Part shown: positions 1 through 64,000 of the stretch, in pieces | Layout of the letters: every line of letters starts with the position of its first letter | How positions within the stretch are numbered: the stretch's first letter is position 1 | Assembly: GCA_903813345.2 (NCBI GenBank) | Contig: CAIIXF020000007.1 | Location: 7,755,730-7,819,729 of the forward strand | Direction of reading: 5' to 3' | Origin: Owenia fusiformis | Taxonomy: Eukaryota; Annelida; Polychaeta; Sabellida; Oweniidae | Length of the DNA stretch: 64,000 nt | Notes under the pieces: model-generated | Told to the model about the DNA's origin: nothing | Database searches by the model: none | What the model saw: only the letters and a program-made list of their open reading frames with translations | Made by a program: the position numbers and the translations under genes

Positions 1-234
1 ATGGCCACCATTTTTACGTGTGTTATTTTACAAGTATGTGTGCGATTTCTTCTGATGACAACTTGGCTAGTGAGCAACCATTTTGAAAATGGTGGCCTTT
101 CTGGTGTGTTGTTTTATGATATTTGCGCTTCGTTTGTAAAAATGCCAGCCATTTCTGTTCGATGGGATTCGCTACGCTTTGGCGTTGCCGTTGTTCTGGT
201 TTCTAAATGTTGATATTTATTTTTATCGCTCCAG

Positions 235-366
235 GCCAAATACACAGACCCACACACTAAGATACGATATTCCTCGCCAGATGAGTTCCCTAGAGTTCGT
301 TTATTACCGAGTGACATCGTACAAGGATATCTAGCGCTACGGAAAGCTACTCCTGCAGTGCCTTGA
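235..366 (+). CDS. INO80C: INO80 complex subunit C, last coding exon
   Basis: This exon encodes the C-terminal 43 residues and the stop of INO80C (Ies6 homologue), a small subunit of the nuclear INO80 ATP-dependent chromatin remodeller, where its YL1 C-terminal domain is part of the Arp5-containing module. The exon follows a pyrimidine-rich acceptor ending in CCAG and reads in phase 0 starting with AKYTDPHTKIRYSS. It then passes DEFPRVRLLPSDIVQGYLAL and ends RKATPAVP-stop. From memory of the human protein, the C-terminus has the same blocks (YTDP, KLRFS, RRLPSDVVTGYLALRKAT, final VP), so the identification rests on an almost continuous motif match. There is no ATG in the exon, so ORF callers miss it. 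Upstream exons lie outside the window; bases 1-234 are intron. The gene points towards the receptor gene, which is transcribed from the other strand. Confidence 0.93.
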   Translation, partial: AKYTDPHTKIRYSSPDEFPRVRLLPSDIVQGYLALRKATPAVP

Positions 367-860
367 TCGAAGAACTAGGATTCAAAAACAGGAAGTGATA
401 CCCCAATCATGGGGAGGTTATCATTATGGCTTATATACAATATGCCTAGAAGAGGGAGATAATCGCAATATATGTGTGTTTTGAAAACCACACTCAGGTT
501 TTTATCAAGGAACATTCCACATGGCTCTCTTACCAAGATTTATCCTCTGTGCATATGGGTCGTATTTCAATCTAGTTTTACATTCAACTGTTTAGCCTTG
601 AATCAAATAGCCTCAAGTTATCAGAAGCTGTCCTTAAAGTATGCTTTAATTTTGGAAGAGCTTAAATGATCACTACTTCATGAAAAAATGACGAATGGTG
701 TTTATATCCTTTGTTTTCTTTCGTTGAAAAGACAATTAAATGATATAGGCAAGTATTTCTGGTGGCTCATCAAGAATTTGATTGTGGTGGTTCATCAATG
801 TAACAAGAATTTATTTGTGGTGATTCATCAATGTAATAGATAATTCTGATTTCAATAAAG
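367..860 (+). other. INO80C: Probable INO80C 3' UTR with candidate poly(A) signal
   Basis: This non-coding sequence follows the INO80C stop codon. An AATAAA hexamer at 854-859 followed by T/A-rich sequence is the first canonical poly(A) signal downstream; further AATAAA copies occur near 957-967. The true cleavage site cannot be decided without transcript data. Confidence 0.45.
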
Positions 861-2514
861 TACTTAAAGTGAAGTATAAATCACAAATATCAGTAAATCT
901 ATGTCATCTTTGTTTATGTAGAAAAATGTATTTGTTTAATCCTAGAATAGATTATTAATAAATAAAATAACAATTACACCTATATTTATATAAAACAGAT
1001 TTAAAGTATTTATTTTGTACATTACCGAGCAGCATATAACATTGTAAACATTGTGAAATAACATCACAATACATGTTTATTAGGAGAAATATCAAAATAT
1101 CGATATACAATAATAAAATACAACAAAAGTAATGAGGGGGGAAGGGGTCTCTTATACTTGATTTGTTTAAAATGATTTTCAAATAAAATCCAGGGAATTT
1201 ACTCAGAAAAAAAGCAAATCAAATTGTCCTCACTTACATTTTGAGAATGGAGGTAGGGGGTCATCGTAAAATATAATAATTACTTTCAATATTTATAGTA
1301 TACAGTTATATTGATACATCCCCTCAAAATCTTTCTGTATAGTAATAGTTACATAACCTTTGATAGTATACTGTATTAGTAATTTGGAGCACAGTTTAAG
1401 GTAGCTCAAAAGGTAAAATAAAAATGTTAAGTAGTTGTACTTCCCAAAAATGAAAAATATAATTTTTTTTTCAAAGGATTCACTAATTTATGTGAAGATG
1501 TAGACCTATTGCATAGAAATTAATATTTCCATGGTGCATGGGTGCATCATTGTACCATTTGTGCTACCTTAAGAAACACTATTTTTGAGATTTTTGGTTC
1601 AAATGGTCATGTTGATTTATCTGTGCAAAAAGGCATAGATATGACTATCTAATTCATTAACATCACATTTATATGTGATAGTAAATATTTCACTACACCT
1701 GTGAAATTTTGTCACCCCACATAACCAATTAACCAAAAATCTCAAGTTTAAAATATATAAATGTATATTAATATATAATGCAGTAACAAAAGACGAAACA
1801 AAGATACAATCAGATAACTGGTTACATAAATACTCACAAATGTAGCTAGATAGCCTCAAAACAAAATCTAATACTATACATATTAGAAATCACTTGTACC
1901 CATACACACTTTTCAATTCAACAACATACTACAATACATGTACATGTATATAGCATTCAAACCCAAGAGGAAAGTTAATTAATTATCCAAAATGGATTGA
2001 AAATTCATATTTTATTGCCAAATTGAAATCAAATCTAATTAATTAATGAAACATTGAAAGTCTTCATAACAATAGTTAATTCAAAGATTTAAAACTTTAC
2101 AAATATAGAAATAGTTCCTAAATCACTGGGATAACATTAAAATGGTGGCTATAATTGCTACTATCCACAATGCAGTTGAATAATTTCTTTTGTCAACTCT
2201 TACCTCAAATAATGATATATATAATACTGTAAAATGGGTTATTGACAATCCCATGCAGTAGTATTTTTCAATGTAACCATTAATATGTACAATGCATAAT
2301 CTGAGTAACCATTGCTGAATGTGAATAGTCTGAATGTGTGAATAGTCAATCTACTATGTTGCTAAAATAGCTGTCACACTAGGCCGTGTGGGCTCATCAT
2401 TCGCCACCGTGTGGCGATAAAGTTCAATGTAAGTAATGTTCATTGTTGAGGCTCTCATAATTTTCAGATCACAATCGTGCATTGTATGTGAAATATCGCA
2501 CCCTAAACTAGATA

Positions 2515-2595
2515 CAGTGAAATCTGTCCAATACGAGCACTGGGGATAGCCAAGTGTTTAGTTTTGAGAATTATTCAGATATACAGGTTTTACTG
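2515..2595. mobile_element. Short TIR element, 'cagtgaaatctgt' family, TA target site
   Basis: About 81 bp with inverted ends (cagtgaaatctgt on the left, reverse complement of acaggttttactg on the right), flanked by TA on both sides. Family members with the same ends are at 4985-5166 and 6308-6500. TA duplication points to mobilisation by a Tc1/mariner-type transposase; there is no coding capacity. Confidence 0.6.
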
Positions 2596-3765
2596 TACAT
2601 ACAAAATGTAAGTGCATGTTAAATTGTTCATGCACATTCTATAAGAGCCAAACAAAAATAAAAATAATTTTATTGATCATTGCATCTGCTACTGCATGTC
2701 CTATTGTCAGGTTATTCCAGTGTGATTAAAAATTGTGCTAAATGTATGTGGGAAGGGAAAATGGTTAAATATGTCAAGTAACACAATTACCAACTTTAAA
2801 CTTGTCAAGAAGCACAAAGTTATTAATGTCAAGAAAGTTAAAGATGTTAAGAAACATTTCATAATGTACACTCAATTTTAAGATTATATATGTCAAATAT
2901 AACATTATTTTATGAATAGTAAATAGTTTTAAAAAGAAGTATATGTTATATGTAAACAATAATGGTAAAAGTGATCATTAAAAAGATTTTGTATCCATAT
3001 ATTTTTTTCCTATTTAAAGGCAGAATCTCTGTAAGAGGAATGACATAATTTAAAAAATGATCTCTGTTTCTGAGTCTACTTTTAAGAGGGGGTTTCAGTA
3101 TGACCTTTCAATATGAGGTCGGAACGAGGTCATTGACCTTTTGGTACTAATAAGTGACACCATGCGCACCTATCTTGAGACATCATCATCAACCTCCAAA
3201 TTTCAAAATCTTAAAAAATAATTAGATGGAGTCACATGTTTTCACTTTGTTTTGCTTGCCATTCTCATTTACATGTAATTGCATTTTCTGACCTTTTTTC
3301 AAAATTAGAGGTATATTAGGAAAATGTATATTTATCCATTGTGACTTGGGCAGTGGGGCACTACATGATAATGACATGTTGAACATCCAAAGTAATATTC
3401 GTACATAGCTCCTGATCTATAAACATCTTTTCCTGACAAGCAAAATCCATTACTTTTGTAGAATTTCATATCAGGTTCAGAAAATCCCAGTGCAGTTGTG
3501 GTCAAAAGGCTGATCAATGTTAAAATGACCTTTAATTATTGATTCACGCGTGGAGAAAAGTATGTCCTCACTGAGAAGTCATAAAATTCAGATTAATAGG
3601 TCTGCTGGAAAAAATTGGGAACTTCACTATACAGTTATAGAACTACATGTACTCTCTTCTCCTTCATTTGGCAACAACTCCCTTTTTGAACTAAATTTTA
3701 TGACCTGTTTTGCCATTTAAAAAAATTCAACATTTGTGACTTAAAAAAATTGAAACAGAAATATA

Positions 3766-3885
3766 TAGGCTTAATCACATAATCCTAGAGTCATGTTCCC
3801 AAACTTTTGGAGGGAAGTGTATTTTGGCTTAATCAGGCAATCCTATAGTCAAGTTGCCAAACCTTTGGAGGGAGTGTATTACATT
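3766..3885. repeat. Two tandem copies of a Tc1-type terminal repeat end
   Basis: Two diverged copies of a block reading 'ggcttaatca...tcc.a.agtca.gtt.ccaaacttttggaggg.agtgta' follow each other. The core 'ccaaacttttggagggagt' recurs at about 9048-9072, 52016-52044 and, inverted, at 54480-54503. It resembles the TIR of Tc1-like transposons (reading inward, 'tacactcccctccaaaag'). Confidence 0.5.
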
Positions 3886-4280
3886 CACTAATTAGTCTAG
3901 ATGTAAAATATTAATCCATCATTTAAATCACATATGAAATAAAAACTCATTAAAAACTTGTCTCGGCTGAGTAAACTTTGGAATTAATGTTAATATGTTT
4001 TTCCATATTTGGATATTTTTAAACTTCAAGACATTTATTGACATTCAACCCAGCCTTTGAAAAACTAGCTACATTCTAACATTATATACATTATATCAAA
4101 CATATGATAGAATCAAAGTGACAAATAGTATATAGTATTACCAAAGAACAAAGTTACAATTAATGGAAGCAAAGCAATTTGAGCTGAAACAGGATACAGG
4201 TTAACACACAAATAAGCACATCATTTCAAATTATTGTGTGATACAAAAATATGAAGTACAGAGTATGATATATCATTTAA

Positions 4281-4595
4281 AAGGAACACTTGACTCTTTT
4301 ATTAGGTATTATTTGTTACAAAACATAAAATCAAAGATACCTGTAATTGACACTATAAAATATTCTGAGGATTTTTCTCAGAAATACAATTCTTAAACGA
4401 TAACCCTCCCAGTTATTGGAGAAAAAATCTTTATGTGCCAGACATTTTCGACAATTTTGAAAAATTATATTTAAAGTAATCGGGAGGGGATTTTTGTATT
4501 TTTAGAGAAAAATAAGTAAATGTCTTATTCCATCTTATAGTGTTCACTCCAAGTTTCCACAAATAATGCATAATATTAGAGTCAACAGTGTCCCT
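4281..4595. mobile_element. piggyBac-type MITE with TTAA target duplication
   Basis: A 315-bp inverted-repeat element flanked by TTAA at 4277-4280 and 4596-4599. Its ends read aaggaacacttgactc on one side and, inverted, agggacactgttgactc on the other; the similarity continues inward through 'attatttgt'. TTAA duplication and an AGGGACAC-type end are hallmarks of piggyBac-mobilised MITEs. It contains no ORF of note. Confidence 0.7.
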
Positions 4596-4984
4596 TTAAT
4601 ATATGAAGCTTAACATGGAGTCACATGACTTGTGACGCCAGCTTTAAAGTAAATATATTTTTGTAATTTGATATTCAAAATATACAACTCACTAAATTAT
4701 CTACAAGTGTATAAATCAAGTAACAAGCCACAAGACAAATAAAATATTTGGAAGAAACAGTGGTTGCATACATAAAACATTGATATTACAAAACATAATA
4801 TTCCTATACTATACAAATATTCAATTATCATTAATGAACAGTTTAAGCCATCATCCGTTCTTTCACACAAATCACAAATTCTCTTGTCTTTTAGTCAATG
4901 TGTGTTTTCGCATATTTACTACTTTTCCATGGTTTCATCTCTGCAAAGATTCCTTGGTGCAATAATGGTGAAATGGTAAGTCAC

Positions 4985-5166
4985 CTTTTAAAACCTATCT
5001 AATTAAGTGGAACACCTTTGGTACCTCTAAAAAGTGTTCCACTTAGGAGGTGTTCCACTTATTGAAGTTCATTTAACATTAGGTCAGCTGGTCTTAAGAC
5101 TCTGAAAAGTGTTTGACTAAAAGAGGTGTCCACTTTGAGAGGTGTTCCATTTTACAGGTTTCACTT
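4985..5166. mobile_element. Longer member of the 'acagtgaaacctgt' TIR family
   Basis: The right end is acaggtttcact and the left is a diverged ttaaaacctatctaa. The interior has several copies of 'gtgttccactta' / 'gaggtgtccacttt', so it looks like an internally repetitive relative of the elements at 2515 and 6308. The left boundary is uncertain. Confidence 0.45.
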
Positions 5167-5582
5167 TATTTCAATATCAAATATGAAGTAAGGCCCCCTG
5201 CCCAACACAACGCAATGTCTTCATTCTTGTGCCATGAGGGACATATGATCCAACAAGTTCATTATAAACACAACAAGGTCATTCAAATGTAAAAATACAC
5301 AGGTAATATAGATGTATTGTCCATTAAACTTGCTACTTTTGGTATCCTGTCAAACACATGTCAAACACACCTCCGTCAATGCATTTGGAACCCAAGGGTC
5401 AAAAGTTACTTCAGTCTGCAGTACTCTCCAGATCACATTCAGTTTCATGGCCCGGTGTGCCATAATATCTGGTCTAGAGTGTGGTATATTGAGCACTGGT
5501 CTGTCGGACATTGCCCTGTCAATTTTTTCTATATGGACCAGTTGATCATTTTTGCACAAAGAGGTTAAGAATCCGATGACTG

Positions 5583-5826
5583 TTAAACTGCAGAGTTGGA
5601 ATTTCATTTGAAACTGCCAAGATAGAACTCCATTTTAAATTGCAGATTTAAAATTCCGTTTTAACTGCAGATTTGAAATTCCTTTTTATTAACTGTAGAG
5701 TTGGAATTCCATTTGAACTGTAGATTTGAAATTCCATTTTAGCTGCAGAGAGAATTTCATTTTTAAACTGCAGATTTGAAATTCCATTTTAACTGCAGCT
5801 TTGAAATTCCATTTTATACTGCAGAT
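5583..5826. repeat. Minisatellite of about 26-30 bp in the receptor 3' UTR region
   Basis: About nine imperfect copies of a unit close to 'actgcagatttgaaattc cattttaa', starting about 25 bp beyond the receptor stop codon. On the transcript strand the units would lie in the proximal 3' UTR. No canonical poly(A) hexamer is obvious between the stop and the array, apart from one AATAAA on the minus strand inside it (near 5683-5690); another is near 5165-5170. Confidence 0.75.
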
Positions 5827-5850
5827 TCTTAGCTGGAAGTGGCCAGAGTT

Positions 5851-6273
5851 TCATACATCATCATTATTATTATCATGATTGACATACGGGGTAAAGAAAG
5901 CCCTTGCATTCGGTGGATCAAACATAATTCCCATTGTAACTGATAAAGTGACGATAACAAAGATATAGAGCAGGACCCTATCAGTCACTAAAGCTAGCTG
6001 TTGCCATTCAAGTTTTATTGCGTCACGGCGGTCCTGATCAGACAATCGGATCTCATTTTTCTCAATTGTTTGGTTAACTTTCTGTAATACACGTAGAAAC
6101 TGTCTTTCGAAGTTGTCTTTCCCACCAGGACTTCCCGGGGCAGCGGGACTTCTAATTCTGTGTGTAAACCGGGGAGATGATAGTCCTCCATTTTCGGGAA
6201 TATGTTTTTCATTGTCATATTTACTATCTGAGTTGTTGCAGTGGTTATTTACAGCCCCACTCGGTGTGAAGTC
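5851..6273 (-). CDS. nAChR exon 7 (intracellular loop, M4, stop)
   Basis: 423 nt including TGA, after acceptor TTTCCAG. It starts [10 protein letters not shown] and carries an amphipathic pre-M4 helix (residues about 416-453, ending DAIKLEW), then M4 [20 protein letters not shown]. The tail after M4 is unusually polar and Asn/Asp-rich (NHDNNNDDV). The upstream open frame beginning MFTKHRSY is intronic. Confidence 0.95.
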   Translation of the reverse strand, partial: DFTPSGAVNNHCNNSDSKYDNEKHIPENGGLSSPRFTHRIRSPAAPGSPGGKDNFERQFLRVLQKVNQTIEKNEIRLSDQDRRDAIKLEWQQLALVTDRVLLYIFVIVTLSVTMGIMFDPPNARAFFTPYVNHDNNNDDV

Positions 6274-9200
6274 CTGGAAAAGATGGAACAATAAGTCAAT
6301 TAGATTACAGTAAGACCTGTGTTTGGTGAACAAATACGGAGCCAGGTGTCCTCTTTATATGGTTATAATTTCATGATTAAGTATTCACTGCAGAGGGTTT
6401 TTCACTGTATTTTATACTAAAGTTGAGCATATGCTGAAAAATATGTTCTCTGTAGACGGGTGTTCCCTTGGGAGATTTATTCACAAGACAGGTTTAATTG
6501 TACATTGCTCTTCGAAAACTTTTTTCCCAAAATCTGTTAATGGTTTTGTTGGAATTTTGGATTTTCATGCTAAAATGAGACATCAATAGGGCTTATTTAT
6601 ATTTTAATGAACTGAATTGACACTTGCATTGGTTAAACATGATTTAAAATCATACCCATAATAAATAGAGGCTTAGGGACTTCAATACTGCTTATATTTG
6701 CCCTTTATACATTTTAATCTTTGAAAGCACAGTCATACCTGTTCTAATGTAATGTAAATACTCCTGATCTGTTCAACCTAATACATTATAAATCAATCAT
6801 ATTTATTCATATGATGTGTTAAACTGTTAACTTGGTTAAGCTGACAATGTCAGGATTAATTCACTTTCACTTTTTATTGCATTTTGTGCAAATGCTATAT
6901 TGTTGTTGTCTCGTTCAAGTTCTAATCACTTCTAATTTAAATAAGCAAAACGTTATCAGGGTGTGGATTTAACTGACTGAATTTCTGACCAGGAGTCTGA
7001 AGCATGGATAGACAACATAGCAGGATTTAAGCTTTAGTAAAAGCACCCAGATTTTAAGCATACATGAATTATTGCATTTTTGACCAACCAGATCACAGTA
7101 TTATCATTCATTACTACACAACCTAGCATGGTTGATAAAGGAAACTGCAATAAGGGAAAAAATGTGTGAATAAATTAATATCATTGATAATCATTATAAA
7201 TACACTATTGTTTTCAAATCAAATTAATGATCAGCCTTATGATTTGTGCTCTAACATGTCTAAGTGTGGCCTGGATTCTTGTATTGAGGTCTGGATGAGC
7301 CCCAGATATAATCTTTATTGTTAAAAGTGTAATGACTCTTGATAACAAGTTGCTACTATACTAGAAATCAGCTGAGGTCGCTAGCCTTTATGGCTCAGTG
7401 GTAGAGCATCAGTTGAGTGGAAGGTCCTGAGTCCAATTCCCACACAGGACATTGGATTTAGCACACTTCCTTTTCTTTTTCTTTAAGTGATTGATGCTAT
7501 TTTAGTACATCACTGTTAGTTAAGTTATAGTTAAATTTATTGTTTCGTTCAAAATATTTGCAGACATATTATATAACCATTTGCAAAACTGAACCAAATC
7601 CCTTCATTATTTACAAAACTATTCCAAAAAGGGTTGCATATTTGGGTTACATTTGAAGTTAGTTTCTTAATACTTTATATCAATCCTTCGTCACGAAGCT
7701 GTTCGTCAAAATGCTTCATAAGAAAGGAATTTAACCCTGCTTTTTTGGAACAGGTACCACTATTTGGATTTCCTGAAACTTTTGAACTCAAAACTAAAAT
7801 AACTCAAACTAAAGATACACTTTATATAGAACAGACGATTCAGTCATTTCTAATAATTATATCCTCACAGGCAACATGAGCAGATTTATTAAAACAATAA
7901 CTTAAATTCTAAGATATCAAATGCAGCAAATAAATAAAATAGATGCGATAATTAAAGAATAGATGATAAAGAAACCCAGATGTATGATATAATTCATGCG
8001 GTGATTGTTGTTATAACATTGTAATCTACAACAACAATAAGCTATGTAACAATCTCAATAACAAAAATGCTATAATTAAAAATAGAGATATTGTCGAGAC
8101 AAGTAAGTGCTACAAAGGTGTTATGTTATCAGCATGCGGAAATATAAAAAGTGCTAAGGTACATACTAATAAGGAAGTACGCCCCCGGGAATTTTCAGCA
8201 TCCATTCTGTCTCTATATTGGGTTTGCTGGAGTCGTATGTAATTACTTCTTCGATCAGCAGTGGGACCACCAGTGAACTGGAAAGTACAGATACAGTTTT
8301 AGAAGTCTGTCACTCCTCTCTGGTATAGCAGACACAGGCTGTTTTAGAAGTCTGTAATCGCACTCTCGTATAGCAGATACAAGGTGTTTCAGAAGTCTAT
8401 GACCTCGAAGGGTATTCAATCAAGGAGTCTGTCACCTCACATTGGTATAGCAGATTCAGGGTGTTATAGAAGTCTATCACCCAATTCTGGTATAACAGAT
8501 ACAGGGTGTTTAAGAAGTCTGTCATCGTACTCTAGTATAGCAGATACAGGGTGTCGTAGAAGTCTGGCACCCCACTCTGATATATCAGATACAAGGTGTT
8601 AGGGAATTCTGTCATCCCACTTTATTATAACAGATACAGGGTGTCGTAGAAGTCTGTCACTCCAATCTGGTATCTATGGATACAGGGTGTTAGAGAATTC
8701 TGTCATCCCACTCTGGTAATATAAATACAGGTTGCTAGGGATGTCTGTCATGTCATGTCACTATAATGTCACAAGTATGAAGTGTAATAATGAGTCTTTT
8801 GGCCCCTATTCCCATATCCTAGGGGGAGTCTAGGTACTTCAACTCACTTATTTATTACAATAGGTTAGAGTTATTCTTGTCATTTGAATGGTAAAGTCAA
8901 TTAAACTGTTGAAATAAGGAATATACAAGAAATTTAATTTGAATTATTTTTATGTGATAAGTTCAAAATTAGATATTCTTAAGATTGTTTCTTTCTTATG
9001 TGAAGTGTACATTATCAAAAACTCTCGATAAAAAAATTCCTTCTGGTTTCCAGACTTTTGAAGAGGAGTGTACGCATATATATGTTTTAATTTAACACAT
9101 ATTAATCACTAACCTTGACATGTTGTGTATTCATAATGGAAATCAATAGAGACAGATTAATGGAATGAAATAAGCTTGTCTGCAAGAGAAAAATTGTATT

Positions 9201-12200
9201 TTGTAATGTGCTTCATTATTCATTTTCCTTTAAAGCTTTCAAGTTCAAGCAAGAAGCAGAAATATAGTAAGGTCAAAGGTCAAAGTTTAGTACACTGAGA
9301 GATGAAACTCTCTTTTAAGGGAAAATCAAACAATTGGAAAAGTAAGAGATATCTGGCCCAGGGCTCAAAAATTGCAAGCAACGTTTAATGTTTTCTGACC
9401 AATGTGTTTTTTCTATTTAAAATAAAATAACCTCTAAAAGATCTGTGATAAAGTAACTGAAGAATTCACAAGTGCAGAATTTGACATTATTTGGTTTTCG
9501 ATACCAGTCAGTCCAAAATAATACTGAGTTTAAGCTTGCAATGTTTTTTCACAATCTAAACGTGAACGGAAAATTAAGCGATACATTTGTATGGGTGATT
9601 GGTCATACATAGGTTGGCATTTAGATTTTATTAAACTCCCAAATAATTGTTTTTGAACAGAAAATAGAATGTTTCCTCGAATGAGGAATGGCTTTTATCT
9701 CATCACCAAAAGTGGTTGTTATAGTCTCCCCAACTTTTTTGTGGACAGTGTTTGGTAGTCAGCATGTGTAACAAATGGCAGGTAGTGACATTTTGTATGT
9801 TATAATCCCTTGTTTAGATAATACTTTATTATGGTACGCATGAGAGGGAATGGTATAAGACAATAAGATACTGAACTGAATGAAACATTTTTGTAAAAGT
9901 TGCTATCTTTATCTTATTTTGAAAATCTATACATATACTTGTAATTTATTCACACAATTAAAACACCATTTACATCAATACATAAGTGTGTAACAGGAGC
10001 AGTGAAATGACACTTGATGAAAGAACAGAGAACATTTCATGATAAAGATACAATATCGAAACTGAACAGATTGCACGACACCTGTGAATTAGGGACATTG
10101 TATATACTATATGTAGTATCCTATATTAATTAAGAGTCAATTCCTACACTTGAAAACGTTAAGTATAGTAGCTTGATGGGGTGATTGTCTTAGCTTCATA
10201 TTGATTTAAAAAACATTAGAAGAATATAATGGGTTCATTGATTTTTTATGTCAGCATTTCTGGGTTATAGTCTCCAACTTATTAGTGGACAGTGTTTGGC
10301 ATTTGGCAGTCAAGGAAAAGTCAAAAGTCAGTGAATTTCAGAATTGCTTAAAAATAAGATACCTAAAATGGTCAAGGAATTCTATAGTTCTGAGAAAAGG
10401 CTTGGATTTCCAAAACAGTGAAAATGAAGATTAAACATCATCTAACTACAAAGATAAATAAATGAACTGAGAAGAAATTATGCAGTCAAAGAAAGAAACA
10501 AAACATAACTGTAACATTTACATAACAATTGTTTGTAAATAATTCTGTATAATACTGTAATACAACAGTGAACAAAAATATGCTTTTTTTGTCATTGCTC
10601 TTTTTAATAGAGGTAATGTAAATTAGCGAATTTCATATTTGAATCAGGGTTAAGTAAGGGGATTGATTTGAAAATAATGTGGTAAAACCTGAAGAGGTAG
10701 CCCTCCCAATAATACAGCACAATACTGGGACAGTTTTCTCAGACACCGTTAGATATTACTTTAAATTCGAAGTTTTGAAAGTGAGAGATAGATACCTGTA
10801 CACGCTTTTTTAGAGTGATGAGGGTAGCTTTTCACATCTCTTGGGAAAATCTCTTCAGTTAAAAATCTGGCCCTTACTATGAATATCTTAGTCCTAATAT
10901 TTATAACATTTTGACTCATTTATATTTCAAAAATTGAGACCCACCTTCTGAAAAAGGCACACTTTAATACCCCAAAAAAACATTTTTATATTTCAGGTTA
11001 AAAATTGTGAGGAATTTGACAAAATGTATTTGTCCCGCACATTGAATGGGGAGGATTCTTCCAAACCTCTGAAACACCAATTTAGCAGGCTTCTGAGATT
11101 GGTTATCCTTGCCCAAGACGGTCTCTTTTACTTATCTTGTTCAAGATCAGAATATTAAAAATACCGACTTGGGCAAGGCTAGAGATGGGGTAACAGGTAC
11201 TTATTCTATGGATCCCCTTTCATATTTTCCTCACACTTCTAAATAATGGTGAGTCCACCTTTGAATTGAATACGATTAATAAGAAAGGGCAGAAACAATG
11301 GCACAATTGGAAATCCATTTGGAGTTTAACTGAAAACAGGAGGTGTTTCACAAAACAATACAAAACACAATTAGTCTTCACAGTCATCATTGTATCTGAA
11401 TCACAAAGGGAATTATTAACAAACAAATCTCATGATGCAATTAGGGAACTGGGATATTAAAAGCATAAACAGCCTTTAATATGCATTTGTGGCAGTCATA
11501 AGGATGTAAATCCCAAAGCGGAACAATAGTTAATTTGAAAGATTCCTGTAAATGCTGATATTATCCCGAAAGAGTAAATCTTGTATATTATCTTCAATTA
11601 TATTCTTTGTTATTAACAGGAATATCCACTTTTTGCTTTGTATCTACAGGTCATGAAAATATATGGACACCTTGATTGCTAAATCTTTGCCAGTCTGAAA
11701 TAATACAATATAATGCAATACAATACAATGCATTAAAATAATGTAATACAATAACCTGATTATTGTACTGTAAGAGAGATTGTTGTATTTTATTATATCA
11801 TACTGGCAAGTCATCTATCGCAGATGAGAAAAAGACAAGAAATGGTCTCATTACCCTTTTCAATAATTTGATCAGTTTCTTGTCATCTTTGAATGAGATA
11901 TTTCTTAATCTAGCCTTAGTTAATCTATGTATGTCACAGGTCTGTCTTAAGGATTTACCAAGAGAAATTATGATGACCATGGTACTAATTACCCTCTTTA
12001 GTAGGTAGACAATTTAACAAACAGTTTGATGACCTCAAATGTCTGGTACATGTACATTCTGAGCATATATGAGAGCCATATTTGCATAATTAAATATAAA
12101 TCTCTGAAAAATTATTTTTGGAGAGGGCGAGGGGGTGGGTGTCTCAAATGCCTCCGCCCCTTTCGGATGGGCTTGTGTCATTGAGCTACCAATTGAAGTT

Positions 12201-15200
12201 ACAGAGTTTTATGCCTTCAAAAGTAGTGCCATTTATTTCATATATCATGATACACATGTGGCACTAACCCTTTTAGGAAATACTCTCAAGTGGGTTAGTA
12301 ATAACTACCCTCTCAGTAGGATAGACAATCTTACAGATAGTTTGGAATTTATGATTTATGACCTCAAATGTAGTTTTCTTGGTGTTCATCTGATTTTGGT
12401 ATAAAAAGGGTAAATAGGTTCCCAGCATACTTAATTTATAAAGGGTCTGATTAATCAGAATTTCTGACAATGTATTTTATTGGAGTAGATCTTGGACAGT
12501 CACTCTAATCACTGGACAGATCTAATTTGCAAACTAGATAATATTGTTTATTTTCTCAATTTTGGTGTACTGTTTCACGTCCATGTTTTCATGTTGGGTC
12601 AACTGGTTGATGATAACTGATTGCGTCTCTTTGTGTGAGTTAAATGATTTCAGGTATGGGTTTTTGGAAAATCTTTATTTTGTAAACAACCATTAGATAT
12701 CAAAACGGGGAGGGGAGGGAGTGAAAGTTACCTTAACCTTTTCACCCCAAAATGTTCCGTTCCGATGCTTTGATGTACATATGTTTTAGGTTTGGATAAG
12801 ACCTTTTCCTGGTTGTACTTGTATATTCAAAACATGGTTGGAAAAACAAAAATTAGACTTTGATTTGTCAGAAAAAATAATTTTTGTTCCGATGGTGCAT
12901 CTTAAAAAAGATTTTAATTGAGGATATAAATACTCTAGCTAGAAATAGTGGTGTGCCTCAGTAATCGTTGATAAACTTCTTTATTGGGCAAAATACTAAA
13001 ATGATTCAGGAAATAGTGTGCCAGGGATAAGGTCAATATATCAATGTTATCCCACAATATAAACATTACTTGCATTTGGGAAGTCCATTTCCCTTTTTAA
13101 GGTTACCTACTAACTTTTATATATTCAACAAACTATCAATTTCATTATTCTGGGAGGGAACAAAGGGGTGAGTGGAGATCAATCTGAAATGAAATTGAAG
13201 GTAACCCAAAAAAGCAGAACCATTTATTCAGCACAACCGATTTATGGGTTCTGTCTTTTGGGCCACCCTGTAGAATGTTTTGGGACAAAACTGAAATATT
13301 GACCCGGCCCCTCAAAATACCATGTGCATGCCTATTTTCCTGGACGTATACTACATATTTTGGGCATGTGCATTATTGAATTTTAAATGAACAAAAAGAA
13401 TCAGCCCATCATACATTCGCTGATCTGATCAATCACTTTTGGGAATGAAAAAAGTAAACAATAACAATTTTGGGAATGTAACAAACAAACAATGCACGCA
13501 TCTCCAAGAAATTTTCATATGAAAATTATATCAAAATGTCAAAGCATAGATTAATTTTGAATTAAATTTTTGTTTGCATATCCATCGGAGACAAGCTTCA
13601 AGATAAGTTACTCATTTTTCATACTTAAGATTAAAGAAAACTAGAATTACATGCAAAAGTTGAACCCTATGGAGAGATATTTTGAACTAAGTATATTCTT
13701 TCCAGATGAAGCAGTTAAAATCAATGTAAAGAAAGTTTTGGTAACAGGCAAATCTCCTGTATGCATACAAGGATAAAATGTTCATAATATTTTTGAAACC
13801 AAAGATGAAATATCTGGTATAATTACTTACATGTTGCACAGTGTCTACTGGCAGTGTTAGGTCTGGCATAGGCTCTAGTTTGATACACAAAACTTTGGCA
13901 ATGATACCAAAAAATATCTTTTTCATCATTGGAGGCACCTCCTTCCCCCTCAACCCTTTGTGATGTATGTTCAATGTAAGAACAGTCATTGCAGTTGCAA
14001 ATGACACAATTGCTATAGTTATCCCGTAGTACAATCCTGCAAGCAAAGATAAATATGCATGTCAGATTAATAAGACTGGAGACAATGGTTATGTATATTT
14101 ACTTACATTTATAATGTCTTTATCTTAGTTTATATAACATTGAATCAGATAATTTCATTTATTTCATTGAACATTTACACAGGTTAAGTGTTTGTATTCA
14201 TGTACATTTACTATGATAAGGTATTTATGTTCATGTACATTTACTATGATAAAGTATTTATGTTCATGTACATTTACTATGATAAAGTATTTATGTTCAT
14301 GTACATTTACTATGATAAAGTATTTGTGTTAATGTACATTTTCCCCAGATAAAGTATTTATGTTCATGTGAATTTACTCAGATAATGTATTTATGTTAAT
14401 GTACATTTACTCAGATAAAGTATTTATGTTCATGTGAATTTACTCAGATAAAGTATTTATGTTCATGTGCATTTACTCAGATATAAGGTTTACATGTTCA
14501 TGCAAATTTACTCAGATAAAGTATTTATGTTCATGTACATTTACTATGATAAAGTATTTGTGTTAATGTACATTTTCTCAGATAAAGTATTTATGTTCTC
14601 AGATAAAGTATTTATGTTCATGTACATTTACTATGATAAAGTATTTATGTTAATGTACATTTTCTCAGATAAAGTATTTATGTTCATGTAAATTTACTCA
14701 GATAAAGTATTTATGTTCATGAGCATTTACTCAGATAAAGTATTTATGTTCATGTACATTAACTCAGATATTATCATTTTACTCAAATACATTTACTCAG
14801 ACAACGTATTTCTATTCATTACATTTATTCAGATAAGATATTTATATTCAAGTACATTAACTCAGATAAAGTTCTCAAATATTTCATGCTACATTTACTC
14901 AAGATAGTTTTGTTCATGGACATTTACCTAAATAAGATTTTTGTGTTCATGTACATTTACTCATATAAGGTTATTTTACATTTACGCAGATAAGGTCTTT
15001 ATTTTGTAATACTGTTTATCTCCCTTTTGGGACTTGGGCATACATACCTATTAGTGGAAGAACCGTTGATGTTGGTGGCATACTCTCTGCTACTAGCATT
15101 AGGAAGACAGTCATTGATAGCAGTGTAGTAATTCCCATTGTTACTTTCTCACCCGAATCAGACGGCACATAAAATCCCAAAAGTGCCACAAATGTGATTA

Positions 15201-18200
15201 ATATACATGGCATTATCATGTTGAATACGTAGAAAAGTGGCTTGCGACGAATCTCAATAGTGTAGGTGACATCGGGGTAAGGTTCTGGACAGCACGAATA
15301 GTAAACTAAATTCCGTACAGCGTGTAAATTCAATAACTGCCATTCACTGTTTGGAATGTAATTAGATATATCCCCCTTTTCACCAACTTTGAGTAGATTC
15401 ACTTGATAGCCATCATATGTCCAAGATGCAAATACAAGCTTACACTTTTGTTCGTCAAATGGGAAATAGCGCACATCAACTGCACATGAGCTCTTAAAGA
15501 TAACCATACTAAGCCAGGTGACATTGCCATGATTGTCGACCATCACGTTGGTACTGATGGACGCTCTGTATGAGGAGACATCAGCACTGAAATATAAAAT
15601 CATAACTTATAGCAATCAGTAAACGAGAAAACTGAAAAGTGAAATGCATAGTAAGCTTATACAATAGCAATAATGCTTTGGGACAATTCCATTACAAGGA
15701 GCATGGGGACTAACAAGGAGAAATCATCTAGTATACATTGGGAAGGTAGAGGCGGTACAGAGGTTTGATAAGAGGGAAGGAGATACAAATTGATCAAGAG
15801 ATTGAGAACAGATAAAGATTAGATTAAAGAATGGATGGGATGAAGAGAGATCAAAAGATGAAGAAGGGACAAATAGGTTAGAGGAAAGAGTGGAAGAGAT
15901 GAAAAAGATTAAGGTAAGGAGTAGGGACATATAGATAAGAAGAGGGTAGGGGACAAAGAGATTGAGATAACGAGTAGGGTCTAGAGATGAGAGAGAGGAA
16001 TACAGAGAGAACAAGAGATGAAGCTTGTCATACTGCTTGGGGGTTCACTGTCCAATTGGAGACATATACAAAGAGATGGAGGGATAAGAAATGAGTTAGG
16101 TCAGGTATAACAATGAAGCTGTAAAAGAAGACAACAAGAATAGCTAAACAGATTTTCCTTTCGAGGACTGCTGAAATAACGACGTCTATTTGTAAGTGGT
16201 TTAATATGCAAAGATACATCAGGAGACTAGACAATGTCCTGATTGATAGCTTTGAAGAATTGTGAAGGAGGCGCCGAGTCACGGAATCTGAACGCTAGAG
16301 GAGGATGTAAATCAATCGGAAATTCAACCTTACCATCCTTCATATTACAAACTTCAGATCATGAGTCAGTACACGCCACGCATATTATAAACTGATAAAG
16401 GGGGGCATGAGTAAATGGAACATTGATGGTGGTTGTACTGCTAGGAAAGAACATCTATGTGTACGTAGTATTAGGGAATTACAGATGATGTATATATCAT
16501 TGTTTCCGAGGGTATTAGATGAGTCTCCCCACACGCTCACTCTCATTACAGCATTTGTTTAGTTAATCTAAAGACAGTGATTCCCCTTTGAAATTGTGAT
16601 TGGAATTTCCCTCTGTGCAATTACAGTGTTATAATAGACAGCTTAACTAAACGGAGTATTGAGGTCTCTTTGAAGGAATTCATTGTGGAGTCTATTGATC
16701 TGTCATCGGCTTCGACTGAGACTCGGCAGTTCCACCAAAAGAAAGAAAACAATAAAAGCAAGATTTATTAATTTCCAACAGCGTAGAAGCCCTTAATCAT
16801 CGTTACGAACTTCAGGCTTCGTCGACAGATTCATTGAGTTAATGACTTGTTTTACGAGTTAATCCTCGCCACTGAACAAGAGTAATTTATGAATTATATA
16901 TTTTATTATGGAACTTACGTTCGGTGATAGTGAATGAATAGATTTTCGAGTTTTAGATTGTGCATTTTAAAGGTCCAATAGGAATTTTAACATAATGGTT
17001 ATTGGACGGTTATCCGAGCATATGATTTTAAAAATAAAAGCGATACTTTTCCTTATAAACATGAGTGTCAGAGCCACTAAATTGGGCCCAACAAAAAAAT
17101 TGGGCCCAAAACTTTTAAAGGCCCGTTAAATTGGTCTTTTGGGGCACAAATGGGCCTTGTAAGGCCTTATTTTTTAATTTTACGCCAAATAATCAGGAAA
17201 ATGGGCGTTTTCAGACTTCAAATATGCCCACCCCTCTGTTTTAAAGAAGCAACTATTGGAAAAAGTAGGCAATAGAGCTTTGGCACAATTCGACCTCCTG
17301 GGCCTTTTAGGGTTAAGGGAGTCATTTATGCTTGTTATTCATAAGAGACAACAAAAATAGGGATGCCGTATGTGTAGTTGGATAAATGCCATTAGTCTAA
17401 AACTATTGTCTCGAAATAGAGAATAATATCGATTTCACTGAAAAACCAATCTTATGTAACCTCCTTTTTGTGACTTCTTTAAAAGTCATTCGTAAAGATA
17501 TTTCCTTTATATTGCAAATCATTAGTGTTAATCGCCTACTATACGCTAACCATGAGCAGAGTGACACGAGAGACAATCTTCAATTTAGTGTTTCCAACAT
17601 TGAGTAAATTACCAAAGTTCGTTTTAGAGTGCTCAAGATTAGAATCCAATGTAACATATTTAACTGTTCCCTTGGGATTATTTTCTTTCTTTTACGTGGT
17701 TAAATCTGGACCGTAATCTTTTTAAGTTTTATTACATGATCTGAACAAGGATGAAGATATCAGAGCAAATAAAGTTGTTAAAGATTAAGGTGTCCAAATT
17801 AATTAGAACTGAAATATTTTGCCATATAACCTCGAGTATATAGAGACCTTCAGAGACCTTTTTTACAAAGTAGGCATCACATATGTTCCACCTTAAACTA
17901 ATCATTTTAGTGTTTTAATTGTTTTTAATTGTAAAATCAACGACTGGGGGATAAACCATACTGTTAAACCAGTGTATTCCTTCACTTATATAAACTACAG
18001 GATGAGCCAAAAAGATAACCCAATTGTTTGGTCGTTTGGATTACCTTTTTGGCTCACTCTGTACTTAGACTAACCAGGATGAGATTAAACTGGACATTTT
18101 AATTATTATGACAGCTCCCTAAAATCAGATGGAGACGTCAGTTCAGATGATATTTCTTTGGGAAACAAAGTAGTGGAGTAAACAGTTTCGTCTACACTTG

Positions 18201-21200
18201 TAAATCGGATAAGTCATTGATATGGAATTGATGCTCTTGAAGCTCGTAAAACATTATCAACTAACAAGGGAGCACTAGAACTGGCTACATTAATAGGACA
18301 TTGATTAAGCTTGAAACTTAGATCATTCATTTATATTGTTGACGGTAAACTCCCTTAGAATTAGAATAGAGACAAAACCGTTGTCTTCCTTTTTGAGGTT
18401 TGAACCGACCACTCTTGATCATCTTGATTTACAGGTTTCAGTAGCTTGTTATAACACATTGGAAGTAGAAGATGATGCCTGAACATATTACAACGCTTAT
18501 TTAGAGAAAATGATTTTTCATCTTGATTTTTATTTAACATTAGTTGTTGAATAGCTGGAACCGTGTTTCTGTAGATGCTTATGATTATAGCATTAGCATG
18601 GATACTAAATTTTGCAGGATTTTAATATACTAGTATTACGACATTGCTTGTAGCGTTTGGCCACATTGTATGAATCCAACGCCAGTGATCAGCTCATCAT
18701 TTCCTGACATCACTTATCTGATGTTTTTGTCACAACTATGAAATGGTGACATCCTCTTTTATCCACAGTTTTCTATAACTGGCCTTCGGCGTCTGTAACA
18801 ATTATTTCACTTTTGTAATTGCAATCAGGTTGTGACATTTTGACTTGTGTTACAGTTGGCATATACCATTTGTAATGATGCATGACTGATCTATGTCACA
18901 TCGACCTCGAAGTATGTCAGCTTTGTTTGAACTTCAACTATGTCCTTGATGTGTTTTATAGTTTTCTTTGTCACTTTCAGGAGTTTTTATGGCCACCATT
19001 TGTAATAGCTTATCAGGGGGGGGGGGGGGGGTACTAGCTCTTATGATTCTTGAGTCTATTGTTTGAACCCACCAAACATATTCATTTGGTTAGTTATGGC
19101 CATCGAAACGTCAAAATTAAAACTAATATAGCGTAGTCAGAATAGTAGTAGTGAGAGCAATGAGAACATTATTTTTAATGCGTTGTTACATGTGTAGTAG
19201 CCATGGCCGCTGATGGGAGACTCATTATATTACTGTAATGTTATTTTGTGCTTTTTACTTATATTGCCATAAGTGTTGTCTCTCATCAAAAGTGTCATAA
19301 ACCAGAAGTTGTTAATGACATCAACGACTTTGTACCAGACACAACGATAGTCAAGCGGGAATAATACTTGAGAAATACGTTACCCCAGGGTCTTGAAGAT
19401 TGCCATGCTAATGAAATATATTTTGATAATGTGAAATAAATGGAAAAAGGGCACATCAACGCTAAAATCGCTGTAAGTTATATGATTTTGTTTGTTAAAG
19501 TATCAAAACTACTTATTCTTGAAACGAGTTTTTTCTGCTTGAAGGCCGAATTAAAATGGCTGATCATATTTTAAGAATATAAATAAGTTGCTATCATGTC
19601 TAGGGACAATAACCTTAGTCTCGTTCGGATTCTGTTTCAACTCTAATTTTCCCAGTACAATAGGCCCTTAGCAATGTGATGCCTGGGAATCTAATGATTG
19701 AAATCGCCATAGTACATTCATCGTTTCTGTGCTGTTCTGTACTTTTTGTTTCATATAAATCGAATAAAAAACTATTAATTTTTTAATGAATTTCCCATAT
19801 TATTAAATTGCACCTTAGAGTCGTTGATTGACCATAGCAGAAGAGTTAGTAAGTCTGTGACACACCTGCATCTTCATCCATAACGTCATGGAATACACAT
19901 GCGAGATTTTTTTATATGGTAATCTATTTTAAAGTCATCTGGGAGGTCATTAATGAATATTAGAAAGAGCAAGGGGCCTAATATTGACTCCTGTGGGACG
20001 AGGTGCGACATGCGAGATGATTGATGAGTGTTCATCTTAAGTCCAATTGAAAATCAAAATTTAGAAATAATTGTTTTAACCTTAAGGACCTTAACCTTCT
20101 GTGTAATGAAGACACATAATGAAAATCTGCGATTTCCCTCTGTGCAATTACAGTGTTATAATAGACAGCTTAACTAAACTGAGTATTGAGGTCTCTTTGA
20201 AGGAATTCATTGTGGAGTCTATTGATCTGTCATCGGCTTCGACTGAGACTCGGCAGTTCCACCAAAAGAAAGAAAACAATAAAAGCAAGATTTATTAATT
20301 TCCAACAGCGTAGAAGCCCTTAATCATCGTTACGAACTTCAGGCTTCGTCGACAGATTCATTGAGTTAATGACTTGTTTTACGAGTTAATCCTCGCCACT
20401 GAACAAGAGTAATTTATGAATTATATATTTTATTATGGAACTTACGTTCGGTGATAGTGAATGAATAGATTTTCGAGTTTTAGATTGTGCATTTTAAAGG
20501 TCCAATAGGAATTTTAACATAATGGTTATTGGACGGTTATCCGAGCATATGATTTTAAAAATAAAAGCGATACTTTTCCTTATAAACATGAGTGTCAGAG
20601 CCACTAAATTGGGCCCAACAAAAAATTTTGGGCCCAAAACTTTTTAAAGGCCCGTTAAATTGGTCTTTTTGGGCACAAATGGGCCTTGTAAGGCCTTATT
20701 TTTTAAATTTTTCGCCAAATAATCAGGAAAATGTGCCTTTTCAGACTTCAAATATGCCCACCCCTCTGTTTTAAAGAAGCAACTATTGGAAAAAGTAGGC
20801 AATAGAGCTTTGGCACAATTCGACCTCCTGGGCCTTTTAGGGTTAAGGGAGTCATTTATGCTTGTTATTCATAAGAGACTGATGCCGTTTGTGAAGTTGG
20901 ATAAATGCCATTAGTCTAACACTATTGTCTCGAAATAGAGAATAATATCGATTTCACTGAAAAACCAATCTTATGTAACCTCCTTTTTGTGACTTCTTTA
21001 AAAGTCGTTCGTAAAGATATTTCCTTTATATTGCAAATCATTAGTGTTAATCGCCTACGCAACCATGAGTAGGGTGATACGAGAGACAATCTTCAATTTA
21101 GTGTTTCCAACATTGAGTAAATTACCAAAGTTCGTTTTAGAGTGCTCAAGATTAGAATCCAATGTAACATATTTAACTGTTCCCTTGAGATTATTTTCTT

Positions 21201-24200
21201 TCTTTTACGTGGTTAAATCTGGACCGTAATCTTTTTAAGTTTTATTACATGATCTGAACAAGAATGAAGATATCAGAGCAAATAAAGTTGTTCAAGATTA
21301 AGGTGTCCAAATTAATTAGAACTGAAATATTTTGCCATATAACCTTGACTATATAGAGACCTTCAGGGACCTTTTTACAAAGTAGGCATCACATATGTTC
21401 CACCTTAAACTAATCATTTTTAGTGTTTTAATTGTAAAATCAACGACGGGAGGATAAACCATACTGTTAAACCAGTTAGTCAAAGACTCCATCCACACCC
21501 CCGTCACCTTCATTCTCTTTACCTGGCCATGGCAATATACAGACGAGAGAGAAGGATAAAGGGGGGGGGGGACTATAAACGAATGTATTCCTTCACTCAT
21601 ATAAACTACAGGATGAGCCAAAACGGTAACCCAATTGTTTGAGCGTTTGGGTTACCCTTTTGGCTCACTCTGTACTTAGACTAACCAGGATGAGATTAAA
21701 CTGGACATTTTAATTATTATGACAGCTCCCTAAAATCGAGATGGAGACGTCAGTTCAGATGATATTGCTTTGGGAAACAAAGTGGAGTAAACAGATCCGT
21801 CTTCACTTGTAAATCGGATAAGTCATTGATATGGAATTGATGCTCTTGAAGCTCGTAAAACATTATCAACTAACAAGGGAGCACTAGAACTGGCTACTTT
21901 AATAGGACATTGATTAAGCTTGAAACTTAGATCATTCATTTATATTGTTGACGGTAAACTCCCTTAGGATGAGAATAGAGACAAAACCGTTGTTTTCCTT
22001 TTTTGAGGTTTGAACCGACCACTCTTGAACATCTTGATTTACAGGTTTCAGTAGCTTGTTATACCACATTTGAAGTCGAAGATGACGCCTGAACATATTA
22101 CAACGCTTATTTAGAGAAAATGATTTTTCATCTTGATTTTTATTTAACATTAGTTGTTGAATATCTGGAACCGTGTTTCTGTAGATGCTTATGATTATAG
22201 CATTAGCATGGATACTAAATTTTGCAGGATTTTAATATACTAGTATTACGACATTGCTTGTTGTAGCGTTTGGCCACATTGTATGAATCCAACGCCAGTG
22301 ATCAGCTCATCATTTCCTGACATCACTTATCTGATGTTTTTGTCACAACTATTGAATGGTGACATCCTCTTTTATCCACAGTTTTCTATGACTGGCCTTC
22401 GGCGTCTGTAACAATTGTTTCACTTTTGTAATTGCAATCAGGTTGTGACATTTTGACTTATGTTACAGTTGTCATATACCATTTGCAATAATGCATGACT
22501 GATCTATGTCATATCGACCTGGAAATATGTCAGCTTTGTTTGAACTTCAACCGTGTCCTTGATGTGTTTCATAGTTTTCACTTTCAGGAGTTTTTATGGC
22601 CACACTTTTCGGAATCCATTTGTAATAGCTTATCAGGGGGGGGGGGTACTATCTCTTATGATTCATGAGTCTATTGTCGGAACCCACGAAACGGATTCAT
22701 TGGGCAGGTTATACCGTAGGCCATCAAAACGTGAAAATTAAAACTACGCTATAGAATAAACATTATTTTTAACGCGTTGTTACATGTGTAGTAGCCTTGG
22801 ACGTTGATGGGAGACTCATTCTATTACTGTAATGTTATTTTCTGCTTTTTACTCATATTGCCATTAGTGTTGTCTCCCATCAAAAGTGTCATAAACCAGA
22901 AGATGTTAATGACATCAACGACTTTGTACCAGACAAAACAATAGTCAAGCGGGAATAATACTTGAGAAATACGTTACCCCAGGGTCTTGGAGATTGCCAT
23001 GCTAATGAAATATATTTTGATAATGTGAAATAAATGGAAAAATGACTCATCAACGCTAAAATCGCTGTAAGTTATATGATTTTGTTTGTTAAAGTATCAA
23101 AACTACTTATTCTTGAAATGAGTTTTTTCTGCTTGAAGGCCGAATTAAAATGGCTGATCATATTTTAAGAATATAAATAAGTTGTTATCATGTCTAGGGA
23201 CAATAACTTAGTTTCGTTCGGATTCTGTTTCAACTCTAATTTTCCCAGTACAATAGGCCCTTAGCAATGTGATGCCTGGGAATCTAATGATTGAAATCGC
23301 CACAGTGCATTCATCGTTTCTGTGCTGTTCTGTACTTTTTGTTTCATATAAATCGAATAAAAAACTATTAATTTTTTAATGAATTTCCCATATTATTAAA
23401 TTGCACCTTAGAGTCGTTGATTGACCATGGCAGAATAGTAAGTAAGCCCATGATACACCTGCATCTTCATCCATAACGTCATGGAGTACAGATTTTTTTA
23501 TATGGTAATCTATTTCAAAGTCATCTGGGAGGTCATTAATGAATATTAGAAAGAGCAAGGGGCCTAATATTGACTCCTGTGGGACAACGAGGTGCGACGT
23601 GCGAGATGATTAATGAGTGTTCATCTTAAGGTCAATTGAAAATCAAAATTTAGAAATAATTGTTTTAACCTTAAGGACCTTAATCTTCTTTGTAATGAAG
23701 ACACATAATGAAAATCTGCGTTAGGGCTGGTGTGAAAAAGTCATTCCACCCCAGTAAGGATCGAACCCACGACCTCTCGTTTTCCGGACCTTCTGTATCC
23801 CCGTCTCTGGGCGTAAAGCCACCTTTAATTGGTTCAAAATTTTCAATGGTATTACAATTCTATATTTTTATCATTTTTTATTTGTTATATGGATCTTGAA
23901 TACAATGCTTTGCAACTTTTGCAAATGCAGTATTTATTGTCCATGTACATGTACCTCTATCACAGTACATGTCTATTAACATGGTGATTGTCATATACAG
24001 TTGGGTTTAGGTATGTATGGGTGTATCATCCTAACAAACTAAGACAATCTTTCTTGGGGGACATTTTTTCTCTTTCGCACCAGGTTCTAACGATGGATAT
24101 CAGTTGCCGTTCCTTTTCTTATTCCCGTGTTTTTGCTCGTACGTATTTTTGTCTGATATTTTCTGTATGCATGGATTTAATCCAGGAATATACAGACGTT

Positions 24201-27200
24201 CGTACGTCTAAATCACCGAGCTTAAATAAGTAATAATCCGCTACTTAATGTCACTTTACAAATGAATCTACTAATATAGAAGCTATCAAGTGACATTGGT
24301 ATACAACTCTGCCCGCTACAATCAATCAGTAAAGAAAAATGCTATCATTAAATGAAAATAAATCACACTCGAAGATCTGTCCAATTGTTCTTTAAAGATA
24401 AATTATTGTAATTCAATATGTTTTATTGCGGCTATGTAGGGAGAAAGCAAACGTTAATAAGATAAAGGGGGTGGTTATTAAAGTAAACGAAGTCATGGGA
24501 TAAGGTAGAATACAATGCAAACATTCACAGATATAATTTCACATCTGACACCATGTAAACGTAAACGAGGTATTATTGTGTCAAAATTTAAATTAAAGTC
24601 TCTCTAGAGCCAGAAGTATCTTTTAAATGGTAATTATAGCACAATTATTACACTCATTGTGGACAGCATACTTATTTTTACATATATCACATCTAGTGTT
24701 ACGTAAAGCCAGTCTACCCAAACAAACCCCGTTGCGTTTATTTTTATGGATACTTTTCAATAAAAATGCAAAAAACTACATGGAAGGTCCATGGGGTATA
24801 TGTGCCTATATTGTCTTGCCCAAGTCTGTATTAACTTTTATTTATTTTGATTTTCAATTATATACAAAATAAAATTCAAAAAATAAAAAGACACAGCCTT
24901 GGGCAAGGCTAGTGCCTATATTGTAAGATAATAATTCCTTAAAATAAACCCAGATTTGTAAAATACGACTCACTTGTTATAAAGTAGGATATCTGGTCTC
25001 CAGATCTCATCGTATGGAATACGTATGACTTTTATGCCCCCATACTTGTCAGGGTTCCATGCTAACTTCCAGTCCACCCAGAACTACAAAATGAATTCAG
25101 TTGAATTTTATTTATCCACGCATGAAACAAGGGAGGACATTGTAAATATATTCGTAATGACTGACAGACTGATCAATGTAGCTGGTCAATTGACAAATGT
25201 AAGGGCCTTTACTTATCTAATAAAACTTAATTAAAATACCATAGATATGTGGTAATTTAACCTGTCCAGGGTGACATTTGTTCAATTCGGACGACTTTGT
25301 AGAGTCAAAAGGCTACATACTGCCGAGCAGAATAGAACATCTCTGAATTGAAGAAGGGCATTTCGTATTTTACTATTTTCCATTGAAGGAGGGTATGTTA
25401 TATTGAAGGGGTATATGTCTTATTGAAGGAGGATATTTTGTATAAGAGGAGGTTATTTCGTATTGAGGAGGATATTACAGGGTTCGTACACACCTGGAAA
25501 TGTCAGGGAAATACCCGTACCCCCCTTCTGGTTTTCCTTCGCTCGCAGTGATGCAAACCCCAAAAGATGCACCTCCTTGATACTTGTTGGCTATGCCCCT
25601 GTACATGTATGTTTACCTTTGGCCTTATGCAATGTAAAATATGTAATAAAAAAAATAAATGTATCAGGAATAAATTGGTGAATAAGAGTAGTTAAGTCAT
25701 GAGAAATGGTACTGAAGGAGAAACCCTAAATGTTTCAAAATAAGTCTTTTTGTCTTGAATAATACAGTTGTTTGAGACTTTTTAGAGGGCGCGCGAGTAA
25801 AATTAGATCTGGAAATTTCCTTTTTTGCCTGGAAATGTCAGGGAATTGTCAGGGAAATTCATTTTGAAAAAGGTGTACGAACCCTGTATTATGTATTGGA
25901 GGAAGGCATTTTGTACTTCATATTGAAGGAGGTTTCGTATTGGAGGAGGATACTTTATATTGGAGGATATTTCGTATTGAAGGAGGATATTCCGTATTAA
26001 AGGGGAATGTTTTTTTTTTATTGAAGGGAGACACTTTGAAAGAGAATATTTCAGACTGAGGAAAATGTTTATTTATAGCTAGTCAACCTACCTGATTCAA
26101 CCAACAGTTAGTTGTGATGATCTGATTCTTTTCATCCTGCAAACAGAAACAAAATATTATTCCGATTGTTAAGAACCATTTCTTGTGAGCCAATTACCAA
26201 GATGCTTGTGAGTAGTTCCGGTTTCACCACCAGGTGGCTAATTTGGGTCAGATAACATGGCAGGCGGAGAAACGTTCCTCTAAATTTGAATGATAGGTAG
26301 ATTCCGGAGATCAATTTTCATGTTATCATTTTGAGTTTGATAATTATATCCAATCTATCAGGGTGGAGTGACTTTTTCACATCCGCCCCTAGCATAGGAT
26401 TTGATCCTGTGGTTCAGATTAATAGGCTAAAGTAAAATAATTTGTTCTCGGTTCCAAGGCGGACCTGAAAATCAAGAGGGAGAGGGGGTTGGGGCAAAAA
26501 AATGTTGGGCCTCGAATCTCAAAAAATAGGGCCTCAATTACGGCTTCATGTGACTTGACTTGACTTGACATGCCACAGAAACTACAAACTGACACCAAGT
26601 GATCAGTCCTGACACAAAAACAACAATATGACAACATAAACTGACCTGACATCAATGTGTCCTAATGGCATCACATGAAATTATCAAACAACCTACGTTC
26701 TAATCTGTCCAAACCTTTTGGAAATCAGCGTTAAGGTATCGTAATATTGGAAGGAAAGTGTAAAATAATATTTGGTCTTCGATTGGGATCATCATTAATT
26801 CAGACGTACATATTGACAAAAGGCATTTATTTTTACGCTTTACGAAATGTTTTAATAGTACTCTCTATATCTAACTCAATTCAATTCAAATGTTTAATTT
26901 CAACAACTGCGTTATCCAGATACGAAACAGCGTAATCGTACTATTACACTTTTTGTATCTGTCTTACTGAACACATTACTATTATATTAGTGTTATTTTT
27001 CGGGGTATAAAATCTCTATTAATCGACCAAATAATTTCCCTTTTGACATTATATGCTTTTGTAAAAGCTGCAAGTGAAACGAGATAAATTCGGGGTCATG
27101 GTAGCTCGAGGTTGGTGGTTGGTATTATGAAATCCTATAGCAGTCAGTCAAACTGGGATGTTATCTGTTGTTTTCGGTTGAAAATTTCACTCGATACCTT

Positions 27201-30200
27201 TGTAATCACTTAGACATTAGCATCACTACGTTTCCAGGGGTTGATAGTCAAAGCAAGAACTTCAATTCCAAAACTTATAGATTTGGGTGGCTGTATGTGA
27301 GTGGTGGATCCCCTATATTACTTATAATATACAAATCATTCCTCTACAGGTGTGGCTGTTTACGGACAACCCACTTCTAAAATACATCTTAAGAACGGCT
27401 CTCATTCACACACATTAAATTATTACGACAAATCCATTTCCTTTTTATTCATCATATTTTATATTTGAAATTTATACCAATATGATTTAATATATGAAGT
27501 AAACAGCTAAAAGGTAACGTATACGATAAATGCACAAACAGTGCTTTGAAATGTTTTGTACTTATCCCTATTTTTGGAAGCACATCGTATATTTTTTTGC
27601 TACAGTGATGTCATGTTATAATTGTTATATATTAGTAATCAGTTAAAAGGGGGCGGAAAGGGTAGTGCTAAACGATATCCTACAAAATGTCAAATGTTTC
27701 TAATCAATCTCAGCAATCAGACACAGCATGAAAAGCTTAATACACTCAAAAATACAATACCTTATTGTCCTAATACCAATAGTAGAGAAAGTTATAAAAA
27801 CGAGATTTCAACAATTGGTGCTTTCAACTGGTGAGTACGAAAAGCAGCTTTCAAACGGTACCAAAGCCCATCGTTATAATGTACACATTTAAGCTCACTT
27901 GCTTGGTGCATTTTGAGCTTTGCCTTCCTGCATTCTTAAATATATTTCGAAATCAAGTCCATTGGACTGTTCTTCGTATTAAAAGCCATACAGGCTATTA
28001 TGATAAGACTTTCGAAGTAATTCTGCCATTGATCAAGTTACCGGGTAATTTTCTCTATTGTATCTACATTGATTTAAGTCCGACAATTGAGCGTAAGAAT
28101 ATCAACTTAGACTTCCAAATGAGACTCAGTAATTTACTGTTATCCAATCCTCTTTCCCCTCTTTATTTGTAAATTGAGGATTATTTTAATCTTTACATTA
28201 TCCTTTATTTGGTTACAGTCATGTTAACAATTACGTGAACGGTTAACTTGACTGTAGGGGCATCATTGTGAGCGATCGCAGTATTCTGTCCTAACCAGTT
28301 GGAAAACAGCGTGTGATCACTAGGCCTATCAGAACGAGGAACATCAGGACTGATGAGCAAGTCTATCATATTGATAAAAATCCTATAAACACTGATTATA
28401 AGAGCAGTAGATTAAGCAATCGTGGATATTTATAGCATACATATATATTTTGATGTTAGAGTTAAAAGGTCAATCAGTACAGATTAGCCTCTTCACTGAA
28501 ATTATCGGACGTTCTTGATTATTATCAGTTTCATTGAATTATCTGAATCCGTTTCCGATGAATATATGTACATCAGTGATACATAGTAAATTTTTACTAT
28601 ATATTATCATCGTGTATTTTATTTCTATATTTCTGTGTAGCTTTATGTAATTGGTTTATTATGTTTTCATCTTTCAAAGTGGGTAAAACAAACAGTAACA
28701 TGTGTGATGTCGGCGTTTTGATTGACATGGCTGTGAAATATTGAATATCCGTCAAACCGAATCGACAACGAGAAATCACAAAGTTAAACAACCTTCTGAA
28801 TATAGTGTTTTGAATTTTGATAGATGAAAAACAAATATTAATGTCAATGAACTTTTAAAACATGTTGCTTTGCACGTACATATTGTTTCTCCAGTTTCTT
28901 CTTTTATCATTCACGGTAAGTTAACTATATACCGAGGCCGAACTATAATATACGTGGGGGATGGTGTAACGACGCATTGATATGTACGTATATACTTTCT
29001 TTACAGTGGCACAAACAGAAAAGAAACACACTATCCAAAATATATCGCTATCAGCTACAATACAAAGCTCTTATAACGTGATTTTGCGATTTTCACAACA
29101 ATTTGATTTCAATTAACCTAGTTTTAAGGGTCCCCGGGGTGCCATATTTCGTTATAATGACTCGACGGGTTTCTCATTTCCCAATAATGTGAGGAGGCTA
29201 AGCAACCTTTGTACATGTTTTTACACGGCGTTGGCGTTCAATCATGTTATTTCATGTCATCAAAAGCACAGTCTATTGCTCTCTTACTATGACGTCATGA
29301 TATCAGTAGTTACAACAACCGATTTAAAAATTCTTAATCTACTATAGGTTCTTTTATAGGGACTAGGAACGTTGATTCTTTTAGTAATTTTTGAAGGGGA
29401 GTCTTTGTATATGTGTACGGGTAGGTGCAGTACTTATCGTAACTATAAAGGGATAGCTGACCCCTCTATTTTGTCTGCTAAACTTTTTGTTTTGGTATCC
29501 ACGATATCATTAGGACGTACACACGTTATGATCGTTATAACTCGGGTCTTTATATTATCCCTTAGATAGTACACATGATATAGCTGAGCTATAAAAATAA
29601 TCGGCAATTTGGTCCCAGAGATGAAATCTGCACTCGTTTCATCTTCCAGGAGCCCAATCAGTTTAATAACAATAACTCACTGCATGCATGCCTTCACTCA
29701 TTTCAGCCAATAAAATTTATAAATACATTAAGATGAATAATCGATGGCTTGTCTGTTTGTATAATACTCCTGATCATTTCTTTTGCCATATAAAATCATT
29801 GATATTACACTTGATAGGATTACAGCCTATCTTGTCATAATTTTGCTTTTCAATATCTCTGATCTTTCTTTATCGACACACTATAAAAATGGAAATCTGG
29901 CGATGACATGATGGGAATCGAAACCGGCCACGTTCACGTAGGAATGCACATTACTCTTTCTCCTTATGGCCTTATGGAAATACAATTCTCCTTATGGAAA
30001 AACATTGCAAAGTTAACTATATGGAGGATAGTGTAGCCACTTCAATGTGCTTGACAATTTGTAAGAGTTTGTCAGCGTTATTAAAGATGGTTATTGCTGG
30101 TCAGCGGCCCTGTCTTACCGTGACAAATGAACGTCCCCACGTATTATCAGGAGAGATAATCTAATATTTCTTACATTAATTACAGTTAGTTCTCTCATAA

Positions 30201-33200
30201 ATGACAAATATGGGATGCAAAATTAGAGCACATAATCAATTTGTCTTATCAAGTTTAACATTTAAATACTGTTATTATATCTGTCATATCTAAATTCTCT
30301 ATTGTATAATGAGAGTCCGTTCAATACATGGACGTGATACCACTATATTATCATTGGTATATATCATTGATACCCTTGACATTAGAATTGTCCTTTTGTG
30401 TTTTTATATTCTGAGTTATGTCTGACGTAAGATATCAAATATATATAGATTAATAAGTCTGCATATTTTATAAATTCACCATTTTGTTTTGAAATGCCGT
30501 TGGCGCTAGTTTTAAACGTGCTTTTGCAGTGAACAGGTTATCATGATATACAGCTACCCTCTTCATAATGTATTTATGATGGATTTAAGAACATGTCAAT
30601 CTCTGTCCCTCTAATACCTCAGTCACATCTGATACTATAATGGGCGTACGACTGACGTAGCTTCCCAAAATCGAGAGAAGTATGCAGCATATAGGGATAT
30701 ATAAGCACTTGCGATGGAGATTTTCTATTATTTATATATCGATTTTGTGAAGCTACGGCTGACGTACGCCCGCTGTAGAGTAAATATGACTGAGGCTAAA
30801 TAGTCTTGTATTTGAGCCTTTAATGCAAGGCTGTATTCTGATACTCATCACACCTTTCTGTTTTTCAACTAGAAAGGAACTGATAGAAGGCCATGGTTGC
30901 TCATGATGACAACAGGCAGCCAGCCACCATATGGGCAGAGCACTATTTAGTGCCAATTTGTTTTCCAAGTCTCATTCAAATTTGGCACATCTCGCGTTCC
31001 GCGATACTTTACGAGATCTCGACCTCTTTCTTGTCAAAAGGGAATCCATTTTAATTGAGTCAAGACTCTCAATGAATCAGATCCATAACTGAATAAATTT
31101 AGTTTGTATAAATTGTCCGATTGTTGGTTCCACAGCCCCTACTATATCGCTGGAAGAGGACTAAAAATCTCCCAAACTTTAGGTAAAGGGGACTATCATC
31201 GCGATAATCGCGTCCATTTTGTCCCGATCTTTGGAAGAGGAAATGACAGATACGAGAAGGAGTGGGTGACCGTGATAAATCAAAATGGTATTGTCCACAC
31301 CATGAAAAAGCATGACCTTCTAATAAGCGCTTATTTCTAGTTGAAAGAAGAAAGAGATGTGATGAGCATCAGAATGTATTGTCGATCAGAATACCCGCGG
31401 TCACCATGGCTTTCGCACCTGAGAAAGTATCAAACACCTGTAGGCATCGTATCCAGACGTTTAAGTTACTTTTTTAGATAGGAATTGTAACTTTTAATTT
31501 GATCTGACAGTAAAGATGCATCCTATTTTGTTGAAACACTTGTTCAAACAGAAAACATGTGTAAAATGTGGCAACGTATGTCAGGGATTGTTCAGGAGGC
31601 TAGGTATACTTGCAATGCAGAAAGCAGCAGAGATTCATGAAGAAAATTGTCCATCTGCTTTCTATAACAACACAAGGGTGAGTCTGCTGGGTGTCCTTAA
31701 TTTGTTTTTAACGTCTTATTTAAACGAATTTCAACCTCTCATACCTTATTCTACATATCTCCCGGAGTTTTATTAGATTATATTCTTCTTATACTTTTCG
31801 ATACTAATTATACTTTAGTCTACTAGATGATTTGATTGTCCCCATTCCTTATTTATACACCTCCGCCACTGAAAGTCAAAACGTTTGCTGATGAAGTATT
31901 ATTTGGTCATTCATTTTATCAATCCATATGGAAATTTAATAAACAAAGTAAAGAATAAGCTGACATAAAATTAGACATTTTCATTACGATGCAACCGATG
32001 ATGCTACGTGATTTCTATCAAGCAACAATTTTCTATTTCTCCGTCTCCCTTACAACCTTCTACCTTTCAACAGCGCTCTTTAGATGAGTAATCCCACTGA
32101 TGGCGAATGTCATCATCGGGATCATCGCTTCCATGACGTTGATAATGTAACTCACCAACAACCAACAATAACATTTATCAAATCATCGGACGCATTCAGA
32201 CATCTACCGCAATCTCCTTTACTCTTTCCTGGCTATGATTGTGATCAGCTAGCCAAAGGTGAATAAATGATGATCAAATTGTAACAAATAAATACGGTTT
32301 TGATTCCTGCATTTGATGTCCATCATGAGATAAAAATGCGTTTGGAAGATGAGAAAAAGATCGAGGAGGAATGTTGGATTTGGAAGTTGATATGCAGGTT
32401 AATGCATATCTCATAGGGTTAATAACTGCAACATATGCCAGCGTCCCACCAGATTATTACATATTTACCAGATACAGTTCTGCCTCACTGCTTTAAGCAA
32501 ACATTCCAACTCAAATTTCGATGAATTAATAATGAAATATGCATTCTATGAGAGGACCATCTTGAGTCAACATCACTACTCACATTTTAAAAAAGAAAAA
32601 TTTCATATTTCCAATCATATTGGAAATATAATTGGAGTAGTCAAGTCTTTCATTTCAATAAATCCAAAAAACCGATATAGACCACTATACCCATTGTGAT
32701 GATTGTTTCCCTATGTTATGTAATCTTAGATGTACACACGACTTGGAAATTCTAATTTTCGATTGTCTAAATAGCCTCGTGACCTATCTCAGTTAGCAGG
32801 CCTGATTAGAGAAACAGCTTCAAATCAAAGTAACTAGGCGATGGTTTAATTGCTCGGTAGAAAATAGTATTTTTCTCCTTAGCTATGGATCATGCTGTTG
32901 ATAAAACCCTTGCCTATGCTAAATAAAAAACTCGAGGCACTTTGGCACAAGATTATGTTGACCTGATTGGTGTATGACGTCTAATATTCGCAATTAATCG
33001 AAAGTGACGAATCCAGAAAGATTAAAAACTTTTAACACGAAAATCACATTACCAGGTGTTCGATTCAGGACACGTTTTAATCGCTCTGCTTCACCTGACG
33101 TTACATGGTAATCTGACATTCAATTACTCGACCCTACTTGCCACGTTTCAAAAAGCGTTTGTCATTATTCCTTTCTTGCAGAAAACACCACCCATGCATT

Positions 33201-36200
33201 AAATTCGATCATCAGTCAAAGCGAATTACTAGCCGTAGCGGTGAATTCTGAAGATTGATTCCAACCGGCATCCGATGATGATTCAACATTGGAAATCAAT
33301 GGAATTGTTTGACATAACCTTGAATACTAGCTGTCATTATCATTGTGATTACAGGGTGTCCGGAAAGTAAAGATACAAATGCTCTTATTTCAAGAGATTT
33401 ACATGTTATGCGATGAAATTGCTCCAGAATGTGGAATGACATTATAACAATATATCCTGCAACTGTCATGACTTTATAAGTTTCAAAATGAAAAAGTTAC
33501 GGTTGTTATAGTTACAGGAATCGAGGGTAAGTGGAGCAACGTCACAACCGTGTTCTACAAAATCTCTTTCCTGCTCATATGATCTTAGCACTCCACCTTC
33601 TATTCCTATATTATATCAAATTGTGTACCACAACAGCATAGGGATTGGTAATGTAACATTATTTGATCATTTCATATTACTACTATCATTGAATATCCAT
33701 TATTTTCCCCATTATCGATACATTATTGGTGCATCTTGACCGGCGATTCAAAGACCTGACAAAACCGCTGCTGTCCATCTCTCAGATTGCTGATAACATT
33801 GTCTTCCAGCTGAGTCTCATTTGTATGTTGAACTTTTAACAAATATTGCTTCCAAATGGTCATTAAGGCAGAAGTCTAAAGAGGCTTTATCGGGTTAATA
33901 TGGGAGATTGCATAGAAAGGTTTAATGTCAATACACTCAATGTAAGATTTGTTTTTTTGCTTTGTGAATTGGTGCATCGTGGAGATGCAATATTGACTTT
34001 CCTACTAATGGCCAAGGACCATTCTTCTAGGCACACGTATAATATTTCTTTCATTATACTGGTTAGTGACATTACATAGTTCTGATATGTAGCAATGACA
34101 TCATTATATAAAAGAAAATACTATGGCAGCAATAATACAGGGTGGTCAAAAAAAACGGCAACCCTAATTTTTCCTCATATCTTTGTCATTTTTGAAAATT
34201 TTGCCCTGATATTTGGCATACATGTACATCATTCAATTTCATACTAGACTGTGTAATTTCATGAACATTGGACTGATAGTCGCAATGTTACAGCACTTTA
34301 AACAAGGTGCCCCAGTTTTCCAATATCGTGCTGTAGGCAAACCTGCAAAGTTTTCCAAACCTATCAATGACATAACAGCATTCCTCAGCAAGTATGGCCT
34401 GAATGACACATGTGATCTTTATTTTGAGGTCCAATGTCCTTCTGGTGTTATTACCCTACACTCTGATCTTTGGGGTATCCCCACTGGTAAAGATTAAATG
34501 GGGCCATATCTGGGCTATGGGGTGCCCATTCATTGTCTGTTGTACTGCTGATAATCTGGTCATTGAAGTGGTCCCAAAGCCAATATTGTGCATCATTTGG
34601 TGTATGGGGTATGGTTCTGTCTTGTTGGAACCACTGTTTCTGCCTTTCAACCCCCTGGGTTCACCTAAAGTCCCCAGGAACTCCATGGGAATCACAAAAT
34701 AGAGTTTGATGTTAACAGTTATTGCATATCTGTTAGCATCATCAAAGGTAAAGGACCCTACCTTTTGAGAACACACTAAACTGTGCATCTGTCTGTGTGA
34801 AGGTGCCTCCCCACTACTTCATAAAGTGCTTGGCTCCCCAAGAATACATAATTGTTACAGTTTACCAGTGCATCAAGTTGGAAATTGTGTTCATTTGGAT
34901 AACAGACCAGCTCAGACAGCCCGAAAGTGGCCATCTGGGGTATGTTGCTTAAAATGCAGTAATATTGTGACTATCAGTCCGATGGTCATGAAATGTGGTA
35001 GGTTGGTAGGAAATTGAATGATGTACAAATGTGTAAAATATCAGGGAGTTATTTCTTAGAATGACAAAGATATTAGGAAAAACTAGGGTTGCCGTTTTTT
35101 TTGACCACCCTGTACAATGATGAACAAAACAAAACAAAGATAGAAAATACAACTAAAAACACTGTTTCAAATGGTTGTCTTTTAGCAATTTTTCACTTTT
35201 TAGCGTTGTTCTGGAACTGATCCGCATACCTCTCACATCCGTAACCATAACAACCGCAACTTGAACACATTTAGACTATATGTGATGAAAGTTGGTAGAT
35301 ATATTGTAATATTGTTCCTCTACAATCTGTAACAATTTCATTTAAAAAAATCAAAATTTCTTAAAATAAGAGTATTTGTATCTTTACTTTCCGGACACCC
35401 TGTATGTCATAAATTGACGAGCGTTTTAAGTGGATTTATCCATTTTAACGCATGCCCGTATCGAGGGAAGACCCATGCTCTTCGCCCCGGATTTTTCTCT
35501 TTTCCTGGATTGCATTTTCTTCAAAATGCATTTTAGGGGGTTTTGTGAATTTGGCGTGATGATTTACAAAATTGTCAGAGTACTAGTTTTTGTCATTTAC
35601 AAAATCAAAATTGGCATTTATGACCAAATTTTGAGCAAAGATCCACATATGACATTTGTATTTCTGTTGTAGAATTTCCTCACAACGAACACAAATATTC
35701 CAAAGACATGGACCTTCGAGCTTCTTTGAAAATGTAGAGCCTCTTAAATTAGAGCTGCCTTAAAAAGTTAGAGCCGATAAAGGTTTGTTATGGCTTAGAG
35801 TAACATGCATGAATACGCCTGAATACGTTATCGATGAGTATTTTATTACAGATGATTTTCCTGAATCTATCATGAGAGGGTGAGGGACACTGAGGGTTGA
35901 CACACGTTATTTTCCATTTTATCATTGAAGATATTTCTAACAAGGTTCAGTATGGATTACGATATGATCCAGTAGTTAACCTGTAATGCTAAAGATAATT
36001 GCGTACTGAGTGTCAGTTTATCTTCTGTTCTTATTTTGACACGTTTGACCTTATTAAACCACCAATATAGCAAGTTGTTTGAATTTACTTAGGCTACGAT
36101 CAATTCCATCAGAAGTGAATCTTTGTATTGACTGATTAAAAATCTATTTTTGGACCTTTTTCGAGACATTTCATCAATTCTACATTGATAAACCCAGTGT

Positions 36201-39200
36201 CTTACTGAGAGTTCTAATTATATAAGCATTACGTTTTAACAGTGCACTTATATGTTACTTTGACTTGCACCTAACATTGCACATTCAACAATGCCATATT
36301 TGCACTTTATCTTATATCCATATTTGGCTATGCATGCATTACGAGGTATCAAAGGTTTTGATTGGTCCAAACCATTAGACTCCAGATTGAAAATTTTGAC
36401 TTTAAAATAAGTTGAAGCAATCCAAGAGGTCTTTAAAATGTGAGTTAACTTACGTCAATTAAAATGTCATATCCAGTCATAGATAAGTTTATTTATAGAG
36501 TCCGTTGAACTGGTACTATTTCCCCAGACTATTGAAAATACATGAAATATGAAGCTAATAAAATAAAATTATATTATATTGAAGCCGATGGAGTCAGAAA
36601 TTGAAATATGAGTAAAACGTATTTTTATCAATCGTACAAGACTCCATAATATAATAAAGACATCTAATTAATCCAATGATGTTGTTGGAAACTATCGACA
36701 ACCATGTAGGGAAAGATAAGATGAAGCCCATGATAGCAAGTTGAGCTCATAACTAAAGTTACGAGATCAAGAAGAGTGTAGTGTAGTGTACCTGTAGTGT
36801 AGTGTAGTGTACCTGTAGTGTAGTGTAGTGAAGTGTATGGCCAATGCCAGGGCACGCATAAAGCATACACTCCTGAGTGTCGGAGTCTAGTTATCAAACT
36901 ACTGGACTGGGTAATCACTACATGACGTAACTACATTCTGTTGTTCTTACATTTGTACTATTACATGCCAGTCATATCTGCACAGCAAAAATACATATGG
37001 ATATCCTGATGTCAGGGTTTACACAGGATACGCATGTAGTGTGCCTTTCCTGTATTCTGATTATTATTTAAAGTGGCATTGTATCTTACACTGATCTATA
37101 CTAAGGCTAAATAGTCCAGAAAAGTAAATTCATCACAATCAATAGATTTGGACAATTTTCTGTAAATGAGCGCAGAATCTTGTTATAAACCACTGAATAT
37201 GAAGCGCTCTTTTAAGAAGCGAAGTTGAACGAATAGATGTACTGTTTCTGGATTGAAAAAATACTCGCTTGTAAACGTAAGTGAGTTGCTTGCCCTTTAA
37301 AAACTAACTATGAACGGTGCAATGATTTGCGCTTATTATGCAAATTGATAGGCAAATTATATTACAACTTGATGATATTAAAAGGAAAAGATATCTATTA
37401 ATATAAGGTCTATTGATAGAATGATCATTGAGTTCAAGCCATTTTTAATGGTTGACATTTCTTTGTTGAACTTGATTCTATAAATATGCAATCGGTTTCA
37501 AAGTTCGTTACGAATGCTCCCGCTGGCGAATGGAGTGAACCTCTTCACCGAAGATGATAGTATTTATCCCCCATTGTATTTCTTAGAAACGTAATACTAA
37601 ATACAAGTCAAGATGAAAGGTGAATGCATCTTGAGATATCAGGGCCTTCTATTAGCTCTATTTCTCGTTGAACGGGGATGTTATGAGTATCAGAATGATG
37701 TGAATAGAGAATGAAGTCAACCTCCTCTAAAGAGCAAGGATCGAGATCATTTATTACTCAAGCTCTCCTCGAAGTGATTTAGTATGGATTTGCCCCTCTA
37801 AATCATTCTTGTTGGTGTACAAATCATGCGAACAAAAGACAATACAATCGATTAGTTTACCCAGTCTTAATAAATAGTTAAACAAAAACTATCAGACGTA
37901 TATGTTTCGTGATATAGTGTTTGCGTTAGAAGTCACCGATCTATAAGTTTGTACAATTCTGTCGATTTCACTATCAATATCATAAATACGTTTTATCCAG
38001 AAGTGAAAAAGCTGCATACATACTGTACGTGGATAAGAGTGGATATATTACATTGCTTCTCGTTATCATAATTATATTCATAATCTCATTTTTGTGACGG
38101 CGGTTGGCGTCTGTAACAAAACTTCCAATAACTTAACAAATACTGTTTAGACGGACTTCAATTTTTTTCAAAATCATTTTTAGAAGTTCAAATCTGATTT
38201 CATATTTAAGATTTGACCTTCAATGACCCTTTCAAGGTAAGAAAAATGTTAAAGGGGTCAAAAAAGAATTTTTCAACTTGCTTCAAAAATTTCTTTTTCG
38301 AAATCATCTACAAGTTATCATAGAAGTTCATATCTGACTTTAGATTTGAGTTTCTCTAGGTAAAAAAACGTCAAAAAGATCTCTTTTCAACTTGCTTTAA
38401 ATTGACCAATTCTTTTTCAAATCATCCACAAGTTCTCAAAAGATCAAATCTGATTATATATTTGACATCCAATGACCTTCTCAAGGTCAAAAAGGTCTTT
38501 TTTCAACTTGATTCAAATTGACCATTTTTTTCAAAATCATCCACAAGTTCTCAGAAGTTCAATCTGACTTTAAATTCTGAGACTTCACCTTCAATGACAT
38601 TCTTAAGGTCAAAAAGGTTTGACATTCAATTACCCTCTCAAGGTCAAAAAGGGATTTTTGCAAATTGTTTCAAATTGACTTATTTTCAAAATCATTTACA
38701 AGTTCTCAGAAGTTCAAATCTGACTTTAGATTTGAGATTTCACCTTCAATGACCTTCTCAGAGTCAAAAAAGATCTTTTTGTAACTTTTATCAAAATAAT
38801 CTACAAATTCTCAGAAGTTCAAATCTAAAGTCATAATATTGAGCAACCATGGGGTGACATTGTGTCATGGTAATGCCTTGTTTGTTTATCTTGGTGGTTT
38901 GGTGGTCAGTCCACCGTTCTACCCAGACATGTCACACAACATTGCATCGAAATAATTTTTGCATCTAATGTTCAAGCACGAAATGATACAGACCGAGAGA
39001 TCTATCAATTTTCTGTAATATTATTACGGTTGTGGTGACTTTGTTATTTTATTATTTGATGGAATTACGAATTGTTTATATTACACATTGATGTTTAATT
39101 GTATATCGCAACGCTAGATATTTCATTTTCTGCAATGAACTTTCTCGAGTTCTGAGCAATAACGAAGTATCTTCTACATGTTGTGTTTCACCTTATTGAA

Positions 39201-42200
39201 AATAACCTCCGCCCCAGAGGATGTCTCCTAAAGTAATAAAGTGCAGAACTCAATACACACTTAGAGGTTGTTATATCGAGGGCAATATATGAAATTCCAA
39301 CTTCTTTTGCCAATCGAAATTATTCTGCTTAAGGAGAGAGCTAGAGAGATCTAGGTCGGATTTACTCAAAGTAACCTTCGAGATTATTCTACTGTATACC
39401 CCTCATGAAGATAGGGCATATGTGCTTGTAGGTATCTTCTTTCTTCGACGCGATAGACACAATTATCTGGCTTCGCAAATTAGCACTTCTTGTAAAAAAA
39501 AGTTCCCATGTTTGGCTATTAGACCGACCAGGTATAACAGTTAGACTTTTGGCATTACTTATCTTAGTAGAAATATAATTTCTCTTGTTAATCAATTGAA
39601 ACAACAGGAATTGAAGGGAATAGCCAGACGATAAGCTTTATCTAAATATAATTGCGATTGATAATTGAAGGAAAATAGATGAGATCTTGCAATTGCTTAC
39701 TTAGTGCATTTTTGATAGAGCGTAAAAGCTGTTGCTTCCCCAGAGCTTTATTTCATATTGGTTATTTTAAAAGTGCCATTATAAACTCTGATTGAAATTC
39801 CCATCTGAACTCTCCTTTAACATTAGATTACCTTACCTCATTTCCAATTTTACTAATGTATCTTACACCCAACAATTACATACATATACATTATGTAAAC
39901 ATACACCTCTTACGTATATGACTTTTCTCGCTGCCGCATTAGCTGGCCTATCATATTAATTTACTTCTCTCATATGTCAAATACCGATGACATTTACGTC
40001 CATTGTGGTTATTATCTTAATTGCCCAACATAATCTTATTTTGAAGCCATCTCAAAAGCAGTCAAACGAACGTCCAAAGTTTATACTTGCTCGGTTGAAA
40101 ATCCCGTTTGTGAAACTATTTGTAAACTTGCTGTTGTACACAATTGAACAAGCCAATCCATACCATATTAACGTCAGCCTTTTCAATCGAGAATTAAGAA
40201 GGCACAGGGTAAACAATATCGTACCTGAAATATTGTAGCCTGGGCTTGGTGACCCAGGAAGTAAGATGGTCGCCGAAAAGTTTATCAGCTCTAAAACTTA
40301 TTACCATGTAACATGTTTAAAAATTTGAAGTAATTCCATTGAGTGTTTTTTCCTGGAGTAGGGATGACAAGAAAAGATGACGACCTCTTTTAGGTAAGAT
40401 AAAAATCATATAGATCATGTCAATATTCCAGGTAATGGAAACAAAAATATTTTAACCCATTCTACGAACGACCACGTACACGTTTGAGAAAGTTTTGAAC
40501 ATAATGATTTTTGAAACACCAGTTCATCATCAACTTGAATATATAGAGCAACTAATATATTGCATCCCATCTTTATCAAAGACACGTACGCGTCAAAAAG
40601 GCCGTTTTAAATGAAGATTCTGCCATTCTGGCATTTTCTGCCATCTTGATTCACATGGCTCCAGCCAATTGCTCCACCTTGAAGATTGCTATTTGCTGTC
40701 TCGACCGATACATCAATTTGTCGATTACAGAATCGATGTGTCGTTCTTTCTCCTTCCTTCAACACTTCGTTCTGTCTCCCACGGAACCCGGAACAGAAAG
40801 TCATTAATCAACCCACCAGTCAATATTACATTTGTTTTCAATTATCAACACACTTGTTCAAGTAATTAATGTACTGTTAGGACATCAATAAACGTCTGGG
40901 AATTGTTTCCAGACATTCATCTTTACAAGAAGAGTATCCGAGCATTCAACAAGCTTTATCAGTTTGTATTGAAACCCGACTTGTTACCATTCAAGATAGA
41001 CATGATGAGAAGACAGCTGACCTCAAAGATAAATCTAACATTGAAGATGAAATGAATATTTTGTAACCAAGTTCAACCATTGTGGGATCCACACTCTTTA
41101 TTATTCGTTGCAATTGAAGCTTTGGGTCAAGAGGGCTCTGATAAATCTGACAATGACGTTCAACCATATTGTAATAGTTAGAGCAAGAGCAATGTGATTT
41201 AACTTATATCATTTTTCAAATGACAGTACTAATGACGTTGAGAGAATTTATAGTAGCAACGACAATCATCAGGGACGTTATAATCGGTTTATTAGCGCAC
41301 ATCGCATCATCATAAATCGTATTAATAACGCATTTGAAAAATTCGATAGCACCATCTTTCACTTCCGATGCAATAAATTGAATAAAGGAGATGATCCTAT
41401 TCACCATTGTGATAGAACTCCCTCCCATCAACTTAAAGCCTATCAAAGGACTGTGATTTTAATGACTTCTGTATAAATTACCTGATAGAAGTTCAGAGAC
41501 ATGTCTGGGCAAGATAATTTTAAAGCACAAATCTGATTCAATTAATTTAACAAGTCTCTGTTTAAATTTTTACAGGCCGGCGATCGTTGTGTTTCCTCTT
41601 TCTTTGTTTGAATAGCGAATCTCTTTGATGTAAGTCTGGCCTTCAATCTCCCCTTCATCGTCTTCATGGTGTTATACAATGGGAATGGATTGCCTTAAGT
41701 GGTTATATTAACACTTGGTGGGTCTCCCTCTTGGTCTATTGGATAGATTGAAATACTAACGAGAGCTATTACGCTCTTTGTAGAGGCTCTTTCATAAATT
41801 GAAGGACGTTTTTATAACTACTGTCAGTTTTCAGAATTCGTTTGTTTACATTGTCGACATTTATTGAGTGTTTCACATCAGTCAAAAATATCTGCAAAAG
41901 TAATTTATCTCGTTTCACCGCCATCGCTTACAACTTTCGAGGTGCTAAATTGATACCATTACGTTAGATTGACAACAGTTCAGACAATTTATAGGGGCAC
42001 TCGATAACCCACGACCGACTGTAGTGATGAAACACATACTTACGTATGAAAATTCACGCACTGAGCTTCAAAGACCAGATAGAATTCAGAGTGGCGTCAT
42101 TCAGATATATTTTGACTTCAGAATCATTTTCATGGGAAATTAATTATGATTTCCCAGTAGTGAGTTCTAAGTCATTACAGTGTTTTTCACGAATTTTGAT

Positions 42201-45200
42201 GGTGAATACTCGTTAGAAAAATATTTTCAAACTGTACTACGACAGACATGGACGATCAACCAGTGGCTAAAGCTCATCAGAACTACTTTCTCATTTTTGC
42301 GATTTTTTCTTTTAAAAGGCTCAAGATATTTATGCCTTCTCATATCTTTGAGAAACGTTGTAAAGACGTATCTAGTCGATCGAGTACATTGACACTAAAT
42401 CCTGGCTATGTCATACAAGGGCATTGCCATGTTTCTACTCATACACGAAGTACTTTGATGTGCAACATCCATCATTTCCTTTATGGAATGTCACTGAGGG
42501 ATTGTAAATTCACTGATCACAAGACCTGATCAGCTTAATGTTGGAATTAATGATGGATAATGGGTACTACTTTCCAACTGCGAAACAGTTAATGCTACTA
42601 GAATTGTACTTTCGTGTTTGTCCACTCTCTAAGTTGAATGAACCTCTCCGACAACTGTTGGTTACTCTGAAGTAGTTACTACTACTGGCGAAGCTCTCCT
42701 TTAGAGTACAATTTCAATAGTTTGGCTTCTTTTTTAAAGAGTGCCCAATCTGCACTTCTGAGTTAGTCACTCACGAGAGCGACGTTATGGGGTGATTCAC
42801 CAGTTTTTTAGACACAATGCGGGGTCTTTTTGACGTTAGGGGGTTGCACTCATACAAAGGACAGTAATGGTTCTTTGATTTTCTTACTCAATAATATTAG
42901 TTACCAAATCAGAAATGCAGTTTGAGAGCAGTAAAAAATCTCACACCAACAAATGCAAAATTGTTAAACTACCCTCTTGACTTTCGATTACTACTACAGA
43001 AGCAAAACCATACTATTGAAAAAGGGTAACACCTCTAGAGAGGAATGGATCTCTACATGTAGGTTAGTCTAACCAGTATCGGTTTATCAAAGACATAAAT
43101 CAGAATTCTTGAGTAAATCTTACTTTGTGTAATCAGTATCATTATAGCTTACCAATGTAAATCACAAAACCATCAAGTCTAATCCCATTTCTAGAAAGCC
43201 TAAGATGGTAGTGTATTTAACTGTTCTTTCATAACAACACCTTTACAACATGTTTTTTGCCCAATACACGAATAAAATGTTTTTATGACATCTCCCTCAT
43301 GGCCCCTCATATTTCTATCTTGGATCATCATCTTGAAAGTCACATGTTTAAAATCCTTAAATGAAGAATGAAGACATGAGTGACCAGTATCAACCATGCT
43401 TGATTTTTGTTCATTGTGTTCCTTCATTGTTGGATCCACAGTCTGTCCTATAGCTACTTTAAATAAAGAGAGACTCTGATAAATCAGATTGATGTTCCTT
43501 TGATTTAGGCCATTATGTTGATCACATTTTCAAACCTTAAAAAACGTTCCATTCAGAGACCTTTTCTAGTTCTTTTAACTATTTCTAAGCCACAATTTTA
43601 GACCTAGGTAAATAAAATCGATTGAAAATCAAACGAAAAGTCATTTATATTTTAAAATTCAAAAATCAAGCCATTTTAGATAAGATTAACTTCAGTCATC
43701 TTTATCATGATGTGGACCAGTGAAAGCACGGTTTTATCTGTTTGTACATCCACTTTCTGTAAGCTATTATTGACCTTAATAGCCAAATTGTGTACGTCGC
43801 TCCGAGTTTACATCTCGGCGTTCGTGAACTTTACATTCTAGTACAATTTTGAAATGGGTTACCATCATTTTGATTTATCAGAGTTTCTCTTTCTCCAAAG
43901 TTTGTTTCTCTATTTCTTCAAGGGTTAGAAGAGACTGTGAATCTCACGATGGGTTACCATTGATTGGAGGAAGTATACACTTCACTCATAGTCGCAGTGC
44001 ATAATTGATCTGACACAACTTTCCCAATTTATAGCCTATAACATTCAACTAGTTTTTCTAAAGTGCATGAATAACCAACGGCATACACTTTAGGGATAGT
44101 TTATCAAGTATTTTGCCCATATCAGACCCATATTTTAATGAAGAAAGTCCGTTGTTAGCCATAAATCACGACATTGAGAGAGCATTAGATGCAGTCGGAT
44201 GACAATCTTACCCATCAACCCAATTAACCGAATTCTAAATCACCATAAATCAAATTCACGTCCACACTTAGTATTCCACTTGTAATAGTGGCATCAATAT
44301 ATGACATGCTTTGTGATTATGTGAAAGATGGCTCCTCGTTGTTTGTATTTTATGGATCATTGGCCTTCATGATTGAATATAGCATTTCAGCGCTTCAATA
44401 ATGCATTAAACCGATCCTTAGTCTTCCCAGTCAAAATTATTTTCGTATGAATATTTTCGTATTGCTCTATGGTAATCGGATGTCACTGTTGGATTAGCGG
44501 TGCAGTTTTCAGTTGATTTTTCCATTAACTATTACGGTTGATTTGAAGAAGCAAATTCTGCCGAATAAAGACATGAAGACATATGTGGTTTTTGATCTTA
44601 AGTTCTGTGTTGCCAGGTTAACTTGATAGAAACACATGGTTCCATTGCAAAGCCGATCATGTCATTCCATCAGGTTGATGGCCAGACTTTGTTACATGTT
44701 TCAAATGATTGGCCATTGAGCATTCTTATACACATATCATCTTTCAACAATGCTGAGAATGTGATGTGATGTCATGGTTATCATTGACCAAAACCGTGAT
44801 CATTAGTAGCTTTGCGATTTATATGAATTTTTCTTAATTTTGATGGGTACACCAAGGTTTCAATTAGTGGTCTAACCTAATACTAAGAAGTCGGGGACGT
44901 ACATGGGGTCCACGTCCCACTTTAACGTGCGCATACTTTTAAGATTTCCTCAAATCCATCATTTATATCATTTTTGACTTCAACATGTTCAAAGGTGGTT
45001 ATAATACAGTTGGAGCAATGTATATCAGAATGCATTCATTGCATCTGCTAACTATCTATTGGTTTTAACTAGCAGGCTGCACATACCAAGCGAATAGATT
45101 ATTAATTCTATAATTAATTATTCTTCATTGACAAACTGAGGATGACAAATTAGTTTGTCTAACCTTAGAGACAATACTTGATGCGTACACAGATTTGAAT

Positions 45201-48200
45201 CCAACCTTTTCCTTCCACCATGTCATTGATTTAAATATTTCACTCTATATCAATGGGTTCATTCCAATGCATGAAATATCAGGTCAGAGAAAAAAGATTT
45301 TGGGCCCCTAAAACCCAAAAGTGGCTTATTTTCTTTTAAATTTGGCCTAAAATTAAAAAGTAAGGCCTGAAAAGGCCCAGTAATGACCAAAAATGCCCAC
45401 TTTTTGGGCCCTAAAGGCCTTTTTTTGGCCCAAATTCTATAGGCCTGAAATCGCTCAAATAAGAATGTACGAATTATTTTACCTATGCGGTGGTATACCA
45501 TACGCCATATACCAGGAATACAAGGCAACCTTATGTTTTTTGCCTCTTGTACCTTGAACAATGTGTTGAGAGGGGGTGCTCAGACCCCTCTCAGTGTTAT
45601 CATGGCAGGTATCTCACACAGGCGCGTTCAAGAAAGATTCGTGTGCAGTCAGGGATGTAAACACACCATAAAGTAACACAATCTAAGTATATCTCCAGTC
45701 TGCCTTTGCAAATCTCACAAGAATTAAGTTGTGCAGAGAAAGTTTACAAAAAACAACGGTCTGGCGCAGGTAATAAGCCCTCATATTAGCTACTTAATAC
45801 CCCTTGATACACTACAGTCGGATCGAATACCGTTATATTTAAGATCTAATTGATAGCAGATTCCCCTGGAATGTTTTATCGTATAATATTGCTGTAAAGT
45901 CAAATACACATTCTTACGAAATGCCTCAAATTGAGAGGATACTTTAGGCCTATTTATCTACTGGAATCAATTTATTTTTTCCCAATGGCCATTTATTCTG
46001 GGATATTTACACACGTGATCTTACCTCATTCATGTTGACTTGAAGGGGGTCAGATCATGAATAACCTAAATCTATCATACCCTGAAGTCTACAGCTAATA
46101 ATAGTGATTTCTGCCGTTTAAGCTCTCTTTTAAAGATGCGAAATCAAATTTTTGAAAAAGGGTACCTAAGGGCTCCGTTAAGAGTCATCCTGGGACTAGG
46201 TTTTATTTGAAGAGGTAAAGAACACTTTCTATGATCCAATTATTGGATGGATATGTCAATTAATTACCCTCGATAACATACGGTGTCGAGAATTCTCCTC
46301 TATCCGTCAAAACATGGACTTCAGTTCATCGTTTGGAAACCAAAAAGTATCTCTTTTATCTTCAACCAATTTCAAGTTTACTTCTATATTTAGCTTTGCC
46401 AACACAAGGATCCATAGGCCAGGGATCTGTTCGATATTCGTAGCCATGATTTAAGTTACTCAGCATTATGCAACCCACCATATAGTGAACTTACTAAAAA
46501 CGATAGCATATTCTTGATTATGTCAGTTTCAAACATTAATTTTAAAATGTGTAAGTCTAGACATATTCGAAACTTGTCAGTCTAGACATACAGCAATAGA
46601 CTGATGTTTACTTTTGCCAAATTGCAAGCTATTCCTCACAATGCGCGTAAAAGTTATGGAATGTTTTTATTCATAGGCTGCATTTTTATTGTGTCACTCT
46701 GTGTCAGAAAGTTGTTGTGCTCTTCACCCAGATGTTTATTAAAAAAATCTAGGCTAATCAATCAAGGTCAACAACAACGTTTATCCCTTTTATATTGTAA
46801 AACACTGAACGCATTGATTATCTACTTGATCATTATAACCCAAAATAATCAAGATTTAAAGGAATATTCCTTGAAAGACCCTTTTCTTTCTTCGTATGGT
46901 AGCTATAAACATTTTTATATCAGTAAATTTATAATTGACATTATTTATGATTTCATACAGGATGTGATGTCATCAACTTTTTTTAATTTTATAAACCCGC
47001 CCATAACAGTATAGGAAAGTACCACAAAATCACCCCTAGACAATTTGTCCTTGCTTTCTGTGTAAAAATATTCTCAGGGCTTCCTAACTAAAATATAAGA
47101 AGTATAATTAAATCATAGTAATCATTGAAAAGGATATTTAGCAAGTTTTGTGTTTTTAAGACAACATACAAGTAGAAGTCATCCTGATTAAAGTTTTTAA
47201 AAATTCAAAGTTCAAATTGATATCATATTTGAAATTAACATATACAATTACCTTTAGAAATGTGGTCTTAAAATTGTTTATCAACTTTGAAATTTGAATT
47301 TTCTTGAAAATGTGACTTCTAGGTCGAGCATAGAACCCATGTTATAAAACCAATCAGTCTTCCCAAATATACCATGGAAAGTCAAAGATGAATGAACACA
47401 TTCTCAATCTATCGGCAGGTGTATGTTGAAGAAAATATAACTTCTGCGAATATTGTATCTGGTTTTCTCAAAGTAATGATAAGAACGTTTCTGGAAAGGA
47501 ATGAATTATGGTCATAATATTTGATGTTTAATAGTTCGGAACAGTTATGACTTTATTATTAAGGGGCGATATTCTCTTGTTCCACAGATGTTTTTAAAGT
47601 TTCAATATTCTGATGTTTCCCACTGCAGTGGTTCATCTGCAAAGTATTACAAACGCAAACAGTCAAACACACTTTTAAAGCAGTCACTCGTTTAATTACT
47701 TCGTTTAATACATATAAACAGATAAACTTTGAAATACATGATAGATACCAGTAGTGTCGGCTTTTGAGTCGTTTGAAACTGTAAAAAAGCTCTTTTTTCA
47801 TCATTTTAACAGGATTACCTTTTCAATACTTGACTATACAAAGTATGCATGCCTGTCATTTGTAATATACTTGATTAATGCTTTAATGAAATTGCATCTA
47901 CAGATCTGTATTTTGCAATATCAAGGCTGATTATTGTCACGTCAACAAAACCTAAAGCATTTTCGAATTCCAGAGATTTCTATAGTATGATTTTGAGCAA
48001 CTAAAGCATTGATAAATCAAAATGCCATAAGGTGATCAAACCATAAAATGAAAATATTTTTTTATTTTCAAGTGATCAAAGCATAAAGTGGAAAATAGTT
48101 GCTCGTCATTTTTTATTTTGAAGTGGTCTGACCATAAATTGGAAAATTACTACCCGAGCACTTTTCATTGTAAAAAGTGAGCGAACTATTGGAAAGAAAT

Positions 48201-51200
48201 AAAATTGTCGCTCGAGCACTTCTTATAGCCATTTGAAAGATGTTTCATCAATATATAAATCAGACTTAGGAATATCATCATCCATAAGGTCAGTATGTCC
48301 TTGTGGCGATAACTTTACGGAAATCCTTTCATTCCAGTCCAAGGACATTCCTGTGTACATTATCCCATCGGATTTATGACGAGACCTGAATGCAGAGTAG
48401 ATGCAAATCGCGCATCTTTTATTGCTTTTTTCAGGATGATAAGTTAGCAATAGTGAAGGTCAAACTGAACAAAAACTGAACACAATGTTCGCAATTACAG
48501 AACATACATTTAAAGTGTTACCTTTGAATGTATTTAGATTACTAAACGTCATCTGCAGCAAAATATATATTATGTTACTTTTCACACCTATGCACCTGTT
48601 ATTGTAGAAGAGACGTTTAACCATTTCATAAAACACTCGACTTTCAATTACCTTCAATACGTTCCGCAATTCCATGTACATTTCTAATAATATCATGTCA
48701 CCATTGTGTCATGTATGTCAGGCCCATAGCCAGGATTTGCCAAGGATAGGGGGTTCACTTTTTGAAAAATTCCAGGGGGTTTCACTTGTGACAATTTTGG
48801 TCCAAAAATGGCCCAAATCACTTAAAAAGTGCCCAGAATATGATGAAAAATGCATGATTTTGAAAGTTTTTTTCCCCTGGCTAGCTACGGGCCTGAATGT
48901 GGCACAAAATGCTCCCTCTTGGCAGTCATAGCCACAATAATGAAAGAAGTGTCTTTGTACAAATCATTTTCGATGATCGATGACACAACCTAAACGAACA
49001 CTATATGAGAGTATAAGTATAGCATAAGCCTGGGTATTTAAAAGGCCAAGGCATATAATATCATTACAACATTTTAATTATTGATAATAAAAAACAAAGG
49101 ACAAGTGTAAGTATTTCTTCCACCACCAACTGTATAATTTTGTACACAATAATTCTTTTGTTTATTGCAAATTCATTGTCATACTTTCTTTTTAAATCTT
49201 GTTATTATTTAATTGTGGCTTATAATGCTTCATTGCAAAGCCGCAACATGTGTATGTAATAATTCTATTTTACTATGAAATAAATCAAATATAAAAAAAA
49301 AAAGGACAAAAGATACATTTAAGGAAATGTAAGGAAAAATCAAAGAACAACCTGTTACAAAAACGCCAACAGCAAAACTTATGTATGATCAAACGCACAC
49401 AAAACAAACCTCCCTTGCCCATCGAAAGACACCAATACACCCAATGCACAGACATCAAAATGACATGGTTATAACCAAAGGGTAATTATATTTCATGGTA
49501 AATAAGGAAATCGTGGAGTAAATCTAACCTCAATTTAAAAAGTACCTCTCTTTAAACGATCGCACGCACATCAGTCCCAAAGCCACAATCCACAAGGGCC
49601 AAAACGTTGCCTAAAATCTTGGCAAGAAACTTATCGATAATTGAAAACGTTCGGATGAACAGTAATATTGTCGACCGATGGAGTTTTCTTTTCATTCCCG
49701 TGTGTGTAGAGACAAATGTAAAATCCGAACAACAAACGTATGGGACCTTTTAATAGAATGACCACTTCATATTCATTTTGTAAAAAATAATGAATGATTT
49801 CTTCGTGGATTTTTTTGTAGTTGGACGTGATTGCTTGGAGGCATTGACTAATGACAAGAGGGATTCGTAACAAAATTGAAAGATAAATAAAATAATATTT
49901 GTAGACATAATCGATCAGTTGTCCTCCAGTGTATTACCATTTATAATCATAAAAAACATGCCCAACATTGCCTCTAGGAGAACAAACTTTAACCAGCGGT
50001 ACTGGTTTATTAGACATGTATAAACTCCACTGTTATGTTTCTCAATATTAATATCACGTGACCCAGAGGCAACTTGTAATTACTTTAAGACAATGTATTT
50101 TTAGAGACGCGAAGTCGTACACTTGAAAAGGGTACATAATTGAAGGAAGAAGTCCAAAATTTTATTTCTTTGCTTTTCTAAAAAGAAAAGAATGGCTCGA
50201 CGTCCATGACATCTAATTTAATAACCAATGATTGGTTTGGACTAGTTTTATTGGTTACTAGTTGTAATGATATGTAATGATTGTTATTGTGTTATTGTGT
50301 TACCCAGAATTGAATGATTAGCTATCCTCTTTTTGGTTATTTAAAAAAGAATTACTGAACATCATCTAACCGTATGACCAATGAATGATTAGCACTCCTC
50401 TTATCGGTTATTTGTAAAAGAATTACTTGACATCATCTGACCGTATGGTCAATGAATGATTAGCACTCCTCTTATCGTAAGCACTCCTCTCATTGGTTAT
50501 TTGAAAAATAATTACTTGACATCATCTGACTGTATGGTCAATTAATGATTAGCACTCCTCTTATTGGTTATTTGAAAAAGAATTACTTGACATCATCTGA
50601 CTGTATGGTCAATTAATGATTAGCACTCCTCTTATTGGTTATTTGAAAAAGAATTACTTGACATCATCTGACTGTATGGCCAATTAATGATTAGCACTCC
50701 TCTTATTGGTTATTTGAAAAAATTACATGAAATATTATATCGTGCGATGTCATAGCCAATGCATGATTTGCAGTACTCTTATTAGTTATTTGAAAAATAA
50801 TGATTTGACAAATATCATCTAAATTCATGACCAATCAATGAGTTTCGCTTATAGGTTATTTGAACAAAAGGAGTGAAATGACCTGACATAATCTGACTTC
50901 ATGGCCAACATATGATTTGCAATTCTCTTATTGGGTCACTTGACATAAATTATCATGGGCAATAATTGAATAAAACGCTTGTTTTTCAAGAAAATGTCAT
51001 TGCAATAACATGGAAGTTCAACAATTATACATTGCAATACTATTATTTAGAAAACCTATCCATTTAATAATACCATCCTCCGAACACAGGGTTCCAGAGC
51101 TCGTACCTTAGTGGATGGTGTCTGGAACCCTGCGTTCGGAGGATGAATAATACAGCCAGGTCATTAAATATGCAAAAATACAATATAATTTGTGCTGATA

Positions 51201-54200
51201 GCTATATGTTTTCCTCCAATATACATACAGCCAAAATCAATGATAATACATTGTATGTGTCAAACCTGTTCTATAACTTGCGGTGTATGACAGATTCGCC
51301 TGCGGTATATGGCATACTCACGAACCAATGAGAACGCGATACGCAAGTACGCAATTGTCAGTTGCATCGATTGAACGAACGGGCAAAAATCAACAGTTGA
51401 CAAAGACCAGATAAAAACCTGCAAAATCACGAGTATTTATGTATTGTGGTATTGGCAACCACGATTTACACATTTCTGATACTTTCAGAAGTATCATTAA
51501 GCTATTACACTCAATAAACTTACAGGATTCATTCATATTAGAACTCATTATATTAGAAAGCACTAAAATATATCCAGCGTAGTTTTCCATTTAGACTCGA
51601 TTATTTTGACCAATCAAATCGAGCCTTTCTGTATCTCGTTTTCAACTGCGGTAAATGGCATATTTCGCGGGTGAGTATGACAAATTCCGCAGGTGAGTAT
51701 CGGGTATTCACTGAAATCAATGTCCTGTATATTCACTGCGGAATATGACATCTCACCTGCTGAATATGCCATATGGCATATTCATCCGTATCACAAATAT
51801 GGCGAAACCATGAATATATGTCATATTCCTCCTTATACCCCCTACCTGTATACACAACTCTTCATAAGTTTTAACTCTGCTTTCTGTAGCTTGTTTAAAA
51901 TATGTTAATGTTTATGAATTGCATTTTTCTTCCTGAATTAGAATTGGTCGGAAACTTATGACTTTGATGAATTTGCTTAAATCGCCAAAACAGCCTGTAA
52001 CACAAATGGGATTGCCAGTTGCCAAACTTTTGAAGGGGAGTGTAAGCCAATCAGGACTGAAATAATGGTTGAAAGGTATACACAGGCTCGATAATATATA
52101 CAACTTACCATATCTATTATTTGGGCAAGGGCTACCCCAAATGTGACATTGAGAGATTCGGAGGAGTTCCTAGAGGGCCTCACTCTGTCATCGTAGTTGT
52201 GGAGTAGGTCCTGGATGAGCCTCATCTCGTAGTCATCCGCGCAGACCACTGAAACAATAACAATCACATCCAGGAAATAGATTAGTATCCAATTGAATTC
52301 GATCACTGAACAATTTCATTTGTAAACTTGAGCAATTTTAATATCCTAAATGCTCCTTTGTGCGATTAAAATGCTGATAATCTAATAAACGAAGTCTACC
52401 CCAGGCATTTTCCTCTCGATGTTAATCTATGCCAATAAATATTAAATATCAAGAACAAATGAATCCTTAGAGTACTATGTAAAATGATATGAGTTTTATT
52501 CGTGATTTGATTATGTATTAGACCTATCATCAACAAAGGGCAAAATTAATTTTGTCATGAAATGTTGGAAAATCAAACAGTTTAATACAACCAGGACAGT
52601 ATACTAGTAGTAGAAATAAAACAGGTCTGATATATAAAAACAATAATAAAAGAGACAAATAGGTTAATTACTAGGAGGGATTGCATATGTGTTTTATACC
52701 GATTATGACATTCCCCATTGTACAAAGGGGAATATCAAATTGACCAAGGTAAATGGTCCAGGGATTTTTCAATGGGCTAAAAATAAGAAAATCTGGCTGA
52801 ACTTTATAAATGTGTCCAAACATCCCCCCTTCCACTTTTGGTCCCTCGTTAATTACTTTCCGGGTACACCAGTATAGGATATCGCAAAACCATGTTAAAC
52901 GGACAAGTTGTTATGCTTTAATACTGATTTTTTGAACAAGTTTTGATATATCAAAGTTTATGTACAAACGTTTAAACCGGAAGTAAGAAATGAAGTGGCG
53001 ATTTTGCAAAAATATTTGATGAGTTTTCATGTTGGAATCGTAATATAGACCTCAGATTAGATATTATATCGAGTAATAAATACCTTGGGGCTAGGCACCA
53101 AGGTAAATGGGCCAGGGATTTTTCAATTGGCTAAAAATAAGAAAATCTGGCTGAACTTTATAAATGTGTCCAAACATCCCCCCTTCCACTTTTGGTCCCT
53201 TGTTAATTATTTTCCGGGTACACCAGTATAGGTTATCGCAAAACCATGTTAAACGGACAATTAGTTGTTATGCTTTAATACTGATTTATTGAACAAGTTT
53301 ATTGATATATCAAAGTTTATGTACAGCATGATGTTTTACAATACACCCACAAACAATTGATTGTCGTTTAGTTTTCGTATTTGCTTTTGGTACGTATACG
53401 CATCATTCACCACTGCGTAGTAATATTTGCCCATCCTGGACCTATATCGTAATAATGTGGGGCACTATCTAGAGTATCTCTTAAACGTTTTCATTATTCT
53501 ATGTAAGTCGAAGCTTCAATACATTTCTTTGTATCATATTTAAAATTCGAACGTGACTATATTCACGCCTTCTATAAACTGTGAACAAAGTAAATAATTC
53601 ACCCGGTATTTATTCGTCGATACAATACCTGGTCTATACCATGGGCTTCCAAAATAATCTAAACTAAGTGTTTCGTTCTGTGCTAAACGCTTAAACCGGA
53701 AGTAAGAAATGAAGTGACGATTTTGCAAAAATATTTGATGTTGGAATCGTAATATCATGGGCTTTCAACTAGTTGAAAGCCCATGGTAATATAGACCTCA
53801 GATTAGATATTATATCGAGTAATAAATACGTTGGGGCTAGGCCCAAAAGCTTTCGAACCCCTCACTCCCTTCGGTCTTTTGGGTTACAGAAAACGTTTGT
53901 GCTTAGCCCTGCGATCGTCGATCTAATGACCTGCTCTAGGTCTATATTTTTTAAACATACAGTATCATAACCAGAAAAAATCTGATCTAGTCATATGTAT
54001 TGAAACTAACTGAGAAAATTCTTTGGGTAAAATACTTATTTAATTTGACGTCATCTGACTGGGATGTTCTTATGAAAGAACGTGTCATGTAATTTAGATA
54101 GGTTCCGCTTTGGTGCGTTTGATTAAAAAACCATCGAAAAAACACAATTCGGGTAATGTGCTGACATGGATAGACTATTCTCATTGGCGTTTGATTTCTC

Positions 54201-57200
54201 TTACACAAAGGCGTTAAGTGAATAACTGGCAAGATAACAAATGGGAAATCGAAGTATTGGGCTATGTTGCTTAGACAGGAAAAGTATGACACGTTATGTA
54301 AATCTCTTGAGAGGGCGCATCTAATGTTCCAGTGGCTATCCCTTAAATTGGCTGAGAAGACTGATAATTGTGTTATTGAACTCAGGTAAGGTTAAGTAAT
54401 CGTAAATTATGTGAGAAACTATTAAGATATTAACAGTTTGCTATGTTGCGTTCTGTTGCATGTCGTTAGATATCTGATTTACACTCCCCTCCAAAATATG
54501 GAAATACTATTTATGTTTAATATTTATTTTTCCAATGTGTTATGTACGTTGACTTTATTACTTTACCGAACCGAACCTTGTATTGCCAATTTTTTTAATG
54601 AGAGTGTAGATCGTGCGCTGTTGAAACTGCTTCAAATATTACGTAATCAAAAAATGTTTTTCCTATGTCAACAGAAAAATTAATTTCGTCGATTTAAGAA
54701 AATGTTCGGTCCCAGCAACTGATTGAAGCATTTTGATACTCATTACATCTGTCTTGCGCTGTCATGTTTGATGAAGTACTCAGTTTGTAGGATTTTGAGA
54801 CCACTCAGATCGGGTAAAATAACTCATTAAATCAATGGCGTCTCAAGACTTGAAAAGGAAGGAGATGACAAGGTTCATCTGTTAACTATACGTAGTGCTG
54901 TGATCTGATCGAATGATTGAGTAGTTATTATCTATTTTCCTACTTCTCGCTACAGACCAATTGCAAGATTGAATGTCTAACATTGAATTCCATATAGAAA
55001 TCATGTTAGATTTTATATCTTAATGAGAGTAGCCCTGGAATAATTTCAGCGAAATTAAACTGATTTAAAAGGGTAACGATATCCCGACATTTGACAACAC
55101 CACCTTATATTGAAACTCACTAAGCACACACATTATTATTTATTGCAATAATATGCTAGTGTTTTCTTAGAAAAATGTCAGATCATCGTGACCCGGAAGG
55201 TATATCACTATGTAATCATCCTTCTTTAAATACTTACCTTTTGTGCGTATCCTGGAAGTGTCGATGACTTTGAAAGGGAAAAAACATATCGACTTTCTTA
55301 AGACATATGAAATTAACTCAATCTTAGGCAATTTAAGATTGACAGTGTAAACCAAAGAAGAAAGACTGATATGATGTGTCATAACTTTTATTCACTGTCT
55401 AGGATATTGTTACATTCACATATTAAAATATAGAGAAATTAGACCAGATCTTCCTGAAACGATTAAACCATCAGTTTGCTCAAATTTCATCATCCTCGTA
55501 TTGTACCATGCCCCGCGCGTTTAAATGTCACGCTTGATTTGGTACGTCCCTGTGTTTACGTGGTGGCATAATTTTGTAATATGTTGGAGGTTCTCGGAGA
55601 TGTTATGCAGGAATGTCCAAATGCAGTAGAAGTGAAGAAGAACATTAATCATCCAGTGATCACACTCACATTTGATATATTACTTTAAAAACGAACGCAT
55701 CTAATGCATGGACAAAATCTAAACTTTATGCGGTTTCTATATCAGATGATAGTTATGAAAACGAATGTTGTGAGAGTCGTATTTATTTGTCTGCTTTTAC
55801 AGTGAACTGGCACAAAGCATTCGTCATTGTAGAGCGACAACGCGACAAAATAATAAAAACAGCATTTATGTCCAATATATTCCTGCGTCAAAATGTACTG
55901 TCAAACTACGGCAACGGACAAAATATTCATCAAATTAAAGCGACATAAACGACGACATTTGACAAAGTACACGAAAAACGTTTACACAATTGAGCCAGGC
56001 CACAGGAAAAGGGGTCTTATCACAGATTGTTTTTCTTAAAAAGCACAAAGAGACCTTTCAAATGAGCCATGGCTTGTGTCTTAACATTTTTTCCTTGCAG
56101 GTATAGACCAAAAGACTGATTTGAATTTAGCACATTTTCCTCTTAATCTTGGGCACATTTTTGGCTTTGTAGCACAATTTAAATTTTTGGGATAAGACCG
56201 GTTTTCCTATGGCGAGGCTCAATTATCAATGAAAAATGAATAAAACGACAAGTCACTCTCATTTGTGCGGCGAGGTGATTCAATAAATTGTCTGTTGGGA
56301 AAGAGGGGGGGGGGGACCCCAGGGTTCAAAGATGACGTACGTCTTTAATATTAATCTGTATTGAGATGACCCACCGTCCTAAATAAAAAGAAACAAAAAT
56401 GGCGAATTAGATTTTTTCTAATTACATCGATAAAAACATCACAATTTTCTCGCGCAAGATCTCTTAATTATTTCCCAATTTTGACAAATTTGATATTTAA
56501 AAGAATCGCCGAAAAATTGAGCGACAAAAGGTGGCACCACCATACCCACAGGGACCATTCACAAGTGTCTCTATTACCTTCTCCTCATTTGAATGAAAAT
56601 CTCAGGATTTACGTGAATGATAAGGTCTATGGCCTCATAAACACATACTTGTCGTAATTTTCTGAACGATTAAAGACCGGTCGAGTCCTTGTTGACTTTC
56701 TTTGAAACAATTCAAGACAGATCAATGTGGCATTCGGTTTTGTCATTAGAGGAAAACGAATTAGAATATCTTACTAACAACAAGCTTTGAATGGTTTTGA
56801 TGTAACGTAATGAAGCCTATCAGTGACTTCTGGCAGAGTCTAAGATGGTGATCGTGACAATTGACTAAGGTTAAAAACCAGTTACCATTTCTACGTGACA
56901 TTGAGCTCTCATCGTATTTCATTGGAATTCTTGAACAGTCGATTTTCTATTTTTTCAAACATTCCATTGTTGAAGAGAAATAAAGCCCCTGTAACCTCTT
57001 TCACACCCTCTTGATAATCCAGAGCGACAAAATGAGCCACAGAATTTTCCCAGAATTTAACTTTGGCATTTACTCTCAAATTTGCGCAAATAAGGTCTCA
57101 TGTTTAGAATATAACTTTACAAAATCCTCCAAACCGAACCTCAAGTATTTTTAATTGATCAATATTAAAATGGCATTTGGCAAAAATGAAACATGCTCTG

Positions 57201-58685
57201 GTGACAAAAGCAGAGGTTAAAATTTCGACTGAATATATTTACGGATAGTGCCCCTTTAATGAAAAACTCCATTGCCTTATTCTAACGTTAAACGGGTAAG
57301 CTGATCGTAATCTCTCACAAATTACTGCACAGCCAGATCGCACCTAAAGCCGAAGTTCTGCGAGAAGCATCGAAACTATTAACAATGAGGGAAGAATTAG
57401 CTGATACCTCACTGACACGCATCGTTAGAGATCACGGCCTTATATCTGTTTCTAGACTAATATTGCTAGTTGTAAGACATAAAGATGTGATGCGTATCAG
57501 AAGGAACACTTCTGAATTGGCACGAAACGTTCACTGAAATACAAGGAGGATTGGCAGCCATTAATCAAACTCGATACTCCGTTGCCTTCAGTGGAACAAT
57601 TTAGTAAAAATATTTCTATAAGGCTCTCTTTGGACCAAGTTTTTCAATGAAAGATGGCCATTTCGAATATTTTGGTCGTACTCAAGCTTCCTTGGCAGTT
57701 CTAGTCTTCAAAATATGAGTAATAATGTTACCAAATCGGTGTACGCCGGGCAACGGAGTATCGAGTTGGAATAACGGTTTCAAATCCTCCTTGATTCAAA
57801 TGGAGGATCGTTAAACTAAGTTATATTTTATTTTCAAAAGTATTTACGTATTTGTTGATGCCATTATTTAAGTCAGTTGCTGAACTACTTGATAATAGCA
57901 TAATTTAGAGGCAATAATCAGTCAAGGTAATTTACAACATTCAGCATCCCACGAGAATATTCTACTTTAAGAGACAGAGATTACAAAAGCAAAACGAATA
58001 TGGAGCCTATACAATTTTACCCTGTTATATTAATAATATTACACATGAAATTTGCAATCAGAAACATGTTTTAAAATACAAATTCTACATGTAATTAAAT
58101 GCATTTGCAATCTAAAGAGTTTGGAAAACCTCTATTGATTTAATGACTGAATTTTTCACATAACTATACCTTTTCTATGAGTTGCTGTTGGCGTAAAGAT
58201 TGAGAATGAAGTAAGTGTTACACAGAAGACATTCCATTGATTTGATTTTAAAATGTTTTGCCAGTAGTTTGCATTAACTGGCCTTACACGTTTAGAGAAA
58301 GTTGTTAACGAAATGAGATTTCATAATATACTGAAGTAATGATAGTTGTATAATTACTATGTTACTATCAAATCATTTTTGTATCATTTTTATGTCACCA
58401 TCCTTTGGTAATGACAAATCAAACGTGAAAATTAATAAAATTCAGAAAAAATATTATGAAATAAATAGTTTATTGAAGGCCGTGATGGAATATGAATGTT
58501 TTCCTCAAGAAAATACGACATTGGCCTCGAAAAATATCATATTGGCACTCGGACTGTCGCCTTTGGCTAATATCATATTCTCCCTCGGAATAAAATTCAT
58601 ATTCCATCCCTCCTATTAAATAACTTCTAAACTTACCTTGTATAAGATATAACATAGACATTACAATAAATGTTATCTTAATCAT
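5851..58685 (-). CDS. Nicotinic acetylcholine receptor alpha-type subunit (7 exons, 503 aa)
   Basis: This gene encodes a Cys-loop ligand-gated cation channel subunit of the plasma membrane. Seven exons total 1512 nt and give exactly 503 codons plus stop. Residues 1-20 are a signal peptide (cleavage probably after VVCA), followed by the extracellular domain with N-glycosylation sites at N44 and N50. Loop D Trp is W75, loop A is [12 protein letters not shown] with Y113, the Cys-loop is C149-C163 with 13 residues between, and loop B Trp is W170. Loop C is Y211-S-C213-C214-PEP-Y218; the vicinal cysteines make it an alpha-type (principal-face) subunit. M1 is about 232-253, M2 about 262-281 with E261 (-1'), L271 (9') and E282 (20') indicating cation selectivity, M3 about 296-316 and M4 about 463-481. 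The M3-M4 loop is fairly short. IDMDEKNQI, SSC.VDV.YFPFD and [11 protein letters not shown] resemble alpha-9/alpha-10 subunits; exact subtype is inferred. Its partner subunits are unknown. Confidence 0.96.
6308..6500. mobile_element. TIR element of the 'acagtgaaacctgt' family next to exon 7
   Basis: Ends read cagtaagacctgt and, inverted, caattaaacctgt, with TA on both sides (6306-6307 and 6501-6502). It lies 34 bp from the exon 7 acceptor, so it occupies the part of the intron where the branch point would normally be sought. Confidence 0.6.
7384..7452 (+). mobile_element. tRNA-derived SINE fragment
   Basis: A-box-like 'tggctcagtgg' at about 7391-7401 and B-box-like 'gagtccaattcc' at about 7429-7440 are spaced as in a tRNA gene. 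The acceptor stem is not maintained, so this is a SINE head or tRNA pseudogene rather than a working tRNA. Confidence 0.55.
8290..8745. repeat. 45-bp minisatellite, about 10 copies
   Basis: A unit of about 45 bp, 'agaagtctgtcactcc' ... 'tggtatagcagatacagggt', repeats with the first copies spaced exactly 45 bp (8301, 8346, 8391). Because 45 is a multiple of 3, a + strand frame at 8384-8602 shows a 15-residue repeat ([14 protein letters not shown]-like); this is a by-product of the array and not good evidence for a protein. Confidence 0.85.
11107..11178. mobile_element. Small inverted-repeat element, 'ccttgcccaag' family, copy A
   Basis: 72 bp with ends ccttgcccaagacggt and, inverted, ccttgcccaagtcggt. 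Imperfect 13-bp direct repeats flank it (gagattggttatc and gagatggggtaac, 10 of 13 matching). See the related copy at 24815-24911, which has an exact 13-bp flanking repeat. Confidence 0.5.
13831..14036 (-). CDS. nAChR exon 6 (M3 and start of the intracellular loop)
   Basis: 206 nt, acceptor TTGCAG, donor CAT|GTAAGT. It encodes [20 protein letters not shown] and on through [20 protein letters not shown] to DTVQH. The phase closes the G295 codon from exon 5 and ends in phase 0. LNIHHKG after M3 is typical for the family. Confidence 0.96.
14037..15047 (-). other. nAChR intron 5
   Basis: A short intron of 1011 bp, about four-fifths of which is the 33-bp minisatellite listed separately. Only about 150 bp next to exon 6 and 50 bp next to exon 5 are unique. 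Confidence 0.95.
14184..14998. repeat. 33-bp minisatellite, about 24 copies
   Basis: The unit is close to 'gataaagtatttatgttc' + 'atgtacatttactca', period about 33 bp. Variants alternate 'ctatgat' and 'ctcagat'. The multiple-of-three period gives repeated [12 protein letters not shown]-like + strand frames that are artefacts of the array. Confidence 0.93.
15048..15586 (-). CDS. nAChR exon 5 (Cys-loop to M2)
   Basis: 539 nt, acceptor ATTTCAG, donor CTAATAG|GTATGT. It encodes residues 116-294: the Cys-loop, SWTYDG (loop B), [15 protein letters not shown] (loop C), M1 with the [10 protein letters not shown] motif, GEK at the cytoplasmic mouth of M2, the pore helix, and the M2-M3 linker to PLI. 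This is the largest exon and the strongest evidence for the family. Confidence 0.97.
15740..16015. repeat. Purine-rich (A/G) tract
   Basis: Nearly 280 bp in which the + strand is strongly purine-biased (gaagagagat, aagattgag, gagggaagg and similar). It lies 150 bp from exon 5; on the transcript strand it is a long pyrimidine-rich run. Confidence 0.7.
17998..18061. mobile_element. 64-bp hairpin MITE in duplication copy 1
   Basis: Ends caggatgagccaaaaagata and, inverted, cagagtgagccaaaaaggta, flanked by TA on both sides. The whole element is two arms and a short loop. The same insert at 21609-21672 shows that it entered before the duplication. Confidence 0.65.
19905..20005 (-). mobile_element. 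LINE reverse-transcriptase fragment (copy 1)
   Basis: The minus strand reads [20 protein letters not shown] then [10 protein letters not shown], matching the (G)VPQGS.LGPLLF...INDLP palm motif of non-LTR retrotransposon reverse transcriptases (Jockey/CR1-like group). Only this short part of RT is recognisable; the first Gly of PQGS is Glu. No LINE ends were seen. Confidence 0.8.
21609..21672. mobile_element. 64-bp hairpin MITE in duplication copy 2
   Basis: Duplicate of the element at 17998-18061. Arms here pair slightly better (caggatgagccaaaacggta against cagagtgagccaaaagggta). Confidence 0.65.
23480..23590 (-). mobile_element. LINE reverse-transcriptase fragment (copy 2)
   Basis: Duplicate of the fragment in copy 1: [20 protein letters not shown] then EIDYHIKK. 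It continues open for some 40 codons further without recognisable RT motifs. It was carried by the segmental duplication and is not an independent insertion. Confidence 0.8.
23721..23830 (-). mobile_element. tRNA-derived SINE at the duplication border
   Basis: On the minus strand, B-box-like 'gtgggttcgatcc' (23757-23772 region) is followed by 'ggggtggaatgactttttc' and 'acaccagccctaa'. The 'ggtggagtgactttttcaca' tail recurs at 26361, defining a local SINE family. Confidence 0.6.
24815..24911. mobile_element. Inverted-repeat element, 'ccttgcccaag' family, copy B, with 13-bp target duplication
   Basis: Ends cttgcccaagtctgt and, inverted, ccttgcccaaggctgt. The exact 13-bp direct repeat gtgcctatattgt sits at 24802-24814 and 24912-24924. 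The interior is A/T only in effect. It lies about 50 bp from the exon 4 donor. Confidence 0.65.
24974..25083 (-). CDS. nAChR exon 4 (conserved 110-nt exon)
   Basis: 110 nt, acceptor TTTGTAG, donor AACAA|GTGAGT. It encodes [16 protein letters not shown] and then [20 protein letters not shown] plus two bases of Asn115. The 110-nt length matches the classic fourth exon of animal nAChR genes. It carries the W.PD...YN loop A signature. Confidence 0.96.
25370..26060. repeat. Minisatellite 'attgaaggaggatatttcgt', interrupted
   Basis: Imperfect units of about 20-25 bp occur on both sides of the TIR element at 25478-25886, so the array predates the insertion. Confidence 0.75.
25478..25886. mobile_element. 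TIR element with 'cagggttcgtacac' ends
   Basis: 409 bp, ends cagggttcgtacacacct and, inverted, cagggttcgtacacct, flanked by TA. Just inside both ends the phrase 'cctggaaatgtcagggaa' occurs in the same orientation. I recall similar 'gggttcgtacac..tggaaa.tcaggga' repeats from many animal genomes. No transposase. Confidence 0.7.
26092..26136 (-). CDS. nAChR exon 3 (conserved 45-nt exon)
   Basis: Exactly 45 nt, phase 0 at both ends, encoding [15 protein letters not shown] between TTTGCAG and CAG|GTAGGT. A 45-nt exon at this point is an old, conserved feature of nAChR genes. W75 here is the complementary-face loop D tryptophan. Confidence 0.96.
26361..26425 (+). mobile_element. SINE tail fragment
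   Basis: 'gggtggagtgactttttcac' followed by 'atccgcccctag' matches the 3' part of the SINE at 23721-23830. No A or B box is present, so it is 5'-truncated. Confidence 0.45.
30617..30795. mobile_element. Foldback MITE with about 60-bp arms
   Basis: Left arm starts cctcagtcacatctgatact and contains gggcgtacg, tgacgtagcttc and caaaatcga; the right arm is its imperfect reverse complement, ending in tgactgagg. The arms cover most of the 179 bp. A target duplication could not be read confidently. Confidence 0.65.
31136..31340 (+). CDS. Candidate terminal exon inside nAChR intron 2 (unrecognised)
   Basis: After an acceptor-like 'ttggttccacag' the + strand reads [20 protein letters not shown] and then [47 protein letters not shown]-stop. 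The composition (charged and Gly residues, varied codons, little low-complexity) is more protein-like than most frames in this AT-rich intron. I do not recognise the family. It could be part of a nested + strand gene, an old retrocopy, or chance. Confidence 0.25.
31516..31677 (+). CDS. Candidate exon inside nAChR intron 2 (unrecognised)
   Basis: 54 codons from [57 protein letters not shown], ending in phase 0 at a good donor, AGG|GTGAGT. Cys residues (CVKCGNVC) could suggest a metal site, but no domain is recognised. A possible acceptor 'gatctgacag' lies just upstream. Confidence 0.25.
32084..32258 (+). CDS. Candidate exon inside nAChR intron 2 (unrecognised)
   Basis: Acceptor-like 'cagcgctctttag' precedes [20 protein letters not shown] and [20 protein letters not shown], and the segment ends at CAAAG|GTGAAT. 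It would join in phase to the candidate at 31516-31677. No homology is known to me. Confidence 0.2.
33352..35402. mobile_element. Outer Tc1/mariner-type element (non-autonomous), hosting another element
   Basis: Inverted ends of over 40 bp: cagggtgtccggaaagtaaa on both sides, continuing gatacaaat.ctcttatttt. TA duplications at 33350-33351 and 35403-35404. Without the inner insertion it is about 1.07 kb. No transposase motif was found in its own sequence, so it looks like a non-autonomous or deleted copy. Confidence 0.85.
34138..35112 (-). mobile_element. Inner Tc1/mariner-type element with decayed transposase
   Basis: 975 bp with inverted ends of about 35 bp (cagggtggtcaaaaaaaacg, then gcaaccctaa or gcaaccctag) and TA on both sides. 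On the minus strand around 34440-34625 it reads [40 protein letters not shown] and [18 protein letters not shown]. This is the C-terminal part of an IS630/Tc1/mariner DDE transposase: QQD supplies the second catalytic Asp and SPDMAPFN the third, about 36 residues on. The N-terminal half is missing or unrecognisable and 975 bp is short for an active copy, so it is internally deleted and inactive. Confidence 0.88.
36777..36838. repeat. GTGTA-type microsatellite
   Basis: Runs of 'gtgtagtgta' broken by 'cctgta' twice, about 60 bp. Confidence 0.85.
38095..38900. repeat. Dispersed repeat with internal 104-152-bp tandem units
   Basis: Six units sharing 'aaaatcatccacaagttctc' and 'agaagttcaaatctgact' begin near 38170, 38301, 38425, 38533, 38686 and 38790, with 'ttcaatgaccttctcaaggt' between them. 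It starts with 'ggcggttggcgtctgtaaca' and ends with 'ggtaatgccttgttt'; similar start or end phrases occur near 9725-9815, 18780, 22400 and 61410-61525, so these belong to one dispersed family. Confidence 0.65.
45285..45450. repeat. 'ggcccaaa'-rich repeat
   Basis: Repeated ggccc/gggcc words in an A/T background (ttttgggcccc, aggcccagt, tttttgggccctaaaggcc). The same style of sequence occurs in both duplication copies (about 17085-17310 and 20600-20830) and suggests one repeat family. Confidence 0.5.
48719..48895. mobile_element. TIR element with 'caggcccgtagccagg' ends
   Basis: 177 bp; left end caggcccatagccagg, right end inverted caggcccgtagctagccagg. Elements with 'ggcccgtagccagg' ends are, to my knowledge, common in marine invertebrate genomes. 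No ORF. Confidence 0.65.
50308..50945. repeat. 72-bp minisatellite, about 8-9 copies
   Basis: Unit 'gattagcactcctcttattg' + 'gttatttgaaaaagaattac' + 'ttgacatcatctgactgtat' + 'ggtcaattaat'. The middle copies are spaced 72 bp and nearly identical; outer copies are diverged, as expected for unequal exchange. Confidence 0.9.
51074..51145. mobile_element. 72-bp hairpin element with 8-bp target duplication
   Basis: Two 25-bp arms (catcctccgaacacagggtt + ccaga; one mismatch) and a 22-bp loop. The 8-bp direct repeat aataatac lies at 51066-51073 and 51146-51153. An 8-bp duplication is the hAT signature, so this may be a minimal hAT-mobilised MITE. Confidence 0.75.
52016..52044. repeat. Solo Tc1-type end beside exon 2
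   Basis: 'cagttgccaaacttttgaag' + 'gggagtgta' matches the repeat ends at 3766-3885. It lies about 65 bp from the exon 2 donor; no partner end was found nearby. Confidence 0.45.
52109..52248 (-). CDS. nAChR exon 2 (N-terminal helix)
   Basis: 140 nt after acceptor TTTCAG, ending ATATG|GTAAGT in phase 0. It encodes [20 protein letters not shown] and on through [20 protein letters not shown] to AQIIDM. The 'L...LL..YD..VRP' pattern is the N-terminal helix and loop found in all nAChR subunits. A frame open upstream with its own ATG at 52306 is intron read-through and was not used. Confidence 0.95.
52741..53096. repeat. Local duplication, unit 1
   Basis: Shares with unit 2 the blocks 'ggtaaatgg.ccagggattt', 'acatccccccttccactttt', 'caccagtataggatatcgca', 'accggaagtaagaaatgaag' and 'cctcagattagatattatat'. 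It lacks the middle 365 bp present in unit 2. Confidence 0.88.
53097..53855. repeat. Local duplication, unit 2
   Basis: Same blocks as unit 1, but with about 365 bp between 'aagtttatgtaca' and 'ttaaaccggaag' (53325-53689), and with the 30-bp palindrome at 53756-53785 inserted. Unit 1 either lost the middle part or predates its insertion. Confidence 0.88.
53756..53785. mobile_element. 30-bp perfect palindrome with 7-bp target duplication
   Basis: catgggctttcaac + tagttgaaagcccatg reads the same on both strands with no loop. It is flanked by gtaatat at 53749-53755 and 53786-53792, while the paralogous empty site in unit 1 (about 53041-53047) has gtaatat once. Confidence 0.85.
57542..57793. mobile_element. 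Foldback element with 45-bp arms
   Basis: Left arm caaggaggattggcagccat ... actcgatactccgttgcc; right arm is the inverted match caaggaggatttgaaaccgt ... actcgatactccgttgcc. 252 bp overall with about 160 bp of single-copy middle. No clear target duplication. Confidence 0.7.
58484..58608. mobile_element. TIR element beside the exon 1 donor
   Basis: About 44-bp imperfect inverted arms beginning gatggaatatgaat on both sides; the interior has 'ggccaat'/'ttagccaaa' and repeated 'aatatcatatt'. It ends 28 bp from the last base of exon 1. Confidence 0.65.
58637..58685 (-). CDS. nAChR exon 1 (start codon and signal peptide)
   Basis: Encodes [16 protein letters not shown] plus the first base of the next codon, then donor AAG|GTAAGT. 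A G at -3 suits initiation. Joining to exon 2 gives ...[14 protein letters not shown], a textbook signal peptide with an Ala at the cleavage site. The frame stays open upstream to an ATG at 58811, which would add 42 residues before the hydrophobic stretch; that start is less likely because it spoils the N-terminal signal sequence. Confidence 0.85.
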
Positions 58686-59239
58686 TGCAAATGTATGTAA
58701 TCCCAAATCAACGTAATCCAAGCATAACTTGCTAATCCTTGCAAGTGTTTTAAAATTCCGCAAACTGGTTGTATTTTCTTGGTTTAAATTCCAATGGAGA
58801 TTATGTATCAATCAATCAATTAGGATTTTTATCCATCGTGTTGAAGTGGTTTTCCGCTGTTTTTTTGTATTGTATCCATTCTCGTGTTGTAAATATAGGT
58901 TTTAATCTTGTCTATCAATTATACTGAATAATAAGCAATTGTTTTTTCTTTGGCAATAAGCAGTGATTTTCCACAATCAACAATGTCGCTCAGAAATTAA
59001 TAATTAGAGACTAAAATAGTAAATAGACACATTTCAGGTAGATATCTATTGCCAATGAGTATGCTGCGCGTTTAACGCATAATTGCATGATGTCATCAAT
59101 AACCATAAAATGTAAACGCTTTTATCGCAACTTATCCTCTCATTAAGCCCTATTCAATAAATCGTCGTTTTCCTTGACTTACTTAGTTATATGAAACTAA
59201 ACTACTGACTTTTTGCAAGTTTCCCGATTGATAATTCCA

Positions 59240-59580
59240 TTTAGATGAGTAGTCTTCGAGAATCAATTTGCCGTTAATCCCGACTCGGTCTCAGCGAGAT
59301 CCGCTTAGAAAATGCGCCTCCTCCCCCTGTCGGAATTTTTACACTATATTCTATGTAGACCAGCTGGTATCGGTAAATTGATCCACTTTATGAAGTTAAA
59401 CCAGTGTAACAGAATTCACCTTGCAGGGCACATCTCATGCAAATCCGTTTCCGACTGTAAAGGGCTGAATGAAATACATCAGTAGCTGCGGAGATAACTT
59501 GCATCAACTCTAGCTACTCGTCGCCTCTTTCGCGATCAATTCTCTGACGATAGGAGCATCAAACCTACAAATATAAATCA
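59240..59580 (-). promoter_or_regulatory. Candidate nAChR promoter / 5' UTR region
   Basis: A locally GC-richer stretch in an otherwise AT-rich region, with several CpGs, starting about 550 bp upstream of the exon 1 ATG. It contains a perfect octamer ATGCAAAT (59437-59444, + strand), the binding site of POU-domain factors, which are common in neural and sensory promoters. No TATA box was assigned and no transcription start can be placed. The promoter role is inference from position and composition only. Confidence 0.25.
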
Positions 59581-60425
59581 ATTGCTTAAACAGACAAAAC
59601 TGTATTATTTTCATTTTGATTTAATCCTAATAATTCGCTAAGATTATCAGTCAAAACAATATGTAGCTACAATTGCAAATGCCCCGGAAACGATAACATT
59701 GAAGTCCTATTTTTTCAGCTGGAAATTCCGAACTCGATAGCTGAGTTCATTATTGACGCAACGATATATTGTATTTGTATCGGTTTGATAATCACGTTGT
59801 AATTTGAGAAACTGTTTTCTATGGAATAAGGGCTATCTTACTTACCAAACCCCACAAAGCAAATAAAATTAAGCACACAGAGTTATTTCAAAAGGCTATT
59901 GATAGCGATCGGTTACGTCAAGTGCAATATTATTTTTTAATTATCCTAGCAATGTCAAGTTTAAGCACCCCAGAGAAATTAAAATTGGAGAATAGCCTTC
60001 GTTCACTATAGTTGAGTGTTGTTGTGCGATTCATTATTTGGGCGTTTTTCAAATTAAGATGCTTTACATTAGGTAATTATAACTCATTGACCTTGTGACT
60101 CAACAGCAAGATGAAAGGGTCTTATGGAAAATCTTAAGTGTGTGAAAGTGAAGTAAATTATATGTTAGCTAGAACACCTCTTTAATCAGATCATTTCTCA
60201 ATATGAACGCTTTATCGGCCCCATTTCAAATCAACACCTGCCAATCCGAACACTTTTGGCTGGTGTAACAAGAGCAGTAATCCGCTTGAAGAATACGTCC
60301 GTATAGTAAGACCTGAGTTCGAACCTCCAGTCCTATAGGATAGGTTGTCCTAATCGGACTTATGTTCCTGACTATAATATATATGATAATGACTACGGAC
60401 ATATTTTCCTGACGGACAACCATTC

Positions 60426-61202
60426 CTACGAAAATACGTCCATTGGACTTAATATAGGATGGACGTAGACAGCGATCACACCAGTCCCAACGCCGTTCGG
60501 ATTAGGTTTTACTGACAAAAGCACCAGATGCGTACGAAGCAAAATTCCATTTGCAACACATTGGAAGTCGATGGTGTTGCGCTTTGGTATGTTAGAAACA
60601 ACCACTGGCAAACTGACATGGAATTTGGATACCGGGCCGATCCATGATTGGCTTTCTTTAGAAATTAATTTCAGGCAAGCCAAGGCGGACAAGGGGGCTT
60701 GGGTCTATAGTTTGTGGTACCCAGTAGAAGCTATAGTACCAACAAATAATATAGTTGAAATAATCTCCTCATTCATTCCTGATATCGTAATCAGTTTTCT
60801 CTTATCAAAACAAAACGATGGCCCGACATAACCAATGACATTCACTTGATCGATATGAAAATCGAATTTGGTGACCGAGTTTGGGAATGAAATCAAGCGC
60901 GTGCTCAAGTACCATCAGCGGTAAAAATGTATTAAGTAATTCGGTGATTGTTCATCCCTCCAGATACAATATCTTGCAATTGTAGATAGGGATCGGGGAA
61001 ATTGTTCAGTGACTCTAAAGGAGCCAGAGTTGCATCTCAGGATCCTCCATGAGAGAGAAAACCCTTCTGACAGTTCCTTATATAGAAGGTATATTGATGG
61101 TTTAAAAACAGAAAGGTGCAAATACACCGGTACCTGGAGAGTATTGGACTGTTTTGAAATACTCCATTTAGTCTGAGAATGGCTGTGGAGGATGCGGGCC
61201 AA
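60426..61202 (-). other. Coding-like, GC-richer block of unknown nature
   Basis: Around 60.2-61.2 kb base composition is less AT-rich and overlapping frames of 65-95 codons occur on both strands, for example a minus-strand frame with TIDFQCVANGILLRTHLVLL and NPNGVGTGVIAVYVHPILS. The frames are interrupted and no domain is recognised. It may be a decayed gene or element, or simply GC-richer DNA with fewer chance stops. Confidence 0.3.
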
Positions 61203-61315
61203 TCAAGTGGTCAATTTGTTGCTTCCTCATTTATACTTTTTACTCAATTATTGATGTGATGTAACAGTCTTAATATTAATGTAGAAGTATTGACATAGTA
61301 AATTAACTTTACATA

Positions 61316-62391
61316 CAGGATGACCCAAAATGAGTACATATTTACATTCAATTCTCTCTATTTCTCTGTTTAATCATTCAGATTTTATGTCACCCCCAGA
61401 AGTGAAGTATTGTCTCCAACTTTTTTTGTGGACGGTATTTCGCGGTTGGCGTTTGGTGGTCGGCGTTCGATGGTCGGCGTCTCGAAAAAGGTTGTGCCAT
61501 TTTGCATATTAATGCCTTGTTTATTAAATGCAAAAATATCTGCAACTCGTTCAAAGTAGTAAGTCAACACTCCGAGTTAACATATTTAAAGTGACTTTCT
61601 TACACTCCAGAGGCCGAAATTGGGGATTTCAAGAAATACTTTTCAAGAAAATAGTCTTACCTTTCTATTAGGATGGCTTCAGGTGCCAAAATTAGCTGAT
61701 CCATGAATATATATCATTTTGAAAATTGGAAGCAAGAATTTTGTTTTGGAAGCCATGTTTTTTTGACAGTCATGACAGGAAGTAGATTCTCAAAATGAAA
61801 ACTGGATTAACAGCATTGATTCTGAATTTGGCTTAGAATATTTACTCAGATATGTATTGTAATATTATTACCATGATTATTGACTACTATTTAATAATTG
61901 TGGTGTAGAGGAAAAACGTTTTTCTGAAATTAAGAATGATTACTAAAAATGCATCATTAGAGTCGAGCTTAGGCTGTGGCAGAGATTGGGAATCAGTCTT
62001 GCACCCTTGATTTTGCAGGTTCGAATCCCGGCCGTGGCATATCAAGTTTTCTTTTTTTTCTTTATTTCTGAGCCACAATATTTTCTCTATCTCATTTTTT
62101 ATAGCACAGTGTCATATTTATTACTTTTTGGGGGGTTTTAAAATATAGGTAAAATGTCTATGTGTGGCTTTAACCATTGTTCAAGTTTACTGGGTGATAG
62201 TGGACTCAGTGTTCTAAAGCAGGCATATTCTACACTCTCGCAATACCTCGTAGGGCTGATCAACAAATTGATAGTTTTGACTGAGTGATATATCATTTTA
62301 TTGAAAATTGAATCATCTAGTGCTAGAAATGGTGCTGTATCAAACATGACCTTAAACATGAAGGTGTACTCATTACTCTAGAGTCACCCTG
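61316..62391. mobile_element. Mariner-type non-autonomous element, 1.08 kb
   Basis: Ends caggatgacccaaaatgagtaca-like and, inverted, cagggtgactctagagtaat + gagtaca, with TA on both sides (61314-61315, 62392-62393). The pairing is interrupted by a few bases. No transposase was recognised; inside lie a copy of the 'gtctccaactttttttgtgg' repeat (61410-61530) and a tRNA-like sequence. Confidence 0.55.
61973..62039 (+). mobile_element. tRNA-like sequence / SINE head
   Basis: GCTGTGG at 61973-61979 pairs with CCGTGGC before the final A (with G-U pairs), A-box-like 'tggcagagattggg' follows, and a perfect B box ggttcgaatcc is at 62018-62028. At 67 nt it is short for a tRNA and the T and anticodon stems pair poorly, followed by a T-rich tail. 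It is most likely a tRNA pseudogene or the head of a SINE. Confidence 0.5.
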
Positions 62392-62399
62392 TATATACA

Positions 62400-64000
62400 C
62401 TAAGGTCGACGTCAAGCAAATAATTCAATGTACAAAAATCACATTTCAGAAAAAAGCGTCCCCGATGACATAGATATTAGACGAACAGGTTTTCGTAATT
62501 GCCGAACTAATGGGAATACAATCAATCGCCGTTTGTAAATGGAAACATTTTGATACTTGGGCACGGTTCTTATTGCACAGCTTATGGAGGAATATGGACC
62601 GCTTAACCGTCAAATATTTTGATTGACGAAAATGCGACGATACGAAGAAGCAATAGAAACAAACTTTCCCTTAAGAATATGCCCAAAAATCTCCGTGAGT
62701 ATCACTGGGCAGTCATCTCCTCGGAGATTGACAGATGTATGACTAATGATTTGTCAATCAATTCAGAAACAAGCGGAAATGATCAATTTATTCAAATACC
62801 CTTATTTCAATGATCTTAATGTCTATAATTGCGCTCGTTAATGTTTATCCCAGATACTTGTAAGGTCAACCATCTACGGAACTTCCTGGAAAACAACGTC
62901 GATATCAACTTTCTAAGTTAGCAACACAACAGAATGAACTGTATTCTATTTTGAAGAATGTACAGTTGTAACAAAAGAAGAAACATTTTTTATTTCTCTA
63001 TTCAAACATGACAAAAGAAATATTATTTTTCTGTTGTTTCCAGGGATGGACACCTGGTCAGCTCAGTGTGGCACAGAAGACGTATCAATAGTTGAAAAGT
63101 CAATATAAAAGAAATACAGATGAATACTGCTCGTATTTCAGTGTACGCTTAAATGGATCGTGGAGCATTGATCTTTCATAAGAGTCAGTGTGGGTTTTAA
63201 GTAATATAAACCATTCGTACTGGCGCAAATAATGGTATCGGGCCCTTGGGCTGGCCCATTATTCAACCTAACAGCCATTACTCATGGTTCATACATTACA
63301 GAGAGCAATAAGGGAACAATCGGAAAACCTTTATGAATGAGAGGAATCAAACACTTTAAATGAAAATAGAAGGACAACGTTTAGCGAGTATAATAATATA
63401 ATTGCCGAAAAGGTTAGGCTCAGAGACGATTTATTCAGATACGTACGCACAAGTACCAAAGGGAAAGGACCACAACTTGTTACAGAACTCAGCAAGAAAA
63501 AGAAAACATACAGTTGGGGACAAAAATAAATGACAGGTCGATTTTCGATCACCATTTCCTAATTATGGTCGTCTGAAAGTCCATAATTTCCAATATTGTC
63601 TAGATACATATCCCTTAAAATTTGTATATTTCACATTTTGTATAATCTCATCCACTGATGTATGGCCTCTTGAAAATTCTCTTATTTTTAACATGGGAAA
63701 TTCTCACTTCAGCAAATCCACCTGTCATTTATTTATGTCCCGAACTGTATAAACGTACATCAATTATGATGTAAACAAAACCCAACTATCCCAAACCAAA
63801 ATCCAACGTGAAGAAAAACAATGTCTAATACCACCCTCCCCCACCATATACATGTATGTTACATTATCACAATCCAGGATCATAACACCAAGGAACAATT
63901 CATACATACGGAAATTAGACATTTTTAACACGAATAAGCGGTCTTCTTAGTTTAATGCGATTTAAGAACTCCTCCCTTTAGGACTTCTGTTCGACTCGTT
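62400..64000. other. Right end of window, no gene recognised
   Basis: AT-rich sequence. The open frames here (up to 74 codons) show no recognisable domain. No repeat with readable ends was found. Confidence 0.6.

Follow-up and report, generated by a model that had tools for sequence, protein, structure and literature searches.

The window analyzed here, a 64,000-nucleotide stretch of the Owenia fusiformis genome, contains a 30-bp sequence, CATGGGCTTTCAACTAGTTGAAAGCCCATG, that is identical to its own reverse complement and has no spacer (Table 1). A sequence-only reading of this DNA had described a spacer-free palindrome bounded on both sides by gtaatat, an arrangement that can be read directly at 53749-53792, and had paired the filled site with an empty one preserved nearby. 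The pairing holds as well: a paralogous repeat ~700 bp upstream of the palindrome carries gtaatat once and lacks the palindrome, and the site is likewise empty in L005, a relative of the host repeat located on another chromosome (C11). Because both relatives are empty, we conclude that the 37 extra bases were added to an older repeat. When positions 53700-53850 were searched against the genome, 48 matches were obtained, 34 of which cover the right part only. When the whole window was searched for 18- to 60-bp stretches with 9-bp inverted ends (1 mismatch or none) lying between exact 7-bp direct repeats, the palindrome site was the single match. Separately, a near match to a transposon end (CATGGGCTTCCAA, 1 mismatch) lies at 53640-53652, 116 bp upstream of the palindrome; no partner end was seen for it, and it is possibly an older, one-sided relic.

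Table 1. Positions of the palindrome, its flanking repeats, and the host repeats in the window (TSD, target site duplication)
Feature	Position	Strand	Basis or reading
Paralogous host repeat, empty copy	52965..53090	+	Alignment
gtaatat, single copy in paralogous repeat (empty site)	53040..53046	+	Alignment with filled copy
Host repeat holding the putative scar	53680..53840	+	Alignment
TSD, left copy, gtaatat, 7 bp	53749..53755	+	Direct reading of the window
30-bp perfect palindrome	53756..53785	.	Read as an excision scar, two transposon ends joined through CTAG
Left transposon end, first 17 nt (putative 3' tail of left flank)	53756..53772	+	Identity with L081 and L084 ends
CTAG common to both tails (putative annealing microhomology)	53769..53772	.	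Overlap of 4 in the arm decomposition (17+17-4=30)
Right transposon end, first 17 nt (putative 3' tail of right flank)	53769..53785	-	Identity with L081 and L084 ends
TSD, right copy, gtaatat, 7 bp	53786..53792	+	Direct reading of the window

The sequence-only reading had proposed that the palindrome was inserted with a 7-bp target duplication and had suggested a genome search for the 30-mer with a tabulation of its flanks. In the genome containing the window (498 Mb, 525 contigs), the 30-mer was found at 208 places with up to 3 mismatches, while the reversed pattern, used as a control, was found at none. Perfect copies numbered 41 among the matches listed. We read 16 distinct perfect copies; the 7-bp direct repeat is exact in 15 of them and has 1 mismatch in the other, and the repeats at all 16 differ from one another. 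This is the outcome that the sequence-only reading had predicted for a mobile family. Multiple copies of a 30-mer with differing TSDs fit a mobile 30-mer and a scar alike and cannot separate the two.

A broader sample was obtained with the end 13-mer, CATGGGCTTTCAA, which has 5439 exact matches in the genome compared with 1 for the control. From the first 100 places listed we used 96 (4 were left out), which correspond to 83 distinct sites, all within the initial 7.8 Mb of a single chromosome. These sites comprise 37 TSD-flanked scars (a count that takes in both members of the L129 tandem pair), 5 intact elements, and 41 sites at which the stretch examined shows no partner end; counted among the 41 are L108, L133 (a 30-bp scar with 2 TSD mismatches), and L123, whose piece is too short to include the right TSD. 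The 37 scars are 18 to 43 bp long, and their 7-bp TSD is exact in 31 and has one mismatch in 6. When left and right flanks were swapped between sites, 1 mismatch or none was seen in 21 of 1332 pairs. The sample thus holds about seven scars per intact element (37 versus 5), and scaling from this small, one-chromosome sample gives an estimate of ~2,000 TSD-flanked scars genome-wide (5439 x 37/96). In a separate set of 30 loci (29 distinct sites), covering ~1.5 kb on each side, there were 16 TSD-flanked scars, 1 site with an eroded TSD, and 12 partnerless sites, and rechecking these 12 for partner ends with up to 2 mismatches and for exact 8-bp TSDs yielded no partner. Partnerless sites are read, as a class rather than site by site, as scars that have eroded, larger elements, or cases in which a deletion ran into the flank.

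The junctions within the scars are heterogeneous. Among the 23 clean scars, those in which both the TSD and the six terminal bases are exact, the two arms overlap in 9, meet bluntly in 5, and are accompanied by extra bases or a mutated arm in 9. Centers of the forms CAATTAG and CAACTAG also occur, and this pair of variants corresponds to the two ends of a single intact element (L085). The centers look like the products of end joining. Two sites stand apart in their layout. L010 holds two scars at 1401-1537, 37 and 30 bp long, whose starts are 93 bp apart and whose TSDs differ, and at L129 an 18-bp remnant, CATGGGCTTTCAACTATG, is present twice, 25 bp apart, adjoining gggaagg, which looks like a tandem duplication of the scar.

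The same ends are found on complete elements. We read five of these (L081, L083, L084, L085, and L086), four of 537 to 542 bp and one, L086, of 643 bp. The main family has a 31-bp terminal inverted repeat (TIR), CATGGGCTTTCAAYTAGAAGGGTAKGCAACT, starting CATGGGCTTTCAAYTAG, with ends that begin with CATG; in L084, the two TIR ends are 96.8% identical. Each 17-nt arm of the window palindrome is the same, base for base, as the outermost 17 nt at either end of L081 and L084. These two elements share 98.5% identity, from which we conclude that activity was probably fairly recent. Main-family ends with up to 3 mismatches number 517 in the genome (control, 0), and other subfamilies have the same first 13 bases, as in CATGGGCTTTCAAGAGA, which has 566 exact matches (control, 0). 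The 537- to 542-bp elements are short and multicopy (517 ends) and carry TIRs and TSDs, as miniature inverted-repeat transposable elements (MITEs) do, and the best reading of the source element is that it is non-autonomous and MITE-like. MITEs such as Stowaway are short TIR elements that leave short footprints on departure; Stowaway-type MITEs belong to another superfamily, and their footprints are shorter than the scars described here.

The TSDs of the intact elements are exact over 7 bp in L081, L084, and L085 and over 8 bp in L083 and L086. In 44 scar rows the duplication stops short of 8 bp, and the remaining rows gave no hit when scanned for an exact 8-bp repeat; this contrast between scars and intact elements (0 versus 2 of 5 with 8 bp) comes from a sample too small to assign a reason. 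In 45 exact 7-bp TSDs, symmetrized, T at position 2 and A at position 6 each have a frequency of 0.77, and scars and intact elements both fall within the TSD pattern of the P superfamily (7 or 8 bp with a GT...AC preference). The elements with 8-bp TSDs have further peculiarities. The left end of L083 reads CAACTACAGCGTAGAAGGG, with 7 extra bases close to the putative cut position, and may represent a cut at one end that was repaired in place. L086 is a distinct element with a TIR starting CATGGGCTTTCAACTACAGTGCTG and extending over 40 bp at 87.5% identity. The motif CTACAG occurs in one end of each.

We then compared how much of the TIR is retained at scars and at intact elements. In 52 non-intact CT-type ends, the match to the intact TIR extends over 15 to 19 nt, the 15-nt minimum being set by selection, and in none of the 52 does it reach 20 nt or more. 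Of 10 ends of intact elements, 5 match over the full 31 nt, and the other 5 diverge earlier from the main-family consensus. Exact genome counts fall with increasing end length, from 1808 for the 17-mer to 1481 for the 18-mer and 421 for the 21-mer (controls, 0), the last being close to the number of intact ends. Because retained ends stop at 15 to 19 nt and the counts drop, we place the cut 17 to 19 nt inside each element end. The retained-length limit and the drop in counts support a long stagger, with which both 17 nt and 18 to 19 nt are compatible. The 18th base is A in 1481 of the 1808 17-mer matches, and this share, together with the counts, speaks for an 18-nt rather than a 17-nt tail, although a base added during repair could mimic this pattern.

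We consider it highly likely (probability of roughly 0.93) that the palindrome is a footprint left by the excision of a non-autonomous element of the P superfamily, with the break sealed by microhomology end joining. This reading starts from features that were observed directly, namely the TSDs, the intact elements with identical ends, the variable scars, the limit on retained length, and the empty relatives of the host repeat. An element with 31-bp TIRs would have inserted at gtaatat and duplicated its target, and a P-type transposase would later have excised it with a long stagger, leaving 17 to 18 nt of each end as single-stranded 3' tails. Each 17-nt tail would read CATGGGCTTTCAACTAG, the final four bases of which, CTAG, are self-complementary; pairing of the tails over CTAG would give 17+17-4 = 30 bp, and trimming, fill-in, and ligation would then produce a TSD, 13+4+13 bp, and a second TSD. 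An 18-nt tail ending in A would lead to the same 30-bp product once the unpaired A was trimmed. The identity of the transposase, the geometry of the cut, and a microhomology-based, polymerase-theta-like repair are thus the parts of the footprint reading that we infer. A bolder version, which we put forward tentatively and consider doubtful on balance, is that the family leaves 18-nt donor tails whose CTAG tip makes the empty site self-healing, with TSDs kept intact and thousands of mild scars, several for each surviving copy.

The best-described system of this kind is the P element of Drosophila melanogaster. P transposase cuts the two strands at different places, one at the 3' end of the element and the other 17 bp into the 31-bp TIR (PMC7776569), and excision leaves 17-nt 3' tails on the donor flanks (PMC2895639). 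In Rad51-deficient flies, the two TSDs at an excision junction enclose the remains of both ends, each at most 17 nt long, with microhomology or filler between them; in 14 isolates, the sequence between the TSDs is CATGATGAAATAAC-AT-GTTATTTCATCATG, a 30-bp perfect palindrome, and in 20 long-microhomology isolates, also a common class, nearly all of the ends was lost (Table 1 of PMC2895639). Scars of the latter kind would escape the end-based searches used here. Polymerase theta contributes to joining after P excision in Drosophila (PMC2895639). The P products thus share with the scars described here the order of TSD, end, microhomology or filler, end, and TSD, along with a common 30-bp palindrome, and they differ in having an 8-bp TSD and another end sequence and in being laboratory induced at one site in a Rad51-deficient background (PMC2895639), whereas the scars here lie at many natural genomic sites with an apparent limit of 17 to 19 nt. 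The main family also shares with the P element a TIR of 31 bp (PMC7776569) that starts with CATG (PMC2895639).

Two other P-superfamily elements of Drosophila resemble the present family in their TSDs, which were compared here rather than the TIR sequences: 1360 has a 7-bp TSD, GTTNAAC (PMC3276498), and Galileo has GTANTAC, 7 and sometimes 8 bp long (PMC4168063), so that a 7-bp TSD with a palindromic GT...AC preference is common to both and to the present family. Galileo differs in its long, internally repeated TIRs (PMC4168063), and the cited portions of the 1360 and Galileo papers make no mention of genome-wide excision scars (PMC3276498, PMC4168063). Footprints of Ds in Arabidopsis have been described (PMC1978519), and the cited portion of a zebrafish paper (PMC10983969) is silent on cut position and scars. 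Among the papers listed in literature searches, none, as judged by titles and abstract openings, deals with genome-wide P-type excision scars.

Several alternatives to the footprint reading were weighed. Had no further copies of the 30-mer turned up, the sequence-only reading would have favored a one-off templated insertion during repair at the window site alone, which would account for the single such site in the window; the 208 genomic copies, with none for the control, refute it. The same reading had taken the 15-bp arms themselves for the mobile element. A minimal transposon consisting of two 15-bp terminal repeats only, and moved in trans by a transposase, is in keeping with the 41 perfect copies among the matches listed, the 208 copies with up to 3 mismatches, and the differing 7-bp TSDs of the 16 that were read, but just 5 of the 37 TSD-flanked scars fall in the 30-bp class, and in the rest the arms are unequal, filler is present, or the overlap is a different one. 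We rejected a mobile 30-mer as a constant unit given lengths of 18 to 43 bp, the many different centers, and the presence of the same ends on intact elements of ~540 bp. The arms, moreover, stop near the P-type cut, the CAATTAG/CAACTAG centers match the two ends of L085, and a 17-nt P-type stagger would be expected to split the 30-mer into two unpaired pieces. A mobile 30-mer is therefore very unlikely; what moved was most likely the full element, with the palindrome being the remnant of its departure.

TSDs around two short ends would also be expected from aborted insertion, in which both cut ends joined the target and the interior was then lost, so that the scar would mark an incomplete insertion rather than an excision. 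Such a history does not explain why loss of the interior should halt at 17 to 19 nt at so many sites, whereas excision predicts this limit, and excision products in Drosophila have the matching form (PMC2895639); we regard aborted insertion as highly improbable. Excision of a transposon from outside the P superfamily, if it happened to cut with a comparably long stagger and to use a target of 7 or 8 bp, would leave much the same footprint, and no transposase has been tied to these ends. This explanation is nevertheless unlikely, since the 31-bp TIR, the CATG start, the GT-N3-AC-like 7-bp TSD, and the long-stagger scars jointly make up the P pattern.

Under the footprint reading, this is a new element family with known behavior, and what is unusual is the number of natural scars. 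One long-stagger cut, repaired independently at very many sites, amounts to a natural experiment, and with so many scars the family is a useful archive of how such elements are cut and the breaks repaired. It can inform on the position of the P-type transposase cut outside Drosophila and on the germline joining of 3'-tailed breaks, both of which are usually studied at few engineered loci; if the 18-nt, self-healing version were true, the scars would document end joining in the germline as it occurs naturally. For repeat annotation, the family is a caution that a perfect palindrome present in many copies and bordered by target duplications can be a footprint rather than an element.

An autonomous partner was sought through both P-like domain families and through TIR and TSD scans, and no transposase with these TIRs was found. 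The genome has 13 matches to PF21787 and 11 to PF21788, and one open reading frame matches the P transposase structure 6p5a (2.3e-15). No TIR (up to 4 mismatches in 17) was found in the 1.5-kb flanks of the 13 P-like transposase loci, and wider flanks of three of the loci gave six weak 13-mer matches (up to 3 mismatches) and no convincing TIR-plus-TSD pair. Since no transposase is tied to the TIRs, the assignment to the P superfamily rests on anatomy. As a weak lead, L082 carries two scars, and the sequence lying between them aligns at 78% with 94 bases of the P-like locus L069. Four P-like transposase regions (L063 to L066), in which element ends were looked for and none were found, are about 99% alike, with L063 rearranged relative to the others; their near-identity suggests recent activity. 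The longest end pair among those listed spans 5069 bp (G000:C1:29922971-29928039, of which L141 is a piece). Although the strongest candidate for a full-length copy, it was rejected as such, as a 501-base piece of its interior has no stop-free stretch longer than roughly 90 codons and has copies of 93 to 99% elsewhere. None of 12 other copies of this piece scored on C1 to C3 lies near the exact ends listed there, and for this reason we read the interior as a nested repeat. The 5069-bp pair is probably a copy of the short element interrupted by a dispersed repeat that is unrelated to it.
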